This document shows positions 1-38,634 of a stretch of 38,634 bases of DNA, piece after piece. The translations under genes were made by a program, and so were the position numbers. Every line of letters begins with the position of its first letter. The stretch's first letter is position 1. Source of the stretch: a virus; the IMG/VR virus record IMGVR_UViG_3300035156_000362, positions 1 to 38,634 of that record; one strand, 5' to 3'. The notes under the pieces were generated by a model that ran no database searches, had not been told where the DNA came from, and was given only the letters and a program-made list of their open reading frames with translations.

Positions 1-807
1 TCACAGCGGGTCGAACCCGAGGCGGTACCGGCGGGCTTGGTACTCCGGCCACGGCTGGCGACCAGCACGGGCGTCCTCGTCGATCCAGCGGCTGACGAGC
101 GTGTTGAACTCGTGCGTCGCCTGCTTGCCGGTCGCGCGATCGCCGCGGGTGCCGTTGCGGGTGACGCGCATGACGATGGCCAGGCTGGTGAGGACGCGGC
201 CGCGCACGGTCTGGCGGTTGTTCCAGGCGGTGCGATGCTCTGTCGAGCAGAACAGCTTTCCCGGCGTGACCGGGGACCTACACTCGGGGCAGGTGGCGAC
301 CGGGCGGGGTGGCGCTCCTGCGGCGTTCTGCGGGGTCGCGTGTAACACGGGGATCAGGCGGCGAGCGCCTGGGTCGCGGACGCCGGCGGTGAAGTCGGCA
401 TGGGCGACGATGCGCGCGCGGCCGGGGGAGACGGGCTGCTGCCACCAGGCGAGCGCCTCGTACATGTCGGCGACCTCGCGGCGCAGCGGGGTCGGGTCAC
501 GATCGGCGAGGGCGCGGGCGCGGGTGGCGGCGTCGGCGATCTCGGCCGCGAGTTCGTGCGCCCACGCATTGAAATGGCCAGGCTCCCGCCACTCGCCTAG
601 CGTCGCGCGCGCCGGGTCGGCAGCCCAGCGCCACTGCGCGACCAGACAGCGGGCCAGTTCAAGCTTGCGGGTGGCGTCGGCGACGGCCAGCTTGCCCGCC
701 TCGATCATCGCCGGGTATCGCGCTTCGCGTTCGGCGAGCAGGCGGCGCGCGGCGTCGAGCAGGTAGTCGAACACCTCCGGCCGTGCGGCGAAGCGGGGCG
801 GGGTCAT
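1..807 (-). CDS. Zinc-ribbon phage protein, unknown function
   Basis: I do not recognise a named family. The product is about 268 aa if it starts at the ATG at 805-807, which overlaps the stop of the upstream gene in an ATGA arrangement; the reading frame runs on to 903 but that part lies inside the neighbour. The first two thirds are Arg/Ala-rich and helical. The C-terminal part has a CPEC pair followed by FCS and an HR..WNNR stretch, as seen in small treble-clef or zinc-ribbon domains that end in a basic helix, so nucleic-acid binding is a reasonable inference. It is the last gene on this strand at the left edge and is translationally coupled to the PAPS-reductase-like gene, so it probably belongs to the same early modification operon. 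Confidence 0.75.
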   Translation of the reverse strand: MTPPRFAARPEVFDYLLDAARRLLAEREARYPAMIEAGKLAVADATRKLELARCLVAQWRWAADPARATLGEWREPGHFNAWAHELAAEIADAATRARALADRDPTPLRREVADMYEALAWWQQPVSPGRARIVAHADFTAGVRDPGARRLIPVLHATPQNAAGAPPRPVATCPECRSPVTPGKLFCSTEHRTAWNNRQTVRGRVLTSLAIVMRVTRNGTRGDRATGKQATHEFNTLVSRWIDEDARAGRQPWPEYQARRYRLGFDPL

Positions 808-2009
808 GCGCCCACGAGGTCGCGAAAGAGGATGGGCTGCACCGTGCCGTCCTGATTGACCTGGTCGAGCCAAGCTGCGGCGCTCGGCTCGTCGCCATCC
901 CACTTATTCGGGAAGGTGTGCGCGGCGATCAGCTCGCGGATGCGCGCCTCTTCCTCCCCGTTAATCAGGTCGACGCGCGCGCGACGCTGGATGTCGAGGA
1001 CCTGTACCAGCGCGATCGCGCGCGCTTCTAGCGTCAGCGGGCCCATTCGCTGCGGGTTCTTAGCGATGGAGCCATCCTTCAGCCGCTCAACGCCAGACTT
1101 GCGCAGCCGCTGGGCGGGCTCGCGCATCCAGCGGTAGAGCGGCTTCAGCTCCAGCAGCGGCGTGAGGTGCGTCCATGCCGGCATGGCGCAGATGACTTCG
1201 AGCGCAGTGTCCCGAGCTGCGAGTGGACAGCCGATGCAACCGGTGCGCGCGTTAATCTCGGTAGCGTCGTCACCGCCGTACGCATCCGCGAGGATGGCTG
1301 TCGGCCAGCCGCCGAACTCCGGCTGCGGCGCGTAGACCTTCAGCCAGTCCCAGACCGTGCAGACCCGCCAGTGGAGCAGCGGTGCGAGGGTGGCGATGCG
1401 GCCGCGGATGCCCTTGGCGTCCGGCAGGACCTGTTGGTACCAGCCCTGACCGCATTCGGCGCCGTCCTTCGAACAAGACATGGCGATCCGTCCGTCGCGG
1501 ACCGCGCTCTCGCCCTCTCGCACGCCGGTCAGCATCAGGGCGCTGCCGGGCAATGCCGCGATCGCTTCGCCCAGCGCCGCGGCCATGGGCTCGACCTTGA
1601 TCTGGCGGGTACACCAGCGGAGCGTGTTGTTATTGGGCGGCGGTACGCCGCGACCGAGGATGTAGACCATGAACCGCTTGTCGAGCGGAGCGGTGACGAC
1701 AACCACGCGGATCCAGTTGCGCGCGCGCAGCATGTTCATCATCAAATCGGCCGCGCGCTGGAGCGGCGGCAGCTCGAGCCGCGTGTCCGCGTAGAAAACA
1801 TAGAGCACTTCGGGCTGCGGCAGCTCGCCCGCGTCGATAAGGTGGACGAGCAGCGTCACCAGCGCAGTGCTGTCCTTGCCTCCCGACCACGCGAGGGCGA
1901 CGTGCTGATGCGCTGGCCAGTAGGCACGCAGCGAGGCGAGGGTCATCTCGACCATCTCCTCGTGGAGCATGCGCACGCCACGCGCGAATAGGTTGTCGAC
2001 GGCAGTCAT
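804..2009 (-). CDS. PAPS reductase / DndC-like ATP pyrophosphatase
   Basis: A 401-aa protein of the adenine nucleotide alpha-hydrolase (PAPS reductase, PF01507-like) family. The PP-loop SGGKDST is at residues 42-48, and a GVREGES segment near residues 162-168 matches the conserved G-x-R-x-x-(E/Q)-S element of DndC and CysH. Cysteines at 133 (in RWCTRQIK), 186, 217, 258 and 261 (CIGC) could ligate an Fe-S cluster, as DndC does; this is inferred. DndC activates substrate by adenylation for DNA phosphorothioation, but no dndA, dndD or dndE homologue is visible here. The gene overlaps the C5 methyltransferase stop (2006-2009) and is coupled to the downstream zinc-ribbon gene. Function in DNA, RNA or nucleotide modification is likely, but the substrate cannot be read from sequence. 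Confidence 0.85.
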   Translation of the reverse strand: MTAVDNLFARGVRMLHEEMVEMTLASLRAYWPAHQHVALAWSGGKDSTALVTLLVHLIDAGELPQPEVLYVFYADTRLELPPLQRAADLMMNMLRARNWIRVVVVTAPLDKRFMVYILGRGVPPPNNNTLRWCTRQIKVEPMAAALGEAIAALPGSALMLTGVREGESAVRDGRIAMSCSKDGAECGQGWYQQVLPDAKGIRGRIATLAPLLHWRVCTVWDWLKVYAPQPEFGGWPTAILADAYGGDDATEINARTGCIGCPLAARDTALEVICAMPAWTHLTPLLELKPLYRWMREPAQRLRKSGVERLKDGSIAKNPQRMGPLTLEARAIALVQVLDIQRRARVDLINGEEEARIRELIAAHTFPNKWDGDEPSAAAWLDQVNQDGTVQPILFRDLVGA

Positions 2010-3844
2010 GCCGCCACCTGCTCGGCCGCGATCGCGACGTTGGCGCGGACGAGGGCTTCGGCCATTTGCGGACAGACGCTGTTGCCGATCATCCTGATCT
2101 GCGCGGTTTTGGTCAGCGGCTCGCCGTTCGGGCCGGGCGCGTCGAGGATGTAGCTGTCGGGGAAGCCTTGGGCGCGGGCGAGCTCGCGCGGGGTGAGCAT
2201 CCGCATGCCGATGTCGACCAGCACGTAGGTCGCGGCCTCGATCGTCACGGTGACGACGGCAAACGTGTCCTTGCTCGAAAGCGTGTGGATCGGTGCGTCA
2301 AGAGCCTGCCCGACTGCGCCCGTTCCATAATACTTGATCAGGAAGGCGGCGGTGCGGGTGGCGCGCTCCATCAGTTCGGGCGGGAGCGCGTCGGCGGGGA
2401 CCATCGTCGTCTCGACCAGCCGCTGCGTCGTGCCGCGCCCGACGATCGTCGACAGCGGGCGCGTGGCGGGGTGGCCGACCATGCCGGTGTTCGCCTGCTC
2501 CATGTGCGCGCAGACGACGGCGTGATGCTGACCCTCGCTGGTGACTGTCTTGACCGGCTGGAGCGGGTCGCCCTGTCCGCCGTTCGTGTTCGAGGTGTAG
2601 AAGTGCGACAGGAAGCTGGTGACGACCGCAGCTGGCCCCCCGCTGGCTAGCACCGTGGGGGCTGGCTCCGCAGCGGAGGCGCCGGCAGAACGCGTCTTGA
2701 ACTTCTCCAAGTGGGCGGTGACGAGGCCGTGCTTGCCGCCGCCCGATACGACGGTGCGGGCGGGCTGGTCGAGGCCAGGGACGCGGGGCTCTTGCCCCGG
2801 CCGCTCGCCATAACCCATCATGATCAGTGTCGCGCTGGTTGCCGCCAGTTCGCCACGGCTGGCGGTGGTGACGGTGCGGAGCGGCTCGTCCGGGCTGTGT
2901 GTTCGCTCGCCGCCCGCGTGGGTGATGGGTACGATCGCGGCGTTGACGATCGCGGCGTCGGCCTTTGCGGTCTGCGTCGGCCACGGCACGTCGATCGATC
3001 GTTCCGGGCTCTGACCGCGCCTGCCGCCGACGCCGACGACGAACGGCCGCGCGGCGTTGACGACGTATCGCATCACCCCGTGCGCGATGCGGCGCTTGGT
3101 GGTGTCCTTCAGCTCGCGGGTGCGGGAGAAGATCGACGGGCAGGGGAGCGACCAGTCGATGATCTCGGCGGCGGTGCGCCACGGCAGGCGCTCGCCGCGC
3201 TCGACCTCGGCAGAGTCTCGCTTCCCGTGCGTGGGCGTCGGCCAGACGATCGGCAGGCCGTCGCGCCTGGCGATCAGGAACAGGCGTTTGCGGCTGGTGG
3301 GCGCGCCGAAGTCGCAGGCGCGCAGCTCGCGCCACTGGACGCGATAGCCCTGGCGCTTGAGCGCGCGGACCCACAGGTCGAAGGTCTCGCCGCGACGGTC
3401 GGGGCAGGGGCGGTGCTTGCCCTCCGCGTCCTGGACCAGCGGCCCCCACTGGCGAAACTCCTCGACGTTCTCGAGCATGATGATCGCGGGTGCGCCGCGG
3501 CCGTCCGGCGTCGCCTTGCGCAGCCGCTCCGCCCAGTGGACGACGATCCAGGCGAGGTCGCGGATGTTCTTCTCGACCGGCTTGCCGCCCTTCGCCTTGC
3601 TGTGGTGCTTGCAGTCGGGGGAGAACCAGGCGAGCGCGACCGGCGCGCCGCCCGTCGCCTCCAGCGGGTCGACCGCCATGATCGACTGGCAGAAGTGGCG
3701 GCTGGCGGGGTGGTTCGCGAGGTGCATCGCGACGGCCTCCGGATCGTGGTTGATCGCCACGTCGACCGCGCGGCCGAGCGCCGCCTCGATCCCGGTCGAC
3801 GCGCCACCACCGCCGGCGAAGTTGTCGATGACGAGGGGGGTCAC
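2006..3844 (-). CDS. Phage-type DNA cytosine-5 methyltransferase
   Basis: About 612 aa starting at a GTG (3842-3844) that overlaps the stop of the HD-domain gene. Motif I is FAGGGGASTG (residues 9-18). Motif IV is SPDC with catalytic C78 in place of the usual PPC, a variant I associate with phage enzymes. Motif VI is ENV at 125-127 and motif VIII is RKRLFLIAR at 185-193. The C-terminus carries the motif IX/X region (RELARAQGFP, then IRMIGNSV). The stretch between motifs VIII and IX is unusually long (about 300 aa) and contains several copies of a P-x-x-T-(V/I/L) unit followed by a G-rich turn and a Val pair. All catalytic parts are present, so it should methylate cytosine in DNA, perhaps for protection from host restriction. 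It lies in the leftward operon downstream of two repressor operators. Confidence 0.92.
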   Translation of the reverse strand: MTPLVIDNFAGGGGASTGIEAALGRAVDVAINHDPEAVAMHLANHPASRHFCQSIMAVDPLEATGGAPVALAWFSPDCKHHSKAKGGKPVEKNIRDLAWIVVHWAERLRKATPDGRGAPAIIMLENVEEFRQWGPLVQDAEGKHRPCPDRRGETFDLWVRALKRQGYRVQWRELRACDFGAPTSRKRLFLIARRDGLPIVWPTPTHGKRDSAEVERGERLPWRTAAEIIDWSLPCPSIFSRTRELKDTTKRRIAHGVMRYVVNAARPFVVGVGGRRGQSPERSIDVPWPTQTAKADAAIVNAAIVPITHAGGERTHSPDEPLRTVTTASRGELAATSATLIMMGYGERPGQEPRVPGLDQPARTVVSGGGKHGLVTAHLEKFKTRSAGASAAEPAPTVLASGGPAAVVTSFLSHFYTSNTNGGQGDPLQPVKTVTSEGQHHAVVCAHMEQANTGMVGHPATRPLSTIVGRGTTQRLVETTMVPADALPPELMERATRTAAFLIKYYGTGAVGQALDAPIHTLSSKDTFAVVTVTIEAATYVLVDIGMRMLTPRELARAQGFPDSYILDAPGPNGEPLTKTAQIRMIGNSVCPQMAEALVRANVAIAAEQVAA

Positions 3845-4435
3845 TGTTGCAGCTCCGAGAACCGGCGGAGGAACTGCTCCTTCGCCTCTCCCGGCCCCCA
3901 GCAGCGCAGATCGACGTGCACAGGCTCGACGCCCGCGAACAGCGGCCATTCGCCTTCGGGGCTCGGGGGCATCAGCGCGAAGCGTTCGGCCTGCAGCATC
4001 TGCAGGTCCGCGTTCTTGATCTCGGCAGCGTCGGTGCCCGCGACCCTGAAGCGGTACGCGATGGCTTGTTCGATGTTGCTCTCGACGATCTTGTAGGTGC
4101 CGAGCAGCGACTTGAGCGGCCGGGTGACGTCGCCGATGAACGCCTCCGCCGCATCGTGCATGAGAGCCGACAGGCTCAGGTGCTGCGGGACAAGGAAGCT
4201 TGCGTGCCAACTGTGCTCGGCCACCGAGTAGAACTCGCGGCACTGACCAGCGAAGCGGCAGGTGTTGGATAGCCCGTGAGCGATGTCCTCGATCGAGAAC
4301 TCGCTGTTGAACGGATCGAGCAGGTCGAAGTACGACCCCTGACTGGAGCAGGATCGTCGGACCCACGGCCGTCTTCACGCGTGGATCGTCACGCTGCCCG
4401 GCCATGGGCGGAAGCGGGTAAGCGGGGCCGCTCAT
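3841..4435 (-). CDS. HD-domain phosphohydrolase (YfbR-like), apparently frameshifted
   Basis: Two overlapping reading frames together make one recognisable protein. The first frame starts at ATG 4433-4435 (MSGPAYPLPPMAG) and reads to ILLQSG. The second frame reads SYFDLLDP, then EDIAHGLSNTCRFAGQCREF, then YSVAEHSWH, the HD pair ALMHDAAEAFIGD and a VTRPLK segment, ending at 3841. The order matches phage HD phosphohydrolases related to 5'-nucleotidase YfbR. The second frame meets a stop at 4375-4377 and has no ATG or TTG start, only a GTG at 4222-4224 inside the domain. The join needs a +1 shift in a run of four G (minus strand) near 4338-4341. A one-base insertion, an assembly error or programmed frameshifting would each explain it. 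The likely role is nucleotide metabolism during infection. Confidence 0.75.
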
Positions 4436-4641
4436 GGCCGTCCGCCCCACCAGGCGCCGCCCAGACCGACCACGACGACGAGAACGATCGCTGCGGTGCA
4501 GATTACCGCGAGCAGACCGTCGAGGTAGGCGTCTAGCCCTTCGTCGTCGGGCTCCGGCCGAAGCGGCAGGTTCTCCTCACGCGCGCGCCATCGTCCCAGC
4601 GTGGCTTGTAGATCGCGTGTCCCGCCCGAAGCTGGTGGCAA
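4432..4641 (-). CDS. Possible small membrane protein, start unclear
   Basis: A reading frame ending at 4432 encodes an acidic stretch followed by one strongly hydrophobic segment (AVICTAAIVLVVVVGLGG) and a short basic tail. Its stop overlaps the start of the HD-domain gene in an ATGA arrangement, which favours a real gene. No ATG or GTG lies close upstream; the nearest candidate I found is a TTG at 4639-4641, about 109 bases inside the thermonuclease gene. If real it would be a one-span membrane protein of 69 aa or less. I recognise no family, and the frame could simply be open by chance in GC-rich sequence. Confidence 0.27.
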   Translation of the reverse strand: MPPASGGTRDLQATLGRWRAREENLPLRPEPDDEGLDAYLDGLLAVICTAAIVLVVVVGLGGAWWGGRP

Positions 4642-4973
4642 GACAGGTCCGTGCCGTTCACGCTCACCATGGCCAGCGTCCTCCCGTATTGGTCGGTCCC
4701 GACCCTGCGGATCAGCGGGGAGCCCGAGCGCAGCAGCGCGGAGAGGCTCGCCTTTGCCGCCTGCGGGTTGCCCCGAGCGCAGGTCCGACCGCGTCGGCAG
4801 TGCCCCGGCATCTCCGGCGAATCGATCGCCAGCAAACGGATGCGCTCCGAACCGCAGCGGATCGTGTCGCCGTCCGTCGGGCGGCATTGGATCGTAGAAG
4901 CGGCCGCTTGCCGTGCTGGTGTCGCTCCAATCGTGGGCGATGTCGAAACGAGCAAAAGCAACAGCGTCAGCAT
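4533..4973 (-). CDS. Secreted thermonuclease (SNase-like)
   Basis: A 146-aa staphylococcal-nuclease-fold protein. The ATG at 4971-4973 has a good AAGGGAGAG ribosome site just upstream. An N-terminal hydrophobic run (LTLLLLLVST) looks like a signal peptide, so it probably acts in the periplasm or outside. Family landmarks in order are DGDT (34-37), R46, the IDSPE segment with E54, and DQYGR with R98, which correspond to the Ca-binding Asp residues and the Arg-Glu-Arg catalytic set of S. aureus nuclease. Several added Cys residues may form disulphides. It is the first gene of the leftward operon, about 120 bases downstream of the nearest repressor operator, so it should be silent in the lysogen and early in lytic growth. 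Degradation of extracellular or host DNA is inferred. Confidence 0.88.
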   Translation of the reverse strand: MLTLLLLLVSTSPTIGATPARQAAASTIQCRPTDGDTIRCGSERIRLLAIDSPEMPGHCRRGRTCARGNPQAAKASLSALLRSGSPLIRRVGTDQYGRTLAMVSVNGTDLSCHQLRAGHAIYKPRWDDGARVRRTCRFGRSPTTKG

Positions 4974-5089
4974 GGGGCTCTCCCTTGCACCGGAGCGACG
5001 GCACGGGAACGGGAAAGCCGCTCGGTTCCGGATTGATCGGGTCGAGGTGCTGCATCGCGGCGTTCCGTTGGGCGGTATGCCCACGCCGC

Positions 5090-5119
5090 TTATTTCCATA
5101 TCGGAAAGTTACCCGTCAA
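5090..5119 (-). promoter_or_regulatory. Candidate leftward early promoter (pL-like)
   Basis: On the minus strand TTGACG (5114-5119) is a good -35 match lying between the two operator copies. The region 16-18 bases further on falls inside OL1 but has only a weak -10 match. Repressor bound at either operator would block polymerase. The position ahead of the thermonuclease operon supports the assignment; the -10 does not stand on its own. Confidence 0.4.
5093..5107. promoter_or_regulatory. Repressor operator OL1 (15-bp inverted repeat)
   Basis: TTTCCATATCGGAAA, arms TTTCC/GGAAA around a 5-bp centre. It matches the same 15-bp pattern found four more times around the immunity genes. It covers the expected -10 region of a leftward promoter whose -35 candidate is TTGACG. 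Confidence 0.7.
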
Positions 5120-5128
5120 GTATATTTG

Positions 5129-5143
5129 TTGCCATATCGGCAA
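5129..5143. promoter_or_regulatory. Repressor operator OL2 (15-bp inverted repeat)
   Basis: TTGCCATATCGGCAA, arms TTGCC/GGCAA. Its centre is 36 bases from the centre of OL1. It could also affect rightward transcription into the small gene that starts at 5211. Confidence 0.7.
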
Positions 5144-5210
5144 GTAGAAGCTGTCGCTTGATTTCTGTTCCTGCCTCGTTCCACCTTTGACCGACGGGAT
5201 GGAGTGAGTC

Positions 5211-5438
5211 GTGGGCGACACCATAGTGGCATATTGGTATCGGGCGCTGTGTTTCGGGCGTCCTGTCGGGCCGTGGCGGAGCTGCTCGAAGCAGGTGCAG
5301 GACGATCTAAGGGCCGAGGGGCTCGGCTCCGTTGACGAGCGGGGCCGGTTCTATGTGACCGTCCCCGGCGACATCGAGCGCCTGTCGGTTCCAATGAACT
5401 TCGAGGAGTGGGAAGCGAACGGGCGACGAGCTGCGTGA
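5211..5438 (+). CDS. Small protein beside the immunity repressor, unknown
   Basis: A 75-aa product from a GTG start with GGAG six bases upstream. I recognise no family; it has an aromatic N-terminus (IVAYWYRALCF), a central FYVTVPG strand and an acidic EEWE segment near the end. It sits between the left operator pair and the repressor gene, is transcribed towards the repressor, and stops three bases before the repressor's stop. Its start is 68 bases downstream of OL2, so the same repressor may control it. The location recalls accessory immunity genes in lambdoid phages (rex, antirepressors), but nothing in the sequence fixes a function. Confidence 0.55.
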   Translation: MGDTIVAYWYRALCFGRPVGPWRSCSKQVQDDLRAEGLGSVDERGRFYVTVPGDIERLSVPMNFEEWEANGRRAA

Positions 5439-5441
5439 CGC

Positions 5442-6017
5442 TCAGCGGGTTCTGTAGAGCGCGGTTACCCGACCGATGAGCGTGAACGGCTCTTCTCCAA
5501 TCGCGATCGGCTGGTGCACCGGGTTGGTGGACCTCGGCTCCAAGCGAGCCGGGTGTTCGGCGTACTGCTTGAAGGTGGTCTCGCCTGCCTGATTGATCAC
5601 GACGTAGAGCCGGCCAGGAAACAGCGCCTTGTCGTCGGGATCGACGACGACCCTGCCGCCTGAGGCGATCTCCAGATCCATCGAGTCTCCGTCAACTTCC
5701 AGCGCAAATGAGCGGGGCGGAGTCGAGGTGCGGTCCATCGCCATGTGACCTAACGGGCGCTGCACCTCCTCGCGCCAAGTGCCAGCGACGACTTGGCCGA
5801 TAACCGGGATCATGACCGTTGCCGTGCCCTCGACCTCCCCCGCCGGGTCGGCGAGCAATGCTTCCAGCTTCTTCATCTCGTGGTACTTGAAGGGGCGCGT
5901 GCCACCGGGCCCGAGCGATTTCGAAATGGTCACTGGGGTTACGCCGAGGGCATTCGCGAGGTCGACCTGCTGCAGCCCGCGTGCCTTCATCCGTGCCCTG
6001 ATCTCTTCCTTGTCCAT
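5442..6017 (-). CDS. LexA/CI-like phage repressor with peptidase S24 domain
   Basis: A 191-aa protein from the ATG at 6015-6017; the frame stays open further upstream, but this start gives the normal length and leaves the operators outside the gene. Residues 1-50 form an HTH (GLQQVDLANALGVTPVTISK). The C-terminal S24 domain has an Ala-Gly candidate cleavage site (A78-G79 in VVAGT), catalytic Ser112 in GDSMD and Lys150 in TTFKQY. The Ser-Lys dyad is intact, so RecA-stimulated self-cleavage and SOS induction are expected from the family. It is divergent from the Cro-like gene with three matching operators between them, which predicts autoregulation, and two more operators lie ahead of the leftward operon. 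This is the lysogeny switch. Confidence 0.93.
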   Translation of the reverse strand: MDKEEIRARMKARGLQQVDLANALGVTPVTISKSLGPGGTRPFKYHEMKKLEALLADPAGEVEGTATVMIPVIGQVVAGTWREEVQRPLGHMAMDRTSTPPRSFALEVDGDSMDLEIASGGRVVVDPDDKALFPGRLYVVINQAGETTFKQYAEHPARLEPRSTNPVHQPIAIGEEPFTLIGRVTALYRTR

Positions 6018-6039
6018 ATTTGGGACTTCAAACGGTCGC

Positions 6040-6054
6040 TTGCCAATATGGCAA
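6040..6054. promoter_or_regulatory. Repressor operator OR, repressor-proximal copy
   Basis: TTGCCAATATGGCAA, arms TTGCC/GGCAA. It is 22 bases upstream of the repressor start codon and directly abuts the next copy, so cooperative binding is plausible. Confidence 0.7.
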
Positions 6055-6069
6055 TTACCGATGCGGAAA
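6055..6069. promoter_or_regulatory. Repressor operator OR, middle copy
   Basis: TTACCGATGCGGAAA, the least symmetrical of the five copies. It starts at the base after the previous copy, so the pair is head to tail with no gap. Confidence 0.6.
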
Positions 6070-6088
6070 GATTTAGCTTGATTTGAGG

Positions 6089-6103
6089 TTTCCGTATCGG
6101 CAA
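6089..6103. promoter_or_regulatory. Repressor operator OR, cro-proximal copy
   Basis: TTTCCGTATCGGCAA. It ends ten bases before the Cro-like ATG and would overlap any rightward promoter, for example TTGATT at 6078-6083 with a weak -10 near 6101. The Cro-like gene shows no Shine-Dalgarno site, so its mRNA may be nearly leaderless. Confidence 0.65.
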
Positions 6104-6113
6104 CATTGCCGGA

Positions 6114-6443
6114 ATGGAACAGTTCGCCAACGCACTCATCGACGCGATGGGCGGCACCGTCGCGGTAGCCGAGCTCACCAATGCGCCGCCTTCGTCCGTC
6201 TCGCGGTGGCGGAAAGACCTGAGCGGCTCCCGCCTCAACCACCTCGTCCGAACCGCTCGCATGGAGCGCCCGGAGCTCGACCTGGGCGAGCTCGCCGATC
6301 GGCACGGGGTGGCCTTGCCGGAGGCGGTGGCGAGCGAGGGGGGCGAGGCTGATCATGTGCGCGAGCATGCGCGCGCGGAGGGGGATGGGTCACCCGGAAA
6401 CGCGGACGATCTTTCCGCCACGCCGGCGGAGATCGCAGCGTGA
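6114..6443 (+). CDS. Cro-like HTH regulator
   Basis: A 109-aa protein whose first 45 residues form a short HTH: TVAVAELTNAPPSSVSRWRK is a typical helix-turn-helix with Trp-Arg in the recognition helix. The rest is acidic and probably disordered. It is the first rightward gene, divergent from the S24 repressor across three operators, which is the position of cro in lambdoid phages. No clear ribosome site precedes ATG 6114; a second in-frame ATG at about 6147 would remove part of the HTH and is less likely. The stop overlaps the next GTG start. Role inferred: represses the repressor gene during lytic growth. Confidence 0.75.
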   Translation: MEQFANALIDAMGGTVAVAELTNAPPSSVSRWRKDLSGSRLNHLVRTARMERPELDLGELADRHGVALPEAVASEGGEADHVREHARAEGDGSPGNADDLSATPAEIAA

Positions 6444-6916
6444 GGGCGACGACGCCCGAGAAGCTCGCGCTCAAGCGCGCCACCGGGGAGATGATCCGCG
6501 GTGTCGGAGGGCTCGAGGCAGCGGCGGGGTTCTGCCGGGTCGGCAAGTCCGTGCTCGGCTGCAACCAGTCGCCCAACGAACCGGACAGCTTCGTCGCGCT
6601 TGACGTGCTGGCGGACCTCGAGCCGCTCGCCCGTGGTCGCGAAGGCTGGCCGCACGTCACCCGTGCGCTGGCGGCGCAGCAGGGCTTCGCGCTCGTCAAG
6701 CTGCCCGACGCGCTGCCGGAGGCGGGCGACCTGCTCCACCTGGTGGCGCGGCAGGCACGGGAGGGCGGCGCGATCGCCTCGGCGATCTGCGCGGCGCTGG
6801 CGGACGGCAAGGTCGATGCTGACGAAGCGCGGGCTGCGCGAAAGCAGGTCGCCGACCTGATCGACGTGGCGGTGGCGATGGATGCGGCGCTGGCCGCGAT
6901 CGAAGGGAAACGATGA
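6440..6916 (+). CDS. CII-like phage regulatory protein
   Basis: A 158-aa product from GTG 6440, coupled to the Cro-like gene. The N-terminal part (GGLEAAAGFCRVGKSVL, then a DVLADLEPLA segment) resembles the phage regulatory CII-type family found second in the early operon of many alphaproteobacterial prophages, with an HTH-like start. The C-terminal half is an Ala-rich helical region (DGKVDADEARAARKQVADLI) likely to oligomerise. Its place right after cro supports a role in the lysis-lysogeny decision or early gene activation. Assignment is from family feel and position rather than diagnostic residues. Confidence 0.6.
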   Translation: MRATTPEKLALKRATGEMIRGVGGLEAAAGFCRVGKSVLGCNQSPNEPDSFVALDVLADLEPLARGREGWPHVTRALAAQQGFALVKLPDALPEAGDLLHLVARQAREGGAIASAICAALADGKVDADEARAARKQVADLIDVAVAMDAALAAIEGKR

Positions 6917-7197
6917 TGGTGAAGATGCACCTCGGGGCGAAGGTCCCGAACGAAGGCGCGCGCCGGCTGGCGTGGTGGATCGGACGCGAGCATCGCGGCG
7001 ACGTGCGGGTCGCAGCGCGCGATCTGCCCGGCTGCGGCGAGACCACGGTCGAGCGGATGCTGGCGGGCGAGGTCGTCCCCGGCGCGGTGCTGACCCAGGT
7101 ACTGATGCAGCGCGCCGGGATCGGCTGGCGGCTGTGGCAGAAGCCGCCCGCCGGCGGCTGGTTCGAGAACCCCGAGCAGGCGCTGCAGGCGGCGTGA
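6913..7197 (+). CDS. Small HTH-like protein, unknown
   Basis: A 94-aa basic protein starting at ATG 6913, which overlaps the preceding stop in an ATGATG run. The centre (VRVAARDLPGCGETTVERML) could be a helix-turn-helix, and the C-terminus is Trp-rich (WRLWQKPPAGGWF). I do not recognise a named family. It is coupled to genes on both sides, so it belongs to the early regulatory block and is probably DNA binding. Confidence 0.65.
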   Translation: MMVKMHLGAKVPNEGARRLAWWIGREHRGDVRVAARDLPGCGETTVERMLAGEVVPGAVLTQVLMQRAGIGWRLWQKPPAGGWFENPEQALQAA

Positions 7198-7781
7198 GCG
7201 ACGAGCGCATCATCGACGAGGCGCCCGGCGTCGTCGCCAGTCCTGCGCGCCTGGAGGCGTGGGCGCGGACCGCGCGGGCAGGCGACCGGTTCGTGTATGC
7301 GACGCGCTGCTCGCTGCCCCCCGGCTCGGCCGGGGCGGCATGCGCGCGCATGCTGGCGGCGCGCGAGCTGGTGAACCTGGCGCGATACCGCGTGTGTCCC
7401 GAAGAGTTCGGCGACACGGGCGTGTTCTCGTACTTCGCCGAGCGGACCAGCCGCCCCTGGTCGGATGCTCCCGCCGCCGTCGCACGGCCGCCGCGGTCGG
7501 TGCTGTCGGCGCCGCGCCTCGTGGGAGAGGTGGACGAGGCACTGGAGTGGACGGCCGTGGACCGGGTGCTGCCGATCCTGTCGCGGGCGGCCCAGTTTCG
7601 CCGGCCGTGTCCGACCAACCATCGGCTGGCCGAGTTGGCGGAGCTGGACGTGGCGACGGTCGAGGCGTCGATCGGCGCGCTGAAGTCGCTGCACATCATC
7701 TCGATCGCTCATGTCTCCCCGCCCACGTACCGGCTGGTGACGATCGTCGCGACCGCCGCGCGCACGGGGCTTGCGGCATGA
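7194..7781 (+). CDS. Phage protein with winged-helix-like C-terminus
   Basis: A 195-aa product from GTG 7194 overlapping the previous stop. The N-terminal half has no recognised fold. The C-terminal half (TNHRLAELAELDVATVEASIGALKSL, then ISIAHVSPPTYRLV) reads as a winged helix, with two helices, a recognition helix and a beta wing. Such proteins in early operons are often replication or transcription accessory factors. It ends by overlapping the methylase-like gene by four bases. Function is not known. Confidence 0.65.
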   Translation: MSDERIIDEAPGVVASPARLEAWARTARAGDRFVYATRCSLPPGSAGAACARMLAARELVNLARYRVCPEEFGDTGVFSYFAERTSRPWSDAPAAVARPPRSVLSAPRLVGEVDEALEWTAVDRVLPILSRAAQFRRPCPTNHRLAELAELDVATVEASIGALKSLHIISIAHVSPPTYRLVTIVATAARTGLAA

Positions 7782-9004
7782 AGCGGCGGACCTTCGAACA
7801 GGTGCGGCGCGAGGAGATCGTGGCGGAGCGCGGCGGCATCCTCGGCCTGCGCCGCGAACGCGAGCGGCAGATCGATCGGATCGCGGCGCGCGGCAGGCTG
7901 ACGATCGAAGAGGCTTCGGCGGTGAAGAACGAGCTGCGCGCCTTTGCCGACATGATCGCGACCGGATTGTACCGCGAGGCTGCGGACCCGGTCGGGGTGC
8001 GCGCTACGCCGGAGCTGCTGCGGGTGCTGGAGCCGGGGCGCATCCTGGCGGTGCATGTCAAGGATCGCATCCGGCCGGGCGGGATGGACGGGCTGGGCTT
8101 CCAGACGGTGGACCCGTTCTCCGACGAGTGCGTGGCGCATTATCGCCGCCACGGTTTCGCCTTCCTGTCGCGGCGTACGATCGTCACCGACGTGGTGCGG
8201 GAGAACGCGCAGACCTATCGCCTCGGCTGGACCGAGCATTGCAAGGATGGGAGCCGCCAGGGCGGCGGGATGCCCGAATATCTGCTGGTGTTCAGGAAGC
8301 CGCAGACGGACCGCGCGCGCGGCTATGCCGACCGCCCGGTCGTCAAGCCGAAGCCGCTGGTTGATCTGGAGGACGGCCGGATCGTCGACTGGGACGATGC
8401 GCGGGTGCGCAACTACAAGGCACGGCTGGTGGCGAACAGCGGCTATTCGCCGTCGCGCTGGCAGAACGACGCCAGCGGGTTCTGGCGATCGTCGGGGAAC
8501 CGGGTGCTGACGCCCGCCGATCTGGAGGGGCTGCCGCATGACGGCATCTATCAGCTGTTTCGCGGCTGGTCGTTCGCGAACGTTCACGAGCACGAGCATC
8601 ACGTCGCGCTGACCGAGTCGATGGAGCGTCGTCAGGCGCTCCCCACCGACTTCGCGCTGCTGCCGGCGCAGAGCTGGCATCCGGAGGTGTGGACGGACGT
8701 GGCGCGGATGCTGGGCGCGAACACGCTGCAGGCGGCGAAGGGCCGCGAGCAGCATCTGTGCCCGCTGCCGTTCGACATCGTCGACCGCGCGATCGGGCTG
8801 TGGAGCGAGCCGGGCGAGCTGGTCTACGATCCGTTCGGTGGGCTGATGACGGTGCCGATGCGGGCGGTGAAGCTCGGCCGGCGCGGCGCGGCAAGCGAGC
8901 TCAACCCGGGCTATTTCGCGGACGGGGTGCGGCTGCTGCGCGAGCAAGATGCTGGCAGGGCGACCGGGAGCCTGTTCGATCTGCTCGACCAGGTGGCGGC
9001 GTGA
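7778..9004 (+). CDS. DNA methylase-like protein lacking the DPPY motif
   Basis: A 408-aa protein from ATG 7778 related to beta-class N4/N6 DNA methyltransferases of phages. The C-terminal SAM-binding motif I is clear (YDPFGGLMTVPMRAVKLGRRG, then ELNPGYF), and the family segments LAVHVKD, TIVTDVVREN, RLGWTE and GMPEYLLVFRKP follow in order before it. The N-terminal part that should hold the catalytic (D/S)PP(Y/F) motif IV is absent; a 65-residue basic coiled-coil-like stretch stands in its place. No DPPY, DPPW, SPPY or SPPF occurs anywhere. It may be inactive, a DNA-binding relic or the partner of a separate catalytic chain. It is coupled to the genes on both sides. Confidence 0.8.
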   Translation: MKRRTFEQVRREEIVAERGGILGLRRERERQIDRIAARGRLTIEEASAVKNELRAFADMIATGLYREAADPVGVRATPELLRVLEPGRILAVHVKDRIRPGGMDGLGFQTVDPFSDECVAHYRRHGFAFLSRRTIVTDVVRENAQTYRLGWTEHCKDGSRQGGGMPEYLLVFRKPQTDRARGYADRPVVKPKPLVDLEDGRIVDWDDARVRNYKARLVANSGYSPSRWQNDASGFWRSSGNRVLTPADLEGLPHDGIYQLFRGWSFANVHEHEHHVALTESMERRQALPTDFALLPAQSWHPEVWTDVARMLGANTLQAAKGREQHLCPLPFDIVDRAIGLWSEPGELVYDPFGGLMTVPMRAVKLGRRGAASELNPGYFADGVRLLREQDAGRATGSLFDLLDQVAA

Positions 9005-9591
9005 TGGCGGACGAAGTGGACATGGCCGTCGAGCTGGAGGCCGAGCACCTGGCGCGCAGCATCGCACAGGCTCGGATACCGATACCGCCCGGCAAACCGG
9101 GCGAGTGCGACAGCTGTGGTGAGGATTGTCCTCGCCTGGTCGATGGTCGCTGCGCTCCATGCCGCGACGGGCGCCAGCGTCTCGGAGGGGCACTCGGACG
9201 GCCCGTGCCATCTGTCAAAACCATTCACGAGGAGCCTGACATGCCAGCTAACCCTGCGCCCGCGACGAAACGGACGATCACCTTTGCGGCTTCGGGCGAG
9301 ATCCTGAAAGCGATTGAGGCTCGCGCAAAAGCTGGCGACGGTGTGGTTGGCCGCGCTGCGGTGGAGCTGGTCGAGCTCGGCCTGGTACAGCTGGCGTCGC
9401 CGGCGTTTGAGCCGCAGCCGTCGGTGCCTGCGATCGCCGATATTCACATCGATGCGCTGCTCGGCGAGGTTCGGCGTCGCTTCGAGCATGCCGGCGATCG
9501 CTCGGCCGAGCTGGCCGCGACCCTTCGCGCCGATGCTGCCGAGGATCGGCTCGCACGGCTGCGCGCCGCCCTGGAAGAACCGCCCGTCTGA
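9004..9591 (+). CDS. DksA/TraR-type zinc finger joined to an unknown domain
   Basis: The frame from ATG 9004 gives 195 aa. Residues 1-60 match small phage DksA/TraR-type proteins: an acidic helix (MAVELEAEHLARSIAQARI), then CDSCGEDCPRLV and CAPCRD, a four-Cys zinc finger. Such proteins usually end soon after the second CxxC. Here the frame continues without a stop into a further 115 residues with a helical RHH-like feel (TFAASGEILKAIEARAKAG). A strong GAGGAG site lies seven bases before an in-frame ATG at 9241, so the second part may also be made alone as a 116-aa protein. Role unknown; DksA-type proteins act at RNA polymerase. Confidence 0.7.
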   Translation: MADEVDMAVELEAEHLARSIAQARIPIPPGKPGECDSCGEDCPRLVDGRCAPCRDGRQRLGGALGRPVPSVKTIHEEPDMPANPAPATKRTITFAASGEILKAIEARAKAGDGVVGRAAVELVELGLVQLASPAFEPQPSVPAIADIHIDALLGEVRRRFEHAGDRSAELAATLRADAAEDRLARLRAALEEPPV

Positions 9592-9683
9592 GGTTCGCGA
9601 GCGCGGCCCCCGACGCGAGATTCCACCGCCGGCGGGACGGTGCTCGCGAGCATCCCGCCACCCTTTTTGGAGAATAGCCGCCA

Positions 9684-12600
9684 GTGTCCGCGTCCACCCT
9701 GCCGTCCGCCATGTGCTCGGCGGCGCTGCAATATGCGCGTCGAGGGTGGCCCGTGTTCCCGTGCCGGGAGCGCGACGAGACGCGCGTCATCGGCGGCGCG
9801 GGCGGCAAGACGCGCACCTTCAAGGCGAAGGCGCCGTACACCGGCAACGGGCTGAAGGACGCGACCACCGACGAGCAGCGGATCCTCGCCTGGTGGCGCG
9901 AGCATCCCGAGGCGCTGATTGGCCTGCCGACGGGCGCGAACGGGTGCTTCGTGCTCGATTTCGATCCGCGGGTCGAAGAGGAGGTCGACCCAGACACCGG
10001 CGAGGTCACCGGCCGGCGGGAGTGGACGCTCGAGCAGCTGAAGACCGACCTGGAGGCGCAGATGGGCTGCGCGCTGCCGCGATCGGTGACCGCGGTCACC
10101 CAGTCGGGCGGGGTGCACGTCTACTTCCGCCAGCCTGCCGGTGAGCCGATCCGCAACCGCGGCAACCTGCCCGAGCATGTCGATGTGCGCGGACTGGGCG
10201 GATACGTCATCGCGCCGCCCTCGGTGCTGCCGGAAACGGGTGCTCGGTATCGCTGGTTCGATCGGGGGGGCGACTGGCGCGATGACGCGGCGATCGCTGA
10301 TGCGCCGGCGCAGCTGGTCGACATCCTGCGGGCGAGCAAGGCGAAGGCGCGGGATCGGTCTGCCGGCGCCGGCGAGGAGATCGCGGATGAACGGCCTGTG
10401 CGTCGCGCGAGCCTGCCGGCCGGCGACGACGAAGCGGTGCGCCGTTATGCGATGCGGGCTCTGGACCATGAATGCAGCGAGCTGGCGGCGACGCCGATCG
10501 GCGGCGGCCGCCACGGCGGGCGCAACAACGGCATCTTTGCGGCCGGGCTAAAAATGGGCGGACTGGTCGCCGCAGGGGCGATCTCGCTCGGCGTCGTCCG
10601 CGCGGCGCTGCTCGACGTCATCGACCGGATGCCGGGCAACCAAGATCCCGATGGAGCGCACCGGACGCTGGAGAACGGCCTCTCTCGAGGTCAGGAAAAT
10701 CCTCGCGACCTCGCAGAGGTCGCGGCATCGTCGCGCGCCCGTCAGGAGCGCGCGCCCTCTCGCGGCACGCCCGCCGCCACCGCGCAGCCCTCGCGTGGCG
10801 GGGATTTCAGTCAACCCTTCCACAATGGAGGGCATCCGCTGACTGATCTAGGGGAGGCCGAGGCGGACCGGCTCAAACGCGTGGCGCGGGCGTGGCTGGT
10901 GCGGCGTCTGGAGCATCTGGAGCCGTCGCGCGACACGCTGTCGAAGCTGGCGTTCGGGGTGGGTCGGCGCATCGCGGCCGGGCTGCTGGACGAAGAGTCT
11001 GCGCGGGTGTTGCTGGCGGCTCCTGCCGAGACCGTCGCCGATCTGACGCCGGCCGACCTCGACCGGGCGCTGGACGATGGATACGCGCGCGGGTTCGACC
11101 TGGAGCCGCTGCTGCTCGCGATGCGCTGCGCCGGTCATCCCCTCACACCGTTCGGGATCGCGGAGCGGTTTCGCGATCGGTTTGGGCACGATTTCCGCTT
11201 CACCACCGCGAAGGGCTGGGTCGGTTGGGACACACGGCGGTGGAAGGTGCTCGACCAGGACGAAAAGACACCGCCGGCGGAGGTGATCGCGGCGGTGTTC
11301 GACACGATCCGCAGCCTGCAGGATGAGGCGCGGCTGATCGGCGACACCGGCGTGCGCTGGCGGCTTATCGACCGGATCGGGCCACGTGGCGGTGAGCAGC
11401 AGGAGCTGGACCTCTACGACGATCAGAACCCGCACGGGCTCGATCGATGGATCATGAAGGGCAAGGGCTTCGTGCTGTTCTCGGACACCGTGCGCGCATT
11501 CGGTCGCGCGTCGGAAACGACGGGAATGCCCGCGGCGGTCGCGGCGCTGGCGCGTCGCTGGCTGACGGTGCCGATCGAGCAGTTCGATCGCGATCCCTTC
11601 GCCGTCAACGTGATGAACGGCACGCTGCGCTTCCGGTGCGAAGAAGCGCCTGACGGCGCGCGCCGGGGCACGGTGGAGCTCGCCGACCATTGCCGCGAAG
11701 ACCTGCAGACGAAGCTGTCGCCGGTGGTGTACGACCCGGCTGCCCCCGCGCCGCGGTACGACAAGATGTTCGCCTGGGCGCAACCCGACGCACCGATGCG
11801 GCGCTACCTGCACCAGCTCGGCGGCTATGCGCTGACCGGTGACGCGGGCGAGCAGAAGCTGTGGTTCTGGTACGGACGCGGGCGCAACGGCAAGGGCACG
11901 ACGCTGGACGTGTGGCAGCACGTCGCGGGCGATTACGCCGACACGATCCCGATCGGCAGCTTCCTCGACCAGGGGATCAAGAAGCGCGGCGATCAGGCCT
12001 CACCCGATCTGGCCAAGCTGGGCGGTGTGCGGCTGCTGCGCTCGTCAGAGCCGGGCCGCAACGAGAAGCTGGACAGTGCGCTGATCAAGCTGGTGACGGG
12101 TGGCGACCCGCTGCCGGTCAGGATGCTGCATCGCGGGTTCTTCAACCTCCAGCCCCTCTTCAAGCTCATCATCATGGGCAACACGCGGTTCGATATCCCG
12201 GACACTGACGACGGTATCTGGAGTCGGATGAAGCTGGTCCCGTGGCTGCGCAACATCGAGAAGCCCGAGGCCGGTGTCGCGGACTGGCCCGAAAAGGACC
12301 CGAAGCTGCCCGCGAAGATCATCGCCGAGGAGGCGTCGGGCGTGCTCAACCGGCTGGTCGAGGGGCTGTTGGATTATCTGTCGCATGGGCTGGTCGAGCC
12401 CCAGGGCGTGACCGCCGCGACCGAAGCGTATCGCGATGCCAGCGATCCGATCGCGCGGTTCATGCGGGCGTGTACCGTTCCCGAGGCCGGATCGCGCGTG
12501 CAGTCCTCTGCCCTGCACGCGGTCTTTGTCGCCTGGTGCCGGGTCGCGGGCGAGAGCGAGTGGAAGAACAAGGGCTTCTCCACTGCGCTCGCCGAGAAGG

Positions 12601-12785
12601 GATATGAGAAGAAAACGTCGAATGGCGTGTGGTGGCTGGACATCGCCATGACCCGCGAGGTCGGCGACTTCGTGGATGACGAGGGCAGGCCGCGCACGCT
12701 GATCGAGGAAGATGGCGATGACCGGGTGCTGGACGCGATGGGCTCTCGCCCCTCGTCCGACTTCGACGACGACATGCCGCCATGA
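9684..12785 (+). CDS. Primase-polymerase with D5/P4-type helicase
   Basis: A 1033-aa replication protein. The start is GTG 9684, with GGAG about 15 bases upstream; ATG 9711 is the alternative. The N-terminal primase-polymerase domain shows GWPVFPC, the metal-binding DFD at 92-94 and GVHVYFRQ with H145, then GGYVIAPPS. A middle D5-like region precedes a superfamily 3 helicase with Walker A GRGRNGKGT at 731-739 and downstream GGDPLPVRMLHR and IIMGNTRF segments. The C-terminus resembles the D5/P4 winged-helix region. One protein can thus unwind and prime the phage origin. The repeat region immediately after the gene is the best origin candidate in the window. Confidence 0.93.
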   Translation: MSASTLPSAMCSAALQYARRGWPVFPCRERDETRVIGGAGGKTRTFKAKAPYTGNGLKDATTDEQRILAWWREHPEALIGLPTGANGCFVLDFDPRVEEEVDPDTGEVTGRREWTLEQLKTDLEAQMGCALPRSVTAVTQSGGVHVYFRQPAGEPIRNRGNLPEHVDVRGLGGYVIAPPSVLPETGARYRWFDRGGDWRDDAAIADAPAQLVDILRASKAKARDRSAGAGEEIADERPVRRASLPAGDDEAVRRYAMRALDHECSELAATPIGGGRHGGRNNGIFAAGLKMGGLVAAGAISLGVVRAALLDVIDRMPGNQDPDGAHRTLENGLSRGQENPRDLAEVAASSRARQERAPSRGTPAATAQPSRGGDFSQPFHNGGHPLTDLGEAEADRLKRVARAWLVRRLEHLEPSRDTLSKLAFGVGRRIAAGLLDEESARVLLAAPAETVADLTPADLDRALDDGYARGFDLEPLLLAMRCAGHPLTPFGIAERFRDRFGHDFRFTTAKGWVGWDTRRWKVLDQDEKTPPAEVIAAVFDTIRSLQDEARLIGDTGVRWRLIDRIGPRGGEQQELDLYDDQNPHGLDRWIMKGKGFVLFSDTVRAFGRASETTGMPAAVAALARRWLTVPIEQFDRDPFAVNVMNGTLRFRCEEAPDGARRGTVELADHCREDLQTKLSPVVYDPAAPAPRYDKMFAWAQPDAPMRRYLHQLGGYALTGDAGEQKLWFWYGRGRNGKGTTLDVWQHVAGDYADTIPIGSFLDQGIKKRGDQASPDLAKLGGVRLLRSSEPGRNEKLDSALIKLVTGGDPLPVRMLHRGFFNLQPLFKLIIMGNTRFDIPDTDDGIWSRMKLVPWLRNIEKPEAGVADWPEKDPKLPAKIIAEEASGVLNRLVEGLLDYLSHGLVEPQGVTAATEAYRDASDPIARFMRACTVPEAGSRVQSSALHAVFVAWCRVAGESEWKNKGFSTALAEKGYEKKTSNGVWWLDIAMTREVGDFVDDEGRPRTLIEEDGDDRVLDAMGSRPSSDFDDDMPP

Positions 12786-12800
12786 GGCGATCGGACTGCA

Positions 12801-12972
12801 ATCCTTCCGGGTCGGAAGGGTGGCGGATGGATCGCGGAAGGGAAAAGCGCAGGATTTCTGCGCCTGTGGAAGGGTTGGAAGGGTTTTCGCGATGTTGCCC
12901 GTATCATGTGCGCAGGCGCATGCGCGCACGATCACAATATCCGTTTCATCCTTCCACCCTTCCAATCCTTCC
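12801..12972. repeat. Inverted set of GGAAGG repeats, possible replication origin
   Basis: GGAAGGG occurs at 12814, 12836, 12868 and 12877, the last two as tandem 9-bp TGGAAGGGT units. CCTTCC occurs at 12803, 12950, 12958 and 12967, the last three as a cluster in the opposite orientation. Between the two groups lie a short palindromic GC stretch (12908-12929) and a small AT-richer patch (12930-12943). The region is 231 bases long, holds no convincing gene and sits directly after the primase-helicase. Iteron binding by the replication protein is inferred. Confidence 0.5.
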
Positions 12973-13016
12973 ATGAGGAAGAAAGTTATCATTGTTAGTC
13001 AGTGGGTTGAGGTTCG

Positions 13017-13508
13017 ATGATGAGCGGAAGGATTGATCTGCAAGCTTCCATCGCCGGAAGCTTCACGCTGGCGGAGGTGGAAGAGCGGTTGGTCGAAGCT
13101 ATGCTGACCTGCTGGCGTCACGCGGACCGCGAGCGCGGGTGGCAGCGGCTGCGCTCGGCCTGGCCGGAGATCACGCGCGACGTGCTGGCGGGCGACTATG
13201 ACGATCGCGGCGGCGACATGGCTAGCGCGGTGCTGCGGCCGGCGTCGCTGACCCGGCGCGAGGTGGGCGAGATGGAGGAGGCGTTCGGCTGGGTCGAGGT
13301 GCTGGCGCCGATCGACCGCAAGCTGGTCGGGCTTGCGGTGAGCGAGCTGGCGCGCGGGCAGCGGCAGGTGCGATGGGCGCTCGTCATGCGACAGATGGGC
13401 CTGTCGCGGGGTCGCGATGGGCTGCGGATGCGGTACGGGCGGGCGATGGCGCGGGTGTGCCAGCGCGCGAACGCTAGGACTTCCGAGCGGTTGAGCATGT
13501 CAAACTGA
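13017..13508 (+). CDS. DUF6362-like phage protein
   Basis: A 163-aa protein; the ATGATG at 13017-13022 allows either of two starts. The C-terminal half (DRKLVGLAVSELARGQRQVRWALVMRQMG, then GLRMRYGRAM) matches the DUF6362-type family of alphaproteobacterial phages, whose end looks like a sigma-factor-style HTH. The N-terminal half has a WRHADRERGWQRLRSAWP segment usual in that family. It is separate from the primase by the repeat region and is the last gene before the packaging block. It may be a late transcription regulator, but no experiment supports that to my knowledge. Confidence 0.6.
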   Translation: MMSGRIDLQASIAGSFTLAEVEERLVEAMLTCWRHADRERGWQRLRSAWPEITRDVLAGDYDDRGGDMASAVLRPASLTRREVGEMEEAFGWVEVLAPIDRKLVGLAVSELARGQRQVRWALVMRQMGLSRGRDGLRMRYGRAMARVCQRANARTSERLSMSN

Positions 13509-13620
13509 TTAAGTGCGGGGCGCGCAAATTCTCTTGTTCGCGAGATGGGCGATTTGAGCGTATCTCACGCCACACTGAGGCGGACCTGCGGGTCGCGGCA
13601 TCGGTACTCTCCCAACCTTA

Positions 13621-13650
13621 CGGGCGGCGCGGCTTCGGCTTCGCCGCCCG
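13621..13650. terminator. Strong GC hairpin, possible terminator before the packaging genes
   Basis: CGGGCGGCG (13621-13629) pairs perfectly with CGCCGCCCG (13642-13650) around a 12-base loop. There is no T run after it, only CGTCGTTTCC, so an intrinsic terminator is not certain. The rest of the 163-base gap from 13509 to 13671 shows no gene. Confidence 0.35.
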
Positions 13651-13671
13651 CGTCGTTTCCGGGCCGAACTA

Positions 13672-14031
13672 ATGGGCAAGTTGAAGGCGTTGACCCCGCG
13701 ACTGCGCGGGCTGGCGCCGCGGCTCGCCTCGCTCCCGCCTGGTGATCGGCAGGCGTTCGACCGCGACCGGGACCGGCAGCCGTGGCGGCGATGGTACAAG
13801 ACCGCGCGCTGGCAGCGGCTGCGTTGGGCCGTGCTGGTGCGCGACCTGTTCACCTGTCGGTGGCCGGGCTGCGGGCGGGTGATCGCGGACACGAGCGAGT
13901 TGGTCGCTGATCATGTCGTGCCCCATCGGGGCGACCCGGCGCTGTTCTGGGACGCGGGCAACCTCCAGTGCCTCTGCAAGGCCTGCCACGACGGACCGAA
14001 GGCGCGGGCTGAGGCGCGGGCTGCGGGCTGA
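13672..14031 (+). CDS. HNH endonuclease, packaging-associated
   Basis: A 119-aa protein from ATG 13672; the ribosome site is weak. Zinc ligands are C62, C67, C102 and C105. The HNH core is DH at 80-81, N97 and H106. The N-terminus is basic. HNH proteins encoded next to the terminase are known in HK97-type phages to take part in cos cutting together with the terminase, and this gene lies directly before the small terminase gene. That placement favours cos-type packaging, with the cos site likely in or beside one of the two short gaps around this gene. Confidence 0.88.
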   Translation: MGKLKALTPRLRGLAPRLASLPPGDRQAFDRDRDRQPWRRWYKTARWQRLRWAVLVRDLFTCRWPGCGRVIADTSELVADHVVPHRGDPALFWDAGNLQCLCKACHDGPKARAEARAAG

Positions 14032-14167
14032 GCCTGAACGGGCCGAGCCGAGGGGTGAGGCCCCGATCTGGCACGGCCCTTGCCGCACGGGTGGGGGGGG
14101 GGGGGTCGAAAGTCTGGAAGGTCGTCGGCTTCTAGACCGCATACCCCCGTACGCGGAGATTTTTTCC
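14032..14167. other. Gap with a 13-base G tract before the terminase genes
   Basis: A non-coding stretch between the HNH and small terminase genes. It contains an uninterrupted run of 13 G (14093-14105), the longest homopolymer noticed in the window, and GGAG at 14155-14158, which serves as the ribosome site for the next gene. A cos site or promoter could lie here, but I see no sequence proof. Confidence 0.45.
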
Positions 14168-14629
14168 TTGGCTGTTGTGGATTTCGACCTTCTGGGGGAC
14201 CCGATCCCTCCCGGGCATGAGGGTCCGGGGCGACCCGCGCATGAGGCGACCGATGCGAAGCGGCAGAAATGCGTGCTTCTCGCGGCGATGGGCCGGAAGC
14301 GGCCGGAGATCGCGCAGGCGCTCGGCATCGACCAGAAGACGCTGCGGAAACATTATTCCCGCGAGCTGCGCATTCTCGACGCGGCGAGGCTGCGCGTCGA
14401 GGGCGAGCTGCTGATGGCGTTGGCTCGCAAGTCGGGCGACGGCGACACCGGCGCGACCAAGGAATTGTTCAAGCGGCTCGATCGGGCCGAGCTGCGGGAG
14501 CTGGCGCCGGCCGCGAAGAAGCCGAAGCCCACGCCGCTCGGTAAGAAGGAGCAGCGTAAGGCCGACGCTCGGCGCGCGGTGGCGGCCGGCAGCTGGGGCG
14601 ACCTGGTCGACGGCAAGCACTTGAACTGA
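14168..14629 (+). CDS. Terminase small subunit
   Basis: A 153-aa protein. I chose TTG 14168 because GGAG lies nine bases upstream; GTG 14177 would drop three residues. The start DFDLLGDPIPPGHEG and an HTH (KRPEIAQALGIDQKTLRKHYSREL) match phage small terminases with a DNA-binding N-terminus. A helical oligomerisation region follows (ATKELFKRLDRAELRELA), then a Lys/Pro-rich linker and a short tail ending in WGDLVDGKHLN. It binds the packaging site and hands DNA to the large subunit, whose ATG follows one base after this stop. Confidence 0.82.
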   Translation: MAVVDFDLLGDPIPPGHEGPGRPAHEATDAKRQKCVLLAAMGRKRPEIAQALGIDQKTLRKHYSRELRILDAARLRVEGELLMALARKSGDGDTGATKELFKRLDRAELRELAPAAKKPKPTPLGKKEQRKADARRAVAAGSWGDLVDGKHLN

Positions 14630-14630
14630 G

Positions 14631-16340
14631 ATGTGGAACTTCGCGTGTCCGGACTGGGAAGCTCGGTTGCGCGAGGGACGCTCGCTGGTCCCGGACCTGC
14701 CGCTCGACGAAAAGGCGGCGGCGCGCGCGGTCGGCATCTTCAACAAGCTGCGGCTCCCCGACGTGGCGCGGCAACCGGCGATGGCCGAGGCGGCGGGCGA
14801 CTGGTTCCGCGACATCGTCGCGGCGCTCTTCGGCTCGGTCGACGCGGCCGGGGAGCGGCATGTGCGCGAGGTGTTCGGCCTAGTGCCGAAGAAGAACTCG
14901 AAGACGACCGGCGGCGCCGGGATCATGATGACGGCGCTGATCGAAAACGGCGATCCGCGGCAGGAATATCTGCTGGTTGGGCCGACGCAGGAGATCGCGG
15001 ACCTCGCCTTCACCCAGGCGGCGGGGATGATCGAGGCCGACCGGCGCGAGAATGGCGGCGAGGGTTACCTGCCGACGCGCTTTGACGTGAAGGATCACGT
15101 CAAGACGATCGTCGATCTGGCGACGGGATCGACGCTGAAGATCAAGACTTTCGACATGAAGGTGATGACGGGCGCGAAGCCGAAGGGCGTGCTGGTCGAT
15201 GAGCTGCATGTCATGTCGTCGCTGTCCTATGCGGCGCGGGTGATCGGGCAGATCAGGGGCGGGCTGATGCAGAAGCCCGACAGCTTTTTTCTGATCATCA
15301 CGACGCAGTCGGACCAGCCGCCAGCCGGCGTGTTCCGGGCCGAACTGGGGCTGGCGCGGGGGATCCGCGACGGGCGGGTCACGGGCGAGGCTGCGTCGAT
15401 GCTGCCGGTGCTTTACGAGTTTCCGGAGGCGATGCAGATCGACCCGGCTAAGCCTTGGGCCGACCCCGACGCCTGGCACATGGTGACGCCGAACCTCGGG
15501 CTGTCCGTGTCGCTCGACCGGCTGCGCGCGGACTTCGCGCAGGCCCGCGAGAAAGGCGAGGAGGAGGTGCGGCGCTGGGCGTCGCAGCATCTGAACGTCG
15601 AGATCGGGCTGGCGCTGCACACCGACAGGTGGCGCGGCGCGGATTATTGGGAGGCAGCGGGCGAGCCGGACCTTACGCTCGACACGCTGATCGCGCGATC
15701 CGAAGTGATCGTCGCCGGGATCGACGGGGGCGGGCTAGACGATCTGCTCGGGCTGGCGTTGATTGGCCGGTGTCGCGAGACGCGCCGCTGGCTTGGTTGG
15801 TGCCGGGCGTGGGCGCAGGACGAGGTGTTCGCGCGACGCCAGCAAAACGCGGCGCGGCTTGAGGACTTCGTGACGCAGGGCGACCTGATGCGCTGCGCGA
15901 CCCCAACCGACGACATCCTCGGGGTGGCGGATGTGTTAGAGCGGGTGCTGCAGGCGGGGTTGTTCCCCGAACAGGATGCGGTGGGGCTCGACCCTGCGGG
16001 CGTGTCAGCGCTGATCGACGAGCTTTCATCGCGTGGTTTCGCCGACGACCAGCTCAGACCCATTGCCCAGGGTTTCCGGTTATCCCCGGCGACCTGGGGG
16101 TTGGAGCGCATGCTGAAGGACGGGCGGTTCGTCCATGCCGACCAGCCGCTGATGGACTGGTGCGTGGGAAACGCGAAGGCGGAGCAGCGCGGCAATGCGG
16201 TGCTGATCACGAAAGAGACGGCAGGCAAGGCGAAGATCGACCCACTGGTCGCGCTCTTCAACGCCTTCATGCTGATGACCAGGAACCCTGAAGGGGCGGG
16301 AGGCGGAATGGACGCGTTCTTCTCGCGCCTGGCGGCGTGA
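14631..16340 (+). CDS. Terminase large subunit (HK97-type)
   Basis: A 569-aa packaging ATPase and nuclease. The N-terminal ATPase has an atypical Walker A, VPKKNSKTTG (85-94), and Walker B GVLVDEL (186-192) with the catalytic Glu, then ITTQSD as the coupling motif. The C-terminal nuclease starts with GIDGGGLDD (D365, D370), and a later GLDPAGVSALIDEL segment supplies further acidic residues. Length and order match the HK97 TerL family. The gene follows the small subunit by one base and overlaps the portal gene by four bases. It cuts concatemers and pumps DNA into the prohead. Confidence 0.96.
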   Translation: MWNFACPDWEARLREGRSLVPDLPLDEKAAARAVGIFNKLRLPDVARQPAMAEAAGDWFRDIVAALFGSVDAAGERHVREVFGLVPKKNSKTTGGAGIMMTALIENGDPRQEYLLVGPTQEIADLAFTQAAGMIEADRRENGGEGYLPTRFDVKDHVKTIVDLATGSTLKIKTFDMKVMTGAKPKGVLVDELHVMSSLSYAARVIGQIRGGLMQKPDSFFLIITTQSDQPPAGVFRAELGLARGIRDGRVTGEAASMLPVLYEFPEAMQIDPAKPWADPDAWHMVTPNLGLSVSLDRLRADFAQAREKGEEEVRRWASQHLNVEIGLALHTDRWRGADYWEAAGEPDLTLDTLIARSEVIVAGIDGGGLDDLLGLALIGRCRETRRWLGWCRAWAQDEVFARRQQNAARLEDFVTQGDLMRCATPTDDILGVADVLERVLQAGLFPEQDAVGLDPAGVSALIDELSSRGFADDQLRPIAQGFRLSPATWGLERMLKDGRFVHADQPLMDWCVGNAKAEQRGNAVLITKETAGKAKIDPLVALFNAFMLMTRNPEGAGGGMDAFFSRLAA

Positions 16341-17548
16341 CGTTGTGGCAGAAGATGGTCGGCTATCTGAGTCGGGCCATCGGGCTGACCGGGCCGGCCG
16401 GTTGGACGCGCGAGGCGGGCGCCAGCCATTCGGGCGAGCAGGTCAACGCCGGGTCGGCACTGTCGCTGTCGGCGGTGTGGGCGTGCGTGAACCTGCTGGC
16501 GGGTACGATGGCGAGCCTGCCGATCGTGGTGTATCGCACGGACGAGCGTGGCAACCGGGCGGTGGCGAAGGATCACTGGGCGTACCGGCTGCTGCACGAC
16601 AGCCCGAATGCGGACCAGACAGCCGTCGATTTCTGGGAGGGTGCGTTCGCGAGCCTGGAGTTGAAGGGCAACGCGGTTGCGGACCTCACCTGGTCGGACG
16701 ATCGCCGGCGAGTGCTGGCGCTGACGCCGATCGCGTGGGACGCGCTGAGCGTTGCCCGCGATCGGGACGGCGAGCTGATCTACCGGTGGGCAGATCAGAC
16801 GCGCCGCCAGGCGGACGTGCTTCACATCCGCGGTTTTGGTGGGGCGCCCGAGGGCGGGTTGTCGACGCTGAGCTACGCGCGGCATGCGTTCGGCCTAGCA
16901 ACCGCGATCGACAAGGCGGCCGGGCAGATGTTCGGCAACGGGGTGCGACCCTCCGGCCTGCTCAAGTTCGACAAGTGGCTGACGCCGGAACAGGCGAGCA
17001 TCGCAGAGACGCGGATGAAGGAGAACTTCGTCGGGTCGATGAACGCCGGCAAGCCGATGGTACTGGAGGGCGGGGTGACCTGGCAGCAGCTGACGATCAA
17101 TCCCGAGGACGCGCAGATGTTGCAGTCGCGCGGGTTCTCGATCGAGGAACAGTGCCGGTTCTTCGGGGTGCCGCCTTTCATGATCGGGCACAATGAGAAG
17201 TCGAGCGGGTACCCGACCAGCCTGGAACAGCAGGTGCTGACCTTCCAGAAGTTCGCGCTGCGGCGGCGGCTGAAGCGCGCCGAGCAGGCCATGGAGAAGC
17301 AGCTGCTGACCCCGGCGGACCGCGCGGCGGGGATCACGATCGAGTATAATCTCGAGGGTCTGCTGCGCGGCGACAGCGCGGCGCGGTCGGCATTCTACCA
17401 GTCGGCACTGACCAACGGGTGGATGACGATCAACGAGGTGCGGGCGCTGGAGAACATGCTGCCGGTCACCGGCGGCGATGTGCCGCGCATGCAGATGCAG
17501 AATGTGCCGATCACGCAGGCGGGTCGAGTCGAAGAGGTGAGAGCATGA
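16337..17548 (+). CDS. Portal protein (HK97 family)
   Basis: A 403-aa product from GTG 16337, overlapping the terminase stop. The N-terminus has SALSLSAVWACVNLLAGTMASLPIVVY, followed by LLHDSPNADQTAVDFW and HIRGFGG, all typical of HK97-type portals. The FFGVPPFMIGHNEKSSGYPTSLEQQ region is the other family hallmark. It forms the dodecameric vertex through which DNA enters and leaves. Its stop overlaps the next ATG. Confidence 0.95.
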   Translation: MTLWQKMVGYLSRAIGLTGPAGWTREAGASHSGEQVNAGSALSLSAVWACVNLLAGTMASLPIVVYRTDERGNRAVAKDHWAYRLLHDSPNADQTAVDFWEGAFASLELKGNAVADLTWSDDRRRVLALTPIAWDALSVARDRDGELIYRWADQTRRQADVLHIRGFGGAPEGGLSTLSYARHAFGLATAIDKAAGQMFGNGVRPSGLLKFDKWLTPEQASIAETRMKENFVGSMNAGKPMVLEGGVTWQQLTINPEDAQMLQSRGFSIEEQCRFFGVPPFMIGHNEKSSGYPTSLEQQVLTFQKFALRRRLKRAEQAMEKQLLTPADRAAGITIEYNLEGLLRGDSAARSAFYQSALTNGWMTINEVRALENMLPVTGGDVPRMQMQNVPITQAGRVEEVRA

Positions 17549-17793
17549 GCGACGATCTGGAGCGGAGGTATGCGGTGACGCCGCTGCCGAGCGCCGATGA
17601 GGTGCTTGGCGGGCAGACGCAGGGCGGCGTCGCGGCGCCGTCCGGCTTCTTCACCGACGATGACCTCGCGCCGCCTGCGGCGGAAAAGCCGTCGCTGGCG
17701 GGACTTGCCGAGCGCGTACGCGGTGCGCGGGCTGCTCTCGCCGAAGCCGAGGCTGCGTTCGACGCAGCCGTGCGCGCGGAGCATGGGCTGTGA
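17545..17793 (+). CDS. Small protein between portal and protease, unknown
   Basis: An 82-aa product starting at ATG 17545, coupled by overlap to the portal gene before and the protease gene after. The N-terminal half is acidic and Pro-rich; the C-terminal half is an Ala-rich helix (LAERVRGARAALAEAEAAFDAAV) likely to form a coiled coil. I do not recognise a family. The position inside the head cassette suggests an assembly or accessory role. Confidence 0.7.
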   Translation: MSDDLERRYAVTPLPSADEVLGGQTQGGVAAPSGFFTDDDLAPPAAEKPSLAGLAERVRGARAALAEAEAAFDAAVRAEHGL

Positions 17794-18413
17794 AGACGCT
17801 CGACTTCCCGCTCGACGTGAAGGACGTCGGCGAAGACGGCGCGATCGAGGGCTTGGCGGCGGCGTACGGGAACGTCGATCACGGCGGTGACATCCTCCTG
17901 CCGGGTGCGTTCACGAAGACGCTGAAAGGCCGCAAGACGCTGCCGATGCTGCTCTACCACGATCAGCGGCTGCCGATCGGCGTGTGGAGCGCATTCGAGG
18001 ACACGCCCAAAGGTCTGAAGCTCAAGGGCCGGATCACGACAGTGACGGCGACCGGTGCGGAAGCGCTGGCGCTTGCTCGCGACGGGGCGCTCGGCGGGCT
18101 GTCGATCGGCTATCGCGCGCTCAAGGAACGCTACACCGACACCGCCCGCGAGCTGAGCGAGGTGTCGCTGCACGAGACCTCGCTGGTCGCGATCCCGATG
18201 AACGAGCGGGCGCAGGTCACGCGCGTCAAAGACATTCTGGCCAACGGTAATCTGCCGTCGGTCCGCCAATTCGAGGAGTTCCTGCGGGATGCAGGCGGCT
18301 TCTCGAAAAGCCTGGCCGCGGCGATCGCGGGCAAGGCGACGCCGCATCTTCGGGGGGAGCCCGAGGTCGAGGCGGATGAAGCTGCCGAGTTCTGGCGACA
18401 GATGGTCGGCTGA
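17790..18413 (+). CDS. Prohead maturation protease (HK97, S78-like)
   Basis: A 207-aa product from GTG 17790. Landmarks are the early GLAAAYGNVDHGGDILLPGAF segment, LLYHDQ with catalytic His57, LGGLSIGY with Ser105, and ELSEVSLHETSLV near 121-133, which holds the third member of the herpes-like His-Ser-acid/His set. It cleaves the scaffolding part off the major capsid protein during maturation. The capsid gene starts 28 bases later. Confidence 0.94.
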   Translation: MKTLDFPLDVKDVGEDGAIEGLAAAYGNVDHGGDILLPGAFTKTLKGRKTLPMLLYHDQRLPIGVWSAFEDTPKGLKLKGRITTVTATGAEALALARDGALGGLSIGYRALKERYTDTARELSEVSLHETSLVAIPMNERAQVTRVKDILANGNLPSVRQFEEFLRDAGGFSKSLAAAIAGKATPHLRGEPEVEADEAAEFWRQMVG

Positions 18414-18440
18414 TCTCCCCCTGATCTGAAGGACTACAAC

Positions 18441-19757
18441 ATGCGAAAGAACCGCCTGCTGGGCGGCGCTGCGGCGCTGCTCGGCCCAATGACGGCTGCC
18501 GAGCGCAAGCGCGGCCGCTACATGCGCGATGGCGAAGGTCATCCGCAGCTGCAGAACAAGACGGCGCAACAGCTCGCCGACGAAGCCAAGGCCCACTTCG
18601 ACACCAAGTGGAACGACGTGAAGGGTCTCGCCGAGGAGGCGATCGGGCGGCTCGACAAAGGCGAGCTGCTGACGCCGGAGTATAAATCGAAGATCGACGC
18701 CGCGCTGCTCGTCATGAACGAGACCAAGGGTCGGATGGACGAGGCCGAGCAGAAGCTCGCCAAGCGCGGCTCCGGCCAGCCCGGGGGCGAGAAGTCGATC
18801 GGCGCTCAGTATGTCGAGAGCGACCAGTTCAAGCAGGCGTTCGCGAACGGCGCGCGGCAGGGCCAGAATGTCGGCATCGAGGTGAAGGCGATCACGTCGC
18901 TGACAACCGACGCGAACGGCTCGGCCGGCGACCTGGTGCGCACCGAGCGTGTCCAGTCGCCGATGCAGGAGTTGCCTAACCGGCAGCTCACCATCCGCAA
19001 CCTGATCGCGCCGGGGCAGACCGCGTCGAGCTCGATCGAGTATGTTCAGGAGACTGGCTTCACCAACAATGCCGGGATGGTCGCGGAGGGTACGCTGAAG
19101 CCCGAGTCGACGCTCAAGCTCGACCTGAAGAACGCGCCGGTGCGCAAGATCGCCCACTGGTTCCTCGCCTCGGCCGAGATCCTGGCGGATGCGCCCGGCC
19201 TGCGGTCGATGATCGACAACCGGCTGAAGTACGGTCTCGCCTTCGTCGAGGACGTGCAGTTACTGAAGGGCGACGGCACTGGCCAGAACCTGGCGGGCAT
19301 CAAGCCGCAGGCGTCCGACTACGCGGTCCCCACCGGTCTGACCGGCTTCGCTACCCCGAGCATGATCGACAAGCTGCGCATCGCGCAGTTGCAGGTCGCG
19401 CTGGCACTGTACCCGGCCGATGGCCAGGTGCTGCATCCGATTGACTGGGCGCTGATCGAAATGGCGAAGGACGGCGAGGGCCGGTACCTGATCGGCAACC
19501 CGCAGGGCACGCTGTCGCCCACGCTGTGGGGGCTGCCGGTGGTGCCGAGCATGGCGCAGACCGTCGGTGAGTTCACGGTCGGCGCCTGGCGGATGGGCGC
19601 GCAGCTGTTCGATCGCGAACAGTCGGGCGTGCTGGTGTCGACCGAGGACGGCGACAACTTCCGCCGCAACATGGTGACGATCCTCGCCGAGGAGCGGCTG
19701 GCGCTGACGGTCTATCGACCGGAGGCGTTCGTCGACGGGGCGTTTGCCAACGCGTGA
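18441..19757 (+). CDS. Major capsid protein (HK97 fold)
   Basis: A 438-aa protein from ATG 18441 with an AAGGA ribosome site. Residues 1 to about 110 are charged and helical (the scaffolding delta domain), including an N-terminal basic segment. A Gly/Ser-rich junction (KRGSGQPGGEKSIGAQYV) follows and is the likely protease cut. The rest shows HK97 features: QSPMQELPNRQLTIRNLI, the E-loop region, YVQETGFTNNA, AHWFLASAEIL and the P-domain GDNFRRNMVTILAEERLAL. It forms the icosahedral shell. It stands alone between short gaps rather than overlapping its neighbours, as expected for a highly expressed gene. Confidence 0.96.
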   Translation: MRKNRLLGGAAALLGPMTAAERKRGRYMRDGEGHPQLQNKTAQQLADEAKAHFDTKWNDVKGLAEEAIGRLDKGELLTPEYKSKIDAALLVMNETKGRMDEAEQKLAKRGSGQPGGEKSIGAQYVESDQFKQAFANGARQGQNVGIEVKAITSLTTDANGSAGDLVRTERVQSPMQELPNRQLTIRNLIAPGQTASSSIEYVQETGFTNNAGMVAEGTLKPESTLKLDLKNAPVRKIAHWFLASAEILADAPGLRSMIDNRLKYGLAFVEDVQLLKGDGTGQNLAGIKPQASDYAVPTGLTGFATPSMIDKLRIAQLQVALALYPADGQVLHPIDWALIEMAKDGEGRYLIGNPQGTLSPTLWGLPVVPSMAQTVGEFTVGAWRMGAQLFDREQSGVLVSTEDGDNFRRNMVTILAEERLALTVYRPEAFVDGAFANA

Positions 19758-19762
19758 TGACA

Positions 19763-19792
19763 CGGGGCGGGGCGGGCCGCGTGTCCGCCCCG
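19763..19792. terminator. GC hairpin after the major capsid gene
   Basis: CGGGGCGG (19763-19770) pairs with CCGCCCCG (19785-19792) around a 14-base loop. It lies seven bases after the capsid stop codon and has no T run. It may end or stabilise the abundant capsid mRNA. Confidence 0.35.
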
Positions 19793-19812
19793 GCCAATCT
19801 GAGGAGGGCAGC

Positions 19813-20154
19813 ATGTCCGCAAAGAAGAGCTACACGGTGCATCGCGCGATGCACGGCGACGGCCGCGATTGGGCACGCGGCGACACCCGCGAGATGGCGG
19901 AAGCCGATGCCGCGCCGCTGGTCGCGACGGGTGCGGTGGCGTTGAAGGGCGAGGTGCCGGTCAAACATGGCCCGGCCGTCCGCCACACCTTCGGCACCGA
20001 CGTCGGGGCGAGCACGTACGTCTCGGCCGCGACCGGCAAGGACGTGGTGGTGAGCAAGGCGGAGACGCACAACCAGCCGACCTCGCTGATCGCGGAGACC
20101 GACGTTTCCGACAGCCGTGTCGAGGGGCGTCGCAGCCCCGCGCGCAAGGGCTGA
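19813..20154 (+). CDS. Head-associated protein, unknown
   Basis: A 113-aa protein from ATG 19813 with a strong GAGGAGGG site. The first part (SYTVHRAMHGDGRDWARGDTREMAEADAA) resembles small proteins that often follow the capsid gene, with a compact SH3-like or 'FI-like' beta fold guessed from the spacing. The C-terminal part is polar. I do not recognise a definite family; head decoration or head-tail joining fits its place between capsid and connector. Confidence 0.65.
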   Translation: MSAKKSYTVHRAMHGDGRDWARGDTREMAEADAAPLVATGAVALKGEVPVKHGPAVRHTFGTDVGASTYVSAATGKDVVVSKAETHNQPTSLIAETDVSDSRVEGRRSPARKG

Positions 20155-20164
20155 CGCTGCACAG

Positions 20165-20719
20165 ATGGCCATGACGGTCCGCCCGGCCGCTCCGCTTGAT
20201 GCGGAGGCTGTGTTGCCGCTTGCGCTGGTAAAGCAGCAGGTGCGGGTCACGTCGTCGGATGACGACGTGCTGCTCGAGCAGCTGCGGCTGACTGCGCTGT
20301 CGCAGATCGAGCGGGTGTGCGGGCGGTCGTTACAGCGGCGGGCTTGGACCGTGACCTTCGACCGGTTCGCCGATACGGCGCGGTTGCCGATCGGGCCGGT
20401 GTCAAGCGTTACCGGAGTGAGTTACCTCGACGCCGCTGGCGCAGCGCAGGCCGTGCTGTCGGCGGACTGGCGGCTGTCCGGTGACGTGCTGCGCGCGGCA
20501 AGCGTGTGGCCGTTCGCGCGTGGTGAGGTGACCGTCACCGTTACAGCCGGGTGGCTCGACGCGAAAGCGGAGGCGCCGGAGCTGGTGACGGCAGCGCTGA
20601 TGCTGGTCGCGCACTGGTACCAGAACCGTGAGGCGGTGGTGACCGGCACGATCGCGACGGCGCTGCCGCTGGCGGTGGACGCGCTAATCTCGACCCACCG
20701 CGCGCCGGTGATAGGCTGA
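20165..20719 (+). CDS. Head-tail connector protein (gp6-like)
   Basis: A 184-aa product from ATG 20165. The N-terminal region PLALVKQQVRVTSSDDDVLLEQL is the standard opening of HK97 gp6-like connectors (LxxxKxxLRxxxxxDDxxL). A beta-rich centre follows, then the C-terminal helix VTAALMLVAHWYQNREAV, also typical. It forms a ring below the portal. It ends in a TGATG junction with the adaptor gene. Confidence 0.88.
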   Translation: MAMTVRPAAPLDAEAVLPLALVKQQVRVTSSDDDVLLEQLRLTALSQIERVCGRSLQRRAWTVTFDRFADTARLPIGPVSSVTGVSYLDAAGAAQAVLSADWRLSGDVLRAASVWPFARGEVTVTVTAGWLDAKAEAPELVTAALMLVAHWYQNREAVVTGTIATALPLAVDALISTHRAPVIG

Positions 20720-21054
20720 TGCCCGCGCTCGGCGCAGGTCAGCGCGACCGCAAGGCGACGGTGGAGAGGGCAGGGGCGCCTGTCGTCGGTCCTCACGGAG
20801 ACGAGACGCCTGGCTGGACCGTGCTCGCGATCGAGTGGGTGAGTGTCCGCTTCGGTTCGTCGGCCGAGCGGCGGCAGGCGGCGCAGACCGGCGCGAACCA
20901 GGCGGCGACGTTCGGGTTTCTGTGGAACACTGCCACGCGCTCCATCACGCCGGCCGACCGGCTGCAGTTCGACGATGCGGTGTGGAACATCCAGGGCGTC
21001 AATGTCTCGCCGGGCAACACGGGTGTCGTTGTCGCCGCGGTGCGCGCAGCGTGA
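20719..21054 (+). CDS. Head-tail adaptor (head closure) protein
   Basis: A 111-aa product starting at ATG 20719 in a TGATG overlap. Features are VSVRFGSSAERRQAAQTGANQ, then FGFLWNTATRSITPADRLQF and WNIQGV, matching the SPP1 gp16 / HK97 head-tail adaptor family. It seals the portal channel after packaging. It is coupled to the next gene by a GTGA overlap. Confidence 0.88.
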   Translation: MPALGAGQRDRKATVERAGAPVVGPHGDETPGWTVLAIEWVSVRFGSSAERRQAAQTGANQAATFGFLWNTATRSITPADRLQFDDAVWNIQGVNVSPGNTGVVVAAVRAA

Positions 21055-21461
21055 GCGGTAAGCTCATCGGCGTTGGCGACTGCCTCGCCACGCTGTCGGC
21101 CATGAAGAAGGGCACAGTCATCGGTGTTGCGCGGCGCGCCCTGCTGCCGGCAGCGGAGATCCTGCGGGCCGGGGTAGCGGCGCGGGCACCCGAGCTGACC
21201 GGCAACCTCAAGCGCTCGGTCAGGGTGGATCGCAAGTCGCAGGTGAAACGTCGGCGAAGGGGTGCCGTGGACGTGACGGTGATTGCCGACGACGCGGCTG
21301 CGGTGCCCACGGAGTTCGGCACGTCGGACACGCCCATTCAACCGTTCTTCCGACCCGCCATCGAGGCGGAGAAGGCGGCGATGTTCGCAGCTGTGGCGGA
21401 CGCCCTGCGGACGGAAACTACCAAAACGGCGCAGCGCGCCGCGCGGCGGTCGCGTGGCTGA
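21051..21461 (+). CDS. HK97 gp10-like neck/tail protein
   Basis: A 136-aa product from GTG 21051. The pattern ALLPAAEILRAGVAARAPELTGNLKRSVRV followed by a basic KRRRRGAVDVTV strand and TPIQPFFRPAIEAEKAAM is that of HK97 gp10-family proteins at the head-tail joint. It should take part in tail attachment. Its end overlaps the next gene by eight bases. Confidence 0.88.
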   Translation: MSGKLIGVGDCLATLSAMKKGTVIGVARRALLPAAEILRAGVAARAPELTGNLKRSVRVDRKSQVKRRRRGAVDVTVIADDAAAVPTEFGTSDTPIQPFFRPAIEAEKAAMFAAVADALRTETTKTAQRAARRSRG

Positions 21462-21837
21462 CTGGCCCGCGGCGCTGCGCGCGCAACTGATCGCAGCAGG
21501 GCTGGCGGGCGGTCGCATCAGCTGGGGGTTGCGGCCTGAGAAGGCGTCGCTGCCCGCGCTGGTGCTGACCGCGATCGGCGGCAGTGTCGGCAGGCTGACG
21601 GACGGAAACGCGGACCTGCGGCGCTCGACCGTGCAGGCCGACGCGTATGCCGTCCGGCACGACGAGGCGTGGCTGCTGATCGAGGAGGTGCTCGCCGCCG
21701 TGGCAGCGCCATTCACCCGCGGCGAAGTCCGGTTCGCCAGCGCCGGCCACGGCGCCCCTCGCACGCTCCCGGACACGGCGTCGGACGGCACAGCGCTGTT
21801 CCGCGCGAGCGCCGATCTGAACTTTTGGCACGATTGA
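21454..21837 (+). CDS. DUF3168-like tail completion protein
   Basis: A 127-aa product, start taken as GTG 21454 inside the end of the gp10-like gene. The sequence (LRAQLIAAGLAGGRISWGLRPEKASLPALV, then a RSTVQADAYA strand and a DLNFWHD end) follows the DUF3168 / gp17-type tail terminator layout. Position between gp10-like and the tail tube gene supports it. No catalytic role expected. Confidence 0.82.
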   Translation: MADWPAALRAQLIAAGLAGGRISWGLRPEKASLPALVLTAIGGSVGRLTDGNADLRRSTVQADAYAVRHDEAWLLIEEVLAAVAAPFTRGEVRFASAGHGAPRTLPDTASDGTALFRASADLNFWHD

Positions 21838-21847
21838 GGAGGACGAC

Positions 21848-22276
21848 ATGACCGAAGCACGCGTCGGGTGGGGCGGCCAATTCTGGCTCCACAACGGCAC
21901 CGCCCTGACCAAGCTGCTGGAGGTGACCAGTTTCGGCCTCCCCACGCCGGAGGTCGAGACGATCGAGGCGACGCACCTGGAGAGCCCGGGCCGTCGCCGC
22001 GAGTATATCACCGGCATGATCGAGGACGGCGAGCTGGAGGTGGTGATGAATTACGTCCCCGGCTCTGCGACCGATCTGCTCATCAACACGGCGCTGGAAG
22101 CCGGCACGGCGCGCGCCTTCAAGGCGGTGGTGCCAAACGCCACGGTCGGCCGGAACTTCCAGGGCACCTGCATCGTCACCGGCCTCGATCGCGGTACCAT
22201 CGAGGCGGACGGCAAGATGGAAGCCACTATGACCGTGCGTCTCACCGGCGCCACGACCGAAGCGGCGGTTTCGTGA
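21848..22276 (+). CDS. Major tail (tube) protein
   Basis: A 142-aa product from ATG 21848 with a strong GAGGAGG site. The segment LEVTSFGLPTPEVETIEATHLESPGRRREYI and later NFQGTCIVTGLDRGTIEADGKMEATMTVRLTG match the lambda gpV/TP901-type tail tube proteins in their short form. It polymerises into the tail tube around the tape measure. The stop overlaps the chaperone gene. Confidence 0.88.
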   Translation: MTEARVGWGGQFWLHNGTALTKLLEVTSFGLPTPEVETIEATHLESPGRRREYITGMIEDGELEVVMNYVPGSATDLLINTALEAGTARAFKAVVPNATVGRNFQGTCIVTGLDRGTIEADGKMEATMTVRLTGATTEAAVS

Positions 22277-22659
22277 CGGCGCCCGCGAACCCGATCAAGG
22301 GCGAGGTCAAGCTGGGGAACCACACCCTGCTGTTCGACTTCAACGCCCTTTGTGCGGTCGAGGAGGCGTTCGGCGGACGCTCGCTCGCCGATGTCCTGGG
22401 CGGCATGGGCGACGGCAACGTGTCGCTTCGGACGTTCCGCACCCTCGTGTGGGCCGGCCTGCAGGCGCACCATGAAGGCACGTCGGAGCAGGTCGCCGGC
22501 AACATCATCGACGACATCGGCGGACCACAGGCCGCGGCTGACGCGCTGACGGTGGCGTTCGGCGCCGCGATGCCGGAGGCCTCGGGAGAGGCCCGCCCTC
22601 CGCAGGCGGGGAAGGCGACTGGCTCGCCCTCCTCGCCGCGTGGTGCGAAGAAGGCCTGA
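22273..22659 (+). CDS. Tail assembly chaperone, G-like product
   Basis: A 128-aa product from GTG 22273. The N-terminal half (GNHTLLFDFNALCAVEEAFG, then a LRTFRTLVWAGLQAHH helix) is typical of tail chaperones next to the tube gene. It ends in a low-complexity tail (GKATGSPSSPRGAKKA) that looks like the usual overrun of the unshifted frame. A -1 shift near G GGG AAG (22608-22614) would join it to the next reading frame, as in lambda gpG/gpGT. Confidence 0.82.
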   Translation: MTAPANPIKGEVKLGNHTLLFDFNALCAVEEAFGGRSLADVLGGMGDGNVSLRTFRTLVWAGLQAHHEGTSEQVAGNIIDDIGGPQAAADALTVAFGAAMPEASGEARPPQAGKATGSPSSPRGAKKA

Positions 22660-22907
22660 CGCCGGAGACCTTCTGGCGGCAGACGCCGCGCCTGTTCGAG
22701 GCCGTGATGCGCGGGCGGGCCGCGGCGGGGCGGCGGCGGTTCGAGGAGATGATCGCGGCGGCCTGGCATGTCGAGGCGTTCGCGCGGACCAAGCGCCTGC
22801 CGGACCTCGGCAAGGTGCTTCAGCGTGAGACAGCGATCGACAGCGATGCTGCAGTGATTGCGATGTTCGACAGACTCGCCGCGCGCGGGCTGGTGACGAT
22901 GGACTAG
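22614..22907 (+). CDS. Tail assembly chaperone, T-like extension made by -1 frameshift
   Basis: This frame has no start codon near its beginning but clearly encodes the second half of a chaperone pair: DWLALLAAWCEEGLTPETFW, then RLFEAVMRGRAAAG and FEEMIAAAWHVEAF. That is the T-like (TAC) pattern seen with the GTA-type and phage chaperones. Reaching it from the G-like frame needs a -1 slip; the fused product would be about 211 aa. An internal GTG (22704) or ATG (22707) start would lose the conserved first part. Role: holds the tape measure while the tube assembles. Confidence 0.75.
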   Translation, partial: GDWLALLAAWCEEGLTPETFWRQTPRLFEAVMRGRAAAGRRRFEEMIAAAWHVEAFARTKRLPDLGKVLQRETAIDSDAAVIAMFDRLAARGLVTMD

Positions 22908-23365
22908 TCGAAGACGACTCCGAACACGCCGTCATGGGCCAATAGCTTGCCCGATCGGAAGCCGTAAGCTTCGCTCCGCTCGCCGGCGCGCAGCGGCCGG
23001 CCCCGTGAGGCGCAGGCCATGCTGCGCAGGATCAGCTCCTTATCCCGGGCGGGTGTAGCCGCCCAGGCGGCGTCCTCCACGTCGATGCGGTCGGGTGCCA
23101 CGTCGCGGATAAGCCCGGAGTTTGCCAGCTGGGTAAGACCTTCAAGGCAAGCTCTCCGCGCTGCGGAGGAGAAGGTGGGTTCCGCCCGCGGCGGGTTCCC
23201 GGTCGGGGTGACAGATGGGCGCGGGAGCGGCGTCGGGGTCGGCGACGGTGGTGGCGAGACGAGGTTGCTGATCACACCGATGCCGAGAAGGAAGCCGATC
23301 GCAGGCAGCCACACACGGCCGTTGCGCGACAGGCCTGAGTACCACCGGACGAATGCATCCCACAT
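22904..23365 (-). CDS. Reverse-strand membrane-anchored protein (moron candidate)
   Basis: A 153-aa product from ATG 23363-23365. One membrane segment near residues 19-36 (VWLPAIGFLLGIGVISNLV) is followed by a Pro/Thr-rich linker (PPPSPTPTPLPRP) and a soluble domain with two Cys residues and LANSGLIRDV and EDAAWAATPARDKEL segments. I recognise no family. It interrupts the late operon on the opposite strand and meets the chaperone frame stop to stop, so it must have its own promoter. This is the usual arrangement of a gene expressed from the prophage. Exclusion of other phages or envelope modification is possible but unproven. Confidence 0.7.
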   Translation of the reverse strand: MWDAFVRWYSGLSRNGRVWLPAIGFLLGIGVISNLVSPPPSPTPTPLPRPSVTPTGNPPRAEPTFSSAARRACLEGLTQLANSGLIRDVAPDRIDVEDAAWAATPARDKELILRSMACASRGRPLRAGERSEAYGFRSGKLLAHDGVFGVVFD

Positions 23366-23409
23366 GGCGGCGCATCCTGCGCGGTCTCGATCGGAAAGGA
23401 AAGTGACGC

Positions 23410-25728
23410 ATGGCTGGAGGCTCGGGCATCACTTTAGGGTTCATGAAATATGTGCTGGGCCTGGATGGCCTCGCCTTCGAAGAGGGACTGGGGCTCGCGG
23501 AGAAGCAGCTCAAGGCTAGCCAGAAGAAGCTCGCCAAGATCGGGGACAGGATGAAAGGCGCTGGCCAGGCGCTTTCGCTCGCAGTCACCCTGCCGGTTGT
23601 CGCCTTCGCTGGCGCCGCCCTGAACGTCGCATCTGACGCTGGAGAGCTACAGTCGGCCTTCGATACCACCTTCGGCGCGATGTCGAAGGACATGAATGAG
23701 TGGGCTCGGGTGACCGGCGATGCGATGGGCCGCTCGACCACGGAGATGCAGAAAGCCGCGAACACGTTCGGCATCTTCTTCAATACCGCCGTCCCGGCCG
23801 CGAAGGCGGCGGAGATGTCGAAGACGTTCTCCAAGCTGGCGCAGGACTTGGGCAGCTTCTTCAACGTCGACACGCAGACGGCCATCGAGAAGCTGCGTTC
23901 GGGCCTTTCCGGCGAAAGCGAGCCGTTGCGCGACTTCGGCGTCTTCCTGACCGAGGCATCGGTGAAGGCGAAGGCGCTGGAGCTCGGCCTGACCGGCGTC
24001 GGCAACGAGCTGACCGAGCAGGAGAAGATCGTCGCGCGATACCAGTTGATCCTGGAGGCGACCGGCAAGGCGCAGGGCGATGTCCAGCGCACGTCCGGCA
24101 GCTTTGCCAACCAGGTGCGTGCGTCCAAGGCGGCGTTCGAGGAACTGCAGGTGACGATCGGCACCAAGCTGATCCCGGTGCTGACCCCGCTGGTGAAGAA
24201 GATCGCCGAGATGCTGAATTGGTTTGGCGGACTGTCGGAGCGAACCAAGATGACCGCTCTCACCATCGCAAGCATCGCCGCGGCAGCCGGACCGCTGGCC
24301 TTCGCATTCGGCTCGATCACCGCCAGCGTAGGAACCCTGTTGCCCCTGCTCTCGCGGCTGGGCGGCGCGTCGGGCCTGCTCGGCCTGACGGGCGCAGCCG
24401 GACCCCTGGCGCTGGTCGCGGCCGGGGCGCTGGCCGTGTACGTGGCGTATCAGCACTGGGACAAGATCGGGCCCTGGATCGATGGCGTCATCGAACGCAC
24501 GTCGGCTGCGGCTCGCGACATCAATGCCCGGCTCGCCGAAATACAGGCGGAGGCCACGGCTTTCGACAAGCAGATGGGGATCCCGGCGCCGACCGAGTTC
24601 TTCAGCGCGATCGGCAAGGAACTGCAGACTGGGTGGGAGCGGTTGGAGCGCTACGGCAAGGCCGTGCAGGACTGGGCCGATCGGTTCGATGCGGGCGCCG
24701 TGCAGGTGTGGAAGTCCTTCGAGACGATGCACGCGCGGGTGCAGGCGGCGTTCAACCGCATGGTCGGCGGCATCCGCGACTCGATCAACGGTGGCCTGCG
24801 TCAGTCTCTTCAGTGGGTGCAGGACAAGGCCAAGGCGGTCGGCGACGCGTTCTATAATCTCTACGATCGCGTGGTCGGTCACAGCTATGTGCCAGACATG
24901 GTGGACGGAATTGCGGACCACATGGCCCGGCTGGACTCGGTCATGGTGGCGCCGGCCGCGAAGGCAGCCGCGGCCGTGTCGGCAAAGTTCAAGGCGCTCG
25001 CCGAAGAGCTGCGCCCGCTGATGGATCGCCTGTTTCCCGAGGCCCGTGCGGCGCTCGATCTGAAACGCGACGCCGCCATGATCGAGGCCGGCCGCGCATC
25101 GGGCCAGCTGACACCGGATGCTGCAGATGCCGCGCGGTCACGCCTGTTCACCGGCACCAACCTGGAGGCAGTGGCGATCCCCGATTTTGCCGGCTTGGCG
25201 CACGTCTGGCAGCAGGTCGAGGAGGCGGTGTCCAAGCCGATCGAGACGGCGGCCGATCGTGCCGCAACAGCCTTCACCGACATCGCCCGGTCAGCTCTGG
25301 ACGGCGCCCGCAACGTGGTGGATGCGATCAAGGGCGGCGGGCTGCTCGACATCATGGGATCGCTGCTGGATGCGTTCACGCAGCTTGCAGGCATGGGCGC
25401 GTTCGGGTCGAAGCTGCAGACTCGGGTGCAGGCCAACACCAATTTCGGCGGCTTCCGCGCGGCGGGCGGGCCGGCCGTGCCGGGCAAATCTTATGTCGTC
25501 GGCGAGAACGGGCCGGAGTGGTTCACGCCGCGCGCAAAAGGCTTCGTGACGCCGGGCGCAAACGACAATCGCTCGACCGTGCGGATCGTGCCCTCACCCT
25601 ACTTCAGCGCGGTAGTCGACGGGCGCGCTGGCAAGGTCGTGCAGCGCGCCGCACCTGTGATCGCCGCGGGCGGCTCGGCCGATGCGCGCAGCCGGGAGGC
25701 TTTCATGCAGGATCGCAGGCTCGCATGA
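23410..25728 (+). CDS. Tail tape measure protein
   Basis: A 772-aa product from ATG 23410. Early residues form a helical region (EEGLGLAEKQLKASQKKLAKIGDRMKGAGQALS) followed by the tape-measure segment SAFDTTFGAMSKDMNEWA, GRSTTEMQKAANTFG and KLRSGLSGESEPLRDFGVFLTEA. Hydrophobic stretches around residues 280-345 are likely membrane-active parts used in DNA delivery. The C-terminus has the GGPAVPGKSYVVGENGPEWF motif common in phage tape measures. By the usual rule of about 0.15 nm per residue the tail would be near 115 nm, which is inference. Confidence 0.95.
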   Translation: MAGGSGITLGFMKYVLGLDGLAFEEGLGLAEKQLKASQKKLAKIGDRMKGAGQALSLAVTLPVVAFAGAALNVASDAGELQSAFDTTFGAMSKDMNEWARVTGDAMGRSTTEMQKAANTFGIFFNTAVPAAKAAEMSKTFSKLAQDLGSFFNVDTQTAIEKLRSGLSGESEPLRDFGVFLTEASVKAKALELGLTGVGNELTEQEKIVARYQLILEATGKAQGDVQRTSGSFANQVRASKAAFEELQVTIGTKLIPVLTPLVKKIAEMLNWFGGLSERTKMTALTIASIAAAAGPLAFAFGSITASVGTLLPLLSRLGGASGLLGLTGAAGPLALVAAGALAVYVAYQHWDKIGPWIDGVIERTSAAARDINARLAEIQAEATAFDKQMGIPAPTEFFSAIGKELQTGWERLERYGKAVQDWADRFDAGAVQVWKSFETMHARVQAAFNRMVGGIRDSINGGLRQSLQWVQDKAKAVGDAFYNLYDRVVGHSYVPDMVDGIADHMARLDSVMVAPAAKAAAAVSAKFKALAEELRPLMDRLFPEARAALDLKRDAAMIEAGRASGQLTPDAADAARSRLFTGTNLEAVAIPDFAGLAHVWQQVEEAVSKPIETAADRAATAFTDIARSALDGARNVVDAIKGGGLLDIMGSLLDAFTQLAGMGAFGSKLQTRVQANTNFGGFRAAGGPAVPGKSYVVGENGPEWFTPRAKGFVTPGANDNRSTVRIVPSPYFSAVVDGRAGKVVQRAAPVIAAGGSADARSREAFMQDRRLA

Positions 25729-26297
25729 TCGACCTGCCGCTGACGCCTGGTCCGGTCTCGATGGGCTGGCAGGTGATCGACTATGGCGGGCGCCAGACGC
25801 CCGCGCTGGGCGGGCCGGTGACGCGGGTCAATCGGCTGGGCAACCGGCTGGCGGTGGCGGTGGCGCTGCCGCCGATGCAGTCTGCGACCGGGCGACTGTG
25901 GGTATCAGCGCTCACCCAGGCGCTGACGCAAGGAGTGCGGTGGCGAGTGCGGCAACCGGACATGATCATCGGCGCGCCCGGCGCGCCGACCGTCGACGGC
26001 GCTGGCCAAGCTGGCGCGACGCTGGCGATCACCGGTGCGCAGCCGGGCTACGCGTTCCGCGTCGGCCAGATCGTCGCAGTCGGCGGTCGGCTGGCGATGC
26101 TCGCGGGCGGGATCGTCGTGGCAGCGAACGGCAAGGCGCTGTTGCCCCTGACCGCAGCGCTGCGCGCCGAGCCTGCGGGCGCGGTGGAGGTGGCGGCACC
26201 GATGATCGAAGGGTTGCTCGAGGGTGACGGGCTGCCGTGGAGCATCTCGCTCGCTCGCCATTATGGCCTCTCGTTCACGATCGCGGAGGCGCGCTGA
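25725..26297 (+). CDS. Tail tip protein, unknown family
   Basis: A 190-aa product from ATG 25725, overlapping the tape measure stop by four bases. It is beta-rich (PGPVSMGWQVIDYGGRQTPALGG, LAVAVALPPM, GYAFRVGQIVAVGGRLAML), and it ends before a TGATG junction. Genes in this position make distal tail or baseplate hub parts. I cannot name the family from sequence alone. Confidence 0.72.
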   Translation: MIDLPLTPGPVSMGWQVIDYGGRQTPALGGPVTRVNRLGNRLAVAVALPPMQSATGRLWVSALTQALTQGVRWRVRQPDMIIGAPGAPTVDGAGQAGATLAITGAQPGYAFRVGQIVAVGGRLAMLAGGIVVAANGKALLPLTAALRAEPAGAVEVAAPMIEGLLEGDGLPWSISLARHYGLSFTIAEAR

Positions 26298-26914
26298 TGG
26301 CCTTCGACACACCGTTTCTGACGCTGGTCGGGCTGCTCAAGCTGGAGCTGCCCGGCGCCACGGTGCGGCTGTGCGACGGTGGTTTCTGCGACTGGAACGG
26401 CGAGCGGTACGAGGCGGAGCATCCTGTCTGGGGCACGCTGGCGGCGATCGAGCCGGTCGAGGAGGGCGTGGGCGATCTGGCGCCGGGCGGCAAGCTGACC
26501 TTCATGCCCGCAGCCGATGCGCTAGCTGCTGCCGTATCCTCGCCAGCCTTTCAGAACGCGCGGCTGCGTGGGTGGTTGGGAGAGATGGGGAGCGATGGTA
26601 AGACCGTGACCTCAGCACGTCCGCTGTTCGACGGGTCGATCGACACGACGACGGTGCGGCTGGCGCGGGGCTCGCGGATGGTGGATGTGAGCTTCGTCTC
26701 GCGCGCCGAACGGCTGTTCCTGACCAACCAGGGCAACACGCTCAGCCCGCGGTTCCACCAATCGGTGTGGCCGGGCGAGCGCGGGTTCGACAACTGCACA
26801 GGCGTCCCGACTGCGGTCGCGTGGGGGACGGAGGGGGCGCCCGCGAATGCTCTCTCCGCGGGCTCCGGCTTCTCCGGCGGCCTCGCGAATTTCGCTCGGC
26901 TGGCAGCACAGTGA
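26297..26914 (+). CDS. Tail tip protein (minor tail L-like position)
   Basis: A 205-aa product starting at ATG 26297 in a TGATG overlap. It has LKLELPGATVRLCDGGFCDWNGERYEA, then a domain with LFDGSIDTTTVRLARG and a C-terminal segment RFHQSVWPGERGFDNCTG, whose last Cys pattern recalls the C-terminal region of lambda gpL-type minor tail proteins. The match is only by analogy and order: it precedes the NlpC/P60-like and gpJ-like genes, as gpL precedes gpK and gpJ. Confidence 0.72.
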   Translation: MAFDTPFLTLVGLLKLELPGATVRLCDGGFCDWNGERYEAEHPVWGTLAAIEPVEEGVGDLAPGGKLTFMPAADALAAAVSSPAFQNARLRGWLGEMGSDGKTVTSARPLFDGSIDTTTVRLARGSRMVDVSFVSRAERLFLTNQGNTLSPRFHQSVWPGERGFDNCTGVPTAVAWGTEGAPANALSAGSGFSGGLANFARLAAQ

Positions 26915-27330
26915 AGGATCTCGAACGCAGGCGCGTGGGCACCGAAGCGACGCTGGCGAAGTACCGGTTGCGGCCGTTCGACTGGGCGAGCGCGGCGACG
27001 TGCATCCACCTTGCGCGGTCGCAGGCGCGCAACCTGGGTCATCGTCCACCCGCCATTCCGCGCTTCCGCTCGGCGGTGGGCGCGCGGACGGCGCTTGCGG
27101 CGCAGGGACATGGCACGTTGGAGGCGCTACTCGACAGCCTGTTCCCGCGCATCGCACCGGCGGCGATGCTGCTCGGCGACCTGGCCGCGCTGCCGGGCGA
27201 AGGGCCGTTCCCGGCGATCATGATCTTCGACGGCGGGGCGAAGCTGCTTGGCTGGCACGGCGCCGACCCGAGCGGCATCAAGCCGGTCGCGCGAGCGATG
27301 GGCGAAATCGTCGGAGCGTGGCGGCTGTGA
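26911..27330 (+). CDS. DUF6950-like tail protein (NlpC/P60 position)
   Basis: A 139-aa product from GTG 26911. The LRPFDWASAATCIHLARSQA segment and GPFPAIMIFDGGAKLLGWHG match the DUF6950 family, which sits where lambda gpK (an NlpC/P60 peptidase) sits. The Cys of TCIHLA could be a nucleophile, but the second catalytic residue cannot be assigned with confidence. It may open the cell wall during entry or only serve in tail tip assembly. Coupled to genes on both sides. Confidence 0.72.
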   Translation: MKDLERRRVGTEATLAKYRLRPFDWASAATCIHLARSQARNLGHRPPAIPRFRSAVGARTALAAQGHGTLEALLDSLFPRIAPAAMLLGDLAALPGEGPFPAIMIFDGGAKLLGWHGADPSGIKPVARAMGEIVGAWRL

Positions 27331-29093
27331 GCAAGACCCTGCGCACGATCGGCGTCATCGCCGGCGCAGTGGCGCTGGTGGCTACGGGTGTGGGCGCGGT
27401 TGCGGGTGTCGGCCTGGCGGTTGCCGGGACCACGGTCGGCAGCATTGCCACCTATGCAAGTTTAGCGGCGGCGGTGGCGAGCATCGGTGCGCAGGTGACC
27501 GCCAAGAAGCCGGCGGCGAAGGGCGCGATCACGCAGCTGCTGATCGGGTCGAACCTGCCGCAGCCTTATTTGATGGGCTTCTGCTACTCGGCCGGCATCC
27601 AGGTTCACGACGTCGGATATGGCGGGACGGTCAACAAGGTCAGCAATCCGTGGCGCTTCATCGCGACCGTGCATTCGTGCTGCGGGCCGATCGACGGGCT
27701 GGTGCAGCAGCTGGCGGACTTCACACCGATCGGCGCCTATTATAGCGGTTGGCTGACGGTCGACGCGCAGCTCGGCGCCCGTCCCGAACTCGATCAAATC
27801 AAGCCGCAATTCGCGGGCGCAGGCGCGTCGCCGCCCGGCTGGGGGCCGGACTACAAGTTGTCCGGACATGCGGCGATCGGCTGGGGGCTGAAGTTCGACA
27901 AGGACGCGAAGCGTTTCTCGGGCGGTGTTCCCGCCCTCGGCGCGATCTGGCGCGGGGTGTCTGCCTATGATCCTCGGGCGGACTCGACCTTCCCCGGCGG
28001 CTCCGGTCCGCAGCGGATCGATGACGAGGCGACCTGGCCCTACACGCGCAATGCAGCACTGCACGCGGGGACTTACGCGTTCGGGCGGCACGTCAACGGG
28101 CGGCGCGTGTTCGGGGCCGATCTGGGCGAAGACGGGGTGGACTTCACCGCGGTCGCTGCCTGGGCGAATGTCTGCGACGCGAACGGCTGGACGGTCAACG
28201 GCAGCATCTTCGAGCCCGGGGACAAGTGGAACAACCTGAAGCGCATCGCCGAGTGCGGCGGTGGCGAGCCGCTGTTCATGGGCGGGCTGCTGAGCTTCTG
28301 CTGGGATGCGCCAGGCGTAGCACTCGACACGATCGATCTGGACGACTTGGCGGACGGCGAGCTGTCGGCGCCAGCGATGCGGCCGTGGAAGGACCGGCTG
28401 AACACGATCGTGCCGAAGTTCCGTTCGCCGGCGCACCGCTGGGACTTCATCGCGGTGGCGGCAGTGGCGAGCACGGCCGGCTTGGCGGCGGACGGCGAGG
28501 AGAAGGCCGACGAGCGCCAGTTCGATCTGGTCACAGACGGCGACCAGGCGACCGAGCTGGCGGGCTACATCGTCGAGAATGCGCGGGAGGCAGGGCCGTT
28601 CGTGCTGCCGTGCAAAACGCGGATGATCGAGTACCGAGCGGGCGACAAGCTCGATCTGTCGGAGGCGGTCGCGGCCGAACTGGCCGTCGCGCAGCGGCGC
28701 TGCGTGCTGGTGCAGCGCGGCGTCGATCCGGCGACCGGCATCGTCACGCTGACGCTGCGCACGGACGATCCGGCCAAGCATGCCCGCGCGCTGGGGCGCA
28801 CGACGATCATCCCACCCGTGCACCTGGCGCCCACTGCCGCAGACCTCGATATTTCGTTCACGGCCAATTCGGCGGGCGCGGACGTGGCGGCTCTAGCCTT
28901 GGCGGTGGGATCACTACCGACCGATGGAACGACCCTGATCGAGCTGCTCGAAACGACGCAGGCTTTGGTCGACGAGCAGGCGGCGTTGATCACTGATCAG
29001 CAGGCCGCGCTCGATAGCCAGCAGACCCTGATCGGCGAGCAGCAGACCGCCATCGGCGAACTGAACGATCGCGTCGCAGTCCTCGAGAACTAG
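27327..29093 (+). CDS. gpJ-like tail tip / host specificity protein
   Basis: A 588-aa product from GTG 27327. The N-terminus has two Gly/Ala-rich hydrophobic stretches (residues 7-50), then VNKVSNPWRFIATVHSCCGPIDGL and later WNNLKRIAECGGGEPLFMGGLLSF. The layout is that of the central tail hub proteins in alphaproteobacterial siphophages. The last 45 residues are a regular heptad repeat rich in Gln (DEQAALI, TDQQAAL, DSQQTLI, GEQQTAI), predicting a parallel trimeric coiled coil that would bridge to the fibre proteins encoded next. Confidence 0.82.
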   Translation: MSKTLRTIGVIAGAVALVATGVGAVAGVGLAVAGTTVGSIATYASLAAAVASIGAQVTAKKPAAKGAITQLLIGSNLPQPYLMGFCYSAGIQVHDVGYGGTVNKVSNPWRFIATVHSCCGPIDGLVQQLADFTPIGAYYSGWLTVDAQLGARPELDQIKPQFAGAGASPPGWGPDYKLSGHAAIGWGLKFDKDAKRFSGGVPALGAIWRGVSAYDPRADSTFPGGSGPQRIDDEATWPYTRNAALHAGTYAFGRHVNGRRVFGADLGEDGVDFTAVAAWANVCDANGWTVNGSIFEPGDKWNNLKRIAECGGGEPLFMGGLLSFCWDAPGVALDTIDLDDLADGELSAPAMRPWKDRLNTIVPKFRSPAHRWDFIAVAAVASTAGLAADGEEKADERQFDLVTDGDQATELAGYIVENAREAGPFVLPCKTRMIEYRAGDKLDLSEAVAAELAVAQRRCVLVQRGVDPATGIVTLTLRTDDPAKHARALGRTTIIPPVHLAPTAADLDISFTANSAGADVAALALAVGSLPTDGTTLIELLETTQALVDEQAALITDQQAALDSQQTLIGEQQTAIGELNDRVAVLEN

Positions 29094-29116
29094 CCCTCCC
29101 TTCCGGAGCACCAGAC

Positions 29117-31231
29117 ATGCAGACTGCCGCCCGCCTCGCGCTCGCCGCGTGGCGCAACGATGACGTGTACGAGATCCCGATCCGGGTGCGCGGCGTCGAC
29201 CTGACGAGTGTCGCGCTGGCGATGCAGGTGCGCCTGCGGCCGGATACGCCGGGAACAGCGCTGATCGACCTGGCGAAGGTCACCAACGGCAATCAGCAGG
29301 GCCTGCGGGTGGCGGGCATCACCACAGTCGCGGAGGTGGTTGAGAGCGACCTGCGCGTCCGGATCAACAAGTCGACGTTGCAAAGCCTCGCCTATGCGGG
29401 TGAGGTCGGCGACCCCGCGCCCTTCTCCTACGCACTGCTGATCGGTGGCCGTACCCGGCTGTACGGCGACTTCCACGTCCTGGCGCATGCCTATGGATCA
29501 GACGGCGCACCGCTGACCCGTCCGCTCGGCCTCTCCACTGTCAGCAGCGCCGCGCCGGACGGAGGCGCAACCCTGACGGTGGCGGCCGATGGCGGGGCTA
29601 CCGTGACGATCGACGGGGCCGATCTGGTATCCCCGCTCGCGACGCAGGCGCAAGCAGCCGCTGTTGCGGCCGGCCAAGCGGCCGCCGCGCTCGGCCCGCT
29701 GGCAGCGACTTTCTCGGTGAAGCCGACGGACGGCTATCTCCGGCAGTGGACCGACGCCTACGGTCGCCAGTCCGCCGGCATCACGACCGATGGCACGTTC
29801 GAAATCTTCTCCGGACGGGTGCGCTATCTGACCGTGCTCAACCCGGTATCGCTGGTCGGGACGATCATCGGCGCGGTGACCGCACGAGCGGCGCCGAGCA
29901 AGGACCTCAAGCGCATCCTCGATCCGTACGGCCGACTGGCCTTGGCGGTAGAGGATGACGGGTCCGTCATCATCGGGGCGCTTCGAGACGGCAAAGGGCG
30001 GCTCGTCACGCCCCGCATCGACGCGAACACGGCCGCGATCGCCGCCCTCCAGACGCAGGCGCTGTACCAGGCGCCGGTCCAGCGGCTGAGGCTGAAGCGC
30101 GCGCTCTACGATGCGCAGGCCCGTCAGATCATGGCTGCCGATCCGGTCACGGTGAGTGCGTTCACAACCGCCACGAGCATCTCCGGCGGTGTAGGCTATG
30201 CGAAGAACAGCCCCCGCATTCGGCTGCTGGGTGGTCCCTGGGTGGCAGGGACGGGGTTTCCCGGTGCCACGATGATGTACCAGCGCAGCGTAACCTACAA
30301 CGGTTCGACCGGCGGGGTGTCGGCCGGCAACACGGTGTTTGAGTTCCTGCTCATCGGCGACAGCTTCGAGTATTATACGCTCGGCACCGGCGGGCCGGGC
30401 AACTGGTCGCTCGAGATCGATGGCGTCGCCACCAACGATGCCGGATATCCGTCCGCGCCGAACAACACGGGCGGCGGTTACTACCACCTCGTGACCCTCC
30501 CCGTCGGCGGCGGTATCGCGCGCCGAATCCGGATAACGACGCCTGGCCGGCCCTTCGGAGGCATCAACGTCCCGGCGGGCGCCACCCTGCTCGACTCGAC
30601 GCCGGCGCGCACTTCTTCGATGGTGGTCATCGGCGATAGCATCACCGAAGGCTCGGTCGCCACGGCCATGTGGAGGCGCTGGGCGAACCAGCTCGCCTAC
30701 CAGCTCGGCATCGACAACGTCGACGTATCGGGCGTCGGCGGGTCCGGCTATCTCAACGCGCTCGGCTACAATGGCAACAATCCGAGGGCGGCCGGCTTCC
30801 CCGATTATCGTTTTCGTGAGCGCATTAATGACGTGCTTACCGCGATTAGCGGCGGCCCGCCCGATCTGCTGGTCGTGGCTGGCGGCATCAACGACAGCGC
30901 ACTCGATCCGGCCGCCGTGGGTGCGGAGGCCCTGCTCTACTTCAAGGCGCTGCGCGCGGCCGCGCCCGACATGGCGATCGTTGTTTTGGGACCGTTCTGG
31001 GGCGACGCAGCGTATCCGGCGAGCCTGCTCGCGATCCGCGACGCGATCTTCGCGGCCGCCGCGCAGGTGAAGCGTGTGGCGACCGTCGACGTCTCCGGCT
31101 GGTACGCGCGCAGCGACCGGTCGACCTGGTTCAATGGCGGCGCCAACGGCCCCCATCCGATTGATGTGGGCCATGCGGCTTACGGCCAACTCGCCGCCGC
31201 CGCCATCAGCCCCATCATCGCCGCTTTCTAG
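29117..31231 (+). CDS. Tail fibre / receptor-binding protein with C-terminal SGNH hydrolase
   Basis: A 704-aa product from ATG 29117. Residues 1-125 look like an attachment domain (IPIRVRGVDLTSVALAMQVRL). Two similar blocks follow (TDAYGRQSAGITTDGTFEI and LDPYGRLALAVEDDGSVII), a short repeat. Residues 350-500 are beta-rich. Residues 500-704 are an SGNH/GDSL hydrolase: VIGDSITEG with Ser508, a VAGGIND block and GPHPIDVGH with His680. The usual Asp three residues before that His is Asn677 here. Such domains on tail proteins remove acyl groups from surface glycans. An esterase acting on capsule or O-antigen at adsorption is inferred. Confidence 0.85.
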   Translation: MQTAARLALAAWRNDDVYEIPIRVRGVDLTSVALAMQVRLRPDTPGTALIDLAKVTNGNQQGLRVAGITTVAEVVESDLRVRINKSTLQSLAYAGEVGDPAPFSYALLIGGRTRLYGDFHVLAHAYGSDGAPLTRPLGLSTVSSAAPDGGATLTVAADGGATVTIDGADLVSPLATQAQAAAVAAGQAAAALGPLAATFSVKPTDGYLRQWTDAYGRQSAGITTDGTFEIFSGRVRYLTVLNPVSLVGTIIGAVTARAAPSKDLKRILDPYGRLALAVEDDGSVIIGALRDGKGRLVTPRIDANTAAIAALQTQALYQAPVQRLRLKRALYDAQARQIMAADPVTVSAFTTATSISGGVGYAKNSPRIRLLGGPWVAGTGFPGATMMYQRSVTYNGSTGGVSAGNTVFEFLLIGDSFEYYTLGTGGPGNWSLEIDGVATNDAGYPSAPNNTGGGYYHLVTLPVGGGIARRIRITTPGRPFGGINVPAGATLLDSTPARTSSMVVIGDSITEGSVATAMWRRWANQLAYQLGIDNVDVSGVGGSGYLNALGYNGNNPRAAGFPDYRFRERINDVLTAISGGPPDLLVVAGGINDSALDPAAVGAEALLYFKALRAAAPDMAIVVLGPFWGDAAYPASLLAIRDAIFAAAAQVKRVATVDVSGWYARSDRSTWFNGGANGPHPIDVGHAAYGQLAAAAISPIIAAF

Positions 31232-31242
31232 AGGACACCGAC

Positions 31243-32133
31243 ATGCCCCTCCCACAAACCCTGGTCGAGACGCTCCCCGCCTTCGTCAACGCGCAGCGCG
31301 ACATGCCGGTCGCGGCGAACGACCGGTCGCGCCTGGTGACGATCAGCGACGACTTCATCTTCGACGCGATGGACCCGAACGGCTATGCCGGCGGGGCGTT
31401 GCCGGCGGTGAACGCGGCGATCCCGGCGGCGGGGCTGGTCAACCTGGCGCCCGACGCGGCGCTCGGCATCCCGCGAACTGCCGCCGGGGCCGTGACCGCG
31501 ATCCCGCGCACACCTGCGCAGCTGCCACTGTTCACCGGCAAAGGCCTGCGGATTGTCCCAGGCAGCAACGACGCGCTGCTGGTTAGCAAGGGCAATGTGA
31601 CGCTCCAGCGGGTCTGCGAGCCGACGCTCGAGGGCTATGCCTCGCACCTGATGCTCGTCTTCTACAAGACGGCCACGATCGTGAACGGTAGCGCGCCCCT
31701 AGGGTTCGGGATCACCAACAGTACCGGCCAATTCGGGCGTTTCACTCAGAACGGGGGTGGCGATCTCACCTTCAATCCCGGTGCCATCGCACTGGGCGGC
31801 AGCGGCAGCGGTGCTTGGCACTGCGCAGCGACGCACATCGCATTCGACACGGGTGCCAATACGGCCACCATCCGTGGCTACATGGACGGGCTTCTTGCCG
31901 GGACCGCAACCGCGAGCATTTCGGCCAACTTCGCGATCGTCGACTATTTCGCTTGCCGTGCGAGCATCGGCGCGCAGACCAACGGCAACACTTTCAACGG
32001 CGAGATCGCGCGGGTGCGCCGGGTCTACACGACTCCCTGGCTGGCGGGGCTTTCGACTGCGGATGCGGCAGCGGCGATCGACGCGATGGTGGCGGCTGAG
32101 TTCGCCTGGAAAATGCCGCTGCTGCTCGCGTGA
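31243..32133 (+). CDS. Tail fibre protein with concanavalin-like domain
   Basis: A 296-aa product from ATG 31243. The last 180 residues are beta-strand rich (HLMLVFYKTATIV, AWHCAATHIAFDTG, IRGYMDGLLAGTATASIS, FNGEIARVRRVYTTPW) with the spacing of a LamG/concanavalin lectin-like sandwich, including the typical final G-E-I-A-R-V-R-x-Y strand. A carbohydrate-binding role at the tail tip is plausible. The N-terminal region is less conserved. It is the last structural gene. Confidence 0.75.
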   Translation: MPLPQTLVETLPAFVNAQRDMPVAANDRSRLVTISDDFIFDAMDPNGYAGGALPAVNAAIPAAGLVNLAPDAALGIPRTAAGAVTAIPRTPAQLPLFTGKGLRIVPGSNDALLVSKGNVTLQRVCEPTLEGYASHLMLVFYKTATIVNGSAPLGFGITNSTGQFGRFTQNGGGDLTFNPGAIALGGSGSGAWHCAATHIAFDTGANTATIRGYMDGLLAGTATASISANFAIVDYFACRASIGAQTNGNTFNGEIARVRRVYTTPWLAGLSTADAAAAIDAMVAAEFAWKMPLLLA

Positions 32134-32191
32134 TGTGGACAAGATGATCCGCGCTCCCAGGCCGTGCGCTTCTCGCTTTCGGAGGCTGACA

Positions 32192-32515
32192 ATGTGGCGA
32201 ACGCTCTCTCCCTTACCGCTGATGTTTCTGCTCACCGCAGCATCCCCGCCACAGGCGCTGAGCGTCAACGACATGGGGCGCACGGCGGCTGGGCTGTCCG
32301 ACTGGCAGACCATGGCGTTCTTTCTGATGGGGGTGATCGCACTGCTGCTGACGGATCGGGCGGTCACGGCATGGCAGAACCGCGCGACCTTCGGGCAGCT
32401 CGCGTCGGCTATCGAAAAGCTGGCGGAGGCGGTCACCTTCAAGACGACGGACACCAACGTCAATTTGGAGATGATCAGGCACGACATCGCCAACATTCGG
32501 ACGAAGTTGTCGTGA
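32192..32515 (+). CDS. Small membrane protein in the lysis block
   Basis: A 107-aa product from ATG 32192 with GGAGG upstream. A possible signal-like N-terminus (MWRTLSPLPLMFLLTAASPP) is followed by a membrane segment at about 40-58 (MAFFLMGVIALLLTDRAV) and a heptad-rich C-terminus (LASAIEKLAEAVTFKTTDTNVNLEMIRHDI). It could be a regulator of lysis or a holin component. No family recognised. Confidence 0.7.
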   Translation: MWRTLSPLPLMFLLTAASPPQALSVNDMGRTAAGLSDWQTMAFFLMGVIALLLTDRAVTAWQNRATFGQLASAIEKLAEAVTFKTTDTNVNLEMIRHDIANIRTKLS

Positions 32516-32694
32516 CGCCTGTCGAGCCAACGGGGAGCCTGCTGCGAGCGGCCTTCGCCAAGCTGGCTTGCCGCAAGCCAGACCGCATGATGCGCGCGGC
32601 GATCGACAAACTGAACGACGCGACCGACGCGATGCCTCGAAAGGCGACCCTTTCGGACGCACTGGACGCCTTGGCACGGGAGCGTGGCCTGTGA
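32512..32694 (+). CDS. Small soluble protein, unknown
   Basis: A 60-aa product from GTG 32512, overlapping the previous stop and the next start. It is helical and charged (LLRAAFAKLACRKPDRMMRAAIDKLNDATDAMPRK region). Tight coupling on both sides favours a real gene. Function unknown. Confidence 0.6.
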   Translation: MTPVEPTGSLLRAAFAKLACRKPDRMMRAAIDKLNDATDAMPRKATLSDALDALARERGL

Positions 32695-33074
32695 TCGCGA
32701 CGTATATCTATGGGCTGGCGGGTATCGGCACGTTCATCAACGTCTGGGCCTGGGCTCACCTGCTGAGCGACCGTCTGAAGGTGCAGGATCGTCCGCGGTT
32801 CGGACGCGACCTCTACATCGCCGTGCGAGTTGGGCTGGCGCTCGGCTCGCTCTCGCTATGCGCCCTGTTCGTGCGGCGGGTGGTGGACGCGCTGCTCGGC
32901 ACCGCGCCGCTGGTCGCCGACGCCTACACGATCGTCTTTGTCGCCGGGCTCGCGCTGGCCGAGGTCGCGTACCTCCATGCTGCTCGCCTCGGCGGGCGGC
33001 GTTGGCCCGTCCTGATCTACGCGGTCGCTGTCGCGGTGTGGACCGCCTTCATCGTCGGCCTGCCGCCCGCCTGA
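32691..33074 (+). CDS. Multi-span membrane protein, holin or lysis accessory
   Basis: A 127-aa product from GTG 32691 with three to four hydrophobic segments (IYGLAGIGTFINVWAWAHLL, VGLALGSLSLCALFV, YTIVFVAGLALAEVAYL, VLIYAVAVAVWTAFIVGL) and basic loops. It is immediately upstream of the endolysin, which is a usual place for a holin. Another holin candidate lies downstream, so which one makes the lesion cannot be told from sequence. Confidence 0.65.
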   Translation: MIATYIYGLAGIGTFINVWAWAHLLSDRLKVQDRPRFGRDLYIAVRVGLALGSLSLCALFVRRVVDALLGTAPLVADAYTIVFVAGLALAEVAYLHAARLGGRRWPVLIYAVAVAVWTAFIVGLPPA

Positions 33075-33147
33075 CCTGACGGCGGTAACCCGCATCACCT
33101 GCGCACCCTAGTCGCCGGGTTAGGCGGTCCAACATCGGAGAACCGAC

Positions 33148-33900
33148 ATGACACGCTCGGCCTTGTTCGAGGCGGTGCGCCCGTTCGCACCCGACCAACG
33201 GTTCACGCCCGTTATCGTGGCACAGATCGACGGAGTTGCCGACGCGCTCGGCCTGCCGCGCGAGGTCGCCAACCACACGACGGGCCTCACCGATCCGGTC
33301 AAGTTCTTCACGCTCGCCAAGGACGTGCTCGGGCCCCTGGCTCAGCACGAGGTCGACGGGTGCAACGCGATCGTGGCGGCGTGCGGCGTGGCAGGCTGGC
33401 CGATCGCGGACACGGCCTATGCGCTCGCGACCGCGTTCCACGAAACGGCCGGCACGATGCAGCCGATCAAGGAGCATGGCGGGCTCGCCTATCTCACCCG
33501 GATGTACGACATCACCGGCGCGCGGCCCGCGAAGGCGCGTGAGCTGGGCAACCTCCAGCCGGGCGACGGCTCGCGATACTGTGGCCGTGGCTATGTCCAG
33601 CTGACCGGCCGGACCAACTACGAGAAGGCGTCGCGGGTGGTCGAGGTCGACCTGGTCGCCGCTCCCGACCGCGCGATGGAAGCGCCGATCGCGGCCAAGA
33701 TCATGGTCAGCGGGATGCAGGAGGGCTGGTTCACCAGCCGAGACCTCGACGATGATCTGCCGCGCGCCGGGCCTGCCACGCTGCGCCAGTTCGTGCTGTC
33801 GCGCGACATCATCAACGGGAGCGACAAGGCCGAAAAGATCGCGGCCGAGGCGGTCGAGTTCCAGGAAGCGCTGGTCGCCGGGGGGTGGGCGCCACTCTGA
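33148..33900 (+). CDS. GH19-type endolysin
   Basis: A 250-aa cell-wall hydrolase from ATG 33148. The catalytic core is the chitinase class I / GH19 fold: TAFHETAGTMQPIKEHGG with Glu99 and Glu109, then CGRGYVQLTGRTNYEKAS, the family hallmark. The N-terminal 60 residues may form a separate cap or binding part. There is no signal peptide, so it needs a holin to reach the wall. It cuts the glycan strands of peptidoglycan. Confidence 0.93.
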   Translation: MTRSALFEAVRPFAPDQRFTPVIVAQIDGVADALGLPREVANHTTGLTDPVKFFTLAKDVLGPLAQHEVDGCNAIVAACGVAGWPIADTAYALATAFHETAGTMQPIKEHGGLAYLTRMYDITGARPAKARELGNLQPGDGSRYCGRGYVQLTGRTNYEKASRVVEVDLVAAPDRAMEAPIAAKIMVSGMQEGWFTSRDLDDDLPRAGPATLRQFVLSRDIINGSDKAEKIAAEAVEFQEALVAGGWAPL

Positions 33901-33939
33901 GCCCTGTTGCGGAAACGAAGGTCAACCAAGGAGAAGACT

Positions 33940-34182
33940 ATGACGAAGATGCGCGCAAAGCTGCAGATCGCCAGCGTGACCAAGCATGCCGGCGGCGCCG
34001 AGCAGCTGAAGTTCCACGGTGTCGCGGCGAAAAACTATGGTGAGGACGGCTTGGACGAGGACAACACCTTTGCCAAGTTCTCGCCGTCTGTGTCGCTCGA
34101 CATCACCATCACCAACCCAGCTTTAGTGGGGCAGTTCGAGCCCGGCCAACGGTTCTATGTCGATTTCTCGCCCGCCGAGTAA
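33940..34182 (+). CDS. Conserved small phage protein, unknown
   Basis: An 80-aa product from ATG 33940 with an AAGGAG site seven bases upstream. It is beta-rich with KMRAKLQIASVTKHAGGAEQLKFHGV and DEDNTFAKFSPSVSLDITITNPAL, a layout seen in small conserved proteins near the lysis genes of many prophages. No known function. A strong hairpin follows directly. Confidence 0.78.
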   Translation: MTKMRAKLQIASVTKHAGGAEQLKFHGVAAKNYGEDGLDEDNTFAKFSPSVSLDITITNPALVGQFEPGQRFYVDFSPAE

Positions 34183-34330
34183 GTCGAAGGAGGAGCGGCC
34201 TCTCACGGCCGCTCCTCACCCGCTGCCGCGTTTTCGCGGTGAACTTGAGGTGCCGGAGCCGACCCGACACGACCTCGACGGGCTTCCGCTCGACTTCGCC
34301 ATCCAGCGGCTCGGGCGGCACTCACGATAG
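34157..34330 (+). CDS. Possible 57-aa protein
   Basis: Starts at ATG 34157 within the end of the previous gene and ends at 34330. The product is basic and Pro-rich with RHDLDGLPLDFAIQRLG near the end. It spans the hairpin at 34190-34217, which argues against it. No ribosome site is clear. Low weight. Confidence 0.25.
   Translation: MSISRPPSKSKEERPLTAAPHPLPRFRGELEVPEPTRHDLDGLPLDFAIQRLGRHSR
34190..34217. terminator. Perfect 11-bp hairpin, likely terminator
   Basis: GAGGAGCGGCC (34190-34200) pairs perfectly with GGCCGCTCCTC (34207-34217) around a six-base loop, followed by a second small hairpin CCGCG-TTTT-CGCGG (34226-34239). It starts eight bases after the stop at 34182. There is no long T run, as often in GC-rich hosts. 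Confidence 0.5.
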
Positions 34331-34338
34331 GAACCACT

Positions 34339-34653
34339 GTGAGCGAAGATATGACAGCGGCCGAGCCGCAGGTCCGCGTCGACAACGCGGAGAACATCAA
34401 CGTGCCCGGCGACATCCTCGCACACCCGGCGGTGATCTGGCTGGTGGCGTTGGTGACGGTCGGCGTGCTCGGCGGCTTCGGCTGGGTCACCTACGCGGTG
34501 CTTAGCGCGGACGTCGCGACGGAGGCGACCACCCGAGGCATTGACCCGGCGACCAAGGGCGCGGTGATCCAGACCTGGAACAACCTCGCGGTGGCAGCCG
34601 CAGCGGTGTGGACCAGCAGCAGCGTCGTCAATCGGCTGAAGGGTGCGCGATGA
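34339..34653 (+). CDS. Small membrane protein, holin candidate
   Basis: A 104-aa product; GTG 34339 or ATG 34351 may be the start. One clear membrane segment (AVIWLVALVTVGVLGGFGWVTY) and a second weaker one (WNNLAVAAAAVWTSSSVV) are separated by a polar loop. Size and placement just before the spanin genes fit a class II holin. The stop overlaps the next ATG. Family not recognised. Confidence 0.68.
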   Translation: MSEDMTAAEPQVRVDNAENINVPGDILAHPAVIWLVALVTVGVLGGFGWVTYAVLSADVATEATTRGIDPATKGAVIQTWNNLAVAAAAVWTSSSVVNRLKGAR

Positions 34654-35018
34654 CCTGGCTGCGAACGAACCTCGCCCGCGTAGTCACCCTCCTGCTGGTG
34701 GCGCTGCTCATCGCCGCGGCGCTGACGGCCCGATCCTGCCAGCGCGAGCGAACCGCTACGACGGAGACGAGCCTCGCGCGAGGTCAAGCCGACGCCGCCA
34801 CCGCCAGCGGCAAGGACGCGGTCGAGACGGTCGGCACCCGCGCGCAGGTCGACGCCGCAACCGACACCATCACCAGGGAGAACGCCGATGCGATCAGATC
34901 AGCCGAGGGCGCGAGCGCGCCTGTTGCCGCTCCTGTGCGCGATGCTGGCCTTGCAAGCCTGTGCCGGCGCGCCAGTTATCGTCGCGACCCCAAGTGCGTG
35001 CAGCACGCTCGTCCCTGA
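34650..35018 (+). CDS. i-spanin (Rz-like)
   Basis: A 122-aa product from ATG 34650. One N-terminal membrane segment (VVTLLLVALLIAAALTARSC) is followed by an Ala/Thr-rich helical periplasmic part (TSLARGQADAATASGKDAVE). The Rz1-like lipoprotein gene starts inside it in another frame. The nested design, topology and place after the endolysin are those of Rz. It would join inner and outer membranes at the final lysis step. Confidence 0.8.
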   Translation: MTWLRTNLARVVTLLLVALLIAAALTARSCQRERTATTETSLARGQADAATASGKDAVETVGTRAQVDAATDTITRENADAIRSAEGASAPVAAPVRDAGLASLCRRASYRRDPKCVQHARP

Positions 35019-35223
35019 CGCCTGGCGTGAGCCGGTCGCCGGCGCACCGCTGCCGGACGGTGAGACGGTCGGCGACTGGATCATGTTCGGCGACGCGCAG
35101 ACCGCGCAGCTGGACAAGGCCAACGGCCGGACCGGCGACGCGCTGGCGATTGTTGGGCGGTGCGAGGCGCGCGACCGTGCGGCGTTGAAGCGGGCGCGGC
35201 CGAAGGTGCTGGGCCTGTTCTAA
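34888..35223 (+). CDS. o-spanin lipoprotein (Rz1-like)
   Basis: A 111-aa product from ATG 34888 (upstream AGGGAG), beginning inside the i-spanin gene in a different frame and running about 205 bases past it. The signal peptide ends in a lipobox, LALQAC, so the mature lipoprotein starts at Cys. It is longer than a classical Rz1 (about 60 aa), with a C-terminal DWIMFGDAQTAQLDKANG and RDRAALKRARPK region. Nested Rz/Rz1 pairs of this kind are known in many phages. Confidence 0.8.
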   Translation: MRSDQPRARARLLPLLCAMLALQACAGAPVIVATPSACSTLVPDAWREPVAGAPLPDGETVGDWIMFGDAQTAQLDKANGRTGDALAIVGRCEARDRAALKRARPKVLGLF

Positions 35224-35251
35224 GGCCGCAAGGTATGGCAGGTAAAGTGCG

Positions 35252-36088
35252 GTGTCTCCCCGTCGCGCTTTGCTGGTGCTGTTGCTGGCGATGGCCCTTC
35301 TCGAGTTGGGTACCCGTGCCACGCGAATCGCGGACACTCCGCTCTACCTCGCTGACAACCGCATCGGATACATCCCGCGCCCGAACCAATCCGGCCGCTT
35401 TCTGTGGACGCACGACTGGTCGTTCAACGAGCTGAGCATGGGCACCTCGCGCCCATTCCGGCCCGCCCCTTCGAGCATCCTGCTGATCGGTGACAGCATC
35501 GTTTTCGGCGGCAATCCTTACACCGCAAATGAGCGTCTTGGGCCGCAGCTCGCGGCAGTCACAGGACGCGACGTTTGGCCTATCGGCGCTGGCAGTTGGT
35601 CGTTGCAGAACGAGCTTCAATACCTAATCGACAACCCCCGCGTGACAAGCGGGGTGGATCAGGTCGTACTTGTGGCCAATTCTGAAGATTTCGCGGGCCC
35701 CTCCTCGTGGGCGAACGAAATTACTCACCCGAAGAGCCGCCACTGGTCTGCAGCGTGGCAGGCGTTGCAGCGCTACGTCTTCCGCCCCGAGACTCCGAAG
35801 GCCTCGCTCCACCTGCAGGTACCCTTGGCAGACCCGTCTAAGCAGACCCAGCTAGTGTTGAGGCGTCTTCGTCGTCCGCTGATCGTCGTGGTTTATCCCA
35901 CGCTGCGCGAGGCCGTGACGCGCAGTAGCTGCGCCTTCCAGCCACCTGCGCCACTTCGACACCAGAGTGTCCGCCTTTTGTGCATCAACACAGCGAAAGG
36001 CTGGCGTTCCGACTACTACCGTGATGACATTCATCCGACCGTCGAGGGCTATGGGCGTCTTGCGCGCATCATTGCTGCCAGCCTGTGA
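35252..36088 (+). CDS. Membrane-anchored SGNH hydrolase (conversion gene candidate)
   Basis: A 278-aa product; start taken as GTG 35252, with no strong ribosome site. A hydrophobic N-terminus (ALLVLLLAMALLEL) suggests an anchor or uncleaved signal. The SGNH catalytic set is present: LIGDSIVFGG with Ser82, a VLVANSED block in the third region, and DDIHPTVEGYG with Asp258 and His261. Codon use seems less GC-extreme than the neighbours, so recent gain is possible. It lies after the lysis block, outside the structural operon, as prophage conversion genes often do. Trimming acyl groups from surface glycan to block re-infection is plausible but unproven. Confidence 0.75.
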   Translation: MSPRRALLVLLLAMALLELGTRATRIADTPLYLADNRIGYIPRPNQSGRFLWTHDWSFNELSMGTSRPFRPAPSSILLIGDSIVFGGNPYTANERLGPQLAAVTGRDVWPIGAGSWSLQNELQYLIDNPRVTSGVDQVVLVANSEDFAGPSSWANEITHPKSRHWSAAWQALQRYVFRPETPKASLHLQVPLADPSKQTQLVLRRLRRPLIVVVYPTLREAVTRSSCAFQPPAPLRHQSVRLLCINTAKGWRSDYYRDDIHPTVEGYGRLARIIAASL

Positions 36089-36115
36089 CGAGAGGAACCG
36101 GCTGCTGCGCCCCGA

Positions 36116-36286
36116 TCACCACACCCGCGCGTCGAAGTGCGTCTCGCAAAATCCGTCCGCGAACACCTCGGCGCCACAGTCAGAGCAGCGGCCGGGCTCG
36201 ACCGATCGCCTCGTCGTCGCCACTTGGTACAGGTAGGCCGCAGCGACGAACCCCGCGGCCAAGACAACGATCACGCCGGCGCTCAT
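36116..36286 (-). CDS. Small membrane protein with CxxC
   Basis: A 56-aa product from ATG 36284-36286 with GAAGGGG upstream; too short to be noticed in a coarse ORF scan. The N-terminus is a membrane helix (GVIVVLAAGFVAAAYLY). A short CSDCGAEVFADGFCETHF segment follows and looks like a tiny zinc-binding or disulphide unit. It overlaps the stop of the next gene upstream in an ATGA arrangement, so the two form an operon opposite to the late genes. Confidence 0.65.
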   Translation of the reverse strand: MSAGVIVVLAAGFVAAAYLYQVATTRRSVEPGRCSDCGAEVFADGFCETHFDARVW

Positions 36287-36555
36287 TGCCCCTTCTCGAC
36301 AGCTTCTTCGTCGTGTGCGCTCGGCCTAAGGTCTAGCTTCGTTGAGCCGTACCTTTCGTTCCAAACTCTATGCTTCTCCGCATCCTGCTCCGCCCTACGT
36401 TTTCCCGTCCGCATCCGGCGTTTGTCCTTGAGGTCCGACAGGAACACTGCGGTGACGATGGCGACGATGACCAGTGACACCGCTATGGCGATAGAGAAAG
36501 CTGCGTTGAAGCTGGCCGGGGTCATGCTCGCGAGATAAGGCGATGACGGCCGCAT
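36283..36555 (-). CDS. Small membrane protein, reverse-strand pair
   Basis: A 90-aa product if ATG 36553-36555 is used; ATG 36523-36525 gives 80 aa. One membrane segment (IAIAVSLVIVAIVTAVFL) is followed by a very basic linker (DLKDKRRMRTGKRRAEQDAEKH) and an acidic tail. No family recognised. It is coupled to the CxxC membrane protein. Being reversed and outside the late operon, it may be made in the lysogen. Confidence 0.6.
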   Translation of the reverse strand: MRPSSPYLASMTPASFNAAFSIAIAVSLVIVAIVTAVFLSDLKDKRRMRTGKRRAEQDAEKHRVWNERYGSTKLDLRPSAHDEEAVEKGQ

Positions 36556-36585
36556 GGGAAGAAAAAGCGACGGGCATAACCGGAC

Positions 36586-36720
36586 TTATCCCGCCGCGCC
36601 GATCATGATCGACGCCTCGCGCCGGGTGAGTTGGCCGATCCACAGCCGGCGCTCGCCGTCGTTCCAGTGCAGGCGAGCGAGGAGGGCGGCCTGTTTTGGC
36701 AGAGGCGCCGATGGACACAC
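36586..36720 (-). CDS. Possible 44-aa protein
   Basis: GTG 36718-36720 with GGAG a few bases upstream. The product has PLPKQAALLARLHWNDGERRLWIGQLTRREAS, which reads like a folded helical protein. It overlaps the start of the next gene on the other strand by ten bases. Could be chance. Confidence 0.3.
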   Translation of the reverse strand: MCPSAPLPKQAALLARLHWNDGERRLWIGQLTRREASIMIGAAG

Positions 36721-36884
36721 TCTCCGAGTTGGTGGAGAGCTACACTAGCGCCGCGACCTGCACCGGATCGGGTACGCTCGCGAGGATCGACGCGGTCTGT
36801 GACGAAGGTGAGAACCGGTCTGATTTCGTCCGCACCGCCGTCGCGCGCGAGCTGAAGCGACGCGAGGAGGGCGGGCCGGAGTAG
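36711..36884 (+). CDS. Small RHH-like protein before the integrase
   Basis: A 57-aa product from ATG 36711; a TTG 15 bases upstream is an alternative. The C-terminal half (ENRSDFVRTAVARELKRRE) resembles the second helix of ribbon-helix-helix proteins such as the YlcI/YnfO type. It ends six bases before the recombinase start and may regulate it or act as a directionality factor; neither is shown. Confidence 0.5.
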   Translation: MDTLSELVESYTSAATCTGSGTLARIDAVCDEGENRSDFVRTAVARELKRREEGGPE

Positions 36885-36890
36885 CCCGTC

Positions 36891-37715
36891 GTGGTCCCCC
36901 CGGTCCGCTGCGCGATCTACACACGCAAGAGCCATGACGAGCGCGCCGACGCGCAGCTCGGATCGATCGAGCGCCAGCGTGAACTGTGCGAGGCCTATGT
37001 CGCCAGCCAGGCCGGCGGCGGGTGGGCCGCGCTGCCGGATCGCTTTGACGATCCCGGCCGGTCGGGCGGCTCGCTTGAGCGCCCGGCGTTGCAGCGGCTG
37101 CTCGAGGCGGTCGACGCAGGGATGGTCGACGCGATCGTGGTCTACAAATACGACCGCATGTCGCGCTCGCTCGCCGATTTCGTCGGGGTGTTGCAGCGGC
37201 TCGATCGCGCCGGAGTTTCGTTCGCGTCGGTCACCCAGCCGATCTCCACCGCTGACAGCGCGGGTCGGCTGATGCTCAACATCCTGCTGTCTTTCGCACA
37301 GTTCGAGCGCGACCTCACCGGCGAGCGCGCACGCGATTGGAAGGCGGGTGCGCGGGCGCGGGGCATGTGGACCAGCGGCCCGCCTCCGTTCGGCTACCGG
37401 CTGGAGGCCGGGCGACTGGTGATCGATGCCGAACAGGCCGAGGTGGTGCGCTGGCTTTACCGTCGCATCCAGGCCGACACGGTGTTCACGCCCCTGGCGC
37501 GCGAGATGAACGCGCGTGGCTTCCGCAACCGCAAGGGTGGGTCGTTCAATGGCCGGCTGGTGAAGGCGATCCTGTCCAGTCGCACCTATCGCGGCGAGAT
37601 CCCGCACGACGGCGGATTCATGCCTGGGCGACATGCGGCGATCGTCAGCGAGCGACAGTGGCGGCGGGTACAGGAGAAACTTGCGGCGCTCGGCATCAAG
37701 CCACACCGCTGGTGA
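36891..37715 (+). CDS. Short serine recombinase (site-specific integrase)
   Basis: A 274-aa serine recombinase from GTG 36891. The resolvase domain has CAIYTRKSHDE with catalytic Ser14, DDPGRSGGSLERPALQRLL, YKYDRMSRS (88-93) and FERDLTGER. A recombinase domain follows (PPFGYRLEAGRLVIDAEQAEVVRWLYRR, then NGRLVKAILSSRTYRGEI). It stops there, without the zinc ribbon and coiled coil of large serine integrases, which are usually 450 aa or more. It could be a natural short form or a truncated one. It is the only integrase seen. Confidence 0.9.
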   Translation: MVPPVRCAIYTRKSHDERADAQLGSIERQRELCEAYVASQAGGGWAALPDRFDDPGRSGGSLERPALQRLLEAVDAGMVDAIVVYKYDRMSRSLADFVGVLQRLDRAGVSFASVTQPISTADSAGRLMLNILLSFAQFERDLTGERARDWKAGARARGMWTSGPPPFGYRLEAGRLVIDAEQAEVVRWLYRRIQADTVFTPLAREMNARGFRNRKGGSFNGRLVKAILSSRTYRGEIPHDGGFMPGRHAAIVSERQWRRVQEKLAALGIKPHRW

Positions 37716-37865
37716 CGACGAGCTTTAGAACATCCAGCCGATCATCATCGCCAGCGCGTAGAGCTGCAGCCCGATTGCAGCCGTGAACTCCATGGGCAGC
37801 ATCGCGTGGCGAAGGAGCTTGCCGACCATCAAGCAAGGCTACGCCCGCCGCGCGCCCGCCGCAAT
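37716..37865. other. Short gap after the integrase, candidate att region
   Basis: A 150-base stretch between the recombinase and the reverse-strand genes. attP of a serine integrase usually lies beside its gene, so this gap and the one before the gene are the places to look. No duplicated core is visible within the window. A tiny membrane-protein frame is also present here. Confidence 0.3.
37725..37829 (-). CDS. Possible 34-aa membrane peptide
   Basis: ATG 37827-37829 to TAA 37725-37727. The whole sequence is hydrophobic (EFTAAIGLQLYALAMMIG). It follows the reverse-strand gene ending at 37866. No clear ribosome site. Confidence 0.4.
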   Translation of the reverse strand: MVGKLLRHAMLPMEFTAAIGLQLYALAMMIGWMF

Positions 37866-38135
37866 CTACACCGGCGCGTCCCATCCCTCGCCCCGCAGCG
37901 TCGCAGCGATCGCGTAATAGCTCTTGCGGCAGCTATCCCAAGGATGACCCGACACGTTGTTCGCGCGATACCAATAAGCGTTGAGTGCATCACGCTGGCG
38001 CATGATGCACCACAGCACCGCCAGCGCGAGGCGGACCTCCTCGGTATCAATCGTGTGGGTCCGGGAGCGATACGCGGCGCGGTCGAGCACCTGGAGCGCG
38101 AGCGTGACCACCCGCTGGATTGATATTCGGGTCAC
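37866..38135 (-). CDS. Small phage protein, unknown
   Basis: An 89-aa product from GTG 38133-38135, directly abutting the previous stop (TGA then GTG). It is helical and has a C-terminal YWYRANNVSGHPWDSCRKSYYAIA region rich in aromatics. Family not recognised. It belongs to the reverse-strand block at the right edge. Confidence 0.65.
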   Translation of the reverse strand: MTRISIQRVVTLALQVLDRAAYRSRTHTIDTEEVRLALAVLWCIMRQRDALNAYWYRANNVSGHPWDSCRKSYYAIAATLRGEGWDAPV

Positions 38136-38396
38136 TCAGTCGAGCGGCGCCCACAGCTCGCGGACCCCGAGCTCCCGTTCGGTCAGCCCGAAGAAGTCGG
38201 CAAGGATGCGGTGGTCGCGCTCATTCAGCGCCATAGGGTGGCCTTCACGCACGAAGCAGGCGAGGTACCCGTCGCGCCGGCCGAGCATGCGCGAGAGGCT
38301 GGCATAGTTCACGTCGGGTTTGTTCCAGCGCGCGACGGCCGCTTGCAGCATCTGGCGCGGGCAGGGGGGCAGGTGGCGATCGGCAGGCTTACCCAT
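38136..38396 (-). CDS. Small HTH-type protein
   Basis: An 86-aa product; I chose ATG 38394-38396 because it overlaps the upstream gene's stop. The PDVNYASLSRMLGRRDGYLACFVREG segment has HTH features, and the end (HRILADFFGLTERELGVREL) looks like a second DNA-binding or dimerisation helix pair, as in XRE-like phage proteins. Function unknown. Confidence 0.65.
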   Translation of the reverse strand: MGKPADRHLPPCPRQMLQAAVARWNKPDVNYASLSRMLGRRDGYLACFVREGHPMALNERDHRILADFFGLTERELGVRELWAPLD

Positions 38397-38634
38397 CGAC
38401 AGCCGCCATCCAAGCGCTTTCCGCATCTTCCAAAGCCTCCCAGTCGTCCCCGCTCGCCCGACTGGCCTGGAGCCACTTGCGGGCGGCATCCATGTCACCG
38501 TCGCGCGGGAAGCTCCGGTCGGCGGCGGCGCTGTCGGCAAGCTGTCCAACGAAGCCGCCTCGACCCTTCTGATTGAGCAGCCAAGAGCCGAACGAAGGTG
38601 CAGCGGGTGCGTACCGATCTTGATCTGTGTGCAT
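38389..38634 (-). CDS. YozE-like SAM-fold protein
   Basis: An 81-aa product whose ATG is the last three bases of the window (38632-38634). The stretch SFGSWLLNQKGRGGFVGQLADSAAADRSFP, followed by a D-x-x-A-A-R-K-W-L helix and DDWEALEDAESAW, matches the YozE_SAM_like family, small proteins common in prophages and firmicutes. Because it starts at the window edge, a further upstream start cannot be ruled out. Function of the family is not well established. Confidence 0.75.
   Translation of the reverse strand: MHTDQDRYAPAAPSFGSWLLNQKGRGGFVGQLADSAAADRSFPRDGDMDAARKWLQASRASGDDWEALEDAESAWMAAVDG

Follow-up and report, generated by a model that had tools for sequence, protein, structure and literature searches.

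A predicted lambda-type repressor switch on five 15-bp operators, with a putatively SOS-controlled small gene inside the immunity region

Described immunity switches and the locus in the window

The lambda phage immunity switch contains six 17-bp operators, three on each side, and its OR sites are spaced by about 23–24 bp, the centres of OR1 and OR2 lying about 24 bp apart. A smaller set of five operators is described for the immB region of the phiKO2 and N15 phages, with three OR sites between the repressor and cro genes and two sites at OL (PMC4997575). These sites are 16 bp in length (T-A-N10-T-A), are recognized by CB repressors lacking a cleavage motif, and at OL control repA; in the phiKO2 phage, Cro binds only one site, whereas the repressor binds all five with high affinity (PMC4997575). 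Antirepressors under LexA control are also known, as seen in GfoA/GftA of the Gifsy phages, Tum of the 186 phage, and AntC of the N15 phage, those of the Gifsy phages being located outside the immunity region and serving a non-cleavable repressor (PMC3121763). In the 434 phage, RecA-driven induction is affected by Hex, a small protein whose gene lies against that of the repressor and shares its transcript from PRM (PMC3564112).

The window analyzed here is a stand-alone IMG/VR virus record (the whole stretch of 38,634 bases, 68% GC). Given that it encodes HK97-type head genes and a serine recombinase, the record probably represents a temperate tailed phage, and its relatives point to Sphingomonadaceae-type hosts. 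The serine recombinase (nt. 36891–37715, + strand) displays Resolvase and Recombinase domains and is a probable integrase.

The original prediction had proposed a lambda-like OL/OR scheme for this DNA, and both the gene order and the positions of the sites fit that scheme: one operator family occurs at OL and OR, the repressor gene lies between them, and a cro-like gene lies past OR, an arrangement conserved in relatives. The first leftward gene encodes an SNase-type nuclease (nt. 4533–4973, − strand; PF00565, 4.9e-7). It is followed in the leftward operon by a C5-cytosine methylase (nt. 2006–4450 from the first possible start, − strand; PF00145, 1e-24), which is paired with a PAPS-reductase-like protein (nt. 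804–2009, − strand); a role for this pair in DNA modification or anti-restriction is possible. The S24 (LexA/CI-type) repressor comprises 191 a.a (nt. 5442–6017, − strand; Pfam S24, 1.3e-17; HTH_3, 3.6e-5; PHROG 4 repressor, 1.8e-27). Rightward, the first gene encodes a cro-like small DNA-binding protein (nt. 6114–6443, + strand; PHROG 8008 DNA-binding, 1.2e-4), which matches P22_Cro only weakly (E 0.085), and the next encodes a CII-like regulator (nt. 6440–6916, + strand; PF06892, 2.6e-8; PHROG 101, 5.8e-19). Further downstream, an ORF at nt. 7259–9004 (+ strand) displays an N6/N4 methylase domain, along with a strong PHROG 16 match (2.8e-62) labeled as DNA helicase.

Like lambda phage, the locus pairs an S24/CI-type repressor bearing the Ala-Gly, Ser, and Lys features with a CII-like gene downstream, and its operators lie ahead of the leftward operon and between the repressor and cro genes. 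It differs in the number and length of the sites (five of 15 bp), in the presence of a −35 element between paired sites, in the OR spacing (15 and 34 bp), and in the convergent gene behind a LexA box, where lambda phage has rex. Neither three operators per side nor the lambda spacing was found; with 3 + 2 sites at steps of 15/34 and 36 bp, the locus would work like the lambda switch in a layout that is not that of lambda. The division into three OR and two OL sites is shared with the phiKO2/N15 immB region, from which the locus departs in the length and sequence of the sites, the cleavage motif of the repressor, and the operon controlled from OL. As with the LexA-controlled antirepressors, a small phage gene would be under LexA and act in SOS induction, although in contrast to the Gifsy genes it lies inside the immunity region, beside an intact cleavage site; as with Hex, a small protein is encoded against the repressor gene, although here convergently and behind a LexA box. 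As judged from sequence, the locus is a known kind of lambda-type switch, in a variant where a small gene, putatively under SOS control, lies within the immunity region. No prior account of this combination, of a rigid operator frame across a large family, or of the small protein family emerged from the open-access literature searched.

Five predicted operators and their frame in related loci

All five 15-bp near-palindromes of the original prediction were found at the coordinates claimed for them: OL1 (TTTCCATATCGGAAA, nt. 5093–5107), OL2 (TTGCCATATCGGCAA, nt. 5129–5143; 36 bp from OL1), OR3 (TTGCCAATATGGCAA, nt. 6040–6054; adjoining the repressor start), OR2 (TTACCGATGCGGAAA, nt. 6055–6069; abutting OR3 in a 15 bp register), and OR1 (TTTCCGTATCGGCAA, nt. 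6089–6103; 34 bp from OR2). The pattern proposed for them, TTKCC-N5-GGMAA, holds exactly for four sites, with OR2 instead reading TTACC-N5-GGAAA (A for K). Four exact matches in the window compare to 0.06 expected, with none of 100 dinucleotide shuffles reaching four. The pattern TTDCC-R-N3-Y-GGHAA, composed with the sites already known, picks exactly the five operators at zero mismatches. Using a matrix built from the five operators, we noted scores of 19.8–24.8 bits for the operators themselves, followed by 13.1 bits at nt. 6106–6120 and then 11.4 bits; an equal scatter of operator-like sites elsewhere, which would have spoken against the proposed scheme, is thus not seen in the window. The 13.1-bit candidate, overlapping the cro start, was considered as a sixth operator and rejected, as its position is not conserved in relatives. 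The view that the five palindromes are chance or low-complexity repeats could draw on the pattern with two mismatches allowed, which is not over-represented in the window (40 matches versus 33.8 by chance); however, this view is already refuted by the excess of exact matches and by the conservation of the positions in relatives, and we give it practically no credence.

Homologous S24 repressors were collected from Sphingomonadales genomes and IMG/VR, and a template search returned 69 loci, or 56 once identical N-termini were removed; loci of another architecture (26/34 spacing, e.g., L139, L222, and L231) were excluded from the main counts. With a template that has the 15/34 spacing built in, all 56 non-redundant loci displayed three palindromes between the repressor and cro genes at steps of 15 and 34 (33–35) bp, the OR1–OR2 step being 34 bp in 43 loci and 33 or 35 bp in the remaining 13. 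An OL pair is present in 54/56 loci, with the sites 31–36 bp apart.

The weight is carried by two analyses free of a built-in spacing. Firstly, a spacing-free discovery of palindrome families in the homologous loci recovered the same site positions with other sequences; the three OR sites, again at steps of 15 and 34 bp, mostly begin 20–23 bases from the repressor start, and the two OL sites lie ~300 bp past the end of the repressor gene, ~35 bp apart. Secondly, distances between paired near-perfect palindromes (n = 56 loci) peaked at 49, 15, and 34 bp in the OR interval (25, 17, and 16 loci, respectively, versus 0.15–0.25 when shuffled) and at 35 bp in the OL interval (18 loci versus 0.4), these peaks being roughly 45 to 125 times those of the shuffles. 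The repressors behind this shared geometry fall into 25 clusters at 70% identity and reach a minimum pairwise identity of 0.31, so that geometry is conserved to a much greater degree than operator sequence. Across related loci, the five positions stay the same and the palindrome sequence changes along with the repressor. It is chiefly for this reason that we read the five sites as the operators of a lambda-type repressor switch, at a probability of about 85%, the binding itself being predicted from sequence.

Searches at the nucleotide level for close relatives, within the family and among phages, returned short gene-sized matches only. When viral contigs were scanned for a single exact 15-mer, the matches were mostly due to chance, and no locus had at least three sites together. 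One locus that looked promising in that scan (L081) was rejected, its sites lying within apparent coding sequence.

By resemblance to the consensus, we placed the −35 element of PL at nt. 5114–5119 (TTGACG, leftward) and that of PR at nt. 6078–6083 (TTGATT, + strand), with the putative PR −10 element at nt. 6101–6106; the −10 elements of both promoters are poor matches. OL1, the position of which is conserved in relatives, lies in or overlaps the putative PL −10 element and spacer, OL2 lies upstream of the putative PL −35 element, and OR1 overlaps the putative PR −10 element. In relatives, GTCAA (TTGAC leftward) occurs between both OL sites in 46/54 loci, and TTG[CAT] occurs between OR2 and OR1 in 56/56 loci, with a distance of 12 bp to the OR1 core in 46 of them, so that each 34–36 bp pair brackets a −35-like element.

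Under the proposed mechanism, dimers of the S24 repressor would bind all five 15-bp operators. OL1/OL2 (36 bp) and OR1/OR2 (34 bp) would be of equal design, each bracketing the −35 element of an early promoter, with OL1 and OR1 blocking RNA polymerase between the −35 and −10 elements and OL2 and OR2 sitting just upstream. Joint binding would shut both PL (the SNase and methylase operon) and PR (cro, cII, and replication). We infer that the 34 bp step is one helical turn beyond that of lambda phage, which would keep the dimers on a similar face of the DNA, and the spacing suggests cooperativity. OR3, abutting OR2 at the repressor start, is likely the PRM/autoregulation site and probably also serves Cro.

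Predicted repressor cleavage and operator specificity

The repressor sequence displays the features of a self-cleaving protein (Ala78-Gly79, Ser112, and Lys150), which align with the VQAG, GNSM, and FTFKK motifs of lambda CI; the alignment with lambda CI and LexA spans both the cleavage site and the dyad. Across a 12-sequence alignment, neither Ser112 nor Lys150 varies, and Ala78 is nearly invariant. Consistent with this, the structural model (pLDDT 88.3) matches LexA and the C-terminal domain of the lambda repressor, with VIA Z scores of 13.8 to LexA (3k2z) and 12.7 to the lambda fragment (2hnf). Given the Ser/Lys dyad and the Ala-Gly site, RecA-stimulated self-cleavage of the repressor upon DNA damage is predicted.

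The operator half-sites vary by clade (TGCGAT, TGCCAT, TCCGAT, TACGAT, and TGCTAT) around a T-x-C-y-A-T core, in which T1 (0.98) and C3 (0.99) are nearly invariant and x and y are clade-dependent. The y position is C in the window and its closest relatives, L166–L178, which use TGCCR. Residue 30 of the repressor accounts for 80% of the variance at half-site position 4 (y; eta2 0.80), with G found where this residue is Lys, His, or Tyr, mostly C or T where it is Ala or Thr, and a mixture for Gln. At half-site position 2 (x), residue 33 (K33) is the top-ranked repressor column, with Leu occurring with A. The helix-turn-helix (HTH) helices span residues 17–24 and 28–35, and residues 30 and 33 both fall in the latter, the recognition helix. 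However, one locus (L196) has Ala30 yet G at position 4, and in the C-terminal domain, far from the DNA, several columns that mark clades score equally high. Given this exception and the confounding influence of phylogeny, the residue–operator association is suggestive and does not amount to a proven code. These loci form a natural experiment in operator evolution, where dozens of repressors share one geometry and use many operator sequences; immunity specificity should therefore be predictable from sequence, which is testable by helix swaps.

The same association bears on whether the five sites mainly serve the Cro-like protein or some other regulator in place of the S24 repressor. The cro-like gene adjoins the sites, and in lambda phage CI and Cro share the same sites; however, the operator changes follow the recognition helix and clade of the repressor, and the OL pair is on the far side of the repressor gene from cro. 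We therefore consider it very unlikely that Cro or another regulator is the main user of the sites, and retain the S24 repressor in this role.

The LexA box and the convergent small gene

While the first reading of this interval as a lambda-type switch is supported, it overlooked two conserved parts that lie between OL and the repressor gene, namely a LexA (SOS) box and a small gene convergent with the latter. The box (GTTCCTGCCTCGTTC, nt. 5167–5181, + strand) lies 24 bp from OL2 and corresponds to GTTC-N7-GTTC, the alphaproteobacterial (Caulobacter) LexA consensus (PMC12700426), of which it is the sole + strand copy in the window. In relatives, an exact box occurs 36–49 bp right of the OL2 core start in 47/54 loci (versus 0.016 loci expected), and at exactly 38 bp in 28 loci. 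An extra TGCGAT palindrome was noted 29 bp right of OL2 in the L001/L132 and L142 loci (Novosphingobium); the LexA box is farther off in L132 (94), and an exact box was not found in L142.

The box precedes a small phage gene, a mark of LexA-controlled phage antirepressors that is seen here by sequence. This gene, a 75 a.a ORF (nt. 5211–5438, + strand), has a homologue in 56/56 loci and 84 in all by profile search, always convergent with the repressor gene and usually with its stop codon overlapping the repressor 3′ end. A pN/pS of 0.19 over 19 independent close pairs indicates purifying selection. The family gave no sequence match in Pfam, NCBIfam, or the PDB and nothing significant against PHROG, where two stray weak matches arose in single members. 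In a fold search, the AF2 model (pLDDT 85.7) likewise matched nothing in the PDB (best VIA Z 2.3), and the best viral hit reached E 0.02; function is thus not assignable by fold, and the missing match is no demonstration of a new fold.

From its position and apparent regulation, we propose that the small gene encodes an SOS-induced lysogeny modulator, a candidate function for members of a family missing from the reference libraries searched. The LexA box near OL2 would control the gene and so form a second DNA-damage input, and together with the putatively cleavable repressor this means that SOS would act twice, cleaving the repressor and turning on the small gene. The protein could act on the repressor, comparable to Tum and the Gifsy antirepressors (PMC3121763), or its transcription could interfere with the repressor message; we put about even odds on the gene helping to lower repressor activity through the protein, antisense transcription, or both. 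Given its place beside OL2, the gene may be repressed by the S24 repressor as well, forming a double lock.

A serious rival is that the small gene is SOS cargo (e.g., related to RecA, cell division, or host defence) and no regulator of lysogeny, since relatives outside repressor loci also look SOS-controlled. These distant homologues, including L275, L277, and L282–L285 (mostly downstream of LexA-type boxes), occur in a few genomes, and 6/8 such loci display a LexA-type box 68–532 bp upstream. In three of them (L283, L284, and L285), the small ORF seems to share an operon with a small protein recognized by eye as YozE-like. Against a cargo role stand the invariable convergence with the repressor gene in phages, usually with overlap, and the occurrence of the small ORF across two operator architectures. 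We regard cargo as a substantial possibility, at well under even odds. Alternatively, the protein could oppose repressor cleavage and delay induction, as Hex, encoded beside its own repressor in the 434 phage, blocks RecA-stimulated cleavage (PMC3564112). However, Hex is made in lysogens, whereas the small gene, apparently under LexA, would be made only after damage, rendering a Hex-like brake unlikely.

Returning to the proposed modulator, a broader reading, which we hold tentatively and at slightly less than even odds, is that of a widespread alphaproteobacterial phage immunity module that packs two SOS inputs into one kilobase. In this reading, a repressor capable of self-cleavage sits on a rigid 15/34/35-bp frame, a LexA-driven, unnamed small protein family, encoded convergently, acts on the repressor or its transcription, and specificity diversifies via a few helix-3 residues with the frame unchanged. 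The small gene behind the LexA box allows a direct test of the reason for a second DNA-damage switch in a phage whose repressor would cleave itself.

Related repressors in seven loci (L139, L222, L224, L231, L232, L242, and L245) use a second operator frame (26 and 32–34 bp, with a TTACGA half-site). These loci keep the small ORF, with LexA-type boxes in most, in either orientation. Among the distant homologues, L277 carries the small ORF as a tandem pair.
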